The notes beneath the pieces were generated by a model. The model was not told the DNA's origin. It saw only the letters and a list, made by a program, of their open reading frames with translations, and made no database searches. A program made the translations under genes and the position numbers. 64,000 nt of DNA from Leptolyngbya sp. NIES-3755 (lineage in GTDB: Bacteria; Cyanobacteriota; Cyanobacteriia; Leptolyngbyales; Leptolyngbyaceae): the NCBI GenBank assembly GCA_001548435.1, contig AP017311.1, forward strand, positions 1 through 64,000, given 5' to 3'. Positions within the stretch are counted from its first letter, which is position 1. The number at the start of each line of letters is the position of its first letter. Below are positions 1 through 64,000 of this stretch, one piece after another.

Positions 1-2
1 TG

Positions 3-563
3 GTGCAAGATCTGAGATACCTCAATCCCTTGATGCGCGAATTCATTGGGCATCAGGAGCTACTATTCATTTCGACATCTGATGCACATGGAGAGTGTGA
101 TTGTTCAGTTAGAGCAGGTGATCCTGGCTTTGTTGAAGTACTAGACGATAAGACACTTGTGTATCCAGAATATCGAGGGAATGGCGTGATGGCGAGTATC
201 GGGAACATCTTGGAAAATCCGCACATTGGGATGATTTTTATTGATTTTTTCCGTTATACGGTTGGCTTGCATGTGAATGGAAAAGCTTGTGTTGTTGAAA
301 ATGATGAACTACCTCATCTGCCGAATGTATCTTCAGCGGTGATTGAAGCAAGCCAGATTCGCGGAGGTCGGAGTCCTGAGCGCTGGATCTTAGTTGAAGT
401 AGAAGAAGCCTATATTCACTGCTCCAAACATATTCCTCTGCTGGAAAAGCTCGACAAAAAGATTCATTGGGGCACAGATGATGTGCAGCACAAAGGCGGG
501 GATGCTTTCAAAGCAAAAGATTGTCCACGTCCTTGGAGTCAAGAGGGTTTAGAGCCAGAATAG
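3..563 (+). CDS. Pyridoxamine 5'-phosphate oxidase-family flavoprotein (5' end probably cut by window edge)
   Basis: The product resembles the FMN-binding split-barrel proteins of the pyridoxamine 5'-phosphate oxidase family. The stretch around residues 30-85 (HGECDCSVRAG, then VYPEYRGNGVMASIGN, then NPHIGMIFIDFF) is the conserved core of the subgroup usually annotated as a general FMN-dependent oxidoreductase or PPOX-like protein. True PNPOx activity is not implied. The first in-frame start is a GTG at position 3, and relatives usually carry more residues before this point, so the real start is probably upstream of the window. It is a cytoplasmic protein with no signal peptide. The next gene begins 54 bases downstream on the same strand. 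Confidence 0.8.
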   Translation: MQDLRYLNPLMREFIGHQELLFISTSDAHGECDCSVRAGDPGFVEVLDDKTLVYPEYRGNGVMASIGNILENPHIGMIFIDFFRYTVGLHVNGKACVVENDELPHLPNVSSAVIEASQIRGGRSPERWILVEVEEAYIHCSKHIPLLEKLDKKIHWGTDDVQHKGGDAFKAKDCPRPWSQEGLEPE

Positions 564-617
564 CTACTGTTGGCAAATCTCTCTGTTTGGGCATTCTGAA
601 TCGTAGTCAACGTTTCA

Positions 618-1664
618 ATGCTCATGAAAGAGATGGAGTTCCTATTCAAGCGCAAAAGACTCCCGAAACTAGTTTGTCTTAGTGTCCTGCTCATTGGACT
701 CGCTAGTTGTCAGTCTCGGATTAGTAAAGAGCAGATCGCAAGCCAGAGACAAGAAGCGATCGCACAAAACAAAAAACTACTCCAGAAGCAAAGCAAAGAT
801 TTGACGAAAAACTGGAAACTGACTATCCAAGGTCAAATTCCCGAACCGATTACTCTCAACTGGTCGCAGATCGAAGCACTTGCAACTCACGAACTCAATA
901 CTGCTGCCCCCTTTCCTGATAAGACTCAGGTAGCTGCATATCGAGGAGTTTCAGTTGAGCAGCTACTCAAGCAAGCAGGAGTCAACGTCGAAGCTCCAGA
1001 AAATAGCCAGATCGAAATCACTAGCGTTGCAGCAGATGACTATTACACGATCGCGACACTTCAACAAGTGCGTGAGCAAAATGCAATGCTTGCAATCACT
1101 GAAAATGGTCAGCCAATGCGTCGTAATGATGGTGGACCTTTGCAGTTAATTTTTGATCTTAGCTCAAAGGTCAAGACTGAAAATGGCACTTGGGTCTACT
1201 ACGTCACGCATTTAATTGTTGGCAACGAGCCATTACGATTGCAGATTGGGAGTAAAACTCTGAATCTTGCTGCTTTAGAGCGGCTTCCCAAACATCGTTT
1301 TACTCGCATCGTTGGCTATAAGCACAATTGGAGTTCTGAGCCTGTTCAGTTAACAGGTGTCAAGCTCAAAGATCTACTGCGGAGTCAGAAGATCAAGCTT
1401 TCTGCTCAGACTGCTATCCGAATTCGCCGCAAAGCAATGGACAAGAACAATCTACAAAAATCAACATTGCTCTCTGCCGAATTAATCAACAATTGCGATG
1501 TCATGCTGGCTTATCGTTGGGGAGCTAGTCAACAAGCCATTACGACCAAAAAAGGGGGTCCACTGACCTTAGCTTATGGGAAAAATTGCGACAGTCAGTT
1601 CGATCGCAATTTAGAGTGGCTACCTTTTGTTGAATCTATTTCGGTGGAGGTCGTGAAGCGATGA
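618..1664 (+). CDS. Lipoprotein with two molybdopterin-oxidoreductase-like domains
   Basis: The 348-residue protein starts with a basic stretch, a hydrophobic segment and a lipobox (LASC, about residues 28-31), so it should be an exported, lipid-anchored protein. Two consecutive halves look alike. Each contains a YRGVSVEQLL or LTGVKLKDLL element and a later GGPL motif (RNDGGPLQLIF, KKGGPLTLAYG). This is the pattern of the oxidoreductase molybdopterin-binding fold of sulfite-oxidase-like proteins. I cannot point to a clear cofactor-ligating cysteine in either half, so enzymatic activity is doubtful and a binding or sensing role is possible. The stop overlaps the start of the adenylate cyclase gene by four bases (ATGA), which suggests coupled translation and a shared function. 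Confidence 0.7.
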   Translation: MLMKEMEFLFKRKRLPKLVCLSVLLIGLASCQSRISKEQIASQRQEAIAQNKKLLQKQSKDLTKNWKLTIQGQIPEPITLNWSQIEALATHELNTAAPFPDKTQVAAYRGVSVEQLLKQAGVNVEAPENSQIEITSVAADDYYTIATLQQVREQNAMLAITENGQPMRRNDGGPLQLIFDLSSKVKTENGTWVYYVTHLIVGNEPLRLQIGSKTLNLAALERLPKHRFTRIVGYKHNWSSEPVQLTGVKLKDLLRSQKIKLSAQTAIRIRRKAMDKNNLQKSTLLSAELINNCDVMLAYRWGASQQAITTKKGGPLTLAYGKNCDSQFDRNLEWLPFVESISVEVVKR

Positions 1665-3148
1665 GAGGGGTTGCTTTCCGGTCGATTCAGACTCGAATCA
1701 TTGTTGCAGTGACGATTTTGATTGTTGCGATCGTCACTGTGATGACTTGGCTATGGATCAGCGCGGAGACTGAGTTTTATCGATCTCAAAAAATCCAGCA
1801 AGCGAAATCATTAGCGCTAGGATTTGGTTCTACACTCCAGGGCGAAGTGGTTGAAGAGAATTGGGCAAATATGCGGATTAAGCTCAACATCTTTCTCAAA
1901 GGCGATGAGGATTTGGTCTATGCGATGGTGCATGATTTGAAGAAACAACAAATCGCGGCGGCGGCTCCTCCTGAGCTTGCAGGTTCGTTCATTACAGATG
2001 TTGTGCCTGTTACGGTCAGCCAGAACGCGATTCGCCTTAGTAATCATCAAAATTCTCAGGTGAGAATTTCGGAAACTTACCTTTTACGGAACATTGAATT
2101 TCCACCGAAGAAGCTGCGAGGACAGGAAGGTGAGCCAATTATCGAAGCAGCGGCAGATATTGTTACTTCAACAAGTCCACCAACTGTCGTTGGAGTTTTT
2201 CGGGTTGGTGTTACACTGCGAAGTCTCGATGCACAAATTACTAAGACGGTGAAGAGAACTTTGGCAGTTGGCGCGATCGCATTATTTTTCGGGGGCACTG
2301 CTGCTTACTATCTAGCATGGCGATTGAGTCAGCCGATTCTAAAATTGCGTCAGAGTGCGGCTCAAATTGCTGCGGGTGATTTGACGCATCGTGTTCCGAT
2401 CCGCAGTCGAGATGAATTAGGTGCTCTAGCTCGATCGTTTAATGAGATGTCTGATTCGCTTCAGATTTCGTTTGGACAATTGCAGCAGACATTGGATTCT
2501 TTTGAGCGATTTGTGCCAGAGAAGTTTCTACAAGTGATTGCACCGCGTGGGATTGAGAATATTGCAGTCGGTGAGTATGCGAAGCGAAATATGACGATTT
2601 TATTTTCGGATATTCGCGGCTATACTTCGCTGTCAGAGTCTCAAACGGCTGAGGAGACGTTTCATTTTTTGAATGAGTACATTGCTTGTGTTGGAGCAGC
2701 GATCGAGGAAAATGGTGGTTTCATTGATAAGTACATTGGCGATGCGGTAATGGCACTGTTTGATGAGCCGCATACAGATGGTGCTTTGAAAGCTGCGATC
2801 GCAATGCAAGCAGCACTCAAGACTTTTAATCAAAAACGGCTACAGCAGGGGCTTCAACCTGTAGAAAGCGGGATTGGGATTCACTATGGCGAAGTCGTGA
2901 TGGGAACGATTGGATTTGTGTCGCGGATTGATTCGACGGTGATTGGGGATGCGGTGAATGTGTCTTCTCGAATTGAAGGATTAACGAAACAGTACAATTG
3001 TGAGATCCTAGTGACAGATGCTGTGGTTGAGGCTCTGTTTAACCCTGACACATTTTATCTGGAGCTAGTTAAGGATGCTGTGAAAGTGAAAGGAAAAGTA
3101 ACTGCGATCGCAATCTATCAACTACACCCAGTTCTCGCAATCTTGTGA
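1661..3148 (+). CDS. Membrane-bound class III adenylate cyclase with HAMP domain
   Basis: This 495-residue protein would make cyclic AMP from ATP at the inner face of the membrane. It has a transmembrane segment at about 12-32, an extracytoplasmic region of about 165 residues, a second transmembrane segment at about 198-220, a HAMP linker (about 220-275) and a C-terminal class III cyclase domain (about 300-490). The metal-binding aspartates lie in LFSDIRGYT (near 317) and KYIGDAVMALF (near 361). The lysine of DKYIGD and the aspartate of RIDSTVIGDAVN fit ATP rather than GTP specificity, and NVSSRIEG supplies the transition-state Asn/Arg. The start overlaps the upstream lipoprotein gene by four bases, so the lipoprotein may feed a signal to this sensor. 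The 3' end overlaps the opposite-strand gene by 27 bases. Confidence 0.9.
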   Translation: MRGVAFRSIQTRIIVAVTILIVAIVTVMTWLWISAETEFYRSQKIQQAKSLALGFGSTLQGEVVEENWANMRIKLNIFLKGDEDLVYAMVHDLKKQQIAAAAPPELAGSFITDVVPVTVSQNAIRLSNHQNSQVRISETYLLRNIEFPPKKLRGQEGEPIIEAAADIVTSTSPPTVVGVFRVGVTLRSLDAQITKTVKRTLAVGAIALFFGGTAAYYLAWRLSQPILKLRQSAAQIAAGDLTHRVPIRSRDELGALARSFNEMSDSLQISFGQLQQTLDSFERFVPEKFLQVIAPRGIENIAVGEYAKRNMTILFSDIRGYTSLSESQTAEETFHFLNEYIACVGAAIEENGGFIDKYIGDAVMALFDEPHTDGALKAAIAMQAALKTFNQKRLQQGLQPVESGIGIHYGEVVMGTIGFVSRIDSTVIGDAVNVSSRIEGLTKQYNCEILVTDAVVEALFNPDTFYLELVKDAVKVKGKVTAIAIYQLHPVLAIL

Positions 3149-3439
3149 TCGACTCCGATTGGCTGTCAAATCCTGCTCCTTTCTGTTCGGGTAAAACGGC
3201 TTTTTCTCAGGAAGTTGATAGAATAGAGTTCCGTGAATGCCTTGCACCTCTGATTTGTTTAAGCGTCTCTTCCATAGTCGGGCGAGAATTTGCCGAATTT
3301 CAGGATCGTCTTCAATCTCATCATTGAACTGAATATCTTGATCGGGTGCTGGAAAGATCTTGAGAAATTCCTCATCGGTCGCACGATAAACATCATAAGC
3401 ACAGTTCACAGCGCGATCGATGACTTGAATGTTTTTCAT
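3122..3439 (-). CDS. Hypothetical protein, 105 aa
   Basis: An acidic small cytoplasmic protein with no signal peptide or membrane segment. The first half contains AYDVYRATDEEFLKIFP and an acidic stretch (FNDEIEDDPEI), followed by a basic LARLWKRRLNKSEVQGIHGTLFY. I do not recognise a named domain, although short proteins of this kind occur in cyanobacteria. The gene runs tail-to-tail with the cyclase gene and overlaps its last 27 bases. A copy of the TTGCATAACC motif lies about 64-90 bases upstream of the start, pointing at this gene. Confidence 0.6.
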   Translation of the reverse strand: MKNIQVIDRAVNCAYDVYRATDEEFLKIFPAPDQDIQFNDEIEDDPEIRQILARLWKRRLNKSEVQGIHGTLFYQLPEKKPFYPNRKEQDLTANRSRSQDCENWV

Positions 3440-3502
3440 ACTATTGAATTTGATAAATCTAAGTGCAATTGATCAATCCTATCTTGCCGCAAACGCTAGT
3501 TA

Positions 3503-3529
3503 GGTTTATCTGTAAGAGAGGTTATGCAG
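3503..3529 (-). promoter_or_regulatory. Candidate regulatory site, short-spacer form
   Basis: Read on the minus strand it is CTGCATAACC, 13 bases, then AACC. It lies upstream of the 105-aa gene on that strand. Confidence 0.5.
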
Positions 3530-3564
3530 CCCTATCTGATTTCTGATCAAAAATTTCTGTGAGC

Positions 3565-3600
3565 TTGCATAACCTTCCTAATAAACGTGGAACTTAAACC
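3565..3600 (+). promoter_or_regulatory. Candidate regulatory site, long-spacer form
   Basis: TTGCATAACC, 22 bases, then AACC (within ACTTAAACC), 216 bases upstream of the first repeat-protein gene. The spacer is longer than in the other copies. Confidence 0.45.
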
Positions 3601-3815
3601 CACACAGCGGAGATGCGAATTGCGGAACTCGAACAAATGGTGAGGAAATTGTGTCGCGTCCGACGCTCTTTGTCGTCGATCCCGCAGCCAATGTTAGGAT
3701 AATCCAGAGTTCAACCGACAAATTTCAGGATAGCGTCTCTGCGTTTGTAAAAGTGCAACTGTCTGCGATCGCGAAACCCTATAACCGAAAAATTCTCTCG
3801 AATTAGTCGAACACT

Positions 3816-5789
3816 ATGTTTCAACGGTTTACGATCGGGCTTCTCTCTTTGGTTCCATTGATCGCAGTCCCCGCAGTTGCTCAAACGGCTTGTCAAAGTC
3901 TCTATCCTCCAGGGCTTTCGGATCAAGTGACTCGTTTGCCAATTTCACCGGAGTTTGAACAGCAAATTCGAGCAATCTGGCAAGCTGAGATCGCGATCGA
4001 GTTTCTTCGCGCCAATCGTCCGGATCGTCTCGATCAAATTAATGACACGATTCGATTGCAGATGAAGCTTTCACCCGAAGCTTTGACGACATTAAAGCTG
4101 TTGCAGACTCTAGCGGTCGGAAAAACAAATGATGCGATCGCGCTTTTTCCAAGGGTTGAACCTTCACGGCTAAACTCACCTGCTGTGTCTCTCCAGCTTC
4201 TAGAACTGCCGTTAAAAGATAGAACACAGTGGGTACTCAAAGTACTCGAAACAATGCCAGAGTCATCGAGCTACCTTGAGTTAGAGAAAACCGATTGGCT
4301 GCTAAATTTAGTCGCTCAACATCAAGAAGCAAACCATCAAAAGCAAGCACTAGAGCTATTAGAGAAAGCTCGACTTCGTACAGGCAAAATCAGGACTGTA
4401 ACCTTAATTCGAGTGGCAGAAGCTTATCGCAAGTTGGGAAAACCGGACATTGCCCGATCGATACTCGACACTGTACCTGCTCGAATCGAAACTGAAGCAC
4501 GATCGCTTGACGACTCCGCCAAAATTTTCAGTCTAGTGAATTTGGGGCATCAACTTGCACTACTCGGTCAATCGCAAAAATCACTTTCCTATCTCACTCA
4601 AGCGGAAACGTTGTTGCGGAAATCTCCAACCTCAATTTATCAGTCGTCCGTTCAATTATTAGCCTTGGGTTATGCTGCTTCGGGTCGATCGACAAAAGCA
4701 TTTGAAGTGACCAAATTGCTGCAACCCAATCACATAGATTTAGCCCATGCGTTAGTGGCAAAACAGGCGGCAGAATTGGGGGACGATCGTTTAGCAATCC
4801 AAGCCATTCAGCGGATTCGACCCGAAGCAACAAAAGCTTGGAGCTTTGACAGACAACCGCTGACCGTATTACCGGAGATTGTCGAATTCTATGCAAAAGC
4901 AGGCAAGTTCGATCTAGCTCAACAGGTCACAGCTTCGATTCAGGCTCCATTATTTCGGCTCAAATCGCTGGCAACGATCGTGAAATATGCCGATCGTGCG
5001 AATCAATCGACGATCGCGAATCGGATCGTGACTCAAATGTTGCAGTCTACTTCTCAAGCAAATACTTCAGTGTTTGAAGTGGCTGATCACTTAATTAAAG
5101 CTGGTGCAGTCAATCGAGTGCGGCAGCTTCTCAGTCAAGTTTCACCCAAAGATCTAAAATCTCAGTTTAAGATCGCTTATCTCTATGCACGAATTGGCGA
5201 TTTTCAGACTGCGAATCAGCGATTAGATGTAATTAACGTCGATCGTGAAGTTACTGCTCAGACTGCTCCTCCAACTGCAAATCAGTACGAAGCTCATTTT
5301 GAACTTGCTCCATTACCCATTAGTGGACTGGGATCGTTCTTTTCTTCCGCTCGGTTCGCTCCACCGGCTGTATCAATTCCTGCTCCTCAGCAAAAACAAT
5401 TCGACAAACCCGCAACAATTCTAATCGCAAAGCCTTCTTTTGCAACCGTGACAGCAAATCGATTTGCCATTCTGGGCGCATTAGCGAAACATTATGCGAT
5501 CGCTCAAAATTTCCAGAAAGCGACTGCCCTGATCGAACAAATTCCAAATCAATATTGCACATTCAAATCTGATGTTCTCGCACAGGTCACAAAAAGCGCG
5601 ATCGCGGCTGACCAGTTAGAAATCGCTCTTGATGCCTTGCAAAAGAGCGATCGCTTAAATCAACGTGCTTCACAACCTGATCCGAACTTCGTCAGAATGC
5701 AACTCATCGCGATCGCGAAACGCTACTCCCAGCGAAATCAATTCAAAGAAGCTGCTCTTTTATTAGAATCTGCACTCACTCTAATTTGA
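3816..5789 (+). CDS. Exported alpha-helical (TPR-like) repeat protein, copy 1
   Basis: This 657-residue protein opens with a signal peptide (hydrophobic stretch ending about VPAVAQ, residue 23). The rest is made of degenerate 30-40 residue helical pairs such as AEAYRKLGKPDIARSIL, which read as divergent TPR-type repeats. A Pro/Ala-rich linker lies at about residues 490-540. The C-terminal part (from about 545) returns to helical repeats with LAKHYAIAQNFQKATALI and FKEAALLLESAL. Such proteins usually act as periplasmic or outer-membrane protein-interaction scaffolds; the partner is unknown. The next gene is a clear paralogue beginning 16 bases after the stop, so the pair arose by tandem duplication and is probably co-transcribed. 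Confidence 0.7.
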   Translation: MFQRFTIGLLSLVPLIAVPAVAQTACQSLYPPGLSDQVTRLPISPEFEQQIRAIWQAEIAIEFLRANRPDRLDQINDTIRLQMKLSPEALTTLKLLQTLAVGKTNDAIALFPRVEPSRLNSPAVSLQLLELPLKDRTQWVLKVLETMPESSSYLELEKTDWLLNLVAQHQEANHQKQALELLEKARLRTGKIRTVTLIRVAEAYRKLGKPDIARSILDTVPARIETEARSLDDSAKIFSLVNLGHQLALLGQSQKSLSYLTQAETLLRKSPTSIYQSSVQLLALGYAASGRSTKAFEVTKLLQPNHIDLAHALVAKQAAELGDDRLAIQAIQRIRPEATKAWSFDRQPLTVLPEIVEFYAKAGKFDLAQQVTASIQAPLFRLKSLATIVKYADRANQSTIANRIVTQMLQSTSQANTSVFEVADHLIKAGAVNRVRQLLSQVSPKDLKSQFKIAYLYARIGDFQTANQRLDVINVDREVTAQTAPPTANQYEAHFELAPLPISGLGSFFSSARFAPPAVSIPAPQQKQFDKPATILIAKPSFATVTANRFAILGALAKHYAIAQNFQKATALIEQIPNQYCTFKSDVLAQVTKSAIAADQLEIALDALQKSDRLNQRASQPDPNFVRMQLIAIAKRYSQRNQFKEAALLLESALTLI

Positions 5790-5804
5790 TCACAGTTGAT
5801 AACT

Positions 5805-7883
5805 ATGTTGCAACGCTTTACGATCGGACTCCTCACCTTTTCTCTAGCTCAATCGGTTTCTGTTCCCACGATCGCCCAAACCCGCCCCACGCCTGCTTGC
5901 AAAAATTCTATTGCAGTTTCCCAATCTGCATCTCTCATCTATCCAACTGGTTCGGTTCGAGGAATCTCACTCCAACAAGCGGAGCAACGCGCTGCAATTG
6001 CGATTGAGTTCCTTCGTGCTAATCGTCCGGATCGGGCGAACCAAGTCAACGAAGCACTGCGATCGCGGCTTGAACTCTCAGCGTCTGAAATGGCAGTTTT
6101 GAGAACGATTCAGTACTTAGAAGCTGGCAAAAATCAAGCTGCGATTGCGCTATTTCCCGAACTTAAACGACCAGAAGCATATCGTCGATCGATCTCGCTT
6201 CAACTCGAAAGAATTCCACTACAAGCAAAAGCTGCCTGGATTCTACAAGCGGTTGACTATTTTCCAGAACCTGACGAAGACGAGATAAACTATCAACAGC
6301 AGTGGAATCTTCCAACTCTTAAAGCGGAATGGATGCTGCTACTTGCTGAAAGCTATCGCACTCAAGGCAAGGCAACCGAAGCTGTGAAAATTCTTGACCA
6401 GGCTCGAATGCTCCTGAACTGGAACAACAATGCAGAAGCGCTGCAATTTGTCGAAGCTTATCGCAAAGCTGAACAACCCGAAAAGGCTCGAACAATTCTA
6501 ACCCCGATCGCGGCTCAGTTGTTACGTGGGATTGAAGCCCAACCTGGAGAAACCGTCAGACCAAAAGCGATTCAGAACCTGATCAAAGCGGGTCACGAAC
6601 TCGCGTTGCTGGAACAATCCTCTGAAGCTTTACCACTCTTGAATCAAGCCGAAGCTTTGATCAAATCTGTCGATCGTAGCAATGTAAAACCGCTTCAGCA
6701 GTTGCTAGTTCTCGCTTATGCTGCCGCAGGTCAAACCACACAAGCCCTTCAAATCGTTCAAACCTTAGATTCTCCTGATGCAAGAGAGAACTATGTCGCT
6801 CTAGCAAAACAATCCGCAGAACTCGGTGATAGTCGCAGCGCTCAACAGTTTCTCCAATCCATCCGAGATCAATGGACAGCCTCACGCGCATCGTTTGATG
6901 TTGTCAAGCTTTTGACTGATGCAGAACTCTTTCCTGCCGCTTATGACATCGCAACCTCGATCGCTGATTCTCAAATGCGCCTCGAAGCAATGGCAACGAT
7001 CGTAAAACGTGCTGACCAAGCGAAACAGTCTGCTCTCAGCACTCAAATCATTGCTGAAATGCAGCGAGTCAAATCCGGCGAGTTTTCAGGATTCCAGCGG
7101 CTTGACACGATTCGCGCCCTGGTTCAAGTGGGAGAACGAACCCGTGTCCGCTCCCTTCTTGCTGAACTGGTTCAGCAGCCCGATCTGGCTTGGTTAAATT
7201 TGCAAATTGCAGAACAATACGCAGCGATCGGAGAATTCGATCAAGCCACACGATTGATTGATCAACAGCGAACCAACCGAGTTCAATCTAAAATTTCAGT
7301 GTTGCCAGTCCCGGTCGTTGCTCCACCGCTCGATCTCCCCATTGACCAACTCTCTACACCTCTAGGCGTGTTCTTTTCCAATGTCCTTTTCGATGTGAAT
7401 CTTCCCCAACGTGCGCCAGACACAAGACCTGTTCAACGGCGAATTTCACCGATTCCATCAATCCTATCAAAGCAATCCAAGAAGCCAAGAGCCATTCAAC
7501 CACCCCCCAAACTACCCCCAATCTTACGGCTGACTCCTGAAGAGAACCGTGCCTTAGACGAAGCTCGATACATCCGCGCCTATGCTCAAGCTCGTAACTT
7601 TACCAAAGCCGCTAACCTGCTTGCTCAAATCCCCGATCATCTTTGCCTGTTCAAAGCAGAGTTATTTGATCACATCGCGATCGCAGCACTCGAAGCCGGA
7701 CAATTAGAAACTGCACTGAATGGGTTTCAACAGGCTAAGCGTCTTTCCCAGCGTGCGAGTCGAGTCAGTTCTGAGCGAATTGATCGGTTTATTGCGATCG
7801 CAAAACTTTACTCTGAACGCAACCGAACTACAGAAGCGATTCGATTACTAGAAACGACCTTAGCTCTACTATCGAATCGCTAA
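5805..7883 (+). CDS. Exported alpha-helical (TPR-like) repeat protein, copy 2
   Basis: A paralogue of the preceding gene along its whole length. The signal peptide begins MLQRFTIGLL (copy 1: MFQRFTIGLL), IAIEFLRANRPDR matches IAIEFLRANRPDR of copy 1, and both share a C-terminal ERNRTTEAIRLLE-type repeat. I chose the ATG at 5805; a TTG at 5796 would add three residues before the signal peptide and is less likely. A Pro-rich linker falls at about residues 495-575, and this copy is slightly longer (692 residues). The gene ends 17 bases before a strong inverted repeat that probably terminates transcription from both sides. Confidence 0.7.
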   Translation: MLQRFTIGLLTFSLAQSVSVPTIAQTRPTPACKNSIAVSQSASLIYPTGSVRGISLQQAEQRAAIAIEFLRANRPDRANQVNEALRSRLELSASEMAVLRTIQYLEAGKNQAAIALFPELKRPEAYRRSISLQLERIPLQAKAAWILQAVDYFPEPDEDEINYQQQWNLPTLKAEWMLLLAESYRTQGKATEAVKILDQARMLLNWNNNAEALQFVEAYRKAEQPEKARTILTPIAAQLLRGIEAQPGETVRPKAIQNLIKAGHELALLEQSSEALPLLNQAEALIKSVDRSNVKPLQQLLVLAYAAAGQTTQALQIVQTLDSPDARENYVALAKQSAELGDSRSAQQFLQSIRDQWTASRASFDVVKLLTDAELFPAAYDIATSIADSQMRLEAMATIVKRADQAKQSALSTQIIAEMQRVKSGEFSGFQRLDTIRALVQVGERTRVRSLLAELVQQPDLAWLNLQIAEQYAAIGEFDQATRLIDQQRTNRVQSKISVLPVPVVAPPLDLPIDQLSTPLGVFFSNVLFDVNLPQRAPDTRPVQRRISPIPSILSKQSKKPRAIQPPPKLPPILRLTPEENRALDEARYIRAYAQARNFTKAANLLAQIPDHLCLFKAELFDHIAIAALEAGQLETALNGFQQAKRLSQRASRVSSERIDRFIAIAKLYSERNRTTEAIRLLETTLALLSNR

Positions 7884-7900
7884 ATTGCTTTATGGTGTCC

Positions 7901-7949
7901 AGGAATTGAGTACTTACAATAGCTTGGCGATTATAAGTACTCAATCCTT
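7901..7949. terminator. Bidirectional terminator-like inverted repeat
   Basis: A 20-base arm at 7901-7920 (containing TTGAGTACTTA) pairs with 7930-7949, with 17-18 matches and a 9-base loop. It sits between two convergent genes, as expected for a shared terminator. There is no long U tract. Confidence 0.6.
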
Positions 7950-7970
7950 GCCTTGCTCTCTCAAAAGTAC

Positions 7971-10394
7971 TTAGCTCAGCGCACTCCGGAGTTGAGCTTC
8001 TGTCCAAGTCGTTCCATTGCTGAACCGGATACTTTCAACCCCATAGTTTGCAGAAAGACCGCTAAAGAGTTGATTCTTCAGCAGAATCGATGCTGAACTT
8101 CCACCAAAAGAAAGCTGCACATCGTCAGTATTCACACGAGTTGCCCGAACATTTGTCGATTCGAGACCTGCTCCCGATAATACCAGCACATCTACACTTG
8201 CATCAGGACTACTATCATCGATGATATCCGCACCATCAAGCGCATTGAAAAGGTAGGTATCTGCACCATTTTTACCATCGAGGTAGTCATTGCCCAGTCC
8301 ACCCCGCAAGACATTATTACCAGGTGTACCGACTAGATTATCATCGGTTGCAGCCCCACGAGTTAGATAGGCATTCCAAAGTTGTGCCTCATTCCAGGTT
8401 GTTCCATCACTGAACTTAATGCTTTCAACGCCGTAATTGCTGGCGAATCCAAGAAACAGTTGATTCTTCAGGACGATCGATTCAGAAAGACCGCTAAACG
8501 AAAGCTGCAAATCATTCGTGCCGTCGATACGATCGACGATCGCATTTCCTGCTGTCAATCCTGCCCCTGATAGAACAAGTTGATCGATCGCAGCATCATT
8601 GCTACTGTCATAGAGTATATCTGCGCCATCTCCAAGCTGAAAAAGATAGGTATCCGCGCCATTGTCGCCATCGAGATAATCATTGCCCAGTCCACCTCGT
8701 AAGGTATTGCTGACCGGAGTTCCCCGCAAATCGTCGTCGGTTGCAGCCCCACGAGTCAGATAGCTGTTCCAAAGTTGTGCCTCGTTCCAGATGGTTCCAT
8801 CACTGAACTTGATGCTTTCAACGCCGTAGTTGCTGGCAAATCCAAGAAACAGTTGATTTTTCAGCACGATCGACTCAGAAAGACCGCCGCCGAAAGAAAT
8901 CTGCAAATCATTTGTGCCATCAGTGCGAGTGACGATCGCATTTGCTACTGTCAATCCTGTCCCAGAGAATACAAGCTGATCAAGGCTTGTATCATTGCTA
9001 TTGTCAAAGATTGTATCTGCACCGTCTCCAAGCTGAAACAGATAAGTATCTGCGCCAGCGCCACCATCGAGATAATCACTACCCAAACCGCCTCTTAGCG
9101 AGTCATTTCCGCCCAGACCTGAGAGTTTATCGTCTCCGGCTCCACCGACTAGCGTATCGCTGTTGAGTGTTCCGGATAGCGTCTGATTCGGCTGATTTCG
9201 GTAAGTATTCCAAAGTTGTGCTTCAGTCCACACTACACCGTCACTGAACTTGATCCGCTCGATGCCATAGTTCAAAACATTTCCAGAACCGTAAATTTGC
9301 TTTTTGAGAATTACCGTGTCGGAAAGATTGCCCTTGAAAGAAATTCGGAGATCATTCGTGCCATCGATGCGAGTAACGATCGCATTTCCTGCCGTCAGTC
9401 CAGCCCCAGAAAACACCAACTGATCAATGCTCGTATCATTGCTGCTGTCATCGATGGTATCGTAACCATCGCCGCGATTAAACAGGTAAGTATCGGCTCC
9501 TGCTTGACCATCGAGATAGTCATTGCCCAAACCGCCTCTCAGCGTGTTACTGCTTCTTGTGCCTTCCAGTCGATCGTTTCCTGCGGCTCCCTGAGTGAGA
9601 TAAGCATTCCAGAGTTGTTCTTCCGTCCAAATCACGCCATCACTGAATCGAACGCGCTCAACTCCGTAGTTGAGACTATTCCCACCACCGTACACCTGTT
9701 TTTTGAGCGTCACCGCATCTGAGGTTCCGCCAAAGGAGATTCTCAAATCATTGCTATCCCCCAGACGAGTGACGATCACATTTCCCGCTGTTAGTCCAGT
9801 CCCAGAAAACACCAATTGATCAATGCTCGAATCATTGCTGCTGTCATCGATCGTATCGTGACCATCTCCCCGACTGAAGAGATAGATATCTGCTCCTGCT
9901 TGTCCATCCAAGTAATCGTTGCCTAGACCCCCTCTTAAGGTGTTGCTTAGATTTGTACCTTGCAATCTATCATTGGACGTAGCACCTTGGGTTAGGTAAG
10001 AGTTCCAGAGTTGTTCCTCTGTCCAGATCACACCATTACTGAATCGAACGCGCTCAACTCCATAATTGAGGCTATTTCCGCCACCGTACACTTGTTTTTT
10101 GAGCGTCACCGCATCTGAGGTTCCGCCAAAGGAGATTCTCAAATCATTGCTATCTCCCACACGAGTAACCACAACATTCGTAGAGGTTAGCCCCGTCCCA
10201 GAAAAGAGCAGTTGATCAATGCTCGTATCATTGCTGTTGTCGTCAATCGTATCATGACCATCTCCCCGACTAAAGAGATAGGTATCTGCTCCACCGCGAC
10301 CATCCAAATAATCATTGCCAGTTCGTCCCGACAAAGTATCATTTGTGGTGCTGCCGATGAGCGAATCATTTCCAGCAGTGCCCGTTAGACTCAT
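7971..10394 (-). CDS. RTX / haemolysin-type calcium-binding repeat protein
   Basis: An 807-residue protein built almost entirely from about six modules of roughly 125-135 residues. Each module starts with Gly/Asp-rich nonapeptides (GGLGNDYLDG, GADTYLF, GDGHDTIDD) that form a calcium-binding parallel beta-roll. It then has a conserved second part (IDQLVFSGTGL, NDLRISFGG, NYGVERVRFSDG, WTEEQLWN) like the haemolysin-type calcium-binding-related domain. There is no N-terminal signal peptide, which fits type I secretion with a C-terminal signal; no transporter genes are nearby. The nearly identical modules imply recent internal duplication. No catalytic domain is present, so a surface or S-layer-like or adhesive role is more likely than a toxin. 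Confidence 0.85.
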   Translation of the reverse strand: MSLTGTAGNDSLIGSTTNDTLSGRTGNDYLDGRGGADTYLFSRGDGHDTIDDNSNDTSIDQLLFSGTGLTSTNVVVTRVGDSNDLRISFGGTSDAVTLKKQVYGGGNSLNYGVERVRFSNGVIWTEEQLWNSYLTQGATSNDRLQGTNLSNTLRGGLGNDYLDGQAGADIYLFSRGDGHDTIDDSSNDSSIDQLVFSGTGLTAGNVIVTRLGDSNDLRISFGGTSDAVTLKKQVYGGGNSLNYGVERVRFSDGVIWTEEQLWNAYLTQGAAGNDRLEGTRSSNTLRGGLGNDYLDGQAGADTYLFNRGDGYDTIDDSSNDTSIDQLVFSGAGLTAGNAIVTRIDGTNDLRISFKGNLSDTVILKKQIYGSGNVLNYGIERIKFSDGVVWTEAQLWNTYRNQPNQTLSGTLNSDTLVGGAGDDKLSGLGGNDSLRGGLGSDYLDGGAGADTYLFQLGDGADTIFDNSNDTSLDQLVFSGTGLTVANAIVTRTDGTNDLQISFGGGLSESIVLKNQLFLGFASNYGVESIKFSDGTIWNEAQLWNSYLTRGAATDDDLRGTPVSNTLRGGLGNDYLDGDNGADTYLFQLGDGADILYDSSNDAAIDQLVLSGAGLTAGNAIVDRIDGTNDLQLSFSGLSESIVLKNQLFLGFASNYGVESIKFSDGTTWNEAQLWNAYLTRGAATDDNLVGTPGNNVLRGGLGNDYLDGKNGADTYLFNALDGADIIDDSSPDASVDVLVLSGAGLESTNVRATRVNTDDVQLSFGGSSASILLKNQLFSGLSANYGVESIRFSNGTTWTEAQLRSALS

Positions 10395-10545
10395 TTAATT
10401 CTCTCCTGAAGATTGTTGTGAAGAATTCAGCTTCAACACCCTGTATCGTGTTGGCGTTCGTCAGTTTCACGTCGAGTATCAACAATTCCATCACTCCTGC
10501 TCGATCAGTCAAAAAGTGATAGCTTTAAATTGCTGTAGTCGTTTA

Positions 10546-10571
10546 GGTTCACACTTCGAGAGGTTATGCAG
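10546..10571 (-). promoter_or_regulatory. Candidate regulatory site, short-spacer form
   Basis: Minus strand: CTGCATAACC, 12 bases, AACC (GTGTGAACC). It lies about 150 bases upstream of the RTX gene start and shares the 12-base spacer with the site at 30605. Confidence 0.55.
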
Positions 10572-10644
10572 AAAACTTTAGATGGGGCGAGATAGATTGA
10601 ACTCGTAGGAACAGCGATCGACCTACATTGAGTAGCAGAATGCG

Positions 10645-11103
10645 TCAGAGAGGATTGGATTCTGGTGTAGTAATCCAGCCTTTTTCAGAACAAGACGCAA
10701 CTTGACCTTGAGGAGCCATGCTCGATAAGCACCAATAGCTATTTCCGTCATAGATCACACCTTCTTTCACCGCTTGTAGTTCGGTAATCGATCGCCAAGG
10801 TTGTGTTCCGCCTTCGGTTTCGTATCGATAGCGATCGCCTTCGACTTCCAATGCTTGACCTGTGTGCCCAATCCAATATCGCCCTTCTAAAATTGTAGAG
10901 TTTGCGATTTCGTTGGATTCGGGTAAGCTCTGTGATGGCTCTGATGGACTCTGAGCAATGACAGGCGTTGATGCAGGAGTTTCCACAGCAGAAGGAATCG
11001 CTTTAGATTGAACAGTCTGATTACAGCCGATAGATAAGCTCATGAGACTAATCAAGGTTAAGCTTGAAGTAATCTTTGCGGGGAGTGATAGATTGAGAAG
11101 CAT
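10645..11103 (-). CDS. Small lipoprotein, unknown function
   Basis: A 152-residue protein with an N-terminal hydrophobic segment and a lipobox (LSIGC at about 23-27), so probably lipid-anchored outside the cytoplasmic membrane. A Ser/Pro/Thr/Glu-rich linker (about 35-70) leads to a compact domain at about 73-150 with ILEGRYWIGHTGQALEVEG, RYRYETEGG and two cysteines (WCLSSM, ASCSEKGW) that could form a disulfide. I recognise no named family. The start lies 66 bases after the stop of the upstream minus-strand gene, with no TTGCATAACC site in between, so the two may be co-transcribed. Confidence 0.6.
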   Translation of the reverse strand: MLLNLSLPAKITSSLTLISLMSLSIGCNQTVQSKAIPSAVETPASTPVIAQSPSEPSQSLPESNEIANSTILEGRYWIGHTGQALEVEGDRYRYETEGGTQPWRSITELQAVKEGVIYDGNSYWCLSSMAPQGQVASCSEKGWITTPESNPL

Positions 11104-11169
11104 AAAGAGTTGGTCGGTGAAGAACGCAAATAGGAAAGTGATATTTGTTGTTGAATAGTTGAATCGCGA

Positions 11170-11742
11170 TTAAATCTGTTTGCAAGCAACTCCTTTAGGG
11201 CTAATCGATTCAATCTTTTCGGTCTTTGTGTTAGCTCTCCAAGCTCGACAAATATTGGTGCGGATGTCTTCGTCTGTCGCTTCTGCGATCGCAAAAATCT
11301 CTCGATCGTCTTCCCCCTTGAAGGTGCAGAAAGCGAAGTGGAGTTCCTGCGATCGTGGAAATGTGGGTAACTCCATCACGTCTACCACTTGCACCGGAAC
11401 AGCCCCACCCCGATTCCATTTGAGAACTTTAGTAAACCAGATCATTCTGGTATTGCCTCGCTGCACAAAATCTGCTCGATATCGACCACCTTTCACGACC
11501 CAGCCTCCGTTATCTTGGAATCCTTTGGGTAGAGTTCGGTAGGTTAGTCCGATGTAAGAGCGAATGTTCGATCGAGTCATAGGCGATGGTTCTTGACCCA
11601 AAGCGAATGAGGTTGAGCCAGACAAAATGGTGGGTAAGAATGACAAACCTGCAACTAAAGCGGCTCGAAAAATGCGATCGCGTTGTCTAGATTTGATTCG
11701 GTTGTCCATGATGCGCTTGTTCGGTCTTGGTGAATGAGTCAT
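11170..11742 (-). CDS. Exported protein, unknown function
   Basis: A 190-residue protein. The most natural signal peptide begins at the internal methionine at residue 12 (MDNRIKSRQR, start 11709), followed by a hydrophobic segment (ALVAGLSFLPTILSG). The longer start at 11742 would add eleven residues. The mature part contains SYIGLTYRTLPKGFQDNGG, VVKGGRYRADF, a beta-rich middle and two cysteines. No named family is recognised. A long-spacer TTGCATAACC site lies 26-58 bases upstream of the longer start, and an oppositely oriented copy serves the divergent META-domain gene. Confidence 0.6.
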   Translation of the reverse strand: MTHSPRPNKRIMDNRIKSRQRDRIFRAALVAGLSFLPTILSGSTSFALGQEPSPMTRSNIRSYIGLTYRTLPKGFQDNGGWVVKGGRYRADFVQRGNTRMIWFTKVLKWNRGGAVPVQVVDVMELPTFPRSQELHFAFCTFKGEDDREIFAIAEATDEDIRTNICRAWRANTKTEKIESISPKGVACKQI

Positions 11743-11767
11743 CGTCCCAGAAAATTGAATCTATGCA

Positions 11768-11800
11768 GGTTTAGAGTTTGGCTTTTGTTGGGTTATGCAA
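11768..11800 (-). promoter_or_regulatory. Candidate regulatory site, long-spacer form
   Basis: Minus strand: TTGCATAACC, 19 bases, AACC (ACTCTAAACC). It is the nearest site upstream of the exported protein ending at 11170. Confidence 0.6.
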
Positions 11801-11829
11801 TTCTCTGAAGCGACGACGCAACCTATGAA

Positions 11830-11862
11830 TTGCATATCCTCGATCGCACCCAACCCTAAACC
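11830..11862 (+). promoter_or_regulatory. Candidate regulatory site, long-spacer form
   Basis: Plus strand: TTGCATATCC (one mismatch), 19 bases, AACC (CCCTAAACC), 130 bases upstream of the META-domain gene and back-to-back with the minus-strand site at 11768. Confidence 0.55.
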
Positions 11863-11991
11863 GAAAGAGCTTACTTGGTAGAGCGAACTTACGTTAGCCG
11901 TAAAAAACATTGGTATCTAATTTCGTAACACCTACTGCTTTCTAGTGGTTCAACTTCAAGATTGTGACTGTAGCATTCTTCCATTCAGTGT

Positions 11992-12543
11992 ATGTTCCAA
12001 AGATTTAGCATCAAAAATATTGCTTCTGCATTAGCAGGTGGAATTGCAGTTAGCACTTTGTATGGAGTTGCGGCTCAGGCTCTTCCAACGCCTGCAACTT
12101 CTCAGCCGATTAATCCGATCGGACAATCGGTTCCCTTTGAAGGAATGACTTGGCAGCTTTCCGAATGGCGACAATCAAACCGCGATCGTATTTCGCTCCT
12201 GCCCAAGAATCCGATTACGATTCGATTTGATGGCAGAAGGGTTGGAGGTTCATCTGGATGCAATTCTTATACCGCAGATTACCAGGTGCAAAACGGTCAA
12301 CTACGAGTGATTGGAGATTTCATTTCCACGATGATGGCGTGTACTGTGGAAGTTGGTGTGCGAGAAAATGAGTTTAGGACGATTCTAAAATCGCCTCGAC
12401 TCTCGATTCGTCCAGCTAAAAATCGACTGACACTGAACTATTCAACGGCGCAAGGCAGCGGCGTTTTAGTGTTCGCCCCCGTTCAGTCGAAGCTACAAAA
12501 CACAAGCTGGCAACTTCGCTCGCTCAACACTTTTGCAATTTAG
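11992..12543 (+). CDS. META domain-containing exported protein
   Basis: A 183-residue protein with a signal peptide (hydrophobic region about 12-27, likely cleaved after AAQA). The mature part matches the META/HslJ-type domain: TWQLSEWRQ opens the fold, then IRFDGRRVGGSSGCNSYTADY, then STMMACTVEVGVRENEF, and finally RLTLNYSTAQGSGVLVF. The conserved cysteines in SGCNSY and MMACT are both present. In other bacteria META-domain proteins are envelope-located and linked to stress or antibiotic resistance; the role here is not known. The gene is divergent from the exported protein ending at 11170 and convergent with the dehydrogenase gene 4 bases downstream. Confidence 0.8.
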   Translation: MFQRFSIKNIASALAGGIAVSTLYGVAAQALPTPATSQPINPIGQSVPFEGMTWQLSEWRQSNRDRISLLPKNPITIRFDGRRVGGSSGCNSYTADYQVQNGQLRVIGDFISTMMACTVEVGVRENEFRTILKSPRLSIRPAKNRLTLNYSTAQGSGVLVFAPVQSKLQNTSWQLRSLNTFAI

Positions 12544-12547
12544 CGCA

Positions 12548-13564
12548 CTAGCCATCAGTAACACTAATCGCAATTTTCCCCTTCACCTGCCGCTGCTCGA
12601 TCGCACGAATTGCGACTGGAATTTCACTAAGCGAGTAACAGCGATCGACATAAGGGCGAATCTTTCCAGCTTCGATCAACTCTTTCAACACAATTAGATC
12701 AGCTTGGGTTGGCTTTTGAGCTAAACTCTTGACTCGACGATCGCTGATTTTTGACATCCAAGCTCCAAACAACATCACCTGAAACAATCGAGCGATCGAG
12801 CCACCGACCCAAACATAGCGACCTTTAGGTTTCAACAACGGCAGATATTCAAAAACCGAACCGTATGCAGCAACATCAAAGAGCAAATCGTACTGCTCCT
12901 TCAAGCCAGTTTTCGCCCGCGAATAATCTAGAATATAGTCTGCACCAATTTCCTGCACCATCTTCGCTTTGCTAGGACTGCATACTCCTGTTACTTCCGC
13001 TCCAAATGCTTTAGCAATCTGTACTGCAAATGATTCCACTCCACCAGAAGCACCTTTGACTAATACCTTCTGTCCTGCTTGAATTTGTCCAATATCTCGC
13101 AATCCCTGTAAAGCAGTCAGCGCAGAAACAGGAATCGTTGCAGCTTCCTCGAATGTCAAATTAATCGGCTTCAAAACTAATGCAGTTTCGGGAACACAAA
13201 CATATTCAGCAAATGCGCCAAATCCAGCTTCTGATAAATCTCCAAAAACCTGATCTCCTGGCTTAAATTGCGTCACTGCTTTACCAACCGCTTCGACTTC
13301 TCCTGCCATATCAGTGCCCAGGATTGTGATTTTCGGCGATCGCATTCCTCCATAGATGAGGCGAATAAAGAACGGCTCTCCCCGCATTAAATGCCAGTCG
13401 CCCGCATGAACAGCAGTCGCACGAACGCGCACAAGTACACCGCTATCAGATAGAGCAGGTCGATCGACTTCTGCCAATCTCAATACATCAGGAGAACCAT
13501 ACTCGGTTTGTACGATCGCTTTCATTTTAAGCGGTGATTGTTCTGTAATGCTGGTTGTTTTCAT
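12548..13564 (-). CDS. Medium-chain NAD(P)-dependent alcohol dehydrogenase / quinone reductase-type
   Basis: The 338-residue protein belongs to the medium-chain dehydrogenase/reductase superfamily. The catalytic-domain half carries VRATAVHAGDWHLMRGEP and TILGTDMAGEVEAVG. The Rossmann half has VLVKGASGGVESFAVQIA, followed by GADYILDYS. The usual structural zinc cysteines are absent, which suits the zinc-free quinone-oxidoreductase branch. The canonical nucleotide-binding AxGGVG is altered: glutamate replaces the third glycine (GGVES), which may weaken cofactor binding. It is followed 15 bases later by the CHAT-CHASE2 gene on the same strand in coordinates, but transcription passes from that gene into this one. 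Confidence 0.85.
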   Translation of the reverse strand: MKTTSITEQSPLKMKAIVQTEYGSPDVLRLAEVDRPALSDSGVLVRVRATAVHAGDWHLMRGEPFFIRLIYGGMRSPKITILGTDMAGEVEAVGKAVTQFKPGDQVFGDLSEAGFGAFAEYVCVPETALVLKPINLTFEEAATIPVSALTALQGLRDIGQIQAGQKVLVKGASGGVESFAVQIAKAFGAEVTGVCSPSKAKMVQEIGADYILDYSRAKTGLKEQYDLLFDVAAYGSVFEYLPLLKPKGRYVWVGGSIARLFQVMLFGAWMSKISDRRVKSLAQKPTQADLIVLKELIEAGKIRPYVDRCYSLSEIPVAIRAIEQRQVKGKIAISVTDG

Positions 13565-13579
13565 AGTTTTTTGATTCGC

Positions 13580-15832
13580 TTAATCATTAGATTGAGGCTT
13601 GGTGGTGAGAAGGAATGCAAGGTAAGTGAGTGCAGGAAGTAAAAATGGAAGTAGGACTGAGTAGGAAATATAGAACTGTAAACTTGCTAAACTATAGCCA
13701 ACTGGAACAATAAAAAACCATTTTCGTTGATGTGGGCGCGGAGTGAGTAAGATGACTGTTGCTTTTCCTGCGATCGCAGCAATGATCACCATCCATAGAT
13801 CCGGGATGGGTAGCAACATTCGGCGATTTAATAAACTGTGTACTAAGTAAGCATGAACCGTTCCGCTTGACGTTTTTGCGCTTGCGGTGGGTTGCCAGAA
13901 TTTGAAAGCAAGTGGGCTGATAAAGTAGTCTTCTCCAGGTGTGACTCCTGCATCAATTTGACCGTCTGGGACAATAAGCGCGATCGCATTTGTGCGCTGA
14001 GTGGTATCTTGATTCTGCAAAAGTTTCCAGCTTGGAATCGCCTCGTAGACTTGGCTTGGCGGGATTGAGTAGTCAATCAAGGGATGTAACCAGGTTTGCC
14101 CGAAGAGTGCAGAGAATTGAGTGATTGGCTGAAAGTATAGACGTGGATCTCGTCGATCGAGCGCTTGCGGATTGCACGATCGAACCACTTCATAGGCGAA
14201 TGGTAACACTTCACTTTGAGTTAAGGTATCACCAATCACTCTGGCATAGAAAGCAGGATCACCGAGTAAATCCATATCTCCGCTGCTACCGAACTGCTTG
14301 AAGTCCGGTAGCGCTGTAATCCAGGATTGTTTAGACTGCAAATCTGGAGTAGCTGCAAACACAAACTGTTTACCGGATTGGATAGCGGTTGAGAGCGATG
14401 TTTCTAGAGCGCGATCGCCGGTCGGTTGATGTCGAAACAGAAGATAATTGATGCCAATCACTGAGCTTTCTGATTGTGTGACGCGATCGATAACTTTTGC
14501 CAAATATTGTCGATCGAGGTTCTGTTCAATCATCGTTACTTTGTCTTTCTGAAGCGATTCCTCATTGATTTGAACAAGCAACACTGGAGAAGATTGGGGT
14601 TGAATGCTCTGATTCGTGATTTGGCGATAGAGAGCTTGCACGAACTGGCGTTGATCAATCAGCGCACTTTGAACTGGAAGCAAAACGCTGAGAGAGGCGA
14701 AAATACTGACAGTGATCGCTTCTAAACATTGCGGCTTCCACGGTTTTAGACGGGTTTTCCAAGTCGAGGTTGCGAATCGAAATGGTTTCGCTTGAGGATG
14801 AGAAAAAAGTGAGGGAATCAGATAAGCTGAAGGATAAGTTAAGTTTTTCTCTAACTTGAGAAACTGACAGGCGGAAAGCGTTGCTTCTTGGGCGTTCTGG
14901 TGATTTGATAGATATCTTAAAAAGTGAAGTAGAAAGTCTTTTGCAACATCATCGCGAATCGGTTCACGCATCACGACGACTTGATTTAAACCTAAATTGA
15001 TGAGTGATTCAGCAATACTTAGACCATTACAAGAATTAAAAATAGCAAACTGTAGTCCGCGCTCTTGAGCAAATTTTAGCTGTGGAGCAATTTCGCTAAT
15101 CAGAATCGAAGTGCTTGGAGCAATACCTAATTCGCCACCTGTCAGCGTAGTTTCGTTGCTATGTCCAGCAAAAAACAGAATATCCCATCCTTTTGGGTCA
15201 GCGATCGCATTCCGAATTTGTTGCAGTAATTCAGGAGTTCTAACCTCTGGTTGCCATCCAATGAGATGAATTTCAGCACGATGATTTAACTGTTGTAAAG
15301 CAGCCCGTTCCGCTTCAAAATTCAGACCGGACTCATCGCCCAAAATTACTAAAATGCGATTTTTAGCGCGATCAATCGGTTTTGCTCGTTCGGCACACAG
15401 TGCGAGTGAAGTCCGAATAATCTGAATCGGTTGACTAGAGCCGAATTCTGAGCCAATTTGCCAAGATTCCCAAGGAAGTTTAACGACTTCGGGAGAGTCA
15501 CAGCGGAGATAAAAGATTGAGGTTTTAGTAATTTCGCGACGAATTTCTAGTAGCTCTGCACTGTTCAACCAGTAGTGAAATTCAGCTAAAAAAGCGGCTT
15601 CAGCTTGAACCAGTCGAGTCCGCCAGTCGATTTCGGGTTGTTGAATGTTGAGGACTAACCCAAGACGAGCGCGTAAGGTTGAACGGTAAAACTGAAGATA
15701 AGTACTTTGCCAAGTTTGATAAAGTGTGGTGAGTGTTTCTGGATAAATCAACTTTGCGCTCAAAGTCTGTGTTTCATTCCAGACTAGCTCAAATAAACAG
15801 GTTTGCTCGACGCGCCAAATCTTTAATAACAT
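13580..15832 (-). CDS. CHAT-CHASE2 membrane protein (putative protease sensor)
   Basis: A 750-residue protein combining an N-terminal CHAT (caspase-HetF-associated-with-TPR) domain with a CHASE2 sensor. In the CHAT part the catalytic pair is visible: His224 in LFFAGHSNET and Cys268 in IFNSCNGLS. A transmembrane helix at about 368-390 precedes the CHASE2 domain (about 390-640, with LQRRVEDARLY-like elements replaced here by SESSVIGINYLLF and GDPAFYARVIG). Two or three further transmembrane helices close the protein (about 675-745). The protease part would be cytoplasmic and the sensor extracytoplasmic. It is third in a close minus-strand operon after the sigma-like HTH gene and the DUF1822 gene (4-base gap). 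It is likely to couple an external signal to proteolysis; the substrate is unknown. Confidence 0.85.
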   Translation of the reverse strand: MLLKIWRVEQTCLFELVWNETQTLSAKLIYPETLTTLYQTWQSTYLQFYRSTLRARLGLVLNIQQPEIDWRTRLVQAEAAFLAEFHYWLNSAELLEIRREITKTSIFYLRCDSPEVVKLPWESWQIGSEFGSSQPIQIIRTSLALCAERAKPIDRAKNRILVILGDESGLNFEAERAALQQLNHRAEIHLIGWQPEVRTPELLQQIRNAIADPKGWDILFFAGHSNETTLTGGELGIAPSTSILISEIAPQLKFAQERGLQFAIFNSCNGLSIAESLINLGLNQVVVMREPIRDDVAKDFLLHFLRYLSNHQNAQEATLSACQFLKLEKNLTYPSAYLIPSLFSHPQAKPFRFATSTWKTRLKPWKPQCLEAITVSIFASLSVLLPVQSALIDQRQFVQALYRQITNQSIQPQSSPVLLVQINEESLQKDKVTMIEQNLDRQYLAKVIDRVTQSESSVIGINYLLFRHQPTGDRALETSLSTAIQSGKQFVFAATPDLQSKQSWITALPDFKQFGSSGDMDLLGDPAFYARVIGDTLTQSEVLPFAYEVVRSCNPQALDRRDPRLYFQPITQFSALFGQTWLHPLIDYSIPPSQVYEAIPSWKLLQNQDTTQRTNAIALIVPDGQIDAGVTPGEDYFISPLAFKFWQPTASAKTSSGTVHAYLVHSLLNRRMLLPIPDLWMVIIAAIAGKATVILLTPRPHQRKWFFIVPVGYSLASLQFYISYSVLLPFLLPALTYLAFLLTTKPQSND

Positions 15833-15836
15833 GGCA

Positions 15837-16922
15837 TTAGTAAGGTTGAAAGACGATCGGGGATAAGCTCAAGGAGTCTGTCAGAGTATAATTTTCAGGA
15901 TCGATGCTTCTGAGCGTTAAAGTAAATCTCTCATTCCAGTTTCCAATGATTTGAGCAATCAAATAGGACGATTCTACCTTGGCTGATTCTTCAATTAACA
16001 CCGTATTGCCTTCTTGAACAATCAACTGGGTTCCTACAGGTAACGTTGCAGCATCGATCGATTCTAAAATCACCAGTAAAGACCACTCTGGCTCTGAGGT
16101 TTCCTCCATTGCCCAAGTCGTAACATAAAGCCGAAAGGTATGACGATCGAGTGTGATCGATCGATAACCAGATTGTGCGGTGGATGGAATGTGAATGCCA
16201 GAGCGTTCGATTTCCGTAAACACAGAAGTTACGTCTGCACTAAACGCATCAGCGTGGGATCTCATTGCTGGGACTAACTCAAGCGAGAACAATGTCCAAG
16301 ACCATTCATCAATCTGAGTTTGCGCCCATCGAGCCGCATTCACAAGCGGTTGAATTAACCATTGCGAAGAAATTGCTGTACGAGTTGTAGGTAATGGAAT
16401 TGCGCTGAGTTCTAAACCTGCAACATACCACAACAATTGTTCTACATTGGTTTCACATAAAGAAACTGGAATTAGACAAGTCTCATCGCTGTCTGATTCT
16501 AACGTGAGTCGATCGCCGCGTAAAAACGAATGGAATGAAATCTGATTCGATTCTTCATCAACATTAACAACAACATAGAAGTGAGCAGGATTTTGCAGCA
16601 ATGCGATCGGGAACTCGATCGTATCTTCCACGTCATCGACAGCAATCAATCCAAGATGGAATTGATTCGCATACACAGAATTAATCGCAGCAGGAATACC
16701 AAAGCCTGAAGGTTCAATTAATCGGGCTTGAGAGCGATCGACCCCGATCGGGGTTGAGCGATCGTGCATCCATTGAGTAAAACCCTCAAGGGCAAGCAAA
16801 GCGAGATAGGATTGCCCTTGAGTGAGTGGATTTGGAAGCGTTTGAGTGAATGCGATCGCGGTACTGACTCGATCTGGATCGAGGTCAATTAAGGTAGAGG
16901 CAGCGTTTAACGGAGTTGTCAT
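15837..16922 (-). CDS. DUF1822 family protein
   Basis: The 361-residue soluble protein fits the cyanobacterial DUF1822 family in length and pattern: an N-terminal helix with QSYLALLALEGFTQWMHD, a beta-rich middle (LIAVDDVEDTIEFP, FYVVVNVDEE, SFLRGDRLTLE) and a C-terminal half with VNAARWAQTQIDEWSW and LYVTTWAMEETSEPEWSLLV. No catalytic motif is seen. In cyanobacteria DUF1822 genes commonly sit beside CHAT-CHASE2 genes, as here, so the protein may be a partner or substrate of the CHAT protease. The gene lies 18 bases after the sigma-like gene and 4 bases before the CHAT-CHASE2 gene. Confidence 0.8.
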   Translation of the reverse strand: MTTPLNAASTLIDLDPDRVSTAIAFTQTLPNPLTQGQSYLALLALEGFTQWMHDRSTPIGVDRSQARLIEPSGFGIPAAINSVYANQFHLGLIAVDDVEDTIEFPIALLQNPAHFYVVVNVDEESNQISFHSFLRGDRLTLESDSDETCLIPVSLCETNVEQLLWYVAGLELSAIPLPTTRTAISSQWLIQPLVNAARWAQTQIDEWSWTLFSLELVPAMRSHADAFSADVTSVFTEIERSGIHIPSTAQSGYRSITLDRHTFRLYVTTWAMEETSEPEWSLLVILESIDAATLPVGTQLIVQEGNTVLIEESAKVESSYLIAQIIGNWNERFTLTLRSIDPENYTLTDSLSLSPIVFQPY

Positions 16923-16940
16923 GATGCTTTGAAGATTGAA

Positions 16941-18257
16941 TCAATGTAAGTCGCGACTGAGCAAAGCACAAAGCTGTTCAGCGAACAAATTATCTTTTTG
17001 ATAGGCTTTTGGGGTTTTGGATTGTTGAGCATCCTTCTCTAATAGAGCATCGACTTGATCGCGCAACGCTTCATCGATCGACTCGGCAAATCGGCTTAAC
17101 CGTTCCGGGTCGGTGAAATTTTGCGCGATCGCTGAGATATCGTGTTTCAGTTGGGTCAGGATATGCAACCCCACATCAGCCCGTAACGTTTTTAGTTTCA
17201 ATAATCGCGCAACATTGTCTTGGCGCTTGAGATCGAGTTGTTCCGCAATTTGCGTCATCGTGATCCGCTGGCAGTAAAGCAAATGAAGTGCAACCCGAAA
17301 TTGATTCGCTTTTTGATCTTTCAAACGGCTCGTATAATCGCGAATCACAGCCTCTAGAGCTGCATTCAATGCTTGAATGAATTGAGCGCGGTAGTAATAC
17401 AAAAATTCTTCTGCTGGATCTGATTCGCTTCTAGGAGTTGTAAGCTGTTCTGCTTGACTGGGTTTCTCGTCGATCGATTCTGTCTCGTAGCGATTGAGAC
17501 GATGCTGGCGGAGACATTGCGCGATCGCAAGTAATTGTTTTAGCACTTGAGTTGAAGAAATCGGTTGATTCAGCGTTGTTTGCAACTGATCCGCCATTCG
17601 CTTTAATTGTTCGGGTGTTGGTTCTTTACACCGTCCTTGGCTACCTTCAGAAATACGATCGCTTAAATAAACCGCATGATAGCTTTCTAAATAAAGAATT
17701 GCAGTTTGAATTGCATCAGCCGACCAGTAAAATCGATCGCTCAATATTTGTCCTAAACGCTTGGTCGTCGTACTGTTGAGAATCGCCCAATCGCTTTTTA
17801 AGTAGAGTCCTTGCTGTTTTAGAAACTGATTGAGTTCCGAGTGCTGTCTTACCAATCGAGTCGCCCAAGTGTTGAGAGATGCGATCGCTGGATTGTAGCT
17901 GACTAGAATCTTTTGAGATAACGGATGATATTGACGATTTAGCGTTCCATCGTCATCGAGAACATAGCAAAGAACATCAAACTGATTGAATTGATAATAG
18001 TCTCCGAACTGACGGGCGATCGAGCTTGCTTCTTCTAAGGTGCAGTGGGAAATGAAGCAGCGAAGACACAACTCCGCCTCAGTTGAACCCGCTTGGTAGT
18101 CGCGAACGAGCAATTGCTGTAATTGATTTGATTCCGTGATTTCAGCATAGTTTTGCTCGATGTAGTGATGTGCGATCGCGCATTTTTCCGTCCGATATCC
18201 CCCCGCTGGCTTAATCCGAACTAAAGTCCAGTACTTCCCTATCTCACTCATCGCCAC
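16941..18257 (-). CDS. Protein with sigma-70-like helix-turn-helix region
   Basis: A 438-residue soluble protein, first gene of the minus-strand CHAT-CHASE2 operon. The N-terminal third contains a Cys/His-rich stretch (AELCLRCFISHCTLEEA). At about residues 310-365 an HTH resembling sigma region 4 is seen: ANQFRVALHLLYCQRITMTQ, then IAEQLDLKRQDNVARLLKLK. A helical tail follows. No clear region 2 is visible, so it may be a divergent sigma factor or a DNA-binding regulator rather than a classical sigma factor. Its position next to two CHAT proteins suggests control by proteolysis, but that is inference. The gene is divergent from the TPR-CHAT gene across 181 bases. Confidence 0.6.
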   Translation of the reverse strand: MAMSEIGKYWTLVRIKPAGGYRTEKCAIAHHYIEQNYAEITESNQLQQLLVRDYQAGSTEAELCLRCFISHCTLEEASSIARQFGDYYQFNQFDVLCYVLDDDGTLNRQYHPLSQKILVSYNPAIASLNTWATRLVRQHSELNQFLKQQGLYLKSDWAILNSTTTKRLGQILSDRFYWSADAIQTAILYLESYHAVYLSDRISEGSQGRCKEPTPEQLKRMADQLQTTLNQPISSTQVLKQLLAIAQCLRQHRLNRYETESIDEKPSQAEQLTTPRSESDPAEEFLYYYRAQFIQALNAALEAVIRDYTSRLKDQKANQFRVALHLLYCQRITMTQIAEQLDLKRQDNVARLLKLKTLRADVGLHILTQLKHDISAIAQNFTDPERLSRFAESIDEALRDQVDALLEKDAQQSKTPKAYQKDNLFAEQLCALLSRDLH

Positions 18258-18438
18258 CTCAGTTCCTGCTAGTCAGAGAAAAATGGTTTTATCTTTCCCC
18301 GAAGAAGTTATGACATATCGAAGGGATTCTCGGCAAATTTTCCGAATTCCGTAAATTCAGCGAGAAGAATAAAAAATAAGATACCGCGAATAAGTTTTCT
18401 TCTAAGATGAACTCCGGACGATCGAGGACGAACCGATA
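18258..18438. promoter_or_regulatory. Divergent promoter region of the CHAT locus
   Basis: 181 bases between two divergently transcribed CHAT-linked operons. The sequence is AT-rich around 18365-18405. A GAAGTTATGACA string at about 18304 only loosely resembles the TTGCATAACC motif and was not counted as a site. No operator palindrome was recognised. Confidence 0.4.
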
Positions 18439-21183
18439 ATGCAGCGCTTTCTCAATCTTTTAGCGATCGCAACCCTCTTTATGGGCACCAATGCGCCCTT
18501 AGTGCTGGCTCAAACCGTTGCTCAAACACAACAAATCGATCGCAAATTAGAAGCAGATCGCTTATCAAAACAAGGTCAACAGTACTATGAAACTGAGCAG
18601 CACGAAGCCGCGATCGCATCTTGGGAAGCAGCCCTAAAAATCTATCGGGAAATTGGCGATCGACAAGAAGAAGCAACCGTCTTGAATGATCAAGGACGCT
18701 CTTACACGCTCCTATCTCGTTACGATGAAGGAATTCGTGCGTTTGATCAAGCACTCTCGATTTTCCAGCAACTCCAGCGGCGCAAGGATGCAAGTGTTGT
18801 TCTAATGAATCGCGGCAGTGCCTACTCTGCGTTGTCTCGCCACGAAGATGCACTGCGGTCTTATGATGAAGCTCTATCGATCGTCCGTGAAATCAACGAT
18901 CGTAATCGTGAAGCAAGAATCCTGATGAATCGCAGCATCACGTATGCTTACCTTTCCCGCAACGAGGACGCGATCGCGGGTTTCGATGCTGCTTTAATAA
19001 TTTTCCAAGCCGCAAATGACCGAAACAGTATTGCTGCCGCACTCATGAATCGAGGCATTGTCTATGGTTCCATCTCTCGTTACGACGATGCGATCGCAGC
19101 TTTCAATCAAGCCTTACCCATCTTTCGAGAACTCAAAAATCGTCGTGGTGAAGCCTCCGCACTCTCCAGCCTTGGAGATACTTATCGATTTCTTTCCCGC
19201 TTCGAGGAAGCCCTAACCGCATTCGATCAAGCTTTACCGATCTTGAGAGCAATCAAAGACCAAAACGGGGAAGCAGCCGTTTTGATGAATCGGGGAGTCG
19301 TTTACGATTTGCTCGATCGCAATGATGAAGCGATCGCCGCTTACACCGAAGCTTTATCGATTTTTCGATCGATTAAAAATGCTCAAGGGGAAGCAGAAGC
19401 ACTGAGTAACTTAGGAATTATCTATGGCGCGCTCTCTCGGCATTCTGATTCAATTCAGGCACATACACAAGCCCTCTCAATCTACCGAGCTATCAGAAGC
19501 CGCGACGGGGAAGGATTAGCATTGATGAATCGCGGAATTGCTTATGCTATGATTTCGCGCTATGAGGATGCAATTCAAGCGTATACAGAGGCTTTACCCC
19601 TTTACCGAGCCGTCAACAACCGGAATGGAGAGGCTCAAGTTCTATTGAATCAAGGAAATGCTTATCAATCCTTGCGGCGCTACGAAGATGCCATCCGCTT
19701 CTACAATCAAGCACTACCGATTTATCGGGCGGTCAAAGATAGAGATGGAGAAGCACGAGCCTTGTACAATTTGGGTGCGACTTATTTCGAGACAAGTCGA
19801 TTTGCTCCAGCAGAACAATCCCTGAAAAGCGCGATCGCAGTGTTTGAATCGATCCGGCTCGATCGACTCTCCGAAGCGAATAAGATCTCATTTTTTGAAA
19901 CTCAAGCAGTGAGCTATCGCATCTTACAAGAGGTGATGATTGCACAGAAAAAATATGAGGCAGCACTGACGATTTCAGAATGGGGGCGAACCAAAGCTTT
20001 AGTAGAACGATTAAGTCAACAGTTACAGCCGACTGTTTCACCGTCTCAAGCAGCACCGGATATCAATCAGCTTCGACAAATTGCGAAATTTCAGAATGCC
20101 ACGCTGGTTGAATACTCACTTAATGAACGCAAGCAAGAACTCTACATCTGGGTTATTCAATCCACTGGAGCGATCGACTTTCGACAAGTAAAGTTAACAG
20201 ATGTTTTACCCAAACAATGTGCTTCGATCACACAGTTAATTGGGAATGGTCGTTACTCGATCGGGGTTCGGAGTGCCCAATCTGATTGGTTGATTGTGGA
20301 AGACACAGCCCAAAAGAATCCCTGTGCCCAGTCTGAGCGAGATGCTAATTTTAGAACGCTGCATCGATTATTAATCGAACCGATTGCCTCTCTACTTCCG
20401 ACTGATCCAAATCAGCACATTGTTTTTATCCCGGATGGAACACTCTTCCTCGTTCCTTTTCCTGCTCTCAAAGCTGCAAACGGTCAATTCTTAATCGAGC
20501 AACATACGATTCGGACTGCTTCTTCGATTCAACTGCTAGATAAAACTCGTGCGCTCCGTTCCCGTCCAAAAGGAAATAATGCGCTGATTATCGGTAATCC
20601 ATTGATGCCGATTGATCCGAATTCTCCACAAGCGAAACGGCTAACGAATCTACCGAATGCAGAACAGGAAGCTAGAGCGATCGCGCCTTTATTCAACACA
20701 CAAGCAATCACAGGTAAAGCAGGCACAAAAGAAACAATCCTTCAGCAAATCTCTGATGCCAGAATCATTCATTTCGCAACACATGGATCGTTTTCCGATC
20801 GTAATGGTTTCAAAAGCTGGTTGGCGCTTGCTCCTTCTGAAAAAGATAGTGGCATCTTAACGGCTGAAGAAGTTGCACAACTGAAGTTAAACGCGGATTT
20901 AGTGGTCTTAAGTGCTTGTGATACTGGACGTGGACGAGTGACGGGCGATGGTGTTGTCGGATTATCTCGATCGTTTATTGCCGCAGGAGTTCCGAGCGTG
21001 ATTGTTTCGCTCTGGGCTGTTCCTGATGCTCCTACCGCAGAACTGATGCAGCAATTCTATCAGCAATTAAAACGCAATCCTGATAAAGCTCAAGCTCTCA
21101 GACAAGCAATGTTAACCACGCTGAAAACACATCCGAACCCGAAGGATTGGGCAGCCTTCACACTGATTGGAGAAGCACGATGA
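18439..21183 (+). CDS. Exported TPR-CHAT protease-like protein
   Basis: This 914-residue protein has a signal-like N-terminus (hydrophobic region about 7-24, ending LVLAQTVAQ), about eleven TPR units of 40 residues (about 45-480; typical unit ALMNRGIAYAMISRYEDAI), and a C-terminal CHAT domain (about 590-910). The catalytic histidine is His782 in HFATHGS and the cysteine is Cys827 in LSACDTG; LFLVPFPAL and VPSVIVSLWAV are also family landmarks. CHAT domains are caspase-fold peptidases, often triggered by partners bound to their TPR region. The stop overlaps the start of the caspase-like gene (ATGA). The gene is divergent from the sigma-like/DUF1822/CHAT-CHASE2 operon, so two CHAT proteins share one locus. 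Confidence 0.9.
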   Translation: MQRFLNLLAIATLFMGTNAPLVLAQTVAQTQQIDRKLEADRLSKQGQQYYETEQHEAAIASWEAALKIYREIGDRQEEATVLNDQGRSYTLLSRYDEGIRAFDQALSIFQQLQRRKDASVVLMNRGSAYSALSRHEDALRSYDEALSIVREINDRNREARILMNRSITYAYLSRNEDAIAGFDAALIIFQAANDRNSIAAALMNRGIVYGSISRYDDAIAAFNQALPIFRELKNRRGEASALSSLGDTYRFLSRFEEALTAFDQALPILRAIKDQNGEAAVLMNRGVVYDLLDRNDEAIAAYTEALSIFRSIKNAQGEAEALSNLGIIYGALSRHSDSIQAHTQALSIYRAIRSRDGEGLALMNRGIAYAMISRYEDAIQAYTEALPLYRAVNNRNGEAQVLLNQGNAYQSLRRYEDAIRFYNQALPIYRAVKDRDGEARALYNLGATYFETSRFAPAEQSLKSAIAVFESIRLDRLSEANKISFFETQAVSYRILQEVMIAQKKYEAALTISEWGRTKALVERLSQQLQPTVSPSQAAPDINQLRQIAKFQNATLVEYSLNERKQELYIWVIQSTGAIDFRQVKLTDVLPKQCASITQLIGNGRYSIGVRSAQSDWLIVEDTAQKNPCAQSERDANFRTLHRLLIEPIASLLPTDPNQHIVFIPDGTLFLVPFPALKAANGQFLIEQHTIRTASSIQLLDKTRALRSRPKGNNALIIGNPLMPIDPNSPQAKRLTNLPNAEQEARAIAPLFNTQAITGKAGTKETILQQISDARIIHFATHGSFSDRNGFKSWLALAPSEKDSGILTAEEVAQLKLNADLVVLSACDTGRGRVTGDGVVGLSRSFIAAGVPSVIVSLWAVPDAPTAELMQQFYQQLKRNPDKAQALRQAMLTTLKTHPNPKDWAAFTLIGEAR

Positions 21184-23231
21184 AACGTCGGTATTTTCTT
21201 CAAACGACAGCTTTGAGTGCGATTTATCTCGCTCAAGCGGAGCGGTATCGTCGGGTACTCGCTCGATCGAGTCCACGCAAACTTGCATTATTAGTGGGCA
21301 TCAATCATTATTTGGAAACTCGCGACCGCGCTCTTTCCCCATTAAACGGCTGTCAAACTGATGTCGAACTCCAACGCGAGCTTTTGATTCATCGCTTTGG
21401 CTTCAAACCCTCAGACATCAAAATTTTGCTCAATCAAGATGCAACTCGAAGCAACATCCTACAAACCTTCGAGACGCATCTGATTCAACAAGCGAACTCA
21501 GACGATATTGTTGTCTTTCACTTCTCAGGACATGGCTCACGAGTGTTTGATTCTGAAGCAATCACCTCAGATCAAACAAATACTGCTTTCGTTCCTGCTG
21601 ATTCAAATCATCTTAATCCCGATCGAAGTGTAAATGACATCATGGGCAAGACCTTATTTCTATTGATGTCAGCCCTGAAAACCGACAATGTGACCGCTGT
21701 TTTTGATTGTTGTTACTCAGGTGGTGGAACTCGCGGTAGTGAAAGAGTTCGAGCCGATGCAAACAATATGCTCCATCCACCGAGCAAAGCAGAGATTAAC
21801 TATCAGAAAGATTGGATGCGAAAGCTAGGATTAACGCCTGAACAGTTACGCGATCGCAGAAAGCAAGGCGCAAGAGGTGTAATTCTTGCGGCAGCTACAG
21901 CAAACCAACTTGCAAAAGAAAATGATTTTGCTGATGTGTCTTCAGGCTTATTTACTTATTTCCTCACTCAATACCTTTGGGAGTCAGCGGAAAGTTTAAC
22001 GGATGCCGAAGCAATGATTAAACGATCGCTGTTCACCGCTACAGGCTTTCAAGAACCTGTTTTTGATGTTAGACCCGAACTCATGACAAAGCCAATCTAC
22101 TTCATGCCTCCGATTCACCGATCGGCTCAAGCTGTGGTGCAATCGATTCGGCAAGATCAAGCTATTCTTTGGTTAGGAGGATTAGATAAGAGAACATTGG
22201 AATCGTTTGGAACGGGATCAACATTCTCAACGTTAGAGGGAACAGAAACAGTCACGATCGTTAAGCGAAAAGGACTAACCGCGATCGCAAAAAGTTCTAG
22301 CAAACTTCGATCAGGAACATTGCTGAAAGAATCTTCGCGAGTCATTCCAAGAACAATCAAACTCCGGATTGGTTTAGATTCATCTCTTGCTGGTCAAGCA
22401 CCGAAGATCGAGAGCGATCGCATCGAATTCATTCTGGCTCAAAACGGTTCTTATCCTCAATTCGTTCACTATATTCTCAGTCGTGTGACTTCTGGATCGC
22501 TGTCAGCCCCTTTGAACAGCATTGCACTCTTCTCACCAAGCTTAGAAATGCTGCCTGATTCATTTGAGCAAGCAGAAGAATCGCTTTCAGATGCGATCGC
22601 ACGTCTCACCCCAAGATTTCAGGGACTTTTCGCCGCTCATCTCATTCGTCAAACCCTCAACCCGACTGCTTCTCAGCTAAACATTGAAGTTCTGCTACAT
22701 CGCCAAGATCAACCAAATCAAATCATTGCTCAATCCAGTACTGCTCGAATTTCAAACATTCATAATCAGCCGATCCCAGTTAAAACGCCCTGCCAATTTC
22801 AGATTAAAAATCACGATCGTTCACCGCTTTATCTACTCATTGCCTTAATCAGTTCGAATGGGCGTTTTTCGATTGTTTTTCCGAACGACTATATTAGCGG
22901 CGATTTAAGCGGTGAAGTCTCTGCAAAAGCAACTCGATTCGTTCCTGATCCCGTTCAAGGTGAAACATTCAAAATTGCACCCCCTTTAGTTGGACGAGGT
23001 GAAGCGTTAATTGTTGCAAGTCGTAATCCCCTCACGAGAACTTATAAACAACTCAGAACACTCACCGAGGAATCCGATCGAATGCCGATCGTGATCGCAA
23101 CTCAGCGTGGAATTGATGCGATCGAGAATCTTCTCTCTGATCTCGATCGTCAATCCGATCATTCTGCTTACAAGATTAGCACTGAAGATGTTGCGACCCT
23201 TTTTCTAGCATTCCAAATTATTACTGCATAA
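21180..23231 (+). CDS. Caspase family protein (metacaspase-like, peptidase C14)
   Basis: I set the start at the ATG of 21180, inside the TPR-CHAT stop (ATGA); a longer reading from 21147 would add eleven residues. The 683-residue protein opens with KRRYFLQTTALSA, resembling a Tat-type or simple signal. The p20 caspase domain follows at about 35-270. The catalytic pair is His118 in FHFSGHGSR and Cys178 in AVFDCCYSGG, and LALLVGINHY marks the first strand. The C-terminal 400 residues carry no recognised domain but contain LYLLIALISSNGRFSIVFPN, typical of a DUF4384-like region found after cyanobacterial caspases. Metacaspases usually cut after Arg or Lys. Coupling to the TPR-CHAT gene suggests the two work together. 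Confidence 0.9.
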   Translation: MKRRYFLQTTALSAIYLAQAERYRRVLARSSPRKLALLVGINHYLETRDRALSPLNGCQTDVELQRELLIHRFGFKPSDIKILLNQDATRSNILQTFETHLIQQANSDDIVVFHFSGHGSRVFDSEAITSDQTNTAFVPADSNHLNPDRSVNDIMGKTLFLLMSALKTDNVTAVFDCCYSGGGTRGSERVRADANNMLHPPSKAEINYQKDWMRKLGLTPEQLRDRRKQGARGVILAAATANQLAKENDFADVSSGLFTYFLTQYLWESAESLTDAEAMIKRSLFTATGFQEPVFDVRPELMTKPIYFMPPIHRSAQAVVQSIRQDQAILWLGGLDKRTLESFGTGSTFSTLEGTETVTIVKRKGLTAIAKSSSKLRSGTLLKESSRVIPRTIKLRIGLDSSLAGQAPKIESDRIEFILAQNGSYPQFVHYILSRVTSGSLSAPLNSIALFSPSLEMLPDSFEQAEESLSDAIARLTPRFQGLFAAHLIRQTLNPTASQLNIEVLLHRQDQPNQIIAQSSTARISNIHNQPIPVKTPCQFQIKNHDRSPLYLLIALISSNGRFSIVFPNDYISGDLSGEVSAKATRFVPDPVQGETFKIAPPLVGRGEALIVASRNPLTRTYKQLRTLTEESDRMPIVIATQRGIDAIENLLSDLDRQSDHSAYKISTEDVATLFLAFQIITA

Positions 23232-23249
23232 CCTATTAAGAACCAAACC
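23224..23249 (+). promoter_or_regulatory. Candidate regulatory site, short-spacer form
   Basis: CTGCATAACC, 12 bases, AACC, 37 bases upstream of the lipoprotein start at 23286. The first half overlaps the stop codon of the caspase gene, so chance is a stronger alternative than for the other sites. Confidence 0.35.
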
Positions 23250-23285
23250 CTAAAAACGATGACCGCTCGATCTAAACTCACAATC

Positions 23286-23984
23286 ATGAATTCTTACAAA
23301 TTAATATCGATCGCTCTCATTGGACTGATTCAAGCTTGTAATGTCAGCACTCCTTCCTCAGTTACAACACAATCTAGCGCTGCACCCATTACCAAAACTG
23401 CAACTGTTCCTCAATCTAATCAGCCGACCTCTGAAGCTCAAACTGCAAAACGCCCGAATCTACCTGCTTTCTGCAATCGGTCTGAATACAAGCTCTTTTT
23501 CGAGAAGTTTGTTTTAGGCAAAGACGAACAAGGCAATGATCTTCGAGCGATCTATACTGCCGATCGCATTGAGGTTCGAGACTATGACAATCCTGCTCAG
23601 GTGCTAGAAGTTCTGCGTCGTCAAGACGATGAATTTAGCATTGACTTAATCGACACTCGCTGGGTTCAACTTGTGCCATCGAGTGTAGACGATAGCCCCT
23701 ACACAAGACTCAAAGTTGATATCGAGCAGACCAGTGCAGACACATTTCGCGTCAACTACATCAAAGCACAATACAAATACACTGGAGATATCACCGGAAC
23801 CGAATCCGAAGAGATCATCCAAACCTACGGAAATCCAAGTGCTTACATTTTTCAGCACCAAAACGGCTGTTGGACATTGACTCAAAAATTGCAATCCACA
23901 AGGAACGTAACTTCAGCATCTCCAACGAATCCAGACACCTTGGGGCTAAATCAAACTGCATTGACGAGGTATTTTTCACGGTAA
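23286..23984 (+). CDS. Lipoprotein, unknown function
   Basis: I chose the ATG at 23286, which places a classical lipoprotein signal first (MNSYKLISIALIGLIQAC, cysteine at residue 18). The upstream ATG at 23259 would add nine residues. The 232-residue protein has a Ser/Thr-rich linker to about residue 65, then a domain with LPAFCNRSEYKLFFEKFVLG, IYTADRIEVRDYDNP, IDTRWVQLVP and a final cysteine in QNGCWTLTQ. I recognise no named family. It follows the caspase gene by 54 bases and may belong to the same transcript or to its own promoter. Confidence 0.65.
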   Translation: MNSYKLISIALIGLIQACNVSTPSSVTTQSSAAPITKTATVPQSNQPTSEAQTAKRPNLPAFCNRSEYKLFFEKFVLGKDEQGNDLRAIYTADRIEVRDYDNPAQVLEVLRRQDDEFSIDLIDTRWVQLVPSSVDDSPYTRLKVDIEQTSADTFRVNYIKAQYKYTGDITGTESEEIIQTYGNPSAYIFQHQNGCWTLTQKLQSTRNVTSASPTNPDTLGLNQTALTRYFSR

Positions 23985-24121
23985 CCCTTGATTAACCACT
24001 ACAGGACTTGTCCCAATGACAAGCTGCACCATCAAACCGAAGCCGCCATTGATTGTTCTGAAAGCAAACTTCATCGCAATTCCTCGATCGTCTAAATTCA
24101 TCGTAGAGCTAATTCTTGAGA

Positions 24122-24154
24122 TTGCATAACCTCCCTAGACTTGAAACTTAAACC
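24122..24154 (+). promoter_or_regulatory. Candidate regulatory site, long-spacer form
   Basis: TTGCATAACC, 19 bases, AACC (ACTTAAACC), 70 bases upstream of the start of the broken exported-protein gene. Confidence 0.6.
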
Positions 24155-24224
24155 GATACAAAGTGACCTAAGCCAAAGTTGCTTCTATTCACAACTGAGT
24201 TTCTTGCATTTCCACTAGGTATCC

Positions 24225-24979
24225 ATGAATTTTGCCAGAATTTCTTCTCTATCTACAAAACTCGCTTTGTCCGCTTTACCGATCGTTGTCACCAGTGCAA
24301 TGATTCCCCACTTACCAGCACAGGCTGAAGGAGGCTGCCCTCCGGGATTCTACCCAACTGGGGGTGGTAATGCAGGTTGGGTAGGATGCGCTCCGATTCC
24401 AGGGTATCCTTCTGGCGAAAGCACCCGTCCTTCTGAACCCACTAGACCCGCACCCACCCCACTCAAACTTCCTCCAGACCCAGCCATGATGCGCTTGCTA
24501 GACTCGCTGGTTAAACGGGCAGAATTTGAAGCAAAATACGGCAGAATTCTATTTCACGAACCCAACGTAGGAATATGGTTGATGACTTCTGAAGGGGATG
24601 GGACTGGAAAAATTGCGCCGTCTCATTCACTGAAACCCCTAAAGTATCCAACATTGTGTTGTTCTCTGGTCCGAGTCAGAAGGGCAGAGGTGCAATCCTA
24701 TTTCAAGGGACTGGAATGCCTGCAACGACTGAAATTAGAGAGATTCAACCCACTCTCACATTCAAGGGAGCTAAACCTGTACCCATCAATGCGGCACTCA
24801 TACCCTACGGCAAAAACTCTGGAATTCTGGTCTTAACTGACATGGTGGGGATGATGCGTCATGCGAATGCAGAGAATGAAGTCACACTGCAACTTGATGG
24901 CAAAGAGGTTTTTCGTGCCAGTATGACTGGATTTATGAAAGCACGAAGCGCCATGCTTAAATGTATGAAGGCTGAATAG
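24225..24979 (+). pseudogene. Exported protein gene broken by a frameshift
   Basis: The first frame (24225 to about 24597) encodes a signal peptide (about 1-34) and a CPPGFYPTGGGNAGWVGCAP module that is nearly the same as in the DUF4189 gene at 28583. After MTSEGD, near 24597, the plausible reading moves to another frame: WDWKNCAVSFTETP, then VLFSGPSQKGRGAILFQG, ending at 24979. The original frame runs on to 24836 with unlikely sequence. One inserted or lost base in the G-rich stretch around 24590-24602 explains this; a sequencing error is the simple alternative. The C-terminal part does not match the DUF4189 of the other gene, so only the N-terminal module is shared. Confidence 0.65.
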
Positions 24980-25034
24980 TTGACACCATTAGAAGCTTTA
25001 CCAATTCACATACTCAGAACTTCAACAAGCAACT

Positions 25035-25355
25035 ATGCCCAAACGTGAACCTCCAGTCATCCAGCCTCACTTGCCACGATCGTCGCGGTGGCATTACTGG
25101 GTGTTTGTTCCGCTCTGCGCCCTTGCATATACTCTGTTCTGCTTTGCTTTTATTATGTTTGCTTGGGGGATGCGCGGTGCATCAAAGCCATGGTGGTATG
25201 AGGTGTTCCATGTGCTGGCAATACCGGGTATGTGGTCTCTACCGGGTATGCCCCCTTACATCCTCTCACCATTGTGGGGTGGAATGATGGGGTTCGGACT
25301 CGTCCGGCTGACCGGGCGGATTCGGAGTCGTCATCGTTCTATTCCACCACGCTGA
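25035..25355 (+). CDS. Small membrane protein, unknown function
   Basis: A 106-residue protein with a Pro-rich cytoplasmic start, one clear transmembrane helix (about 22-45, WVFVPLCALAYTLFCFAFI), a WWYEVFHVLAIPGMW segment, a second hydrophobic segment (about 76-92, LWGGMMGFGLVRL) and a basic tail. No family is recognised. A TTGACA hexamer lies at about 24979-24984, just after the preceding gene, and could serve as a -35 element. The short repeat TACCGGGTATG occurs twice at about 25227 and 25248 and gives the IPGM/LPGM repeat. Confidence 0.55.
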   Translation: MPKREPPVIQPHLPRSSRWHYWVFVPLCALAYTLFCFAFIMFAWGMRGASKPWWYEVFHVLAIPGMWSLPGMPPYILSPLWGGMMGFGLVRLTGRIRSRHRSIPPR

Positions 25356-25459
25356 TGAACCCAACACCTGCCATCGTGTGTACCGACCAGATTGCACACT
25401 TGCGCTGCGCTTTATCTATTACCTGTGATGCTGAACATGGAGTCTCCTACTTTTCCTTG

Positions 25460-26152
25460 TTATTTTCCAGTACGGTTTGATTCAGCATCCTCTAGTTGAG
25501 TGAGCAACTCGTTCATTGCTGCTTGTCGATCGCGAGCAGGCAGAGTCGATCGATCAATCTCCTGAATCACATCAGACCACAAGCCGTAACTCGCAAACAC
25601 CTCAATCCGTCGCTGTAATCGTGCTAGAGGTTTGAGCTTGTTATCGATGCGGTTGAGTGCTGTGGTAACTTTTTGACGTTGAGCGATCGACATCACTTCA
25701 AAGTCCCAACCCACGATAGTTTCGTCTTTTTTAAGATCAGCATTCCACTTTACTAATCTCAAAAAGTAGGCTTTACCAGGTTCTAATTTAGCTGTAATTG
25801 GAATCGTTCGATTCAGTTGCGCCCGTTGGCTCCAAATCGGAGAATTTGAACTTCTTAGAAGAATCTCTACACGATCGGGAACAAAGCTCGCGTTTGGTTC
25901 ACTTTGCCAGACTAAGCTTGGTTGCAGCGCCCAAATCTGTTTTGACTGTACACCAGGGGTTAGCACTTTCCAACCGTAATACGGATCGCGACCCCCTCCT
26001 CTTTTTCGAGGAAGCGGAGAACGAGAAACAACACGCCGAAGAAAGGATTGCCAGTTTGACTGTTGTTGTGCTTGAACAGCAGGAGAATCAGCTAGCACGA
26101 TGGCTGGAGAGGCAACCAGGAAGCTCATCAGAATTAGAGTTTGTTTCATCAT
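25460..26152 (-). CDS. Exported protein, unknown function
   Basis: The 230-residue protein has a signal peptide (hydrophobic about 5-20, likely cleaved after VQAQ) and a basic, Gly-rich stretch (LPRKRGGGRDP). A beta-sandwich-like middle follows (IWALQPSLVWQSE, VEILLRSSNSPIW, LEPGKAYFLRLVKWNA), reminiscent of the DUF928-type envelope proteins of cyanobacteria, and then a helical tail with LWSDVIQEIDRSTLPARDRQ. The family assignment is tentative. No TTGCATAACC site precedes it, unlike its neighbours. Confidence 0.6.
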   Translation of the reverse strand: MMKQTLILMSFLVASPAIVLADSPAVQAQQQSNWQSFLRRVVSRSPLPRKRGGGRDPYYGWKVLTPGVQSKQIWALQPSLVWQSEPNASFVPDRVEILLRSSNSPIWSQRAQLNRTIPITAKLEPGKAYFLRLVKWNADLKKDETIVGWDFEVMSIAQRQKVTTALNRIDNKLKPLARLQRRIEVFASYGLWSDVIQEIDRSTLPARDRQAAMNELLTQLEDAESNRTGK

Positions 26153-26233
26153 TTGACTGAAGCGAGAGATACAAGATGTGCGGGTAGTAGAACTAGGAAC
26201 AGCATTTGAGACGAAAGGTAGCGTTTCATGTGA

Positions 26234-26259
26234 ATGCCCAGATCCGGAGAACTGGGCAT
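26234..26259. terminator. Short inverted repeat, possible terminator
   Basis: ATGCCCAG at 26234-26241 pairs with CTGGGCAT at 26252-26259 around a 10-base loop. It lies after the stop of the minus-strand gene ending at 26310 and before the next minus-strand start. No clear U tract follows on the minus strand, so the role is uncertain. Confidence 0.35.
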
Positions 26260-26309
26260 CATTTTCTCATGGAGGTGAGTCCTAGATGGAGCCGAAGTCT
26301 GTCAAACTT

Positions 26310-26774
26310 CTAGCAATACGCAACGTACATCGAGTTTTTCAACTTCAGCCATACTCGCATTGCGCCTCGCTCATCTGGTGCGATCGGTCTTCCTTTTCGT
26401 TCAGGATAGCGACTATAAAAAACAGCGTCCGCAAGACGTTCTCTCAAAGCCTCATCCTGGTTTGAATAGTACCAATCTGGAATATCGCAGGCTCGATGAT
26501 TTGGATTTGCTCTTTGGTACTGTAGTCCACCCTGATTGATCACAGCACGAATCGCATTCCACTCCCGAATATACTGATACTCATCCGATCTCAGCTTCCG
26601 GCGGTTGAGTTGTGGATGCAAATTACCAAACAACCAATCGGTCACACTATCAACAGATTGTTCGCGAGTTTGAGCCGTTGCAACGTTTGCATTTGCGATC
26701 GCGAATGTAACCGTCAAGGTGCTTAAAGCAAGAAACGTCGAGATAGATTTGAGTGAGAATACTTTGCTGAACAT
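26310..26774 (-). CDS. Exported protein, unknown function
   Basis: A 154-residue protein with a signal peptide (hydrophobic about 12-31, cleavage near VATAQ). The mature part is basic and rich in Arg/Tyr: SVTDWLFGNLHPQLNRRKLR, YIREWNAIRAVINQGG, CDIPDWYYSNQDEALRERLA and a final WLKLKNSMYVAYC. Two cysteines could pair. No family is recognised. A TTGCATAACC site with a degenerate second half lies 60-92 bases upstream. Confidence 0.6.
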   Translation of the reverse strand: MFSKVFSLKSISTFLALSTLTVTFAIANANVATAQTREQSVDSVTDWLFGNLHPQLNRRKLRSDEYQYIREWNAIRAVINQGGLQYQRANPNHRACDIPDWYYSNQDEALRERLADAVFYSRYPERKGRPIAPDERGAMRVWLKLKNSMYVAYC

Positions 26775-26833
26775 CGTCTTCGGTGAGTAATTGTGTAAGA
26801 AAGGCTTGTAGTGCCTCAGATATCATGTATCTG

Positions 26834-26866
26834 AATTTAGAGTTTCCAAATTGAGAGGTTATGCAA
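26834..26866 (-). promoter_or_regulatory. Candidate regulatory site, long-spacer form with degenerate second half
   Basis: Minus strand: TTGCATAACC, 19 bases, AATT in place of AACC (ACTCTAAATT). It lies two bases beyond the stop of the TPR gene and upstream of the exported protein ending at 26310. Confidence 0.5.
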
Positions 26867-26868
26867 TC

Positions 26869-28515
26869 TTAACGAACATTGGCTTGAGACCTCTGTTCTG
26901 CGCGTATGGCGCGATCGATAAATTCCTGCGCTCTAGCAGAATTTCCCAGCGCTCCGTAGAAAACAGCCAGTGTTCTCATTGTGGTAATTGTGTCAGGGTG
27001 AGTTTCTCCTAACGTTGCTTCAGACATCTTGAGTGCCCGATGAAACAGAGGTTCTGCTTTATCGGGTTGTTTCTGGAGAGCATATAGATTTGCTAAATTA
27101 TGCAGAACGGTTGCAATTCTAGAATGTTCTTTACCCAATCGAGCTTCATAGATGCTCAGTGCTCGCAGCAGCAGGGGTTCTGCTTTAGAAAACAATTTCT
27201 GTTCTTGATACAGCAATGCCAGCGTATTGAGCGTACTGCCGACATCGGGATGAGTTGCTCCGAGTCGAGCTTCACGAATGCTCAATGCCCGTAAATAAAG
27301 CGGCTCTGATGCAGCATAATCTTTGCGATCGCGGTACAAAGTTGCGAGATGCTGAAGGCTCGACGCAACATCGGGATGATCTTTGCCAAAAATCGTTTCA
27401 TTGATTCGGATGGCACGCAAATAAGATGATTCTGCTTTAGCAGGTTGCTTCTGATTGCGATACAGCACTGCTAAAGCGGTGAGCGTAGCAGCAACATCGG
27501 GATGATTTTGTCCTAGCGCTTGTTCCCGAATGCTGAGTGCACGCAGATAAAGCGGTTCTGATGCAGCATACTTTCCTTGCTCCTGATACATTCCTGCTAG
27601 ATTGTGCAAAGCCACAGCAACATCAGGATGAGTTTTGCCGAGTACGGTTTCTTGAATGGTAAGGGCGCGGATAAACAGGGGTTCTGATGCAGCGTATCGT
27701 CCCTGATACAAGAGAGCAGTCGCTAGATTGCTTAAACTCTGCGCGATCGCAGGGTGATCCGGTCTTAAATTTGTTTCTTGAATATTGAGGGCACGGACAA
27801 ACAGGGATTCTGCTTGAGAGTATTGTCCTTGCTGAAGTGAAAAAACGCCTAGATTGTTGAGAACGGTCGCAAGGCTTAAATGGTTTTTACCCAGTGCTGT
27901 TTCTTGAATCCGCAGAGATCGCTGATAGTAAGGCAGTGCTTTCGCGTATTGTCCTTGAACTCGGTATAATTCTGCTAGATTGCCCAGAGGAGTTGCCAGT
28001 GAAAGATGCTCTTTGCCGAATGCAGTTTCTCGAATGGTTAAGGCACGAAGATAAAGTGGCTCTGATGCAGCATACTGCCCTTGATAGTGATAGAGCATAG
28101 CAAAATTGTTCAAGACCGTGACAATTTTGGGATGATTTGAGCCAAAATACGCTTCATGAATCTGTAGCGATCGCTGGTAGAGGGGTGCTGCTTTTGCATA
28201 CTGCCCTTGATTAGTATAGAGCAAGGCTAGCTCGTTCAGAAGTATCCCAATCTCCGGATGGTCTTTTCCAAGGGAGGCTTCTTGGAGTTTGAGAGCTTGT
28301 TCAAGCAGAGGAATCGCTTCTCGAAATTTGCCTTGTTGTGACAATTGATTTGCTTGCTTTGAGAGACGTGTTGCTTCGGATTGTGAGGCACTTTGCTCTG
28401 GGTTCACCGAAGGATTAGTGCGATTAGTCTGTGCTAATAATGGGAACTGCGCTCCAAGGATTAAGCTTGCGACAAATGCTGCAACAATTTTGTTCTTTGT
28501 AATTCGATTGTTCAT
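26869..28515 (-). CDS. Exported TPR protein (kinesin-light-chain-type repeats)
   Basis: A 548-residue protein with a signal peptide (hydrophobic about 10-28, ending FPLLAQ) and about eleven near-identical 42-residue TPR units. A typical unit reads ASEPLYLRALSIREQALG followed by HPDVAATLTALAVLY. This is the 42-residue spacing of kinesin-light-chain-like tetratricopeptides, which form a protein-binding superhelix. There is no C-terminal CHAT or NB-ARC domain, so it is a stand-alone repeat protein, probably an extracytoplasmic scaffold. The strong similarity between units indicates recent internal expansion. Confidence 0.85.
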   Translation of the reverse strand: MNNRITKNKIVAAFVASLILGAQFPLLAQTNRTNPSVNPEQSASQSEATRLSKQANQLSQQGKFREAIPLLEQALKLQEASLGKDHPEIGILLNELALLYTNQGQYAKAAPLYQRSLQIHEAYFGSNHPKIVTVLNNFAMLYHYQGQYAASEPLYLRALTIRETAFGKEHLSLATPLGNLAELYRVQGQYAKALPYYQRSLRIQETALGKNHLSLATVLNNLGVFSLQQGQYSQAESLFVRALNIQETNLRPDHPAIAQSLSNLATALLYQGRYAASEPLFIRALTIQETVLGKTHPDVAVALHNLAGMYQEQGKYAASEPLYLRALSIREQALGQNHPDVAATLTALAVLYRNQKQPAKAESSYLRAIRINETIFGKDHPDVASSLQHLATLYRDRKDYAASEPLYLRALSIREARLGATHPDVGSTLNTLALLYQEQKLFSKAEPLLLRALSIYEARLGKEHSRIATVLHNLANLYALQKQPDKAEPLFHRALKMSEATLGETHPDTITTMRTLAVFYGALGNSARAQEFIDRAIRAEQRSQANVR

Positions 28516-28582
28516 ATGGTTACTTGAAATTGCTCAGTCGAGTGCTTGTCTGGATGGATCATCGATGATTTCGGAATGAACG

Positions 28583-29143
28583 CTAGTATCGGTAGAATCT
28601 GGGCGAGCTATCTACAACATACTCAACCTTGCAGTCTTTTCCTCCAGCCGCTTGACAGGCTTTACGAGCATTGTGCTCTGCTCGTGGTCGCTTTCCTGCA
28701 AACCCCTGATATAAACTACCGTTGTCGCCTTTCACAATCACCAAAAATCCATTACTAAACGAGCCAGCATGACGACAATTTTGAAGTTTAGTTGTGCAGA
28801 TCTTCATTGCCTCGGTCGTTGCTTGGTCTTGACTGTTATACTGCGCTGTCCAAGCAAAATTGGGTTTACCATCCGGATAGTTTCCCCAGACTAGTGCCCC
28901 ATGAGACTGCACCCAGCGCCCAGAGGATCGAGAAGGTTGGCTTGGAGCCGGGTCATTCCCTGGAATTGGGGCACAGCCAATCCATCCTGCATTGCCTCCA
29001 CCTTGCTGATACGTTCCTGGAGGACAAACGTTCTGCGCGTGTGCTGGTGCATTCGAGAACAGGGCACTGGTTAGCACGATCGACAAAGCAGGCAGAGTGA
29101 GTTGTGTAGATAGAGAAGAACGTCTGGTGAAATTCATGAACAT
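28583..29143 (-). CDS. DUF4189 domain-containing exported protein
   Basis: The 186-residue protein has a signal peptide (hydrophobic about 14-36), then the CPPGTYQQGGGNAGWIGCAP module and a Ser/Pro-rich linker. The DUF4189 domain fills about 84-186: SHGALVWGNYPDG, DQATTEAMKICTTKLQNCRH, NGFLVIVKGDNGSLYQGFAG and ARKACQAAGGKDCKVEYVV. The paired cysteines typical of this domain are present. Function is unknown; such proteins are often exported and found beside other envelope proteins. The N-terminal module is shared with the broken gene at 24225. Confidence 0.8.
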   Translation of the reverse strand: MFMNFTRRSSLSTQLTLPALSIVLTSALFSNAPAHAQNVCPPGTYQQGGGNAGWIGCAPIPGNDPAPSQPSRSSGRWVQSHGALVWGNYPDGKPNFAWTAQYNSQDQATTEAMKICTTKLQNCRHAGSFSNGFLVIVKGDNGSLYQGFAGKRPRAEHNARKACQAAGGKDCKVEYVVDSSPRFYRY

Positions 29144-29186
29144 GAATGGGAATTGATTGTGGTTTGACTTGGGTTGCTCTTGAATG

Positions 29187-29219
29187 GGTTTAGGATTTCC
29201 GAATTGGGAGGTTATGCAG
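29187..29219 (-). promoter_or_regulatory. Candidate regulatory site, long-spacer form
   Basis: Minus strand: CTGCATAACC, 19 bases, AACC (ATCCTAAACC), 44 bases upstream of the DUF4189 gene. Confidence 0.6.
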
Positions 29220-29233
29220 TTCCATTGGTCGAG

Positions 29234-30544
29234 CTACTTGAGATTCTCGACGATCGTTCTGAGGTGCGGCTCAAACTGCTCTAAATTTGCAAGTTCCCTA
29301 AACACGCTACTCTGTGCGGATGGATCAAAGCCCGTCCTTACAATCTTCAACTCCTCACCCTCGAAAGCCATATAGCTCACAGACTTCTCGCGAACTCTAC
29401 CTGCCGCATCAATCCCTTGAAAGCCGTACCGCAATCCGGGAACTGAACCAAACTTCACTTCTTCAGGCGGCTGAATCTGAATTCTATAGCCCTTGCCATA
29501 CTTACTTGTGCGTTCACGTTCGATCGTTTTGTAGTCATCTGCAATCACCGCTCTCAATGCAGTTAGCACATTCTCTTTATCGCGTGAATTTGCATAGGTA
29601 AACAATCCTGGAACTAATCCATACTGATCAAACTCCCGCGCTAGGAGCAGGAGCTTATCATCACTGTACCGCCAACGCTGCAACTCAATACTGCCTAAAC
29701 GAGTTTGAGCGCGATCGACACACAGCAAAGAACCATCACGATCGCACGCACCAACTCGCCACCCCGCAGGCGCAGAAGTTTTTCCAAGCAGTAGCATCCA
29801 CGGATTGCCCAAAACCGCAGTGTCATAGAGTGGCGTTCCATCGGTGTGAACGACAACATAACGATACTGCCGAAATGCAGTGGCTAAATAAGGCTTGACC
29901 CGTGCCAAACTATCTGTGCTGCGAATGTTGATTTCAAAGTAGCCCCCTTCTGGAACCCAAGCGATCCACCAGCCTTGATTTACTTTGTCGTAGCCGATAG
30001 CCTGCCAAAATTTGACCCTGGCACGACGTTCGTTTTCAGGAGAAATGCTTTGATTCACTTTGCGCCATGAGGGTCGTCCTGCATTGCGTAACGCCTCGTT
30101 CAACTGTTCGATCGTTGGCAGTTGAATGGGATTTCGAGTGTAATACCAACGAAAGCGATCTCTTTCACTCAACAGGTAAGTATGAGTACAACGATCATAT
30201 TGCGTCGAAACTAGTCGCGCATCTGCTGAATAGACTTCGTAGGTTGAGCCTTCTAGCTTTAGCGTGCGGAGAACTTGCCGCTTATCCTGTCCGCTCAAGC
30301 TGTCAAAAGCGGTCGTTAATGTAATGCGTCGATCGCTTACTGAATCGATTACTTTTTGTCCAAAGAACTCACTTCGATCGCGCTGCAACTGATTGGCGCG
30401 TTGTTTGACTTGGAGGTTAGCTTGTTCAACGGGGCGATCTGAGTCAGGACAGCTTTGCAGTTCTGGAGAAGGATGAGCCGCGACCGTGGTGCAAGAAGCA
30501 GCAACAATAAAGGGTAGAAGAAACCATGATTTAAGATTCAGCAT
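29234..30544 (-). CDS. Lipoprotein-like exported protein, unknown function
   Basis: A 436-residue protein whose N-terminus (MLNLKSWFLLPFIVAASC) fits a lipoprotein signal with cysteine 18, although cleavage by signal peptidase I near VAAHP is also possible. The mature part is mixed alpha/beta with DRRITLTTAFDSLSG, WYYTRNPIQLPTIEQLNEAL, WIAWVPEGGYFEIN, and a YRYVVVHTDGTPLYDTAVLG stretch. No catalytic motif or named domain is recognised. A short-spacer TTGCATAACC site lies 60-86 bases upstream and is back-to-back with the site of the SH3b gene. Confidence 0.6.
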   Translation of the reverse strand: MLNLKSWFLLPFIVAASCTTVAAHPSPELQSCPDSDRPVEQANLQVKQRANQLQRDRSEFFGQKVIDSVSDRRITLTTAFDSLSGQDKRQVLRTLKLEGSTYEVYSADARLVSTQYDRCTHTYLLSERDRFRWYYTRNPIQLPTIEQLNEALRNAGRPSWRKVNQSISPENERRARVKFWQAIGYDKVNQGWWIAWVPEGGYFEINIRSTDSLARVKPYLATAFRQYRYVVVHTDGTPLYDTAVLGNPWMLLLGKTSAPAGWRVGACDRDGSLLCVDRAQTRLGSIELQRWRYSDDKLLLLAREFDQYGLVPGLFTYANSRDKENVLTALRAVIADDYKTIERERTSKYGKGYRIQIQPPEEVKFGSVPGLRYGFQGIDAAGRVREKSVSYMAFEGEELKIVRTGFDPSAQSSVFRELANLEQFEPHLRTIVENLK

Positions 30545-30604
30545 GATTGTTAGATTGAGAAGAACGATGAAAGAGCTAAGACCGAGACTCTTTCGTTGTT
30601 CTAT

Positions 30605-30630
30605 GGTTCACGATGAATCAGGTTATGCAA
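30605..30630 (-). promoter_or_regulatory. Candidate regulatory site, short-spacer form
   Basis: Minus strand: TTGCATAACC, 12 bases, AACC (CGTGAACC). It serves the gene ending at 29234. Confidence 0.6.
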
Positions 30631-30644
30631 GTCCTATCAAGCAA

Positions 30645-30676
30645 TTGCATAACCTCTCTGATCAGGGACTCTAACC
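30645..30676 (+). promoter_or_regulatory. Candidate regulatory site, long-spacer form
   Basis: Plus strand: TTGCATAACC, 18 bases, AACC (ACTCTAACC), 40 bases upstream of the SH3b start. With the minus-strand copy it forms an inverted arrangement in the divergent promoter. Confidence 0.6.
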
Positions 30677-30716
30677 TTTAGTAGCGCAATCTTTAACTTG
30701 AAATTAGGTGGCTTTA

Positions 30717-31235
30717 ATGCTCAATACAAAATTCCTTCAGGCTCCAATCATCATCAGTAGTCTTGGAGCGTTGTTACTCTCCGTTCTGCCTGCAATGGCG
30801 CGTCCCGCTACAGTTGTAACCAATGCCAATCTACGATCGAGTGCATCCAGCACGGCTCCAGTGATCGACTCCGTGGGTCGGAACGGCACGGTTGAAGTTC
30901 TCAATGCAGCACTCGACGATAGGGGTTGGACATGGTACTACGTCCAATCTGCGATCGAAGGAACCGAAAACGGTTGGCTGCGCTACGACATGGTTAGATT
31001 CAATCCAACCGATCGCACCTATGCAATGTTAAAAGGCGATCGCGACAGTCAAATCAATGTTCGCTCGGCTCCGACCACGACCTCTCGCATCCTGCACTAT
31101 GGAATTGGTGGAGATATTGTCGAGATTGACGATGGACGAACCCAGCGAGAAGGAAGCTATTCCTGGTATTGGGTTACTTTTCCAAATCAGGCTTCGGGCT
31201 GGGTTCGAGGCGATCTACTTAGCAGAATGGACTAA
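30717..31235 (+). CDS. Exported protein with two bacterial SH3 domains
   Basis: I chose the ATG at 30717; a GTG at 30708 would add three residues. A signal peptide (about 1-29, ending PAMARP) is followed by two SH3b-type repeats. The first has TVVTNANLRSSASSTAPVI and WTWYYVQSA; the second has INVRSAPTTTSRILHYGIGG and YSWYWVTFPNQASGWVRGDL. Bacterial SH3 domains usually bind peptidoglycan or other envelope ligands. The 172-residue length leaves no room for an enzymatic domain. The IS1 element begins 30 bases after the stop, where the rest of the ancestral neighbourhood has been lost. Confidence 0.8.
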   Translation: MLNTKFLQAPIIISSLGALLLSVLPAMARPATVVTNANLRSSASSTAPVIDSVGRNGTVEVLNAALDDRGWTWYYVQSAIEGTENGWLRYDMVRFNPTDRTYAMLKGDRDSQINVRSAPTTTSRILHYGIGGDIVEIDDGRTQREGSYSWYWVTFPNQASGWVRGDLLSRMD

Positions 31236-31330
31236 TCACCAAAAGATGCAGTAGTTGAGATTTTAGGTGATGTTCTAGACCTGTGTATTTTATGCGAGAA
31301 TAGAACGGTTTTCTAACTGTTCTCGTAGAC

Positions 31331-31678
31331 ATGGTACTTGAACCCGTTTGCTGCCCAAGCTGTAACAGTACGAACGTTGTCAAAAATGGCAAGAGTGACG
31401 AAGGCAAACAGCGTTATCGTTGTCGCAATACCGCTTGCTCTCGCCGTTCTTTCATCCGAGAGTACAGCTATCGGGGATATTTGCCAGAAGTCAAGCAGCA
31501 AATCAGCGATATGGCGGTGAACGGCAGTGGCATTCGGGATACGGCAAGAGTGCTGAAAATTAGCCCAACCACTGTGATTGAAGAACTAAAAAAAAGATCG
31601 CCATCTCGAACAAGTCAACACCGCGCTACTACAGCAGATGGAAAGTCCGCCACCGATCGCGATGGTGGTCAAAGTTGA
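31331..31678 (+). CDS. insA: IS1-family InsA-like protein
   Basis: The N-terminal zinc-finger and HTH part of an IS1 transposase. A four-cysteine finger (CCPSCNSTNVVKNG, then CRNTACSRRSF) and an HTH (INDTARVLKIS-type; here IRDTARVLKISPTTVIEEL) are present. Productive reading should leave this frame in the A8 run at 31588-31595 to join the catalytic frame, so the last 30 codons (after EELKK) are not part of the full transposase. Confidence 0.8.
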   Translation: MVLEPVCCPSCNSTNVVKNGKSDEGKQRYRCRNTACSRRSFIREYSYRGYLPEVKQQISDMAVNGSGIRDTARVLKISPTTVIEELKKRSPSRTSQHRATTADGKSATDRDGGQS

Positions 31679-32075
31679 AGCAGCAGAAATGGATGAGATG
31701 TGGAGCTTTGTGCAATCCAAAAAACAGCAACGTTGGTTGTGGCACGCAATTGATCATCGTACAGGTGTTGTCCTCGCTTATGTTCTCGCTCCGCATGAAG
31801 ATGCAGCCCTCAAGCACCTTCAGCAACTGCTTGCCCCGTTTGCCATCGAGCGGTTCTACACTGATAGTTGGGGGGCTTACTTGCGATTGTTAGACTCCCA
31901 AAAACACACGGTTGGTAAGACAAACACACAACGCATTGAGCGCAAGCACTTAACCCTTCGCACTCGCATCAAGCGATTAGCTCGAAAAACCATCTGCTTT
32001 TCTAAATCCACTTGGTTGCACGATGTAGTGATTGGATTGTTCATCAACCGCTATGAATTTGGGCGGTCGGTCTGA
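31590..32075 (+). CDS. insB: IS1-family InsB-like catalytic part of transposase
   Basis: The frame can be read from the A8 run: KKDRHLEQVNTALLQQM, then the DDE domain with EAAEMDEMWSFVQSKKQQRW, FYTDSWGAYL and NTQRIERKHLTLRTRIKRLA. The first ATG within it is at 31638. From the InsA frame this needs +1 (or -2) slippage, whereas IS1 normally uses -1. One fewer A in the run would restore -1, so an A has possibly been gained and the copy may transpose poorly. Confidence 0.8.
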   Translation, partial: KKDRHLEQVNTALLQQMESPPPIAMVVKVEAAEMDEMWSFVQSKKQQRWLWHAIDHRTGVVLAYVLAPHEDAALKHLQQLLAPFAIERFYTDSWGAYLRLLDSQKHTVGKTNTQRIERKHLTLRTRIKRLARKTICFSKSTWLHDVVIGLFINRYEFGRSV

Positions 32076-32104
32076 TAGTTCATCCACAGGTCTAGAACAT
32101 GACC

Positions 32105-32799
32105 CTCAGAGGCATTCGGCATATTCAGCAAGAGCCAATTTGGGGCGGTTCAGAAGATACAGCCGCCGCGTTGCGAGGCGCTTGTGCTTTGGGCTTGGTG
32201 AGAATGAATTACCCACAGGTGATGAGCGAGTTGGCAGATTTACTCGCTGACCCAAAACCGGAGGCGCGAATGGCGGCAGCAAGAGCGATCGCGTACAGCG
32301 AAGATTTACTAGCGGGTGTCCCTTTATTGCGTCTCCGAATCCAGGTTGGTGACACTGCACCTGTGCTGTCAGACTGTTTCCTGGCATTGCTTCAACTCTC
32401 CCCGGAATCGTCGTCGCTGGCTCTGATTCGTCGCTTTCTCACCGCTGACTTGAATGAAGTGGCTGAAGTTGCGGCATTGGCATTGGGCGAATCTCGATTG
32501 CCCGAAGCTTTTCCCGTTTTGCAAAACTGGTGGCAACGAACCCGGATTACCGAATTGCGACGAACGGCATTGACCGCAATCGCATTACTTCGACAAGACG
32601 ATGCGGACACGCTTCGCGTGAGCCGAAGGCAACGCGTTTCTGTTGTCACTGATTCGGGAGGGTGGGCTTGCGGATGCGAAAGAAGCGATCTCTGCACTCA
32701 GCATCTATCGTCAAGACCCTGACCTGTGGCAGCGAGTCTGGGACACGGCAGACCAACGAGCAGAACCGAGTTTACTGGCGCTGTTGCGAATCCTTTGAC
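32105..32799 (+). pseudogene. HEAT-repeat protein remnant, truncated and frame-disrupted
   Basis: Directly after the IS1 end an open frame encodes HEAT/armadillo-type helical repeats (ALRGACALGLVRMNYPQVMS, ARMAAARAIAYSEDLLAG, EVAEVAALALGESRLPEAFP). The 5' part is missing; the only nearby start is the ATG inside the IS end at 32099. At 32608-32636 a short Gly/Arg-coding repeat interrupts the frame. Coding then continues in another frame (FLLSLIREGGLADAKEAISA, then IYRQDPDLWQRVWD) to a stop near 32799. Two independent lesions make this a relic. Confidence 0.75.
32608..32636 (+). repeat. Small interspersed repeat inserted in the HEAT gene
   Basis: ACGCTTCGCGTGAGCCGAAG and the following bases form a partly palindromic, GC-rich unit of the kind dispersed in cyanobacterial genomes. 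It explains the frame change in the HEAT gene. Confidence 0.5.
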
Positions 32800-33103
32800 C
32801 TTGCTTGCCGCTACTCGAAATCCTGCTGATGCTCCTCGGTAGCAGCCAGAATAGCGGAAATGCTTGCATCTTTAATCTCTTTGGGTCGATTCCCCGCAGC
32901 AAGCTGCGGGGAATCGACAGCGTCCGAAGGGTGCTGTTGAGCGGAATCGAGCCGCGAAGCGCGCGAGTGGAGCGGAGTGATACACCGTCCGCTTGCGACG
33001 GTGATGTTCATTCGATGCTTTGTCCACTTTTGGCGATCGTCTTGTAAGCTAATCGAAGCATAATCTCAGACGTTTCCTAACGAACCGCTCAGAACCAAAC
33101 CCA
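32800..33103. other. Non-coding stretch with palindromic repeats, 304 bp
   Basis: Contains the perfect palindrome at 32885-32918, a GC-rich GAGTGGAGCGGAGTG-type segment (about 32960-32980) and a small hairpin at about 32984-33002 (ACCGTC/GACGGT). No convincing gene; probably repeat debris between the HEAT relic and XisH. Confidence 0.5.
32885..32918. repeat. Perfect 16-bp inverted repeat with 2-base centre
   Basis: GTCGATTCCCCGCAGC, AA, then its exact reverse complement. It may be a small palindromic repetitive element or a transcription terminator; no T tract follows. Confidence 0.7.
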
Positions 33104-33523
33104 ATGGCAAAAGATAAATTGCATGACCTTGTTGAAATCGCACTTGCCAAAGACGGGTGGATGAACATTCGATCGCTCACTTTAGATTATGCCGGAACAG
33201 ACTTAAATTTGGACATCATCGCAGATAAGCTGATCAGTGCTGAACAAGGCGACCTCAGAATTGCGGTAGAGGTAAAAAGTTTCAGCAATCCGAGCGTGAC
33301 CTATGACTTTCACCAGGCAGTTGGGCAGTATCTCCACTACCGAATGGCGCTCAACTATTTAGGGATTGAGCGCACCCCTTATCTAGCAATTCCTGAAGCA
33401 ATTTATACAAATTATTTAACGCAGCCTTTCTTCCAAGACAGCCTGACCCTCCACCGCGTTAACCTAGTGAGTGTCGATCCTTTACGCCAGGAGATTATTC
33501 GATGGAATCCCAATCCTCGGTGA
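33104..33523 (+). CDS. xisH: XisH family protein
   Basis: The 139-residue protein matches XisH, first described as an fdxN-element excision controlling factor in Anabaena. Its pattern is MAKDKLHDLVEIALAKDGW, then a predicted PD-(D/E)XK-like core with TDLNLDIIADKL and IAVEVKSFS, then FHQAVGQYLHYRMAL and VNLVSVDPLRQEIIRW. XisH/XisI pairs are widespread in cyanobacteria away from fdxN and have been proposed to act as toxin-antitoxin-like or accessory pairs. XisI begins inside its last codons. No fdxN element is visible here. Confidence 0.9.
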   Translation: MAKDKLHDLVEIALAKDGWMNIRSLTLDYAGTDLNLDIIADKLISAEQGDLRIAVEVKSFSNPSVTYDFHQAVGQYLHYRMALNYLGIERTPYLAIPEAIYTNYLTQPFFQDSLTLHRVNLVSVDPLRQEIIRWNPNPR

Positions 33524-33888
33524 CACTCAATCCGTCTCAGCCAAGGGTGGCTCACAAGATGTGTCAGCAAATCATTATGGATACTTTGTTGGCGGCGATT
33601 CCTGAAAATCTGATGCCAGAGACATTACGGGTCGTTCCCATCTTCGATCAACAGCGCGATCGCTATCAGCTGATTTGCCAGGGCTGGACTGCGGGCGAGA
33701 AACGAGTGTTTTACCCTGTGATTCACATCGAAATAAATCAGGGTCTCATTTGGATTCAGCACAATCAGAGCGATCTCGATGTGGGAGAGAGCCTTTCTGA
33801 TCGCGGGATTCCGAAATCTCAAATCGTGTTAGGGCTGCACCCGCCTTCTATCCGACCATTGAATCCAGCTTATGCGAGCGGAAGTTGA
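33502..33888 (+). CDS. xisI: XisI family protein
   Basis: The 128-residue protein matches XisI in its conserved part: VVPIFDQQRDRYQLICQGW, FYPVIHIEINQGLIWIQ, then DRGIPKSQIVLGLHPPSIRP. The start at 33502 is preceded by AGGAG eight bases upstream and overlaps xisH by 22 bases, the usual arrangement of the pair. The N-terminal 30 residues are longer than in many relatives. XisI is thought to act with XisH. Confidence 0.85.
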   Translation: MESQSSVTLNPSQPRVAHKMCQQIIMDTLLAAIPENLMPETLRVVPIFDQQRDRYQLICQGWTAGEKRVFYPVIHIEINQGLIWIQHNQSDLDVGESLSDRGIPKSQIVLGLHPPSIRPLNPAYASGS

Positions 33889-34002
33889 GTCGTAACTTTC
33901 GGACTCAATCCGACAGTTAGAGCTTTGTCGAAAATAACTTTCATAACTCCAGTGTAAAACGATGTCTAAGTTGTAAAAATTATTATACTGTGAGTTCTCA
34001 GT

Positions 34003-34399
34003 ATGATCGGTTCAGCAAAGGGCAGCTTTACGATGCCCGAAGGCGTAGATCAGTTCATTCGGCAGGAACGAGACGCTTAGAAGGATTGCGGTTCCAGTCG
34101 ATCTCAGTTGTCTATCAGCTACGACTGTGTTCGCAACGCAGTTTTAATGATCAACTTCCCAAAGGAACGTCAATGGGATTTTATGCGGCAGCGCGATCGA
34201 GTTATTCGAGCCGCTCCAAGGAATATCCGATGGAACTGAAATTAAAGTGGAAATTGGCACTCCTCATCCGCTGAGCCATCTTAGTTCAGCGGAACGATTG
34301 GTGCGAATCAACCATCTGTTTGGCGCTTGGGAAGACCAGTCTGACTTGGATGACATCTTTGCTCAAATCGATCGCGAACTTCATGCTGATCGAGGGTGA
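34003..34399 (+). pseudogene. Relics of antitoxin-like genes
   Basis: Two short coding-like fragments are seen. The first (34003-34080) reads GSAKGSFTMPEGVDQFIRQE, which resembles the C-terminal end of small antitoxin proteins, and then stops. The second (about 34250-34399) reads HLSSAERLVRINHLFGAWED, then LDDIFAQIDRELHADRG and a stop, resembling the tail of another antitoxin-type protein. Intervening frames are full of stops. I infer decayed toxin-antitoxin genes without being able to name the family. Confidence 0.4.
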
Positions 34400-35637
34400 T
34401 CAACTGATTCATACCGAGATTTAGCAACGTCTGAATATGCAGTTAAGGTGTAGTTGGCTTTGTAGGGTGTAAAGCAATGTCTCGCCACTTGGAACGGCAA
34501 CTACAAATTGATGCCTTGCTGAGATTAGAACAGCGCCGAAATGAACCGTATGGTGGGATTCAGCGAAGAAACTCTATCAGAGAAGTTAATCTTTGAATTA
34601 ACTCTTCAACTGCTGGCTTCATAAAAGACTGTCGCTGCGACAGCACTTCCTTGATAAAGGAATGAGAGTGCTGTTGAATGATCTGTGATGTTTATCCAAA
34701 CTGCATGAGCTTGCATGACCGCATTTCAAAACTTATCTTTCGTCGATTTACAAGTCGGTGGCATTGACAAACTCGACACAACTTTTGGAAATTACTTCAG
34801 GAATCTCTCAAACGTTGAGAAACTGATTCACCAAAGATTAAATACGAAAAACTCATAAAAGACCTGTACGCAAAAAGAGACTTGAAAGGATTAATACAAT
34901 TGGACTTTAAGGTTTTTCTATTTTTTCTAATCATCGCCTAGGTAACACGACTAGATAATAATGAGAAAAATACGGTAAGTCCTGTTTCTTAGAAACCTCA
35001 ACGGTTATCAAGAGGACTGGAAATACTTTCTAGCTGGAATTCTCAAGAACTTCTTACTGTCTCTATCAACCTTATTGACGCGATAAGAAAGTTATGAGTT
35101 CCGCTATCCATCCTAGCCCGAAATGCTAGCTTCTCAAAAGATGAAAACAAGGCTCAAAATGATCAAAAACACGGAACGAGTGCCTTTGAAGACCCTCTAC
35201 TTTTTTTCTAAAACCCTAACTGCTACGCACATGATTAGTAAGATACCGATTAGCCACCCATTATGTACACTAAATTCTTAGTGATTTACAGCACTATTGA
35301 AGACCTGGAACGACTAAAAGACATGACTTCTGAATCTTTCTTTCGCCTTTGAAAACATCAGTTGTCGCACTGAGTGATGTTGCAAGATTTGCCAATCGGT
35401 CTGTTATCAGGAAAGATAACAGACTGACGTTAAAAGATAGCGGAGTGGGTGCTAATCAAGCTTAAAAACTCAAGATGAGCAAGATCAATAATGCTCAAAA
35501 AACCTAGGATGACTGCTGGATAAAGTTCTTCGAGTGTTTTGTGCTTTCTTCCGACTACACCGTCTGTCGCCTTGAAGATAATTAACGCTTGTCGGAATCG
35601 TTGAAACAAAAGATATAAGATCGTCAGAAGGATTGTT
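34400..35637. other. Gene-poor AT-rich stretch, 1.2 kb
   Basis: No gene of normal length. A palindrome CTGTCGCTGCGACAG lies at 34629-34643. A 47-codon open frame at 34715-34858 (beginning MTAFQNLSFVDLQVGG) may be a relic. A perfect 10-base inverted repeat (GTCTGTTATC, 6-base loop) lies at 35399-35424 and could be a terminator. The rest looks like decayed DNA. Confidence 0.5.
35399..35424. terminator. Hairpin, possible terminator
   Basis: GTCTGTTATC (35399-35408) pairs exactly with GATAACAGAC (35415-35424). No associated gene was identified. Confidence 0.4.
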
Positions 35638-36258
35638 ATGGCTACGTCTAAACCCTCTGTTGTTGCTTATCTAGAATCTCCCATATATGAACACTTAGTC
35701 GAGTTTAAGAATACACATCATCTGCGATCGCTCTCACAAGCAGTAGAAGTAATTTTAGATGAATATTTTGGAGGCGAACCCGCTTTTTCATCGACCCATT
35801 CGGTAACACAACCGACACTGACATTAGCGGAGAGAGTTGATCGCCTGAGTGCAAACTACGAGTTTTTGAATCAGAGTATTTTTAATCTACAACAGATGCT
35901 ACTTACTTTAACCGCCTCGTCCAGTTCCTCAGCGATTGCAAGCCTGGGTAATCACCCATCTTCTTCAAAAAAGTGTAATCAGTCACCCAGTGATTGCACA
36001 AAAGATTCGTCGAGTGAACAATTAAAAGACCTTCGTTCTGGTTTGACGGGCACTGACTTAGCATTACGGTTAAAGGTTTGTTTATCCACCCTCAGTCGGC
36101 GAAGATCAAAATCATCTTTTCAAAGCTGGAGTCGATATCAAGACCCAGATGACATTGCATGGACATACTCAAAAGATGCACGTTACCGCCCTCTGAATCT
36201 GGAAACTATTTCCCAAGAGCCAATCGAAATAATCGGGGAACGTGACCCAGAACAATGA
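35638..36258 (+). CDS. Putative DNA-binding protein with RHH-like N-terminus
   Basis: A 206-residue protein. Residues 1-48 (KPSVVAYLESPIYEHLVEFK, then SLSQAVEVILDEYFG) fit a ribbon-helix-helix-like or CopG-like domain. A helical segment (about 62-90, LTLAERVDRLSANYEFLNQS) may dimerise. After a Ser-rich linker the C-terminal part has an HTH-like TGTDLALRLKVCLSTLSRRR and a SRYQDPDDIAWTYSKDARYR motif, which I have seen paired in other cyanobacterial small regulators. It is a likely transcriptional regulator, possibly linked to the mobile segment that follows. It stands alone; the next gene is broken. Confidence 0.55.
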   Translation: MATSKPSVVAYLESPIYEHLVEFKNTHHLRSLSQAVEVILDEYFGGEPAFSSTHSVTQPTLTLAERVDRLSANYEFLNQSIFNLQQMLLTLTASSSSSAIASLGNHPSSSKKCNQSPSDCTKDSSSEQLKDLRSGLTGTDLALRLKVCLSTLSRRRSKSSFQSWSRYQDPDDIAWTYSKDARYRPLNLETISQEPIEIIGERDPEQ

Positions 36259-36433
36259 ATTTAGAAAGATTACACACAGAGGTCGTTTCAAGTCTTCTGG
36301 GTCAAAACGTCACCATATATTTGCCCCAGTATCCAACCACTGCCGTTAGCGTTGGCTGACAAGTTCCATACCTTATATTAGGACAGATTGTACATTTGCT
36401 TAAAAAGAAGAGCAATATTAGCTGAGTGGGAAG

Positions 36434-36464
36434 TGTTCTATAACTGTTGTATTGCTATAGAACA
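36434..36464. repeat. Inverted repeat near left end of the putative integrative segment
   Basis: TGTTCTATA (36434-36442) pairs exactly with TATAGAACA (36456-36464). The string TATAGAAC recurs next to the right direct repeat at about 43749, so these could be recombinase-binding sites. Confidence 0.4.
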
Positions 36465-36532
36465 TTGCACAAGTGAAGCACTTGCAAAATTCCTGCTGTA
36501 GTAGACATCTGCGGTTTCTGGCTTCTGGTGAG

Positions 36533-37198
36533 ATGAACGTTTCCCGCGATTTTTGTGCTGTTTCCTTGAATGAACTACTAGCAACTTACTCTCAAATTCA
36601 ACAGCAAAAAGCGATCGAGATTTCTGATTGCTTAAACCGATTGCAACAGCAACTCGCATCCCAGTTACTGACAATCAGAGAATAGGAAAACGAGTTTATT
36701 GCGCGACAAGCGAATGTGTTGTCACAACTTCGACCGCTACTCGCGATTGATGCGCGATCGCTCTTAGCGACCGATGAGTTTGGGCAATTTGTGCGATCGC
36801 TGCTTCAAGACATCAGTGCAGCAGAACTTAAGATACCTTTCCCAATTGAGATTGCACTTAACCTGGCTGAGTGGTCGCTCAACCAGCAACCTGCCCTTTT
36901 ACAGATGAGGGATATCGAGATTCTACAAGAGGGTGGCGCAATGGGTGTCGGTGGCATTCGAGTACAGGCAGAGATGGGAACTTGGCAGCGGGACATTTTC
37001 ATTCCCACATCGATCTCACAATCCTGGTTAATCGTCGCTCAACAGCTTCAGGACTTGGAGAATGTCATGATCGCGGCTAATTTGCAGAATGCATTGATGC
37101 AGGAGATGATGTGTCTCTTTGCTTACATCGGCGCGCTGTTTTGGCTTGATCCGATTGCAAATCAGTTTTTTGCTCTAAATAAACCCCCCTCAGCCTGA
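36533..37198 (+). pseudogene. Family A protein gene with an in-frame nonsense codon
   Basis: Reading from the ATG at 36533: a coiled-coil-like start (SLNELLATYSQIQQQKAIEI, then LNRLQQQLASQLLTIRE), a TAG at 36683-36685, and then the same frame continues to 37198 (FIARQANVLSQLRPLLAIDA, then ALMQEMMCLFAYIGALFWLD). The intact relative at 56405-57073 has TIRQEESKLIQ at this point, with glutamate in place of the stop. Family A is unnamed: an N-terminal helical hairpin rich in Gln/Leu, a middle ARxLL-xxxxF element and a C-terminal L-FVG-LF-L helix. Confidence 0.7.
36535..36564 (+). repeat. Left direct repeat (possible attachment site)
   Basis: GAACGTTTCCCGCGATTTTT and the following ten bases match the right repeat at 43752-43781 in 28 of 30 positions. 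It covers the first codons of the broken family A gene. Confidence 0.55.
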
Positions 37199-37205
37199 GA
37201 ACAGA

Positions 37206-38497
37206 ATGATTGATTTGAACCTTCCCGCCCAAGATGTTTCTCCACAATCCCTAATCTGTGATTTGATGCTGCTTCACCCGGAGCGAGACCGAATGGAGCA
37301 AATTATTCTAGACTTAGCTTCACGACCTCAATTCTGGAGCAGCTTTATTTTTGGTCCTGCGATGCCCGCAAATGAGCATGAAGCACAGCTTGGTATCTTA
37401 CGCGATCTTGCCTTTGGCTGGACGGCAGACACACTGTATGTGCGCTCTCCCGATATGACGGCTGCGGAAGTGATGCGATCACTAGGGCGGCGTTGGGACT
37501 GTGATGAAATTACGACTTATTCACCAGCACGAACGGCTTACTTATTGGTACAATCAGGCGTACTCACGGCAATTCGCTGGCAACACTCTCCGGCTTCTAG
37601 ACCGAGGAACACTGTGTCTATCCCGAACAGTTCATTGATTTCGTTTGATCTAACGAAATCCCTTGGAGAATGCTCTGCTCAAGCGATCGTCGTTGCATTA
37701 ATGCGACGCACCAAGTGTCCACACTTTGATGTTGAGCTTGTGTTGAACGATCTTGCAAATCACGTAACGCAGTGGCGTAGCTTTATCTTTGGATCACCAC
37801 TCCCGGAAGCGCATCAGAATTTACACGGCTGTCTCGAAGCGCTCCGCTACCTGCCGGCAGAATGGCAAGGCAACTGCTTGTATCTGTGGGCTTGGGACAC
37901 CACTGCTGCGACTTGCTTGCAAGCTTTGGGGCAACGCTGGAATTGCCTCGAAGCTTCTATTTTTACTGAGGAAGAGTCTGCTCGATTGTTGGATTTTCTG
38001 GGTGCTGCGCCGCTGGCAATAGCACTCTCTATTCGGATAACTCCAAAATTCGACTTGATTTAGCACAGCCGTTGGGAGAATGCACTGCACAAACGGTCGT
38101 CGCCGCTTTGATGCGATGTGCGCGATTTGGCAACTTTGATCCTGAACTCGTCGCGCGTGATCTTGACGAGGAGGCGCATCGGTGGCGCAGCTTCATTTTT
38201 GGTCCGCCGCTACCCGAAGATGAGCAAGACTTACAGCACTACCTAGAAACGCTAATTTGGTTGCCGCAGGAATGGGGTGGTAACTGCTTGTATCTTTGGG
38301 CGTGGGATGAGGCGGATGCAATGTGGCTACAACGGCTGAAGCAAAGGTGGAGATGTGATACAGTCCGTGTAATCGACGAAGAAGTTGTTCGATCGCTGAA
38401 TTTGCCAGATACTGCACTGCTATTGGTTTATGAGTGGGGTGACTGGGGCGATCTAGGTGAGATTTTGACAGAGCAAAGTGCCGCAAAGCCATGGTGA
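37206..38497 (+). pseudogene. Family B three-repeat protein gene, frameshifted
   Basis: Three copies of a roughly 130-residue unit are seen. Unit 1 is at the start (WSSFIFGPAMP, TLYVRSPDMTAAEVMRSLG). Unit 2 begins LGECSAQAIVVALMRRTKC with WRSFIFGSPLP and NCLYLWAWDTT. Unit 3 begins LGECTAQTVVAALMRCARF with WRSFIFGPPLP and NCLYLWAWDEA. Units 1-2 lie in one frame, ending at 38063; unit 3 lies in another, with sensible coding from about 38027 (YSDNSKIRLDLAQPLGE) to 38497. A single lost base near 38025 explains it. It could also be two genes with a start at 38072. Function is unknown. A one-unit relative is at 54956. Confidence 0.65.
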
Positions 38498-38781
38498 ACC
38501 GACAAAATCGGTTGCAGTTACAGAATCTGTGGGATGAATACGGTTTTTACTCTTGGAAAAGACAACAAACCAACCGTTAGATTTTTCTGAAGAGACTCGA
38601 ACAGACACGTCGCACGTCAGGAGTCGTCAGGCTGATCCTGTCCATAAGCAAAGTAAGCGAGCGATCGCTGATAGAGTTCAGCAAATTGAGTTAACTCGAT
38701 GACATCAACCCGCCGCTCCCCGGATTCACACTTTGAGACGTAGGATTGTGGCACATTCAAGCAGTCAGCGACGGGAGCGTG

Positions 38782-39675
38782 TCACCTTCTTGAGAGAATA
38801 GATGTCGTGGGATTCAGTTGCTCATTGAGATAAGCACAGCGTTGTGCCAGCACTTTCGGAATATGCTCCGCTTTCCACCGACCTCCAACAATCTGCAACC
38901 GTTGATCAATTTGTTTGACCAACGATTCCACGGCTCCTGACCCAATCGAACATAGCTCCTCAGCCGCGTAGTAGTCGTAGTTCACAATCCGATGTTGATG
39001 CTTCAGCAGATAGTTGCAAAACCGCTCTGCCTCATCGGAGGGACACGCCGCTAATTGGGCTAGAGCAGCGCTCACATCTCCTTTCCATAACTGAGCTTCT
39101 ATCTGTTCTCGGTCGATTTCGTCGCTCGATAACTTGAACAAGTTCTCCTTGAGATGATACCAATCGAGAATCTCAATCCGTTGCTCGCTCAACGCGACGA
39201 TCTGCTGATGCAAGTTCCAGATGCCGTCGTGTCCATCGCCCAGACAGACAACGACCTCTGCCATCGGACGCGCGCTCACTGTTGCGACCAATGCCTCATT
39301 GTCCTGAAACCAAGCTCGACTTTCTCCCTTGCCATTGATGCGAACGGCTTTGTACTGTCGCCAGTCCGGTTCGTCTTGAGTGCCACTGGTTAACTTCACA
39401 TTGCCGCCATCAATACTGATTTCCAGAATCGGCTCTGGCGCTTCGGGTTCAAGTTCTTCCCACGGTTGTCGCTGGACTAATCGTTGTTGCGTTTTGGCGC
39501 TGACGCGCATTCCTGTATACACCGCGATGTCTCGTTCTGCGCGGGCATAGGAAACCGTTGCACTCGCTCTCAAACAGCACGCTTCCAAGTAAGGACTCAT
39601 TTGGCTTCTCGCAGATACCCCTAATCGTGTCGCTTGTTCACTCGTCAATTGCAGTTCTCCTAAGATACTTTTCAA
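38782..39675 (-). CDS. ISKra4-like transposase, catalytic part (copy 1)
   Basis: A 297-residue protein starting at a TTG that overlaps the stop of the upstream short frame (TTGA). Motifs fit the ISKra4 group: EISIDGGNVKL, VVVCLGDGHDGIWNLHQQ, EILDWYHLKENLFKL and SIGSGAVESLVKQIDQRL followed by VGGRWKAEHI. These include the expected acidic catalytic positions. The copy at 50403 has the same predicted sequence. Confidence 0.8.
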   Translation of the reverse strand: MKSILGELQLTSEQATRLGVSARSQMSPYLEACCLRASATVSYARAERDIAVYTGMRVSAKTQQRLVQRQPWEELEPEAPEPILEISIDGGNVKLTSGTQDEPDWRQYKAVRINGKGESRAWFQDNEALVATVSARPMAEVVVCLGDGHDGIWNLHQQIVALSEQRIEILDWYHLKENLFKLSSDEIDREQIEAQLWKGDVSAALAQLAACPSDEAERFCNYLLKHQHRIVNYDYYAAEELCSIGSGAVESLVKQIDQRLQIVGGRWKAEHIPKVLAQRCAYLNEQLNPTTSILSRR

Positions 39676-39881
39676 CCGTCGCGGGTAGCCTTCAGTTGTG
39701 GCGGTAACTGCTGTGATAAAAAACTCCCTAATCCTGGTGTGACGTGCTGTTGCACTTGAGTTCGCACCATCGCTTCGATTTCTGCCAAATTCGTTATCTG
39801 GCTTTTGTCAGCATCGTTGTACAAGATTTTTGCAATCGCTTGAACATGGGCATTCAGCGCTTGTTGGTCTTCAGGAGTCAT
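39672..39881 (-). CDS. ISKra4-like transposase, N-terminal frame (copy 1)
   Basis: A 69-residue frame beginning MTPEDQQALNAHVQAIAKIL. It ends in a TGA that overlaps the TTG of the catalytic frame, so the catalytic part is probably made by coupling or frameshifting. Confidence 0.65.
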   Translation of the reverse strand: MTPEDQQALNAHVQAIAKILYNDADKSQITNLAEIEAMVRTQVQQHVTPGLGSFLSQQLPPQLKATRDG

Positions 39882-40075
39882 CGCGGGAACCTCTTCAGGA
39901 ATCGGTTTCCTTTATTCTCATTTTTCTCCTCAGAAGGTGACACGCTCCCGTCAGCGACTTCCTGCTGCGTCATTTCCGCCGCGCGACGGGCAGCCTTCAG
40001 TCGTTGTAAAAAGGCTTGATATTGTTCTGAATACACTGAGCCGCTCATGACGAGCAAGCTACAGGGTCTGGCAGA

Positions 40076-40094
40076 ATATCCCAAAATAGGATAT
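40076..40094. promoter_or_regulatory. Palindromic operator upstream of the interrupted XRE gene
   Basis: ATATCC, 7 bases, GGATAT, 28 bases upstream of the XRE start. The same palindrome with the same spacing precedes the intact paralogue at 46829, so it is likely the regulator's own operator. Confidence 0.6.
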
Positions 40095-40270
40095 TTTAGA
40101 AGCGGTTTGATGCTTCCCCAGCGATCGAGGTTTTGCGACGAGCGTGAGCGATCGCAAAATGGCTGACGCTTTCGAGCGGTGAAACCTGATTGGAAGCGCA
40201 AGGGTGGCTTAATCGTTGATCGTGACTTTGCTTTTGCTTTGACCAGTACTTTTTTGATGAGGACGAGCCT

Positions 40271-41398
40271 ATGACCGTCTAGGCACACCGATCTCAGCCC
40301 TTCGAGAAAACCCACGAGAATCGGATCTTTGATGCGCTTCTCGGGGAATTAGAGCGAGTTTGGGGTCGTTCAAAAGAGTTAGTCGTTTTGCTCGGCAACT
40401 TTTACTGTCAAGGACGTGAAATTGATGCAGCAATTATTCAGAAAAATAGCATCACAATCATCGACTTTAAAAACTATGGAGGACAAATTCGCTTTTTTGA
40501 AAACGGTCCTTGGTACACGGATCAGGGTGCAGAAATTCGGGGTGGCAGCGATATTAATCCCTTCATCCAGATTCGGAAGAATAGACGTGCCCTGCATGAG
40601 TTTCTGCAAAAGCTGCGATTTCCCTCGCACTATCAGCCGCATTGGAATCACACGTTTGGACTGGTGATTTTCCATCAATCGATCGCATTCGATGAGTGCC
40701 AGATTCCTCATAATCTTGCAACCTGGTTCCATGTCGTAGAGATTGACCATGCTGCGGAACGGGTGTCACAGATTACGGCTGGACAGATGAATCTCACCGA
40801 TCGTGATATGGACGCGATCGTGTCAGCGCTGGCGATCGCACTGTATGTGCCAGCAGGATCACCACGCAAAGCTGCCAGCCCTCAGCAAGACCGATCTGAT
40901 CCTGGGGAATTGCCTGAAGTTTTCCAATCGACGATCGCTCAAATTCGAGCGTTCCTCAATTCTGATGAGCGGCTGTTGGTGGTTATCAGCATGATTGCCA
41001 CTGGGCTAGACGTGATGCTGGAGTCGATCAGTGCAGCAGCAATCGAGCAAGGACGCAACTGCTCAATACTGGGTCCCAATCGACGCATCGCAAATCAGTA
41101 TGGTGTGGAAGCAAGGAGTATTTACACAGCGATTTACTCTGGCAATCCAAAACTGAAGCACAATCAGTTCGTGTTTGATCTCGCGCCGAATCACGACACC
41201 GAGAATCATCTCTATGTGTTAGGAGATGCCTATTTAGTGTCGGACACGCCGTTTGAAACGGATAGATTGCGCTATGGCAGCGGTCAGTTGCTGGGCGACT
41301 TACTTAATTTTATTAATGTCACATTATCACTACATCAGTTTGTGGGTTTATTAGTTTATTCTCATAATTGCTTAAATCTCCTTCATGTACAGAGCTGA
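40271..41398 (+). pseudogene. NERD-type nuclease/helicase gene, decayed
   Basis: From the ATG at 40271 the frame has a TAG at codon 4, then reads AHRSQPFEKTHENRIFDALL and continues openly to 41398; the only later in-frame start near the beginning is a TTG at 40388. The first 150 residues resemble a nuclease-related (NERD) domain: GREIDAAIIQKNSITIIDFK followed by WYTDQGAEIRGG. The second part resembles the start of a superfamily I helicase, but the expected Walker A (GxxGTGKS) reads SMIATGLD, and the protein ends after about 330 residues. A nonsense codon, a lost ATP site and a lost C-terminus argue for a relic. Confidence 0.6.
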
Positions 41399-41749
41399 TT
41401 TCAGCAGATAATCAAAGGATTAAATTAAGAAATGAAGGCAGGGAATAATGCTGCGACATCTAAAAATCTTTATCCAGCAGCAGCCTCAGACTTTTGAACT
41501 TCTAGAAAAAGCTATCTCAGAAGTACGGAAACACTATAGTTCTTTAAACTGATACATTAATTTATATAAAGATTATGATTTATTCTCTTCTAGTGAATGT
41601 ACCTTAATCGGTAGTATTTTGTAGTTTGAGTAAATCAAAGCTTACTTTTTCGATTTCATCTTCTAGTCCTCCAGGTGACGCGATTACTGTCGCATCTAGT
41701 GGAGGGGCTAACCCGACCACCTGAGTGTCGGATCAAAAGATGACAAGTC
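41399..41749. other. Intergenic stretch upstream of the recombinase, 351 bp
   Basis: A 34-codon open frame at 41448-41552 (beginning MLRHLKIFIQQQPQTFELLE) is of doubtful value. An imperfect inverted repeat at about 41666-41703 (CCTCCAGGTGACGCGA and a diverged complement) lies 50-80 bases before the recombinase start and could be a promoter or binding site. Confidence 0.4.
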
Positions 41750-43660
41750 ATGAATCCCTCACTTTCTGCTCAAGTTTCTAGCCTCATCCAGAAGCAACCT
41801 GCCACTACTGGCGAACTACTCCTACGTTTTTCAGAGAAAAAGCGAGCGAATGAGCTGCCAGAAAAGGCTCAGACTGACATTCGAATGGTTGAGACGGCGC
41901 TACGGCTCACTCTGATTCCTGCCTTGGGCGGACCACAACCGCTGGGAGATCGGGCGACTGCTAGAGAAGTGGAAGCTGCAAATCGATTTCTCTTCGAGAT
42001 TCCGTTAAAAGCGTTGAGAGATGCTAGGAGTCGTCAAGAAGCATATTTTGAGGCAATTGAGGCACCTGGTCAGTTTCGCCGCCGACATCGCTGTTCGCTC
42101 AACAAAATACTAGAGATGGCAGAGGGTGAAGGATGGCTTAGTGAGCAACCTTCTAGAGAGTCCCAACCCTCTACTGATCTCAAGAAAAAAGCTGTTCCCT
42201 TCCACAAGCACCGCTTGAGCGATCGCACCGGAGCAGAAGTATACACTTTGGGCAAACTGAAGGAAACGAAAGAGGGGGTTGAAATCGTTTTACGCGACCT
42301 TAAAGCGAAAGATGCTGAGGGAAAAGCAGTGGTAACAGAAGGATTGCCACTAAGCACAATCAACCAAGATTTGCACCGAGAGTTAAACGAGCTTTTCCAT
42401 TTTTTGCGTGATGGCTTGCAGGAAGAGCTTAGAGTAGTGTCTGTCCTTAACTGCCTCAAAGAAGTTTGCCGCCAACTGGGTAGATTGCTAGGTCGGGGCT
42501 TGACACTCACTGATCTCCGCCTAAGTCACCTGGTCAGGCTAATTAAACTTCAATTTCCAATTCCTAACAAAGGGACTGACAAAGATGCTTTTTATGAGAT
42601 TTTGTATCAAAAGTGGGTGACAGAGGAAGAAGCTAAGCAGGAAGCAAAAAAGCTAGTGAAATTTGTTGAGCGTGACTTGAAGTCGCGAGGTGCAAAGGGG
42701 TTTGGAGAGGCTAAACAGCAATTGCATCCCGGCACTAAAGCGACTTATATCACTGCCTGGATTGGTTTAGCTAAATTTGTGTTTCGGGAGGAAACTGATG
42801 CAACCGAGTACAACGACTTTAGTGATATTCCATCTGTTCGTGCTCTCCGCAGGCTTCAAGGCAAATTTGTGAAACAGGCAAAACAGGCTGATCGCGTGTT
42901 TGATCGTGCGCTTAAATCAATTCCTTGGGCGGACTTTCTCAATTGCGTCGAAGACCTCCGCTGCCAGTCCCTAGTAAGATTTAACGATGCGGGAGAAACG
43001 TTATCAGAAGTTGAGAAAGCAATGAGACTTCAGAAGTTTGTGTTGCTCAGTCTTTTCTCACTAATTCCCCCACTTCGGCAGCGTACGTTTCGGGAGTTAC
43101 AAGTGGGTCGCACGCTTTTCAAAGGTATGTTGTCCGAGCAAGGATTTGTGCCAGTTGAAAGGATGTCTAATCCTGAAGATGCTCGCTGGTATATTTGTTT
43201 GTCACCTGCGGATTACAAAACTGGAAAAGCGTATGGCTCTTGGCATGGCGAGATTCCAGATTTTCGATACGCAGACGGCTCCTCTTTCTACGATTATTTA
43301 GCTGAATGGTTGGATAACGGTCGCCAGTGGTTGAACCCAGTACACCCATTCGTTTTTAGTCAGCAAAGAGGTAACCCATTCTCTGGGCAGAGTTTAGGCC
43401 ACTTGGTGAAGGAGACGCTTTATGATTTGACAGGAGTATCTGTCCCTCCGCAAGCGTTGCGAAATATGTTCGTGACACACGTTAAACGAACAGGTGCCCC
43501 CGATGTTATTTGTGAGGCTTACGCTCTGGCAATGCAGCATTCTCGGAGGATGCAAAACGACACCTACAACGATCAACTGAAAGCAGAGAAATTAGCACCA
43601 GCTTTTGCTGAGGCGCTGAAAGTAGTTACGGATTGCCTGAGTGCAAAAAGCTGTCCTTAA
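41750..43660 (+). CDS. Tyrosine recombinase-like integrase, divergent
   Basis: A 636-residue protein. The C-terminal 230 residues follow the tyrosine-recombinase pattern: an arginine in PPLRQRTFRELQVG, a possible lysine turn (DYKTGKAYGSW), VPPQALRNMFVTHVKRTGAP in the box II position (the usual first histidine of HxxR is not present), a QHSRRMQ in the H/W position, and a candidate tyrosine nucleophile in NDTYNDQ. The N-terminal 400 residues are helical and unlike phage integrases. The protein fits a class of large divergent cyanobacterial recombinases. It lies beside the right direct repeat (43752), so it may mobilise the segment from 36535. The reading frame is intact. Confidence 0.65.
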   Translation: MNPSLSAQVSSLIQKQPATTGELLLRFSEKKRANELPEKAQTDIRMVETALRLTLIPALGGPQPLGDRATAREVEAANRFLFEIPLKALRDARSRQEAYFEAIEAPGQFRRRHRCSLNKILEMAEGEGWLSEQPSRESQPSTDLKKKAVPFHKHRLSDRTGAEVYTLGKLKETKEGVEIVLRDLKAKDAEGKAVVTEGLPLSTINQDLHRELNELFHFLRDGLQEELRVVSVLNCLKEVCRQLGRLLGRGLTLTDLRLSHLVRLIKLQFPIPNKGTDKDAFYEILYQKWVTEEEAKQEAKKLVKFVERDLKSRGAKGFGEAKQQLHPGTKATYITAWIGLAKFVFREETDATEYNDFSDIPSVRALRRLQGKFVKQAKQADRVFDRALKSIPWADFLNCVEDLRCQSLVRFNDAGETLSEVEKAMRLQKFVLLSLFSLIPPLRQRTFRELQVGRTLFKGMLSEQGFVPVERMSNPEDARWYICLSPADYKTGKAYGSWHGEIPDFRYADGSSFYDYLAEWLDNGRQWLNPVHPFVFSQQRGNPFSGQSLGHLVKETLYDLTGVSVPPQALRNMFVTHVKRTGAPDVICEAYALAMQHSRRMQNDTYNDQLKAEKLAPAFAEALKVVTDCLSAKSCP

Positions 43661-43669
43661 TCTTTTGTC

Positions 43670-43712
43670 AGATGGCAATGAAGCTAGAATCTTCCCAGCT
43701 TCATTGCCATCT
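43670..43712 (+). terminator. Rho-independent-type terminator of the recombinase gene
   Basis: AGATGGCAATGAAGCT (43670-43685) pairs exactly with 43697-43712 around an 11-base loop, beginning 10 bases after the stop codon. A short AT-rich tail follows. Confidence 0.7.
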
Positions 43713-43751
43713 AATAAGTACTGTACTTGTTTGCATTTGTTTGCTGTTATA

Positions 43752-43781
43752 GAACGTTTCCCGCGATTTTTGCGTTGTTTC
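43752..43781 (+). repeat. Right direct repeat (possible attachment site)
   Basis: Matches the left repeat at 36535-36564 in 28 of 30 bases. It follows the recombinase terminator by 40 bases. Confidence 0.55.
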
Positions 43782-43896
43782 ACTCAAGGAAGTCATAGCC
43801 TGCTACCTAAAATTGCTCAGCCCTGCTCACTATTAATAGAAGGCAGGTTCCGTGCTTGCAAGTTAAATCTGTCGTCGCGCCATGAATTTGTGAAGT

Positions 43897-44541
43897 CTAC
43901 CGCTGAGGATAGACGAACTCAGGCGTGATCGGGCAAATACACAGTAAGGGCACAAGGTAAGCAAGCAAAAGACTCAGTTCATGCTGAACCTGGACTTGCT
44001 GAGTTTCATCTAACCCAAAATCAGCATTCTCAAGCTGTTCAAGCAGATTCAAATGCCAAGTCGGATCAGAGTATCCTTGATTTACAGGAAAATCCATCAT
44101 AAAAATTGCCAATTCTAAATGCTGCTGCCATGCTCCCAGTTTTACCTGCATCCGGCAGATGCGTCGATCGATCGCAATGTGAAAGCGTTTAATTTGTAGT
44201 GGAGTTGCCAAAGCTGAAAGCTGCCATTGTCCCGGTTCGGTTGCGAGTGCTGCGATCGCGGATGGGGCAAAATCACTATGTCTCTCGTCAGCAAGCTGCT
44301 CAAGAAAGGTCTGGAAATCTTTGGTTTCGAGCAAAATGCGAGCGTCTTGGTTAAGGGAAAATTGAAAGGAACCAAGCGTCATACCCTCAATCTTTAGCCA
44401 CTTCCGCTCTTGTTGTGCGATCTCGTCCAAAGTTTGAGTGATAGATTCAGAAAGCTCCTCTAATTGCAGATTAATCAGTACATAGCGCTGCTGCTGAATG
44501 TGTCGATAGAGAGCAAGCATCGTGTTGAGAGAAGTAGTCAC
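43897..44541 (-). CDS. Family A protein, unknown function
   Basis: I prefer the GTG at 44541 (VTTSLNTMLALYRHIQQQRY), which lines up with the starts of the other family members; the ATG at 44520 is possible, and a longer frame reaches 44589. The N-terminal helix is Gln-rich and likely coiled (QLEELSESITQTLDEIAQQE). A middle DARILLETKDFQTFLEQL follows, then beta-like segments (CRMQVKLGAWQQHLELAIFM) and a C-terminal VQHELSLLLAYLVPLLCICP with FVYPQ. The order of these elements is the same in the copies at 36533, 48411, 49939 and 56405. No function can be named. Confidence 0.65.
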   Translation of the reverse strand: MTTSLNTMLALYRHIQQQRYVLINLQLEELSESITQTLDEIAQQERKWLKIEGMTLGSFQFSLNQDARILLETKDFQTFLEQLADERHSDFAPSAIAALATEPGQWQLSALATPLQIKRFHIAIDRRICRMQVKLGAWQQHLELAIFMMDFPVNQGYSDPTWHLNLLEQLENADFGLDETQQVQVQHELSLLLAYLVPLLCICPITPEFVYPQR

Positions 44542-44589
44542 AAGTAAGGTCTCACGGTAGTACCAATCTAGCAAGTGATTGCTAAACAA

Positions 44590-44926
44590 TCTTACATTTG
44601 CATAAATCTACAGCATTAACTGTCTCTCTAAAAATCTCTGTCGTCGCGACAGAGACGGTGAGCCTGCATTTTGCAGGTGTGTTCAAAAGATTAGAGGTTA
44701 CTCAATCTCCGATCGTCGTTCATGATTGTTCTCGACTGGTTCATTTCGCATCGGTGTTCTCAGTTCCGTATGTTTGTGTTACTTTCGGAAAGCGATCAAC
44801 GCGTTGTTTCACCGTCCGGGATTCACCCGCTGGTTCGCTCGGATAGGCGAAATCGTTCAGATGCTATCACTTGAATTCACTTGTTCTGATGCCGCAAGCC
44901 TACGGGCGACCGCTACAACAGACAAT
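44590..44926. other. Intergenic stretch with palindrome and DUF4240 fragment, 337 bp
   Basis: A hairpin (TCTCTGTCG, TCG, CGACAGAGA) lies at 44634-44654. A minus-strand coding fragment at 44741-44863 is listed separately. No other gene is visible. Confidence 0.5.
44741..44863 (-). pseudogene. C-terminal fragment of a DUF4240-type gene
   Basis: The minus-strand frame reads DFAYPSEPAGESRTVKQRVD, RFPKVTQTYGTENTDAK, then a stop. This matches the tail of the DUF4240 protein at 47719 (DLAYPRHPVGESWTEAELVG, then RFPRVARNYGI). A TAG lies just upstream, so only about 40 codons remain of a lost paralogue. Confidence 0.6.
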
Positions 44927-46540
44927 TCATCGCGGTTTAAGCTGCCACAACTCTCCTTGCGAACTCGCTTGTAAGCGCGACGCATCATATTTCCGCCACA
45001 ACGAATCAAGCAAGCACTCAGACGGATTGTACGGAAAATATTGATAGCCCCCAGGCACAATTAGAACTTGTGGCTCGACAACAAGTTGAACCCAGGTCGA
45101 TGGCTCGAGCCGATGCAAGAGTGTAAACAGTACGCCGAGCAACCCATCTGTACCAGGAAGGCGATTTGGAGAGCGATTGATACTCCCGATCAACAGCGGG
45201 TGCGGTGCTGCATTAATGATTTGGGCAATTCGGGAATGCTCTGGTTCCCAGTAGTAATTTAGACCTCCTTTAACTTGTGTGTGAACCGCTCCCGTCACGA
45301 CAGCAGACAAGAGTAAGCCAAAAATCAGACCGCGCCACAAGTGAGATCGTCGGTTTGTTGCCCTGAGCTTAATCGCCATCAAGTAGGCAATGGCAAGATG
45401 TAGCCCCAAATAACAGGGCATCAGATAGCGATAAGCAGTCGATCGACGTGAACCGGTCAAAACATCGGGCAGAAAGAGGGCGACAAACGTGACTCCCATC
45501 AGAGAGAGGAGAAACCAGCGGGCAGCAGGTGGTGCTTTGATCATCAGGAAATACAAGACATAAGCACTGATCCAAATCGTGGCGAGTACGACGACTGGAA
45601 TGGTGAGCCATAGCCTGATCTCAATTTCAGCTTGAGGCAGCTTAGAAAAAGCATGAGGAATTGCCACAAATGAAAGTCCCAGATTGAACCCATAGTTGCC
45701 CCATCGCTCAATTAGTGTCATCGGATAGCTCGACCAGAGATTTGTGGCAATAATCTGCTGTCGCGACTGCCAGATCACGATTGCCCTGGGCAAAAACGCG
45801 ATCGCAGCGCAACTGATTGCGAGCAGAAACGCTTTAACAGTTTTGCTCAGCCGGAAAGCTTCCATTTTCCCCAGATACAGAGCATGGCTAACCAGGACGA
45901 AAACGGTCATTGGGAAGGTGTACAGCCCAATTGTGCAACTGAGACCATAAGCGATCCAAGTTTGTCGCTGCGGACGACGCATCGCTCGCAGCAAGAGCAG
46001 CGACGAAAGTAAAATTGTCGCCGTCCAGAGTCTATATTCTCGAACTTCTTGAGCATTGAGAACATGAAGCGGAGAAACACAAACCAGTACTACTGCCAAC
46101 CAGGCAGCCAGTGGTAGCGCGAAGAGTTCAAGGCTCAACCAGTAAACGGCAGGCAATGCCAAGAGGCTCACAAGACTGGAGAAACTCCGAATTGCGGCGA
46201 TGGAGTCTCCGAAGCGTTCGCTCCATAAGCGCAGCAGAACATAATATAGCGGGGGATGCTGAGCATCCTTGATCGCTAAACTTTGCAGGGTATCGAGCAA
46301 CGTTTTATCATTGTGAGTGCTTTGATAAACGTTCAGATCTGAAATCTGCATCAGAGACCCAGTAAACACGTTGTCAATCAGTTCGCGTTGGGTGTAGCCG
46401 GAAAGTCGCAGCAACGAGAAGAATTCGTCGCCCCAGTAGGGATAATGATCGAGGTTGAAAAAGCGGAAAAAGATGCCTAGTATGATCAGCATCGCAAAGC
46501 CAGTGCGCCTATAAATTGGAAACTTCCAAAGCTGTCGCAT
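44927..46540 (-). CDS. Glycosyltransferase family 39-like membrane protein
   Basis: A 537-residue polytopic membrane protein with about ten transmembrane helices. The first extracytoplasmic loop carries YPYWGDEFFSLLRLSGYT, the conserved DE-containing motif of GT39/ArnT-like enzymes, and a later loop has DAQHPPLYYVLLRLWSERFG, also typical. These enzymes use polyprenyl-phosphate sugars to decorate lipids or proteins on the outer face of the membrane. The C-terminal part is soluble (SINRSPNRLPGTDGLLGVL). There is no linked sugar-biosynthesis gene; it stands alone in the accessory island. Confidence 0.8.
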   Translation of the reverse strand: MRQLWKFPIYRRTGFAMLIILGIFFRFFNLDHYPYWGDEFFSLLRLSGYTQRELIDNVFTGSLMQISDLNVYQSTHNDKTLLDTLQSLAIKDAQHPPLYYVLLRLWSERFGDSIAAIRSFSSLVSLLALPAVYWLSLELFALPLAAWLAVVLVCVSPLHVLNAQEVREYRLWTATILLSSLLLLRAMRRPQRQTWIAYGLSCTIGLYTFPMTVFVLVSHALYLGKMEAFRLSKTVKAFLLAISCAAIAFLPRAIVIWQSRQQIIATNLWSSYPMTLIERWGNYGFNLGLSFVAIPHAFSKLPQAEIEIRLWLTIPVVVLATIWISAYVLYFLMIKAPPAARWFLLSLMGVTFVALFLPDVLTGSRRSTAYRYLMPCYLGLHLAIAYLMAIKLRATNRRSHLWRGLIFGLLLSAVVTGAVHTQVKGGLNYYWEPEHSRIAQIINAAPHPLLIGSINRSPNRLPGTDGLLGVLFTLLHRLEPSTWVQLVVEPQVLIVPGGYQYFPYNPSECLLDSLWRKYDASRLQASSQGELWQLKPR

Positions 46541-46782
46541 CGTTGAAAGCGTCTATGATGTGAACCCAAAAGTAGCTGCACCACCCGAACGACTGCGATC
46601 TATTAACTCGCGCAAGGGTTCAAGATCTGATAACTGAGCAACGCTGACCGGGATTAGACAAGTTGAAGGATCAAATCAGCCCGACTGATTTAAGCCAAAC
46701 GCGACTGATCGATTGAGAATGCAGCCGGTCACTCCAATTTAAGATTTCTGGGTAGTGAAATCAGTAGAACCGCCTTCCTAAA

Positions 46783-46801
46783 ATATCCGATTTTGGGATA
46801 T
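46783..46801. promoter_or_regulatory. Palindromic operator upstream of the XRE gene
   Basis: ATATCC, 7 bases, GGATAT, 28 bases before the start; the same spacing and distance as for the interrupted paralogue at 40048. Autoregulation is inferred. Confidence 0.6.
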
Positions 46802-46828
46802 GCTGCTAGACCCTGTAGCTTGCTCGTC

Positions 46829-47083
46829 ATGAGCGGCTCTGTGTATTCCGACCAGTATCAAGCCTTTTTACAACGACTGAAAGCAGCACGTCGGACTGCT
46901 GGGCTAACGCAGCAAGAAGTCGCCACCTGTCTGAATGTCCCACAATCTTACGTCTCGAAATGCGAATCGGGAGAACGGCGGATCGATGTGATTGAGTTGA
47001 CGAAGTTTGCCGCGCTTTACCAGCAGTCTTTAGATTATTTTGCGTATGGGCACAACGATGCGACTGACTCACCAAAAGAGTGA
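46829..47083 (+). CDS. XRE-family helix-turn-helix regulator
   Basis: I set the start at 46829 (MSGSVYSDQYQAFLQRLKAA). The 84-residue protein is nearly a bare HTH_3 domain: LTQQEVATCLNVPQSYVSKC, ESGERRIDVIELTKFAALYQ. A short acidic tail ends the protein. It binds DNA as a dimer and probably acts on the palindrome upstream of its own start. Upstream codons (MGYAARPCSLLV) match the operator-leader region of the interrupted copy and are non-coding. It faces the hypothetical gene ending at 47188, convergent across about 100 bases. Confidence 0.85.
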   Translation: MSGSVYSDQYQAFLQRLKAARRTAGLTQQEVATCLNVPQSYVSKCESGERRIDVIELTKFAALYQQSLDYFAYGHNDATDSPKE

Positions 47084-47187
47084 TTGAACTATTGTTTGTT
47101 CCCACATTCTCATTCACTGTCAAGATAAACGGAGTTATGCTTTGATCTGAGTTTGTAGAGTGAGTCGTGCAGTCACGATCGCACAAC

Positions 47188-47673
47188 TCACAGATCGATA
47201 ACATCAAACAACTCAGGATGTTCATCGGCATACACTACTTTTCCAGGGACTGCTCGGTGCTGTCCGTTGACAAAGACGTGTCGCCAATGCTCGTGGTTCT
47301 CTTGATAGGCATCGATTCTGGCACGACACTCCGGGTCTACAAACGGCGAGATCGCCTCAAACAGCACACGCTCATCTCCAACTTTGTCTGCGCGGTACTC
47401 GACCATCTCCACACTGCCATCCGCTTGCTCGACTGCTCCGATTGCCCAACTTGCCAAGGCATCAATCAGGGTCGCAAAGCCACCAGCAGACGGAAGATCA
47501 CCGCCTCGGTAGCATTTTTTCGTTATGCCAGTGGTGCGATCGTAGATCAGTCCTGTACCCCATTGCTCAATCTGGTGCGGCTCGTAAAGTGCGTGAATCG
47601 CTGCCAATGCTGCGGTCACTTGAGATGCAGGAATGCGAACGTGATGAAAAGAATACTGCACTAAATATCCCAT
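47188..47673 (-). CDS. Hypothetical protein, immunity-like YRGG/GGF family
   Basis: A 161-residue soluble protein with the pattern TGITKKCYRGGDLPSAGGF, TLIDALASWAIGAVE, DKVGDERVLFEAISPFV, and HWRHVFVNGQHRAVPGKVVY. I recall this pattern (YRGGxLPxGGGFxTLxDAL) from a widespread family of small proteins that often sit near toxin or immunity genes; no function is established. A GGAG ribosome site lies upstream of the ATG. It is last in a row of minus-strand genes. Confidence 0.6.
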   Translation of the reverse strand: MGYLVQYSFHHVRIPASQVTAALAAIHALYEPHQIEQWGTGLIYDRTTGITKKCYRGGDLPSAGGFATLIDALASWAIGAVEQADGSVEMVEYRADKVGDERVLFEAISPFVDPECRARIDAYQENHEHWRHVFVNGQHRAVPGKVVYADEHPELFDVIDL

Positions 47674-47718
47674 TGCGGTTTCTCCGGTTTGAGGGTTGAC
47701 TCAGGTTTCACCAGCAAC

Positions 47719-48270
47719 TTATTCGAGAGTTGGAATACTTTCCGGGTTGACCTCGTTTTGAGTGTTGAGTTCTCCAATTCCATAGTTTCGTGCGACTCTG
47801 GGAAAGCGACCTACCAGTTCTGCCTCAGTCCAGGATTCGCCAACCGGGTGTCTCGGATAAGCAAGATCGACCATCGGCATCATTTCCCCAGTCAGCGCTT
47901 CATACGCCGCACCACTGGCATAAAACAATTCCTCGCATTCCAGGTCGCGTTCGTGTTCGCTCAACTCATCGATCACGCTCTCCGGATCAACCAGTGCCTG
48001 TTCGTATCGGGCTTTACCCTGCCCGACCAGCCAGCGACAGAAGTATTCAAAACTGTCATCAGAACAGCCACCGCCGATCAAGTAGGCAACGCCCCATAAG
48101 TCCCAGCGGTACGCTAGAGCAAGTTTATCAGCAAAAATCTGCTGAAATTCAACAATCTCCGTTGCGGGTAATGCTGTGAGGACCTGTTGTAATTGTTGTG
48201 CCTGTCGCTCACACGCTGAATCGTTTTGTCGGCTCTGTCCGATCCACTGCCAAAATTGCGCTTCTATCAT
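47719..48270 (-). CDS. DUF4240 domain-containing protein
   Basis: I set the start at 48270 (MIEAQFWQWIGQSRQ), which has a GGAG site before it; a longer frame from 48312 adds 14 residues. The 183-residue protein matches DUF4240: LTALPATEIVEFQQIFADKL, AYRWDLWGVAYLIGGGCSDD, FEYFCRWLVGQGKARYEQAL, and EELFYASGAAYEALTG. DUF4240 proteins are found as immunity-like proteins in toxin loci and as stand-alone proteins. A fragment of a second copy lies at 44741. Confidence 0.8.
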   Translation of the reverse strand: MIEAQFWQWIGQSRQNDSACERQAQQLQQVLTALPATEIVEFQQIFADKLALAYRWDLWGVAYLIGGGCSDDSFEYFCRWLVGQGKARYEQALVDPESVIDELSEHERDLECEELFYASGAAYEALTGEMMPMVDLAYPRHPVGESWTEAELVGRFPRVARNYGIGELNTQNEVNPESIPTLE

Positions 48271-48410
48271 GATTCTCCGTATCTTACTGTTGGTATTGCT
48301 CGGACAGTGCAACCCTGATCGAGAGCATATCGATTGCTGTGAGGACAGACCCTTGTGCCAAAGTTATCCCTAGTGCTATTCATTTGTACCATCCGACTTG
48401 CACAGCTCGA

Positions 48411-49136
48411 TCAGTTTCGCATCTGCGGATAGCAGAACGATTCGATCGGGGACTGGAGGTGGAACAAATCCCCCACAAATGCCAGCAGGTAGCTCATTTC
48501 TTCTTTCAGTTGTCTGACTTGTTCGGCATCAAGTTGTAATTCGGTAAATTCAGATTCAGTGGGAACTACGGCACGATAGCGATCGATATCAATCAGGCGA
48601 TAAGCGACATCATAATACTGGGCATCGATATCGTCGCGCTGATACCGCATGGGATGACCTGGAGACAGACTGGCGGTGTCAACGTCAATCGTTTTGCGCC
48701 AACTGCCCAACTGCACGGTCATCTCATAGCTGTACTGGGTGTAGTGATTCTCATCGTTATAGGCATGGTCATCGCGTTGCTGTTCGTAGCCGACAATCTG
48801 AAGCGGCAGCGGTTGCATTGCTAACTGCCACTGCTGGGGGTCTGGGTCTACAGGCAGTCGCTCTCCGAGTCGGTACTGCGATCTCTGAGTCGTGCGCTCT
48901 AAGACAAAGGCGATAAATGGCTGCGTCGATAGCAGACAACGAGCATCTGCTTCGATTTGGGGACGCAATGAAGACAGTGCTGCGTTCTGAGCGTCGAGGT
49001 AGCCTTGTTCTTCAGCTTGTAGTTCAGAAATCTGTTGCTCGATCTGAGTGTGGAGTGCTTGGAGGGCGGGGTCAATCTGCTGTGAGTGTTGTTGGCGCAA
49101 TCGATCGTATGCAATCAGTGCATCGGTTAAGGTCAT
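48411..49136 (-). CDS. Family A protein, unknown function
   Basis: A 241-residue protein and the longest family A member. The N-terminal helical part (LTDALIAYDRLRQQHSQQID, then IEQQISELQAEEQGYLDA) is probably coiled-coil. The ADARCLLSTQPFIAFVLE element and a beta-rich centre (YSYEMTVQLGSWRKTIDVDT) follow, then a C-terminal EEMSYLLAFVGDLFHLQSPI. The Tyr/Asp-rich insert (QQRDDHAYNDENHYTQY) is also present in the interrupted copy at 49939 (NHDDYDDERTHTSHRY). The ATG overlaps the stop of the TIM-barrel gene (ATGA), so the two are translationally coupled. Confidence 0.65.
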   Translation of the reverse strand: MTLTDALIAYDRLRQQHSQQIDPALQALHTQIEQQISELQAEEQGYLDAQNAALSSLRPQIEADARCLLSTQPFIAFVLERTTQRSQYRLGERLPVDPDPQQWQLAMQPLPLQIVGYEQQRDDHAYNDENHYTQYSYEMTVQLGSWRKTIDVDTASLSPGHPMRYQRDDIDAQYYDVAYRLIDIDRYRAVVPTESEFTELQLDAEQVRQLKEEMSYLLAFVGDLFHLQSPIESFCYPQMRN

Positions 49137-49942
49137 GGTTGTTCTATTCCCGTGTGAAACAAGGTTGAAACTGTGTCAAGTTGGTGCTGGATTTGAACGG
49201 CTGTCTGATGGTTCATGCGGCTTTCCAGGACGATCGGAACCTCAGCGGGAAATTGAGCAATGTAAGGTATCCACCAGGTTGCCTCAGTAATCGAGGTATG
49301 CAAGTCGCGCAGTCCATCATTGTCAGAAACGTGGATTTCGAGCAGGCGATCGGCAGCGAGTTCAAAAAGCTGCAATTTTTGCGCGATCGTCTCTGTCTGC
49401 CACAGGTGCAAATGCGCCAGATCAATCACAAGATCGATCATCGGCAAATCCTGCAACAGTTGCTTTACTTCGATTGAGTTTTGCAGAAAATACTGCTGAG
49501 TCGGATTAAGCCGATCCGGGTACATCGTCTCAACTGCTAGGCGAATCCCACGCTGAGAACACAACCGATTCAGATCGGAGAGATGCTGCAAGAAGCGATC
49601 GTACACAGCACTCCGATGCTGATCGATTGCAGCGCGACCCGCATGAACCGAATAAGCCGTAATCCGCATCTCGGACATCCAATCGATCAAACGTTCGAAG
49701 TAATCAACATCAAAATTGTGAGCTAAGTTGAACGGTCGATGTTCCGCCCAGACGATCGTGTGATGAGCGCGATACTGCATTCCTTCTGATTGATAATGCT
49801 GCAAGACTGCAACGGTATCTGCACTGGGTTTCACACCAATCGCAAGTTCAACAGAACGCACCCCAGCTTCCCATAATCGTTCCAAAGCTTCTTGGGTCGT
49901 GATACCCCCAACCGTCGATAGGCTCGTCCAAATTGTTGTCAT
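49133..49942 (-). CDS. Sugar phosphate isomerase/epimerase-like TIM-barrel protein
   Basis: A 269-residue protein of the AP-endonuclease-2/xylose-isomerase-like TIM-barrel superfamily. Candidate metal ligands lie at strand ends: His in ITAYSVHAGR, Glu in IRLAVETMYPDRL, Asp/His in LVIDLAHLHLW, His/Asp in LLEIHVSDNDGLRDLH, and Glu in IVLESRMNH. The substrate cannot be predicted. The gene is framed by two family A genes with ATGA overlaps at both ends (49939-49942 and 49133-49136) and has a GGAGG ribosome site. That placement points to a shared task with family A. Confidence 0.8.
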   Translation of the reverse strand: MTTIWTSLSTVGGITTQEALERLWEAGVRSVELAIGVKPSADTVAVLQHYQSEGMQYRAHHTIVWAEHRPFNLAHNFDVDYFERLIDWMSEMRITAYSVHAGRAAIDQHRSAVYDRFLQHLSDLNRLCSQRGIRLAVETMYPDRLNPTQQYFLQNSIEVKQLLQDLPMIDLVIDLAHLHLWQTETIAQKLQLFELAADRLLEIHVSDNDGLRDLHTSITEATWWIPYIAQFPAEVPIVLESRMNHQTAVQIQHQLDTVSTLFHTGIEQP

Positions 49943-50402
49943 ACTCCTGCCTCCTGGATCGGATAGTGAAACTGCACTGACTGCGGCACGAGCGATAACA
50001 GTCGGGCAGCACAGCCGACGAGATAGCTCAATTCGGCAATGAGTTGCGGTTTGATTGCCTCCTCGATCGTCAGAGGTTGCACCAAATCTGTCACCCCACT
50101 TTCCACTTCATACGCCAGTTGACTCCGCACATCGTACACGCGCTGCTCGATCGGGGAATAGACGCGCTGGGTCAAAACCTGAATCGGGCGGGACTGTCCT
50201 TGTAGATGAAAGATCAAAGTGTAGCGATGACTGGTATGCGTCCGTTCGTCGTCATAGTCATCGTGATTGACGCTGCTGGTGTAGTCAGAGACGGCAACCG
50301 CAAGCTGAGTTTGCGCGAGTTGCCACTCCGCAGAACGTGGGTTTATTTGTGGCACTGGTGCAGTTTGATTCCAGCGCTGAGGCACCGGAAAGAGGGAGCG
50401 TG

Positions 50403-51296
50403 TCACCTTCTTGAGAGAATAGATGTCGTGGGATTCAGTTGCTCATTGAGATAAGCACAGCGTTGTGCCAGCACTTTCGGAATATGCTCCGCTTTCCACC
50501 GACCTCCAACAATCTGCAACCGTTGATCAATTTGTTTGACCAACGATTCCACGGCTCCTGACCCAATCGAACATAGCTCCTCAGCCGCGTAGTAGTCGTA
50601 GTTCACAATCCGATGTTGATGCTTCAGCAGATAGTTGCAAAACCGCTCTGCCTCATCGGAGGGACACGCCGCTAATTGGGCTAGAGCAGCGCTCACATCT
50701 CCTTTCCATAACTGAGCTTCTATCTGTTCTCGGTCGATTTCGTCGCTCGATAACTTGAACAAGTTCTCCTTGAGATGATACCAATCGAGAATCTCAATCC
50801 GTTGCTCGCTCAACGCGACGATCTGCTGATGCAAGTTCCAGATGCCGTCGTGTCCATCGCCCAGACAGACAACGACCTCTGCCATCGGACGCGCGCTCAC
50901 TGTTGCGACCAATGCCTCATTGTCCTGAAACCAAGCTCGACTTTCTCCCTTGCCATTGATGCGAACGGCTTTGTACTGTCGCCAGTCCGGTTCGTCTTGA
51001 GTGCCACTGGTTAACTTCACATTGCCGCCATCAATACTGATTTCCAGAATCGGCTCTGGCGCTTCGGGTTCAAGTTCTTCCCACGGTTGTCGCTGGACTA
51101 ATCGTTGTTGCGTTTTGGCGCTGACGCGCATTCCTGTATACACCGCGATGTCTCGTTCTGCGCGGGCATAGGAAACCGTTGCACTCGCTCTCAAACAGCA
51201 CGCTTCCAAGTAAGGACTCATTTGGCTTCTCGCAGATACCCCTAATCGTGTCGCTTGTTCACTCGTCAATTGCAGTTCTCCTAAGATACTTTTCAA
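50403..51296 (-). CDS. ISKra4-like transposase, catalytic part (copy 2)
   Basis: Its predicted protein is the same as that of copy 1 (start TTG, motifs EISIDGGNVKL and SIGSGAVESLVK). It is an intact reading frame. Confidence 0.8.
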   Translation of the reverse strand: MKSILGELQLTSEQATRLGVSARSQMSPYLEACCLRASATVSYARAERDIAVYTGMRVSAKTQQRLVQRQPWEELEPEAPEPILEISIDGGNVKLTSGTQDEPDWRQYKAVRINGKGESRAWFQDNEALVATVSARPMAEVVVCLGDGHDGIWNLHQQIVALSEQRIEILDWYHLKENLFKLSSDEIDREQIEAQLWKGDVSAALAQLAACPSDEAERFCNYLLKHQHRIVNYDYYAAEELCSIGSGAVESLVKQIDQRLQIVGGRWKAEHIPKVLAQRCAYLNEQLNPTTSILSRR

Positions 51297-51502
51297 CCGT
51301 CGCGGGTAGCCTTCAGTTGTGGCGGTAACTGCTGTGATAAAAAACTCCCTAATCCTGGTGTGACGTGCTGTTGCACTTGAGTTCGCACCATCGCTTCGAT
51401 TTCTGCCAAATTCGTTATCTGGCTTTTGTCAGCATCGTTGTACAAGATTTTTGCAATCGCTTGAACATGGGCATTCAGCGCTTGTTGGTCTTCAGGAGTC
51501 AT
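51293..51502 (-). CDS. ISKra4-like transposase, N-terminal frame (copy 2)
   Basis: Same 69-residue frame as in copy 1, overlapping the catalytic frame by four bases. Confidence 0.65.
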   Translation of the reverse strand: MTPEDQQALNAHVQAIAKILYNDADKSQITNLAEIEAMVRTQVQQHVTPGLGSFLSQQLPPQLKATRDG

Positions 51503-51957
51503 CGCGGGAACCTCTTCAGGAATCGGTTTCCTTTATTCTCATTTTTCTCCTCAGAAGGTGACACGCTCCCCCGGAAAGAGTTGCACTTCGGCAATAAATT
51601 GATCCAGTTCGACCGAACCCATCAGCACACGAGCATCGGTTGCAAGTTGCGATGCCTCTGGCACAGGCTTGCCTGCTTGCACATCAGACAAAGCTTGAAT
51701 TTGAGCTGCCACTGAGGATTGTTCTTGTGCTTGCAGTTGCTGTAAAGTGGCTCCGATCGTTGTGCGAAGTTGTTCAAGCGGAGGAGCGAACTGTTCTTGA
51801 TGTTGCAGAACGAGCGCATCAAAGGGAGCTAGCAGCGAATGAACAGTCATCAGAATCGACCTCGTGTAATTTAGTTCAATAGTACTATAAAGAAATCACT
51901 CAAGTTGTTCAAGTCAGAAATGTTCTATCCCGATATCAGGTGCATCTCCAGTTCTGC

Positions 51958-52452
51958 TTACCAGCCTGCATAATCCGTGAGGTCGAGTTGCACTCCGGTG
52001 CTGAGATCTCGAACTTTGATAATGCGACCGAGCGTGTTGTTGCAGAGCTGATATTCCAATTGGGTCTGTACCCAACGCTCGAATGAATCCCCTTCGGATT
52101 GAGCAAACCACTGCGACAGCAAGCCGTACTCCTGCTCGTGCAGCACGGCAAAAATCATCAAGTCTGCACAGTCGCTCGATGCGTTCCAGTCTCGTTCAGC
52201 CTCAGAAATAGCATCTTTCACGCTCAGGTGATACCCGTCAACCTGGGGACGAATCGTGTAGGTGAACGCACCCCCAATGGCTCCGCCTCGCTGTGGCATC
52301 AATCGTTGTTGCGGGTCAGAAGCGTGAGCAGATTGTCGCTGTGCTTGAGCTTGCCGCCACTGGTCTTCAATCTGTTGTTGCCACTGGTAACACTCATCGA
52401 GGTGAGCGGCACTGAGATGAACGAGAATTTGGTTCGGTCTGAGTTCGATCAT
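51958..52452 (-). CDS. Hypothetical protein, 164 aa
   Basis: I set the start at 52452 (MIELRPNQILVHLSAAHLDE), preceded by GAGGGG; a longer frame to 52554 would overlap the upstream gene. A Gln/Arg-rich helix (about 20-45, YQWQQQIEDQWRQAQAQRQS) is followed by a Gly-rich turn, beta strands (AFTYTIRPQVDGYHLSVKDA) and a second half with ERWVQTQLEYQLCNNTLGRI. The product is soluble. No family is recognised. It sits 7 bases after the CGDGW-family gene and is probably in its transcript. Confidence 0.55.
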   Translation of the reverse strand: MIELRPNQILVHLSAAHLDECYQWQQQIEDQWRQAQAQRQSAHASDPQQRLMPQRGGAIGGAFTYTIRPQVDGYHLSVKDAISEAERDWNASSDCADLMIFAVLHEQEYGLLSQWFAQSEGDSFERWVQTQLEYQLCNNTLGRIIKVRDLSTGVQLDLTDYAGW

Positions 52453-52459
52453 GATCCCC

Positions 52460-52927
52460 TCAAGCTTGCGAATTGGATTCAGGACGTGGAGGAAGATGCG
52501 GATGAATGCAGGTGTTTGTGGGAACAAAGCCAAGCTCGATCGCTTTGGACTCACTCAGAGTTTGGTAGCAGGAGAAATGACTGCCTGATTGAAGTTTGCA
52601 CAGTCTACCCGGTTCTCCTGTCAGTTCGCAGGTTTGCAGCGATCGCACTCGTGCATCTTCAATCAAGTACTCCACGTCCCAGAGTTTAGGCTGCACATAA
52701 AAGCGCAGTTCGCCGAACTTCTGTTTCACCTGTACTGCCATTAACTCTGCTTCAGAATGCTGCTGACAGTAAGCTTCAATCTGCTCGGACAACTGCCATA
52801 CGAGGTCGAACCAACCATCGCCACAGCAAAAGCCGTAGCACATCAGGTTTTGCGTCTGGGGCAGATGTCGTCCTCGATAGAGAGGGTCAAATCGCTCAAA
52901 CAGTTGGGCAGTATGGTTAGGATTCAT
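52460..52927 (-). CDS. Conserved hypothetical protein of a phage-associated CGDGW/FGELRF family
   Basis: I prefer the ATG at 52927 (MNPNHTAQLFERFDPLYRG); in-frame starts up to 53002 would overlap the upstream gene. The 155-residue protein has the string MCYGFCCGDGWFDLVWQLSE, then VQVKQKFGELRFYVQP, then a Cys pattern (TCELTGEPGRLCKL, FSCYQTLSE). I recall an uncharacterised family with GFECGDGW and QVKEKFGGLRFY in phages and bacteria, whose C-terminus carries Cys/His and may bind zinc; here the ligands are partly changed. Function is unknown. Confidence 0.6.
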   Translation of the reverse strand: MNPNHTAQLFERFDPLYRGRHLPQTQNLMCYGFCCGDGWFDLVWQLSEQIEAYCQQHSEAELMAVQVKQKFGELRFYVQPKLWDVEYLIEDARVRSLQTCELTGEPGRLCKLQSGSHFSCYQTLSESKAIELGFVPTNTCIHPHLPPRPESNSQA

Positions 52928-52952
52928 CGGTGTTCCAGATTGGCGACTCTGT

Positions 52953-53572
52953 TCAATCGGTCGGTTCAACATCGGCATCGCCAGTCTCAACCACTGGGTC
53001 ACCGGCGGTTAGCATTCCTGCAAGCATCGCCACGACTGGATTGAACGGCTCAAACTGGTAAACCGTTCGCTTGATCGTGACGCGGTTGCCTTCAAGCTTG
53101 AGAAACTGCCACTGAAGTCCGGTCGTTAATGCGCCGTAAATCGGAGCGTCAGAACGATTGAATTGTTCAGCAGCGACCATCTCGACTAGGCAGTGCGGCA
53201 AACAGCAATCGAGATCGCGCTTGACTTCGACAATCAGCGAGATCGGGGGATAACTATCGGTCATTCTTGGTGAACGGCTCAGGAGGTAGTCGCACTGTCC
53301 GACCAATCCTTGCGCGGGCTGCACCTCAAACGGGTAGCCAGAAAAGAGCGTCTTATTCAACTCTAGAGCAAGCGTGATCATCAGTTGCGCGACCAAGAAC
53401 TCGGATCTCGTGCGCTCGTTGCTGTGGGGTTCGATCAGCAGACACCCCCAGACCGCTTGCCTTAGCGCGATCGAGGTAAGGCAAGCGGTCTGGGTTCAAC
53501 CAGGGGCAGTACGGTTTGATTGATTTGCAGTCCGAACTGCTGCTGAATCAGTTTCAGAAGTGTGGGTTGCAT
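52953..53572 (-). pseudogene. PD-(D/E)XK-type nuclease-like gene disrupted by a hairpin element
   Basis: The N-terminal frame starts at the ATG of 53572 (MQPTLLKLIQQQFGLQINQT, then VLPLVEP) and stops at 53462. The main part continues in another frame (LLIEPHSNERTRSEFLVAQL, then LVGQCDYLLSRSPRM, LIVEVKRDLDCCLPHCLVEM and VAAEQFNRSDAPIYGALTTG) to 52953. The D..EVK pattern fits a PD-(D/E)XK-like fold common in cyanobacteria. The frame change coincides with the perfect inverted repeat at 53447-53494, which has probably been inserted. A start at the TTG of 53396 would give a shortened protein of 147 residues. Confidence 0.6.
53447..53494. repeat. Perfect 18-bp inverted repeat inserted in a gene
   Basis: CCCAGACCGCTTGCCTTA (53447-53464), 12 bases including GCGATCG, and its exact complement (53477-53494). 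It is a candidate palindromic mobile repeat; it sits at the frame break of the nuclease-like gene. Confidence 0.75.
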
Positions 53573-53575
53573 GAG

Positions 53576-53905
53576 TTAACCAAAGTCGGAGAACATCGCA
53601 CCGGGTTGAAACGAAGGCATCGCGGCGAACGCATCGAGCGGTTGCACAGTAATCGGTGTAATCCTGAGTTGAGCGATGGAGTCACCATCTACCTGGGTGC
53701 GATTGATTCGTTCTAAGAGTTCTGCTGGCGTGAGCGTGTGGATCGTCGCATCTTGTCCGAATGAGCGATAGAGAAAATATGCCCACTGCTCTGGATGCTG
53801 AAGGATGTGAGTGGCAATTTCCAAAGCGGTCTCTGCTTCAACCAGACGAATGAGATTCGGCGACATCCCTTCGTCATAGAGGCTAGTGATCAGAAAGAGT
53901 GGCAT
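53576..53905 (-). CDS. Hypothetical protein, 109 aa
   Basis: A small acidic protein: MPLFLITSLYDEGMSPNLIR, VEAETALEIATHILQHPEQW, FLYRSFGQDATIHTLTPAEL, and DSIAQLRITPITVQPL. No family is recognised. It has a strong GGAGG ribosome site five bases before the ATG. The next gene starts four bases after its stop, so the two were co-transcribed. Confidence 0.6.
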   Translation of the reverse strand: MPLFLITSLYDEGMSPNLIRLVEAETALEIATHILQHPEQWAYFLYRSFGQDATIHTLTPAELLERINRTQVDGDSIAQLRITPITVQPLDAFAAMPSFQPGAMFSDFG

Positions 53906-54045
53906 GGTACCTCCAAAATTCCGTGAATATCATGAGTACATGAAACCTACATCTGTCTCTCATCGATCGCGCTTATCCCTCCTGTTCGGTGACATTGAGA
54001 CAGTCGAGTGGGTCTTCCCAACAACCCTCGGTGCGAGCAACGACG

Positions 54046-54528
54046 CTACTCGCAGGACTTTTGCGCCAGGATTGCCAGCGCTGCTTCGTAATCCCGACCT
54101 ACAAGGTAAGCAAAGTGATAGTAACTCGCAACATAGAAATCACAGCCATACTTTTGGTAGCGATCAGCGACAGCAAGGAAGCCATACCGGGCATCACCCA
54201 GCTTCGTAAACCATTCTTGATGATACGTGTCTTGCAGAAACAGCGTCAGCGTCTGTTGGTCTGCGCTCGCCATCAATCGAATCACAGCAATGTCAGCATG
54301 ATGCGATCGCGCTACGGGCAACAGCAGGTGGTACCCTTCAACGGTGAGAAACTCTGCCAAACTGTCTTCGCGATGCGAACTGTAAGACTCCTCTGGCAAC
54401 TTGAGAAAATGATGCCACTGCATCCAGAATTCGTGTTTGCTGTCAAAGCCCGGATCGATATCTAAGCGCCACTGTTGGTCTTGGCACAAATCATCGAAGA
54501 CAGCCTGCGGCAAATCTGTAAGTTTCAT
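54046..54528 (-). CDS. Hypothetical protein, 160 aa
   Basis: A soluble protein rich in aromatic residues and histidine: MKLTDLPQAVFDDLCQDQQW, FWMQWHHFLKLPEESYSSHR, TLFLQDTYHQEWFTKLGDAR, and CDFYVASYYHFAYLVGRDYE. No motif or family is recognised. It reads as an ordinary compact alpha/beta protein of the island. It lies 140 bases before the next gene start. Confidence 0.55.
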   Translation of the reverse strand: MKLTDLPQAVFDDLCQDQQWRLDIDPGFDSKHEFWMQWHHFLKLPEESYSSHREDSLAEFLTVEGYHLLLPVARSHHADIAVIRLMASADQQTLTLFLQDTYHQEWFTKLGDARYGFLAVADRYQKYGCDFYVASYYHFAYLVGRDYEAALAILAQKSCE

Positions 54529-54955
54529 GACTGGTGTTCCTCGGTTTTATCTGTGATCACGCTCGTTCTGAAGCAATCACGAATCCCTGTCGTCTTGGTC
54601 AAGGTTCTCGACAGGCATCATGGGCATGATGCTGAAAGGTGTTTTGATGCTTTCTCATTTCGTTCGGGATTGATTCTGACTCGTGCCCCGCTGCCAGCGT
54701 GAGCGCCATTCAGTTCACTAACTGAGTCGGAACTGTCATTTGGACTCGAAGCATGAGGCAATTTCAGGACATGAACTCATCAGAACGGGGCGGTAAGTAC
54801 GGATAGATGCGGGTTCGGGCTGCCACAAGCCTGCATTATCGACCTGTAGAGTTGCAAATAAGGGCATCACAACGTTCCTCGCTTAAATCGGAATGATCGC
54901 CGGAATTGACCATTGAGCCACGCTTCAATTCATCCAGCGGCGGTTGAACGGGTCT
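54529..54955. other. Intergenic stretch, 427 bp
   Basis: A 43-codon minus-strand frame at 54736-54867 (MPLFATLQVDNAGLWQPEPA) begins like a small protein of this island and may be a remnant or short gene. Otherwise only unassigned sequence was found. Confidence 0.4.
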
Positions 54956-55354
54956 TCAATCCCACCAGCAAAATAGAATGGTGTCTTCGTGTGCAGAACC
55001 GAGTAGTCGTCGCACCGATTCCCCCACGTACTGCCCAACTTCACCGCCCCAAGTTTGGGCAACCTGGCGCATCGGAGTGACCGCATCCTCCTGAGAAACG
55101 AGAATGTAGAGCGTGTCGAGATTCCAACATCGGTGCAGGTCGCGTAACGGCAGCAGCAAGCCGAGCGGCAGTTCGCCGTCAAACGATCTCACGATCGGTC
55201 GCCCCATCAAAAACGATCTCCACAACGAGCGATGGGTTTCTAGATCATGCAGGATTTGTCCTGCATCAAAGCGTCCCGCACTGGCATTGATTAACATCGC
55301 GATTGCCAGTTCTTGAGCGGTACAATCACCAATCGGCTTCGTTCGATCCAGCAT
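54956..55354 (-). CDS. Family B single-unit protein, unknown function
   Basis: I set the start at 55354 (MLDRTKPIGDCTAQELAIAM), with GGAG eight bases upstream; a longer frame to 55456 is unlikely. The 132-residue protein is one unit of family B: IGDCTAQELAIAMLINASAG, HRSLWRSFLMGRPIV, LDTLYILVSQEDAVTPMRQV, and TWGGEVGQYVGESVRRLLGS. These match the units of the broken gene at 37206 (LGECTAQ, WRSFIFG, LYLWAWD, LGxRW). Function is unknown. Confidence 0.65.
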   Translation of the reverse strand: MLDRTKPIGDCTAQELAIAMLINASAGRFDAGQILHDLETHRSLWRSFLMGRPIVRSFDGELPLGLLLPLRDLHRCWNLDTLYILVSQEDAVTPMRQVAQTWGGEVGQYVGESVRRLLGSAHEDTILFCWWD

Positions 55355-55401
55355 AGAATTCTCCAGTTTGATAGGGTGCATCAGGCGGTGCGAGATTGCT
55401 T

Positions 55402-55860
55402 CTATCCAGAAGCAGGAAGAGTCGGCAGATCGTTCATCTGTACGCCCCACGTCCAAGTGGCTCGCAATTTCACACTCGAAAGCTCGATCGTTGCAGCAGG
55501 TTCAAAGCAGTGATAAAACTCACGGCGCTGCGAACGGGAAACACAGCCCTCGATGCAAATGCCGCTGAGGGCGACAGGTTGTTCCCACACACCAGACGCA
55601 ACAAATCCCTCGAAATAGCACTTCAGTCCGATGAATGTGGGCGATCTTGCTACGGCGATCAGGTGACGGGGTGGAATCCACAAGTTTTCTTGATCGTCAC
55701 CATCCACGAACGATCGAGCAATGAGCTGTTCAAGTTGCTCGATGCTCAAATGGTCAAACGTAGCTCGGCGCTTGAAGCCTTCTCCCGACCAGTCGAGCGG
55801 TTCGCCAAAAATTAGGGTATCGCGGGTCTGGTCATCTAAATCGAGCGTAAAAGGGGTCAT
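55402..55860 (-). CDS. Hypothetical protein, 152 aa
   Basis: I set the start at 55860 (MTPFTLDLDDQTRDTLIFGE). The soluble protein has helices (SIEQLEQLIARSFVDGDDQE) and a beta-rich second half (HLIAVARSPTFIGLKCYFEG, GICIEGCVSRSQRREFYHCF, TIELSSVKLRATWTWG). No family is recognised. It lies between family A (56405) and family B (54956) genes in the same direction. Confidence 0.55.
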   Translation of the reverse strand: MTPFTLDLDDQTRDTLIFGEPLDWSGEGFKRRATFDHLSIEQLEQLIARSFVDGDDQENLWIPPRHLIAVARSPTFIGLKCYFEGFVASGVWEQPVALSGICIEGCVSRSQRREFYHCFEPAATIELSSVKLRATWTWGVQMNDLPTLPASG

Positions 55861-55994
55861 CGTGGTTGCCTCATTTTGGGTTGATTCGGGTGCGATCAGG
55901 GTCGATCTCAGGGGGCAAAGTTCATAAAAATTGCGAACTTTCGATTTTGTTCTGTTCGTCGAAGGTCGGAGAGCCAGATGCACGATCGAGTAAG

Positions 55995-56405
55995 TTACAA
56001 ATTGTCAAACAGAGGTAGTGCATCCTCCGTATCAGCATCCGCAACGGGTCGAAGATCAAGTCGATTAAGTTGGGTCAGAAGTGTGTCGTACCGTCCTTCC
56101 ACATACAGCGCCCGCAAGTCGTAAAAATATTGCAGGTGCTCGTCCGTCGCTGCCAGTTCTCCAATGAGAAGGCTGGTTTCTAACGCCTGTAACTGTGCTT
56201 GGCAGACCCGCTTGTATTCCTGATGCATTTGGTCGATGATCCAGCTTTGGGTCTTAAGTGCTTGCTCGAAGCGAATCCAGCCGTGTTCCATCCCCCAGCG
56301 GTTCAAGGCAAGTCCACGACCCCAGAACCAACACCTCGATCGACACCATCTGTCGCGTGACATCAATCGCTTCATAGCAATCTCATCCTCTTCACTAAAG
56401 TTCAC
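55995..56405 (-). CDS. Hypothetical protein, 136 aa
   Basis: The frame opens with a GTG at 56405 that overlaps the stop of the family A gene (TAGTG); an ATG at 56375 is the alternative. It is a helical protein rich in Trp/Arg: RWCRSRCWFWGRGLALNRWG, WIRFEQALKTQSWIIDQMHQ, LIGELAATDEHLQYFYDLRA, and LLTQLNRLDLRPVADAD. No family is recognised. The short duplication CACTAAAGTTCACTAAAG at the gene junction may affect coupling. Confidence 0.55.
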   Translation of the reverse strand: MNFSEEDEIAMKRLMSRDRWCRSRCWFWGRGLALNRWGMEHGWIRFEQALKTQSWIIDQMHQEYKRVCQAQLQALETSLLIGELAATDEHLQYFYDLRALYVEGRYDTLLTQLNRLDLRPVADADTEDALPLFDNL

Positions 56406-57073
56406 TAAAGGTCAAATCCTTGAAAATGTACTACCCTGACATTGAGGTTGAAGAGCTGACCGACAAACAGCACCAAACACGCGAGTTCCTGCACGACGAC
56501 AAGCTTTAAGCGAGCAATTCCCCCATCTAGGCAAGGATCAACCTGTGGCAGTTGGGTCAGAATCTGCTCGATCTGGGCGACCCGCTCAGACCATCGATCC
56601 AGTGCGTGAACGGAGACGTGAACGGGTTGCTGCCAGCCATCGACTTCAACTTGCATCCGTATTACCGCATCCCCCGCGTCCGCCCCATCAGGAGTGTCGA
56701 ATTGAATCTGTTCAATCTCTTGTAGATGGATCGCCGTCGGAACAGAATTGAGCAACCAAAACGCTGGGGTGAGCGCAAGGCGGAGTGTCATGGGTGGAGA
56801 GATCGCGTCGCACTCAGTTTGCTCCAGTAGCGATTCGATAAATGCTGCAAACTGCGGGGTTTTGAGTAGGACTCTGGCATCCGTTGCGAGAGCGGGTCGC
56901 ATCTGGTCGAGGCAATCCTGTTGAGCCTGAATGAGCTTAGACTCTTCCTGCCGAATCGTTAAGAGTTGGGAGGTAATCTGCTGACGCAGCCGATTCAATT
57001 GATCGCTCATCGCGATCGTTCTCTGCTGCTGATAGGCATCGTAAGTTGCGAGTAATTCACCCAGGGTTAACAT
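56405..57073 (-). CDS. Family A protein, intact reference copy
   Basis: I set the start at 57073 (MLTLGELLATYDAYQQQRTI); a longer frame to 57205 has no support. The 222-residue protein has an N-terminal helical pair (LNRLRQQITSQLLTIRQEES, then KLIQAQQDCLDQMRPALATD) with likely coiled-coil character. The ARVLLKTPQFAAFIESLLEQ element, a beta-rich centre (IRMQVEVDGWQQPVHVSVHA) and a C-terminal VVVQELACLVLFVGQLFNLN follow. It is closest to the broken copy at 36533. Function is unknown; likely interacting partners are the adjacent small proteins. Confidence 0.65.
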   Translation of the reverse strand: MLTLGELLATYDAYQQQRTIAMSDQLNRLRQQITSQLLTIRQEESKLIQAQQDCLDQMRPALATDARVLLKTPQFAAFIESLLEQTECDAISPPMTLRLALTPAFWLLNSVPTAIHLQEIEQIQFDTPDGADAGDAVIRMQVEVDGWQQPVHVSVHALDRWSERVAQIEQILTQLPQVDPCLDGGIARLKLVVVQELACLVLFVGQLFNLNVRVVHFQGFDL

Positions 57074-57477
57074 CAGTGGGCAACCTGCTTCAGTACGTCG
57101 ATCAAGGTCAGATATTCCATCAAGCACTTTCTCGCTAAGGCGGGGAGCCAATGCCCGAGACAGGCACCGGCAGGTGCCCTGCCCATCGCTTGGTTGACAA
57201 GTCAAGGGTCGATTTGGAACAGTTTTTCCAGCGAGGGTAACAACACATCAACCAGCAAGAACTAGAGATTAGCGAGACCGTTCAGGTTCAATCCTCACAG
57301 CAGCAACTCGATTTGATGTCGGCGATCAACCAAATGCTCAACCATTGGAGAAGAACTCATAATCGTACAATCGTATTACTGTGTTCTCTTGATTAAACTG
57401 ATCCTTTCGCCATTGTGCAAGACTCAGTCGCCAACTCATGTCGTGACGACAGGAATGGATGAAGTAGAGCAGCAAGA
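57074..57477. other. Intergenic stretch, 404 bp
   Basis: On the plus strand near 57255-57360 a short coding-like fragment (ELEISETVQVQSSQQQLDLM, then INQMLNHWRR) may be a gene relic. No full gene, hairpin or repeat was recognised. Confidence 0.35.
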
Positions 57478-57825
57478 CTAGGGTGACTCAAAGTCTTCTG
57501 ACTCTGAATCGGCTGATTCCTCGATTCCATCGGTTGACTCGTCGGGCAAATTGCACCATTCATCGAGTAAAGCGTAGGGTAATTGCTCCGCATTCCGCCA
57601 CACAAAGTCGATCGTCGCCAATCGCCGGCAGTGATGCTCTGGAGCCGGACGACTCCCCGCTCCCGTGCTAAACCAATGTGCCACCGTATCTCTGGTCACG
57701 CCCACCAAACGAGCGATATCTGGATAATCCAGCTCCCAGCGTTGCAGGAAGGTTTGCGGTGAGAGTGGGGGTGGGCAGTTTCTGTAGCGATCAAACAATT
57801 CCCACTGTTCATCCGTCGGGTACAT
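57478..57825 (-). CDS. Small HTH protein, cassette copy 1
   Basis: A 115-residue protein with an HTH: LSPQTFLQRWELDYPDIARL, VGVTRDTVAHWFSTGAGSRP. A helical tail (LATIDFVWRNAEQLPYALLD) and an acidic end (ESADSESEDFESP) follow. The start overlaps the stop of the upstream barrel-type gene by one base. The relative at 59582 has WTLNYRQISQICCCSLSTVE, HWFSEGTARRP and the same LLAIADF tail. It is probably a DNA-binding regulator. Confidence 0.65.
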   Translation of the reverse strand: MYPTDEQWELFDRYRNCPPPLSPQTFLQRWELDYPDIARLVGVTRDTVAHWFSTGAGSRPAPEHHCRRLATIDFVWRNAEQLPYALLDEWCNLPDESTDGIEESADSESEDFESP

Positions 57826-58136
57826 CAGGCAGCAACCTCAAGGCGAATTAAATCGATATCTTCCTCGAATGCCCAATCTGCGACGCAATCTGAACCAGAA
57901 GGGCTAGAGCGATTTAGTAGAACTAAGTAGTGGTAGCCGTTCGCCACCACACTGACGCTATTGGCATACACCAAGCCGATAATCGTCCCAAAGCCACTCG
58001 TGGAGACGTTGATCCACTGCACGGTTTGCCCTAGCTGAAATTTGGGCAGGGTGAAGCGATCCGGCAGAGTTTGAGTGAAGTCGATGACCGTTGTGATCGA
58101 AGTGGGAGGAGCATTCATCGGGCGAGGCGTGTTCAT
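57825..58136 (-). CDS. Small SH3-like barrel protein, cassette copy 1
   Basis: A 103-residue protein: FTLPKFQLGQTVQWINVSTS, GFGTIIGLVYANSVSVVANG, YHYLVLLNRSSPSGSDC, DWAFEEDIDLIRLE. Alternating strands and turns suggest a small barrel. The relative at 59829 has AKFIVGDCVYWFRVPSQDFG, GWHYLIQLDPHSP and DWGFEADLAIL. It is first of the two-gene cassette and ends where the HTH gene begins. Function is unknown. Confidence 0.6.
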   Translation of the reverse strand: MNTPRPMNAPPTSITTVIDFTQTLPDRFTLPKFQLGQTVQWINVSTSGFGTIIGLVYANSVSVVANGYHYLVLLNRSSPSGSDCVADWAFEEDIDLIRLEVAA

Positions 58137-58397
58137 CTGTGGGGTGCCGAATGAGAACTGCTGCTATTAAAACCGGCACCGCTATCCTTGCCAAGACGAT
58201 CAGACAAATCCCTGTTAAGCCGACACGAAAGCTGTCAAGCTGACAACCTCGATCGTTATCGTTCTTTACACAAGCAGTATTGCAATACTGTGGTGCTTGC
58301 CCATCGGAGGTTTCCGCGCTGATTCAATCTTTCACGCACTGAGAGAAGTGCTACAACATCAGTATCACAGTGCAGGAACCGTAGGAGAACAAACAGC

Positions 58398-58796
58398 ATG
58401 AAAGGGCTTGCCTTAGTTGCATCCGTCCTATTGGCAATGACTTTGCCTCTGAGCGCCGCCGAATACCAGGGCAAAACGATCGATGGTCGAAGACTACCCG
58501 CTCAAGTGTACTCGTATGGCACTGGCGGAGTGTTTGAGGCTGAGGTGGAATTCAAGGAAGATCTTGCCACTGTTTACTTCATCAACGGTGGGCAGTTGCA
58601 GATTCGGCTGAATCAGTCCACGATTCGTGACCCAGGCAATATTGTGGGATACGGGCGTGTGGAGCAGCTTCCACTGGGACGATCGTTGAGTATTGGTGTG
58701 GGGACAGACCCCGGTTTGAGCGGCAGTGTGACTGTTGGCACAGGAGCTTTGAATGACACCTGGGTCGTTCGTTTATTGTCTAGTTCACCGTTGTGA
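58398..58796 (+). CDS. Exported protein, unknown function
   Basis: A 132-residue protein with a short signal peptide (MKGLALVASVLLAMTLPLSA, cleavage near residue 20). The mature part is beta-rich: GRRLPAQVYSYGTGGVFEAE, LATVYFINGGQLQIRLNQST, LGRSLSIGVGTDPGLSGSV. No family is recognised. It stands alone, pointing the other way from the HTH cassette, and lies 124 bases before the nuclease-like gene. Confidence 0.6.
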   Translation: MKGLALVASVLLAMTLPLSAAEYQGKTIDGRRLPAQVYSYGTGGVFEAEVEFKEDLATVYFINGGQLQIRLNQSTIRDPGNIVGYGRVEQLPLGRSLSIGVGTDPGLSGSVTVGTGALNDTWVVRLLSSSPL

Positions 58797-58920
58797 TGAG
58801 ACTTTAGCCGACGGAGAGACAGGCGTGTTGTTTGGAATGATAAGATTGCGGAAAACCAACAGCGCGAAAGAGCAGAAGCCAGCAGTGTAAATTTCTCCCC
58901 AAGAAGTCTCCGGAACAGAC

Positions 58921-59547
58921 ATGGTTCAAATTCTTCAAGCTAAAACAATTACGCTGCGTGACCTGATCGATCGCTTTGATCTGAAACTCGTGCGCGATGA
59001 GCAATTTTTCCACGAATGGCAAAACGATTTGCCGATCGTAACCGAGGTCGAGCAGCAATTCCTCGATCGCGTCGTGGATGGCTTCATTAACCTGCTCAAT
59101 TACCCACCTCTGCTTGAGGACGTGGTGCGAATGGCGATCGTAGACCCGCTCCTGTTTCTCGGTGGCTTTTATCTACCGCCGTTTCACGTTCGTTCAGAAC
59201 CGTCGATCGAACTTTCAGTTGAAGACGACGAAGTAGTGATATCGGGTAGCCTCGATACGCTTGTTCTCAAAGACCAGTTGTGGGTGTTAGTCGTCGAATC
59301 AAAGCGAGCATCGTTTTCAGTAGAGGCAGGACTCGCTCAGATTTTGACTTATATGCTGGCAACACCAACGCCTGAGAGACCCTGCTTCGGCATGATTACC
59401 AGCGGAGGGAGCTTCATGTTCATCAAACTCATTCCGAGTCCAACACCCCGATATGCGACCTCTCGATTGTTCGGCGTTCGGAACCGAGGGGATTTAACGA
59501 TCGTGTTTCAGATCCTCAAGCGGTTGGGTGAGTTGGTGCAGGATTGA
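58921..59547 (+). CDS. Restriction-endonuclease-like (PD-(D/E)XK, HsdR-N-type) protein
   Basis: A 208-residue protein with a helical N-terminus (TITLRDLIDRFDLKLVRDEQ) and a nuclease-like core: LEDVVRMAIVDPLLFLGGFY, VVISGSLDTLVLKDQLWVLV, VESKRASFSVEAGLAQILTY. The D.....VESKR arrangement is the PD-(D/E)XK pattern. Similar cyanobacterial proteins are annotated as type I restriction subunit R-like, but no methylase or specificity gene is nearby, so it may act alone or be a remnant. Confidence 0.7.
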   Translation: MVQILQAKTITLRDLIDRFDLKLVRDEQFFHEWQNDLPIVTEVEQQFLDRVVDGFINLLNYPPLLEDVVRMAIVDPLLFLGGFYLPPFHVRSEPSIELSVEDDEVVISGSLDTLVLKDQLWVLVVESKRASFSVEAGLAQILTYMLATPTPERPCFGMITSGGSFMFIKLIPSPTPRYATSRLFGVRNRGDLTIVFQILKRLGELVQD

Positions 59548-59581
59548 TGCGCTTTTTTAACTCACAGGCAGTGCAACTGTC

Positions 59582-59854
59582 TTATTCCTGCAACAACCGC
59601 CAAATATAATCAATCTCTACACTATGAACCAGCAGGAAGTCTGCGATTGCTAACAGTCTCTGATAGCTCTCAGATGGAGGTCGGCGTGCCGTTCCTTCGC
59701 TGAACCAATGTTCGACGGTCGAAAGTGAGCAGCAGCAAATTTGGCTGATTTGGCGATAGTTGAGCGTCCATCGTGCAATGAATTCTTCTGGTGTGAGCAG
59801 CGGTAGCGCCAAGAATTGTTCAAGCAGTTTAGTCTGAGTCTGATTCAAGCGCAT
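59582..59854 (-). CDS. Small HTH protein, cassette copy 2
   Basis: A 90-residue protein with an HTH: LTPEEFIARWTLNYRQISQI, CCCSLSTVEHWFSEGTARRP, then a helical LLAIADFLLVHSVEIDYIWR. It matches the first HTH protein at 57478 (LDYPDIARL.GVTRDTVAHWFSTG). The start overlaps the upstream barrel gene by 26 bases. Probable DNA-binding protein. Confidence 0.65.
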   Translation of the reverse strand: MRLNQTQTKLLEQFLALPLLTPEEFIARWTLNYRQISQICCCSLSTVEHWFSEGTARRPPSESYQRLLAIADFLLVHSVEIDYIWRLLQE

Positions 59855-60140
59855 TCTCGTCGTTCTCCGAATCTAAAATTGCCAAGTCCGCCTCGAAGCC
59901 CCAGTCGGATTTGCAGTGAGCGAACGAGGGGCTATGAGGATCAAGCTGAATCAAGTAGTGCCAACCGAGTGCTTGAACGCTGCCCTCTGTACCGTAGCAG
60001 CAATCCACGACGGCACCGAAATCTTGGGACGGAACGCGAAACCAATAAACGCAATCGCCAACAATAAATTTGGCGCGTGGAATCGTTAGATTACTGCTTC
60101 CTGAAACAGCAACGAACGAACATGATTGATCATTAAACAT
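59829..60140 (-). CDS. Small SH3-like barrel protein, cassette copy 2
   Basis: A 103-residue protein: NLTIPRAKFIVGDCVYWFRV, QDFGAVVDCCYGTEGSVQAL, GWHYLIQLDPHSPSFAHCKS, DWGFEADLAILDSENDE. It matches the copy at 57825 in order and in the G-YLVQLD and DWGFE elements. Its acidic tail overlaps the next gene. Confidence 0.6.
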   Translation of the reverse strand: MFNDQSCSFVAVSGSSNLTIPRAKFIVGDCVYWFRVPSQDFGAVVDCCYGTEGSVQALGWHYLIQLDPHSPSFAHCKSDWGFEADLAILDSENDENALESDSD

Positions 60141-60245
60141 AACGATAAGAACTTAAAAATTCATCACATCTTGATCACGCAATGACCGGACAAATATTCT
60201 GCTGTGTCAAAGCAAGGATATTATACGCAATTTCCGTACTTAAAT

Positions 60246-60488
60246 TCATTGCGAATCCTTCAAATAATTCGGCGGCGGATTCAATTCTCGAATTTGATTT
60301 AGCAGATTCTCTTTCGCAAGAATATTGAGTACGTAATCAGGGCGACCCGCAAAATCTCTACCCCATCCTTCAATTGTACGTTTTGACAGCCCTGTTGCCT
60401 CGGCAAGTGCAGATACGCTCGCCGTATAAAATCCTCGTTCTTCAGGATTTCCTTTCACCCAACGGCTACAAAAATCGATCGGTTCCAA
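60246..60488 (-). CDS. Small HTH protein, unknown function
   Basis: An 80-residue protein with an HTH: RWVKGNPEERGFYTASVSAL, AEATGLSKRTIEGWGRDFAG, RPDYVLNILAKENLLNQIRE. The SKRTIEGWG segment resembles the recognition helix in the cassette HTH proteins (TVEHWF/TVAHWF). It may be a diverged, barrel-less member of the same group. Confidence 0.55.
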   Translation of the reverse strand: MEPIDFCSRWVKGNPEERGFYTASVSALAEATGLSKRTIEGWGRDFAGRPDYVLNILAKENLLNQIRELNPPPNYLKDSQ

Positions 60489-60760
60489 TGGTTATTCTGT
60501 GAAAACATCGCCCCTATCATGCCTTGTTTGCTGAGCCATGAAAATATGCCTGATCCTGAAAATACGCAATTCAAGTATTTATCTTGTATGCTGAATAAGA
60601 AGAATAAACAGAATCACTGAGGAATTAAATTTGGTCTGATATTGCTGCAATCATAGACTGATGAGTGAGACTTTCAGCCCTGTTTCTAAAGCTAATCTAT
60701 GATTAAACCGATCACCTGAAAAACCGCAAAAATGAAAACTAAACGCTTCCTCTCGATCGC
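60489..60760. other. Divergent intergenic region, 272 bp
   Basis: Contains AT-rich sequence around 60540-60650 that could hold promoters for the HTH gene and the Mrr-like gene. No clear site or hairpin was recognised. Confidence 0.3.
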
Positions 60761-61308
60761 ATGACCACCTCCGCCGAATATCAACGCCGCATCGAAATCT
60801 ATGACCGCGCTCAACTCCTCGACCTTTGGACACAAATTCAAGCCTGCAACACTCCCAATTGGGAACCTGGCAAAGCTCTCGAATACCTAATCATTCGTGC
60901 TTTTGAACTTGAAGGAGCTGATGTCACCTATCCCTACAGCATCCCGATCGCCAGAACCATCATCGAGCAAATCGATGGAGCCGTCTACAGCGACGGACTG
61001 TTCTGCCTCGTCGAATGCAAAGACCAAGCGAACAACATTGCATCGAACCCGTTGCCAAACTTCGCAACCAACTGCTACGCCGACCCGCAGGTGTGATTGG
61101 TATCGTGTTTAGCACAACCGAATTTACGGAAGCCACCCAAATTTTGGCACAGTACAATGCAAATCAAGCGATTCTGCTTTGGGATGGCACTGAAATCGAT
61201 TATGCGCTTATCCATCAACAAATGCGAACCGGGCTAATGCAGAAATACCGATACTGTGTTGAACGTGCGTTACCTAACTTCAAAATCAATTTAGGAGATT
61301 TGCTATGA
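60761..61308 (+). pseudogene. Mrr-like restriction endonuclease gene, frameshifted
   Basis: Frame 1 (60761-61096) reads WEPGKALEYLIIRAFELEGA, IEQIDGAVYSDGLFCLVECK, DQANN. Near 61035 the sensible coding moves to another frame: IEPVAKLRNQLLRRPAGVIG, IVFSTTEFTEATQILAQYNA, LLWDGTEIDYALIHQQMRTG, ending at 61308. The E...D...ECK pattern is that of the Mrr-type PD-(D/E)XK domain. One lost base near 61033 explains the break. The next gene starts four bases before its end, as if once coupled. Confidence 0.7.
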
Positions 61309-61799
61309 CCTTAGCCTATGTCGTTACTGATCGCGAAACCGATATTGCAATTCTGAAGAAGCTTCTTCCTCTAGAACTCGCCGAATCGCTCACGTTCTAT
61401 GCCGCACACGGGAAATATTCCGCTCGTTCCGCCGCAGGCACCTTGTTGTCGGCTCGAATGCGACCTGTTGCGTTAGTGCTAGATGCGGATACGGAAAATC
61501 CCGATGAAGTTCGAGAAAAAATTGAGTTAGTGAATACCATGCTTTATCCAGCGAGTTCTCCGGAAACGCCCTTCAAAGTCTTTCTCGCAACTCCCTCGAT
61601 CGCATCCATCCTATCTTCACCGAGCGGCGATCAGGCTGCATCAATGGAAACGCTTGATCGTCTCACTCCAACCCAAATTCAGTCCCTTCAACGTCACTCG
61701 CTGATCCAACAATTGATCGAATTTCTATCAAGCCTGACTCAGCAAATGCTACATCAGCCAATCAGATTGATAGATACACAAGTTAACTCATTACTCTGA
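61305..61799 (+). CDS. TOPRIM-like hypothetical protein
   Basis: A 164-residue protein with a possible TOPRIM-type signature: an acidic first motif (VVTDRETDIAILKKLLP) and a later VALVLDADTENPDEVREKIE. These resemble the E and DxD motifs of TOPRIM folds, but alignment is by eye only. The remainder is helical (LTPTQIQSLQRHSLIQQLIE). It overlaps the end of the Mrr-like gene and is convergent with the RecD2-like gene by nine bases. A two-gene nuclease pair is suggested. Confidence 0.5.
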   Translation: MTLAYVVTDRETDIAILKKLLPLELAESLTFYAAHGKYSARSAAGTLLSARMRPVALVLDADTENPDEVREKIELVNTMLYPASSPETPFKVFLATPSIASILSSPSGDQAASMETLDRLTPTQIQSLQRHSLIQQLIEFLSSLTQQMLHQPIRLIDTQVNSLL

Positions 61800-64000
61800 T
61801 GTTTCAGCCATCACAGCCTGTTCTTGCAACCGCTGGCTGAGAAGCGTATAGCGGTGTCGATCACGACATTGCGAGATCGCATGACGGAGCGCTTGAGGTT
61901 GCCCTACCAGAATCGCCAGACGTTTGGCGCGAGTTAGCGTTGTGTAAAGCCAGGGACGACTCAGCATCACTGCATTCTGCATAAACAGGGGCACAATTGT
62001 CACTGGAAACTCAGACCCTTGCGCTTTATGTCCCGTAATCCCATATGCCAGCGCCATTTGATCCCATTCACTGCGGTGATACTCGACCCAGTGTTCCTCA
62101 AATTGCACTCCTAATGTCTGCGCTTCAACATCGTAAGTTGCAATCACGCCTAATTCACCGTTCATCACCTCACGCTCATAGTCATTTTCAAGCTGAATCA
62201 CGCGATCGCCCACTCTAAACATCAGTTCCTCGGACTGCACTTCTGCCGGAGATTGGGATGGATTTAATAGGTCTTGCATCATTGTGTTAATGGCTTTCGT
62301 GCCGATCTCACCTTTGATCATCGGACAGAGAATCTGCACATCGTTAAACGTATTCCATCCGAGTTGGGGAAGCGTTTCACTAATCAATTGGCGAATACAT
62401 TGGATGCCATGTTGCGGAGAGGGTGAGGGCAGCCAAATGCAGTCCGATTGGAGCGATGCTGAAAAGCGTTCGATCTCTAGAAGTTCACCCCGATTGATCG
62501 CGTGAGCTTGACGAATGATGGCAGAACTTTCAGCTTGTCGCCAAACTTGAGTTAACCGCACGACAGGCACTTGGTCTGAAGCAATCAACTCTCGCAGTAC
62601 CGCTCCGGGTCCGACGCTGGGAAGTTGATCGACATCGCCGACGATGAGCAGTTGAGATTGAATGGAGACAGCTTTGATCAGCGCCTGAGCTAAAAATAAA
62701 TCTGCCATCGAAAACTCATCCACCACAATACAATCGGCTGGGATTGGTCGCGTTTCATCGCGCTGAAAGTGTCCGCTTCTCGGCTCGTATTCTAACAATC
62801 GATGAAGGGTTGAAGCCGATCGCTGACTCAGTTCCGCCAGTCGTCGTGCGGCGCGTCCAGTCGGAGAAGCGAGAGCAACCCGTTTTCCCATCGCTTCCCA
62901 GAGTTCAACGATCGCACGCACCGTATGGGATTTACCGACTCCTGGACCTCCGGTGAGAATGACCACTCGTGCAGATGCGGCAAGCCTCACCGCGTCTTGT
63001 TGCTCGATCGATAATGGCAGATCCGAAGCTTCACAATACTGCTGCATCCAGGTTTGTACAAAGTCATCTTCTCGAATCGCTGATTGATTCAGTCGCGGTT
63101 TCAGTCGGGACGCGATCGCGGTTTCCGCCCGATAGAACGCAAGCAAGTAATAGCCCAACCGTCCTGGGTACTTCCGGCTTTCTTCCACTTGCAATTCTCG
63201 CTCCGCAACCAGCCATGCAAGCTGCTGTTCGATCAATTCGGGCTGTGGGCGATAGTCTGGACGAGTGAGCAGCCGACTCGTTCGCTCGGCGATCGCGGAC
63301 TGCGGCAAAAAGCAATGCCCTTCGCGTCCTGCCTCTCGCAATCCGTGGAGAATCGCACTGCGGTAGCGATACTCAGAATCAGGAGCAATCCCCAATTGAG
63401 TCGCGATGCCATCCGCAGAATGAAATCCAATCCCACGAATCTCAGCGGCAAGCTGAAATGGATTATTGGAAACAATGGAGATCGCATCTTCGCCGTAGTG
63501 CTTGAGTACTCGGACGGCTTGACTTTTCCCGATGCCGTAAGTTTGCAGAAACATCATGACCGTGTGAATCTGTCGCTGCTCAATCCAGGTGGATCGAATC
63601 TGTGACAATTTTGCTTGAGCAATTCCTTTGACTTCGATCAACCGCTCAATCTCGGTATCGAGAATGGTTAGCGTGTCGAGTCCGAAGCGATCCACAATTC
63701 GTTTCGCCATCGCAGGACCGATACCGCGAATCATACCGCTCCCCAAATAAGCTTCGATGCCTGCGATCGTATTGGGAACGTTCTCGCTGTATCGCTCGAC
63801 TTGAAACTGAGCACCATAGCGAGGATGCGATCTCCAACTGCCGTTGAGGATTAGGGATTGTCCCTGGTTGAGCGTGGCGAAATTGCCCACGATCGTCACC
63901 GTTTCGTCAGCCGCTGTTTGGAAGCGTGCGACGGTAAATCCAGTTTCAGCGGAGACAAAAACGATCGACTCAATGCTGCCAACGAGTTCTTCAGTATTCA
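61791..64000 (-). CDS. recD2: RecD2-type SF1B DNA helicase, 5' end outside the window
   Basis: An open reading frame enters from beyond the window and ends at 61791, about 735 codons visible. The first codons in view read EELVGSIESIVFVSAETGFT, so the start lies just outside. Motifs: helix-hairpin-helix GIGPAMAKRIVDRFG, Walker A ILTGGPGVGKSHT, Walker B CIVVDEFSMAD, and a C-terminal ITGHKAQGSEF with YTTLTRAKRLAILVG. It is a 5'-to-3' helicase implicated in DNA repair. A chromosomal housekeeping gene here marks the right edge of the accessory island. Confidence 0.9.
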   Translation of the reverse strand, partial: NTEELVGSIESIVFVSAETGFTVARFQTAADETVTIVGNFATLNQGQSLILNGSWRSHPRYGAQFQVERYSENVPNTIAGIEAYLGSGMIRGIGPAMAKRIVDRFGLDTLTILDTEIERLIEVKGIAQAKLSQIRSTWIEQRQIHTVMMFLQTYGIGKSQAVRVLKHYGEDAISIVSNNPFQLAAEIRGIGFHSADGIATQLGIAPDSEYRYRSAILHGLREAGREGHCFLPQSAIAERTSRLLTRPDYRPQPELIEQQLAWLVAERELQVEESRKYPGRLGYYLLAFYRAETAIASRLKPRLNQSAIREDDFVQTWMQQYCEASDLPLSIEQQDAVRLAASARVVILTGGPGVGKSHTVRAIVELWEAMGKRVALASPTGRAARRLAELSQRSASTLHRLLEYEPRSGHFQRDETRPIPADCIVVDEFSMADLFLAQALIKAVSIQSQLLIVGDVDQLPSVGPGAVLRELIASDQVPVVRLTQVWRQAESSAIIRQAHAINRGELLEIERFSASLQSDCIWLPSPSPQHGIQCIRQLISETLPQLGWNTFNDVQILCPMIKGEIGTKAINTMMQDLLNPSQSPAEVQSEELMFRVGDRVIQLENDYEREVMNGELGVIATYDVEAQTLGVQFEEHWVEYHRSEWDQMALAYGITGHKAQGSEFPVTIVPLFMQNAVMLSRPWLYTTLTRAKRLAILVGQPQALRHAISQCRDRHRYTLLSQRLQEQAVMAETSE

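Follow-up and report, generated by a model that had tools for sequence, protein, structure and literature searches.

The question raised by this locus is whether five neighboring genes, which encode two CHAT proteins, a caspase-fold protein, a DUF1822 protein and a sigma-like HTH protein, form a single proteolytic signaling system, and how far such a system resembles Craspase. The genes lie in a 64,000-nucleotide stretch of Leptolyngbya sp. NIES-3755 (contig AP017311.1, positions 1 to 64,000), hereafter the window, which corresponds to contig C4 of a 6.76-Mb, four-contig genome. Plasmid p1 of Leptolyngbya boryana IU 594 (locus L040) carries a counterpart of the block, with the genes annotated as caspase family protein, CHAT domain protein, hypothetical protein, DUF1822 family protein and CHASE2 domain protein. 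C4 is accordingly likely to be a plasmid itself. The five ORFs described in an earlier note are present at the positions it gave (Table 1), and the Pfam families fit four of them, the HTH protein having no Pfam match. Catalytic His/Cys pairs were found, as that note had claimed, in the CHAT-CHASE2, TPR-CHAT and caspase ORFs, the last carrying GHG and DCCYSG motifs, and the proposed coupling of the TPR-CHAT and caspase genes was borne out, the likeliest caspase start, the ATG at 21180, overlapping the TPR-CHAT TGA as ATGA. On this locus PADLOC matched only its generic TPR and caspase models. The reading preferred here, which is held with roughly even confidence, is that of a plasmid-type EACC2/ECF-sigma/DUF1822 operon, extended by exported-looking caspase-fold proteins, that would act as a proteolytic sigma-release pathway; it builds on gene order, protein families, the CHAT dyad, sigma homology, conservation of the divergent region and TPR-CHAT enrichment.

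Table 1. Features of the locus, with positions in the window
Feature	Coordinates	Strand	Size and remarks
CHAT-CHASE2 protein: EACC2-like N-terminal domain, CHAT (His224/Cys268), TM, CHASE2, C-terminal TMs	13580..15832	-	750 aa; putative sensor protease
DUF1822 protein	15837..16922	-	361 aa; Pfam 73 bits; candidate sigma-binding partner or inhibitor
Predicted divergent sigma-70-family protein (SIG; HTH protein)	16941..18257	-	438 aa; assigned by profile comparison
Divergent intergenic region	18258..18438		181 bp; likely shared regulatory region
TPR-CHAT protein with Sec-like signal	18439..21183	+	914 aa; His782/Cys827; Pfam CHAT 261 bits and TPRs
Caspase (C14) and DUF4384 protein	21180..23231	+	683 aa from ATG; Pfam C14 78 bits, DUF4384 30 bits
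Putatively secreted DUF928-like protein	25460..26152	-	230 aa; displaced homolog of relatives' post-operon gene

The core operon is a member of a published class. In its sections on EACC2, the study of Kaur, Iyer, Burroughs and Aravind (eLife 2021; PMC8195603) describes proteins with a constant EACC2 domain, a caspase domain and a variable C-terminus, CHASE2 included, reports genes for an ECF sigma and DUF1822 in most EACC2-caspase neighborhoods without TRADD-N, and proposes proteolytic signaling that possibly ends in transcription. The CHAT-CHASE2 protein of the window follows this domain plan: a conserved N-terminal domain comes first, then a caspase-fold domain, and the C-terminus varies (33-protein alignment and Pfam). 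The sigma-family and DUF1822 neighbors are present as well; the EACC2 assignment of the N-terminal domain rests on this architecture. What sets the locus apart as a variant is the exported-looking TPR-CHAT and caspase across a conserved divergent region, together with a DUF928-like gene; the sections of PMC8195603 on these neighborhoods do not mention TPR-CHAT or Tat-like caspase neighbors, and DUF928 does not appear in its main text. A literature search found no experimental work on the core operon.

The three-gene operon is strongly conserved in cyanobacteria, and the neighborhood survey that the earlier note had called for found the order sigma, DUF1822, CHAT-CHASE2 to be kept. A sigma-like gene lies immediately upstream of 34 of 41 DUF1822 genes (40 loci, hand-picked among the best matches listed across the phylum), 18 of these being of the long or 390-aa form and 16 of the short form described below; an EACC2-CHAT gene lies immediately downstream of 25, and 20 have both neighbors. 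Counts from a sample of 36 loci chosen by SIG similarity were kept separate from these, and in loci selected by the sigma protein the sigma gene is upstream in 26/26, with EACC2-CHAT downstream in 20/26 and both in 20/26. Locus L155, a duplicate of L040, was excluded from the neighborhood, enrichment and catalytic-motif counts, and both are included in the signal-peptide tallies. When sigma-DUF1822 pairs with a sigma protein of at least 300 aa are taken, the window included, EACC2-CHAT is found within 6 kb in 31 of 60; for 12 of the 29 other pairs, a gene for a TPR-CHAT or a caspase lies no more than 6.5 kb away, among them L156, in which EACC2-CHAT sits just past the 6-kb limit. Tat-type caspase homologs occur about 6 kb from the sigma-DUF1822 pair at L073:1721-3826 and L074:1477-3576; both lack recognizable GHG and DxC patterns and are perhaps inactive.

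The CHAT-CHASE2 protein is recognized by Pfam through both of its named domains (CHAT 33.6 bits, CHASE2 48.3 bits), and its His224/Cys268 dyad is invariant in 33/33 aligned relatives, the alignment comprising 33 of the 51 ORFs found. Hydrophobic segments were called at residues 369-387, after CHAT, and at 672-690 and 726-744; in the relative L042 a further one was called at 706-724. By our own count, 22 of the 33 proteins in the alignment have a segment directly after CHAT, a proportion that counts against the preferred reading. In CHASE2 proteins, the CHASE2 domain lies outside. As the first hydrophobic segment follows CHAT and more are found at the C-terminus, the CHAT of this membrane protein is expected to be cytoplasmic and the CHASE2 domain to be outside. 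The C-termini of EACC2-CHAT proteins are assigned by Pfam to CHASE2, Peripla_BP_6, NACHT or nSTAND1 with WD40, while HEAT and GUN4 are seen below cut-offs.

The identity of the HTH protein has to be drawn from profile comparison, as the window protein has no match in Pfam, NCBIfam or PADLOC at E 0.001. Its reading frame can start with GTG at 18257, although ATG at 18251 is likelier and matches L039. The protein is a member of a family that comes in two sizes, a long form (about 440-520 aa) and one of roughly 390 aa, and the sigma-70 homology suggested by the earlier note is backed by profile links that run through the latter: the long-form profile matches the 390-aa subfamily (98.3%, E 1.2e-14, 292 columns), and the 390-aa profile matches sigma factor 1l0o among PDB sequences (E 7.5e-7 for the whole sequence, with segments falling at regions 2 and 4) and, by hhalign, region 4 of ECF sigmas from the same genome (96.1%, E 2.8e-9). 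In the relatives L117 and L073, Sigma70_r4 scores above its cut-off, with region 2 under cut-off. Counting against the preferred reading, the 1l0o segments are weak when taken singly (E 1.6 and 0.005), long-form SIG compared straight with ECF sigmas reaches 82%, and a mixed SIG profile against the PDB has an HTH deoxyribonucleoside regulator as its top match (E 3.8e-5), SigF being second (1e-4). A shorter sigma-like gene (mostly 214-328 aa) replaces SIG in other genomes; its match to ECF sigmas covers regions 2 and 4 (96.9%, E 1.8e-10), and a comparison of the two families by hhalign was negative (about 3%), each alone reaching sigma factors. We take the HTH protein to be a predicted divergent sigma-70-family protein. 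No relative was confirmed in three scans of viral contigs, and a search of genome contigs gave one locus, L039, which is apparently the same contig as L041, the two agreeing in contig and gene lengths.

The DUF1822 gene of the window is the single DUF1822 match of its own genome, and among the 291 genomes sampled across the phylum, 191 contain a match to the domain. The discussion of DUF1822 in PMC8195603 treats it as a TPR protein, whereas the window protein matches no TPR family in Pfam at E 0.001; residues of about 250-355 are predicted as strands (block pLDDT 47-79, in a poor model), which agrees with the absent TPR match. The DUF1822 profile gave only chance-like matches against PDB sequences (best E 0.009) and no relation to anti-sigma factors. 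AlphaFold2 models of DUF1822 and SIG, made from two-row alignments, were unusable (mean pLDDT 42.7 and 40.4), and Foldseek with these models returned no match at E 0.001.

The region between the divergent genes is 92.7% identical in the window and the L. boryana plasmid, in a comparison of this one genome pair, as against 77.7% and 71.6% at the third codon positions of the flanking genes, and it contains a 97-bp run (18291-18387, own count) that is identical in the two. The flanking genes have 84-89% identity over their full length; their identical coding runs of up to 80 bp, like the restriction to one genome pair, count against the preferred reading. We consider the 181 bp to be a likely shared regulatory region; queried as 194 bp, it has no significant second copy in its own genome, the one match being of 24 bp (E 0.6).

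When the upstream regions of 18 long-form SIG genes were submitted to a Gibbs search, it suggested the motif TGCATAR-N13-AGA, with 15.3 bits of information at width 30 compared to 12.9-13.5 in six shuffled sets. It occurs 20 times in the study loci at spacing 13, as opposed to 0-12 times at 15 other spacings; 7 of these copies lie upstream of SIG and belong to the training set, and the other 13 are in other places. With S added after R, the 19 genomes with a SIG match contain 157 copies, compared with 114 when the spacing is one longer and 66 in the reversed control (own sums), and the 16 genomes without a SIG match contain 68 versus 61 and 47, this second group being impure, as G009 has a 403-aa family member (L153). 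A copy with one mismatch, TGTCATAA-N13-AGA, was read by eye at 18292-18315 on the minus strand, inside the identical block. Elements similar to the motif precede other ORFs in the window and in relatives, and genome-wide motif counts revealed no SIG regulon, which is a further point against the preferred reading; TGCATAR-N13-AGA is put forward as a candidate promoter motif and as a lead only. An intergenic element, TGCATAACCT-N-AAACCTAAACC, recurs in the window at 23225 (+), 24123 (+) and 29218 (-), the first two copies being just upstream of the ORFs at 23259 and 24225.

The analogy to Craspase drawn in the earlier note can be kept in part. In the account of PMC10028731, Csx29 cleaves the sigma inhibitor Csx30, and the likeness to this type III-E system (Csx29-Csx30-CASP-sigma) is that a CHAT protease is tied to a sigma factor via a third, sigma-binding protein. 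As described there, Craspase is triggered by RNA through Cas7-11 and its protease is the TPR-CHAT protein Csx29; here, in contrast, the predicted cytoplasmic CHAT belongs to a membrane-anchored CHASE2 protein, and the TPR-CHAT has features of export. Craspase has a cytoplasmic TPR-CHAT; that of the window carries, as judged by a simple hydrophobicity heuristic, a Sec-like signal peptide, and at 30.1 bits against the NCBIfam model CAS_csx29 (cut-off 300) it is not Csx29. Looking exported, it would be unable to release a cytoplasmic sigma factor, which the membrane CHAT could do. The analogy thus holds for the CHAT of the membrane protein, which is expected on the side of the sigma factor, and is not supported for the TPR-CHAT as a Craspase-type sigma-releasing protease, given its predicted export signal and weak Csx29 score.

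By the same heuristic, signal-like N-termini are present in 17 of 22 TPR-CHATs and 30 of 33 DUF928-like proteins, and in 5 of 75 DUF1822, 7 of 60 SIG and 1 of 15 short sigma proteins. Only 2 of 9 caspases have one, the window protein not among them, and this counts against the preferred reading; the window caspase does have a twin-arginine N-terminus, KRRYFLQ. Both the TPR-CHAT and the caspase are expected to act outside the cytoplasm, with the expectation weaker for the caspase, where it comes from the twin-arginine motif only.

A further gene may belong to the module. In relatives a DUF928-like gene often follows the operon: it does so in 9 of the 25 DUF1822-picked and 13 of the 20 sigma-picked cases with EACC2-CHAT downstream; in the window it is missing from this place, and an oxidoreductase gene comes next at a distance of 16 bp. 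The displaced homolog in Table 1, which has a signal peptide by the heuristic, resembles the fourth gene of the chromosomal L. boryana copy (L042; phmmer 3.9e-104) more than that of the plasmid copy (L040; 3.2e-72). The DUF928 label derives from an iterated profile taking in 12 of 13 DUF928 matches, for which drift is possible; the DUF928 matches in relatives are sub-threshold, and the window protein itself has none. Its gene, set apart from the operon, may have been relocated or may be the survivor of two copies. L042, on the chromosome of the L. boryana-like genome G002, carries the module a second time in rearranged form, with a Tat-type caspase gene sitting between the CHAT-CHASE2/DUF928-like genes and sigma-DUF1822. 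CHAT, DUF928 and CHASE2 genes also cluster on the chromosome of the window's own genome (C1:1163197-1165741 and 1708147-1711068), as do CHAT and DUF928 at C1:3870555-3872155, with CHASE2 absent there among the matches listed, so that these families also group outside the sigma operon.

In the mechanism proposed for the preferred reading, CHASE2 would perceive a periplasmic or envelope signal and switch on the cytoplasmic CHAT, which would cut or otherwise displace DUF1822, the presumed normal holder of the sigma protein. Once freed, the sigma would drive transcription of the operon that encodes it and also of the TPR-CHAT and caspase genes on the other side of the shared region, whose products may act in the envelope alongside the DUF928-like protein. 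The scheme of the earlier note, from CHASE2 through CHAT to sigma, is thereby retained as the best reading, near the proposal of Kaur et al., with proteolysis as its conjectural step.

Whether the TPR-CHAT/caspase pair takes part depends on how it is distributed. A TPR-CHAT gene is found within 5 kb of 13 of 46 EACC2 operons (38 genomes; the window and L155-L157 excluded), against about 2.7 expected from each genome's CHAT density (P about 1e-6, assuming uniform gene scatter); these loci are partly related, several genomes contribute more than one, and in genomes with at least 32 CHAT matches the larger first-look candidate number was used, which raises the expectation. Hand-placed control regions have it in 0/20, where about one is expected. 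That TPR-CHAT genes are found near EACC2 operons above chance is new here. The pair could instead be independent, a chance divergent neighbor of the sigma operon, as no TPR-CHAT gene lies within 5 kb of 33 of the 46 operons, which counts against the preferred reading, and CHAT and caspase genes adjoin elsewhere among the matches listed, e.g., in G014:C79, G025:C269, G026:C429 and G081:C186. This is unlikely given the enrichment, the runs of sigma, DUF1822 and TPR-CHAT genes in that order on one strand in L117, L201 and L213, the intergenic conservation above third codon positions, and the similarity of the two plasmids, which ends right after the caspase. The caspase adjoins the module in the window, the L. 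boryana plasmid and the L. boryana chromosomal copy, with further caspase matches in L045, L063, L073, L074 and L154; the enrichment figure concerns TPR-CHAT only. From the enrichment and the conserved divergent region, TPR-CHAT is a facultative but non-random partner of the operon and is probably co-regulated with it. The earlier claim of one five-gene system thus stands for the conserved three-gene operon and is weakened for the TPR-CHAT by those 33 operons.

Two other explanations concern what the proteases do. The locus could be an immune or suicide module, in which the EACC2-CHAT is self-activated via its C-terminal sensor and the sigma and caspases serve death or phage defense; activation by autopeptidase activity and conflict roles are proposed in the relevant sections of PMC8195603, NACHT or nSTAND1-WD40 sensors occur on related proteins, and relatives' copies are on plasmids. 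We judge this somewhat unlikely, since PADLOC gives just generic models, the phylum-wide occurrence of DUF1822 looks housekeeping and not patchy, and exported proteins are ill-suited to cytosolic killing. It could also be that CHAT destroys the sigma protein itself or cuts only its own linker, DUF1822 being a scaffold; the constant three-gene order is silent on which partner is the substrate, but the inhibitor is what is cut in the HetF-PatU3 and Csx29-Csx30 precedents, and this option appears distinctly improbable.

As a precedent for the preferred sigma-release reading, the Anabaena CHAT protease HetF is of particular relevance: according to the parts of PMC12288457, PMC7377430 and PMC8406250 that treat these proteins, it is able to cut PatU3, a protein that binds HetZ and holds it in check; HetZ has 401 aa, and its gene is just upstream of patU. 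HetF is described in PMC8406250 as having an N-terminal CHAT and one predicted TM segment, a layout resembling that of the CHAT-CHASE2 protein, and the length of HetZ, with patU downstream, can be set beside sigma-DUF1822 pairs without EACC2, which are often of 386-407 and 379-400 aa. By locus tag hetF (alr3546) and hetZ (alr0099) are not neighbors. A HetR-type pattern was found upstream of 1 of 17 HetZ-like candidates, giving no support for a HetZ link, and amiC/murI neighbors were not recognized by eye in the candidates' gene lists. By analogy, HetF-PatU3-HetZ may be regarded as a close functional precedent for the module. RseA/DegS-RpoE, as outlined in PMC10028731, is alike in its envelope signal and proteolysed sigma inhibitor; it differs in its protease, and the window module has no identified membrane anti-sigma factor.

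Cyanobacteria carry many such proteins: among the matches listed, a sampled genome can have dozens of CHAT matches and several caspase matches. These are mostly without an assigned role, and the operon connects one such protein with both a sigma factor and a sensor, which gives a pathway that could be reconstituted. If DUF1822 is a cleaved inhibitor, this would explain the presence of the domain in so many of the sampled genomes and could recast the action of HetZ in heterocyst development. Tentatively, a sigma-like protein, DUF1822 and a caspase-fold protease may represent a general cyanobacterial route from proteolysis to transcription, with interchangeable sensors (CHASE2, periplasmic-binding, NACHT, nSTAND-WD40) and proteases (EACC2-CHAT, TPR-CHAT, caspase), of which HetF-PatU3-HetZ would be the developmental member; if so, HetZ would itself be sigma-like, and PatU3 would be an anti-sigma of the DUF1822 type.
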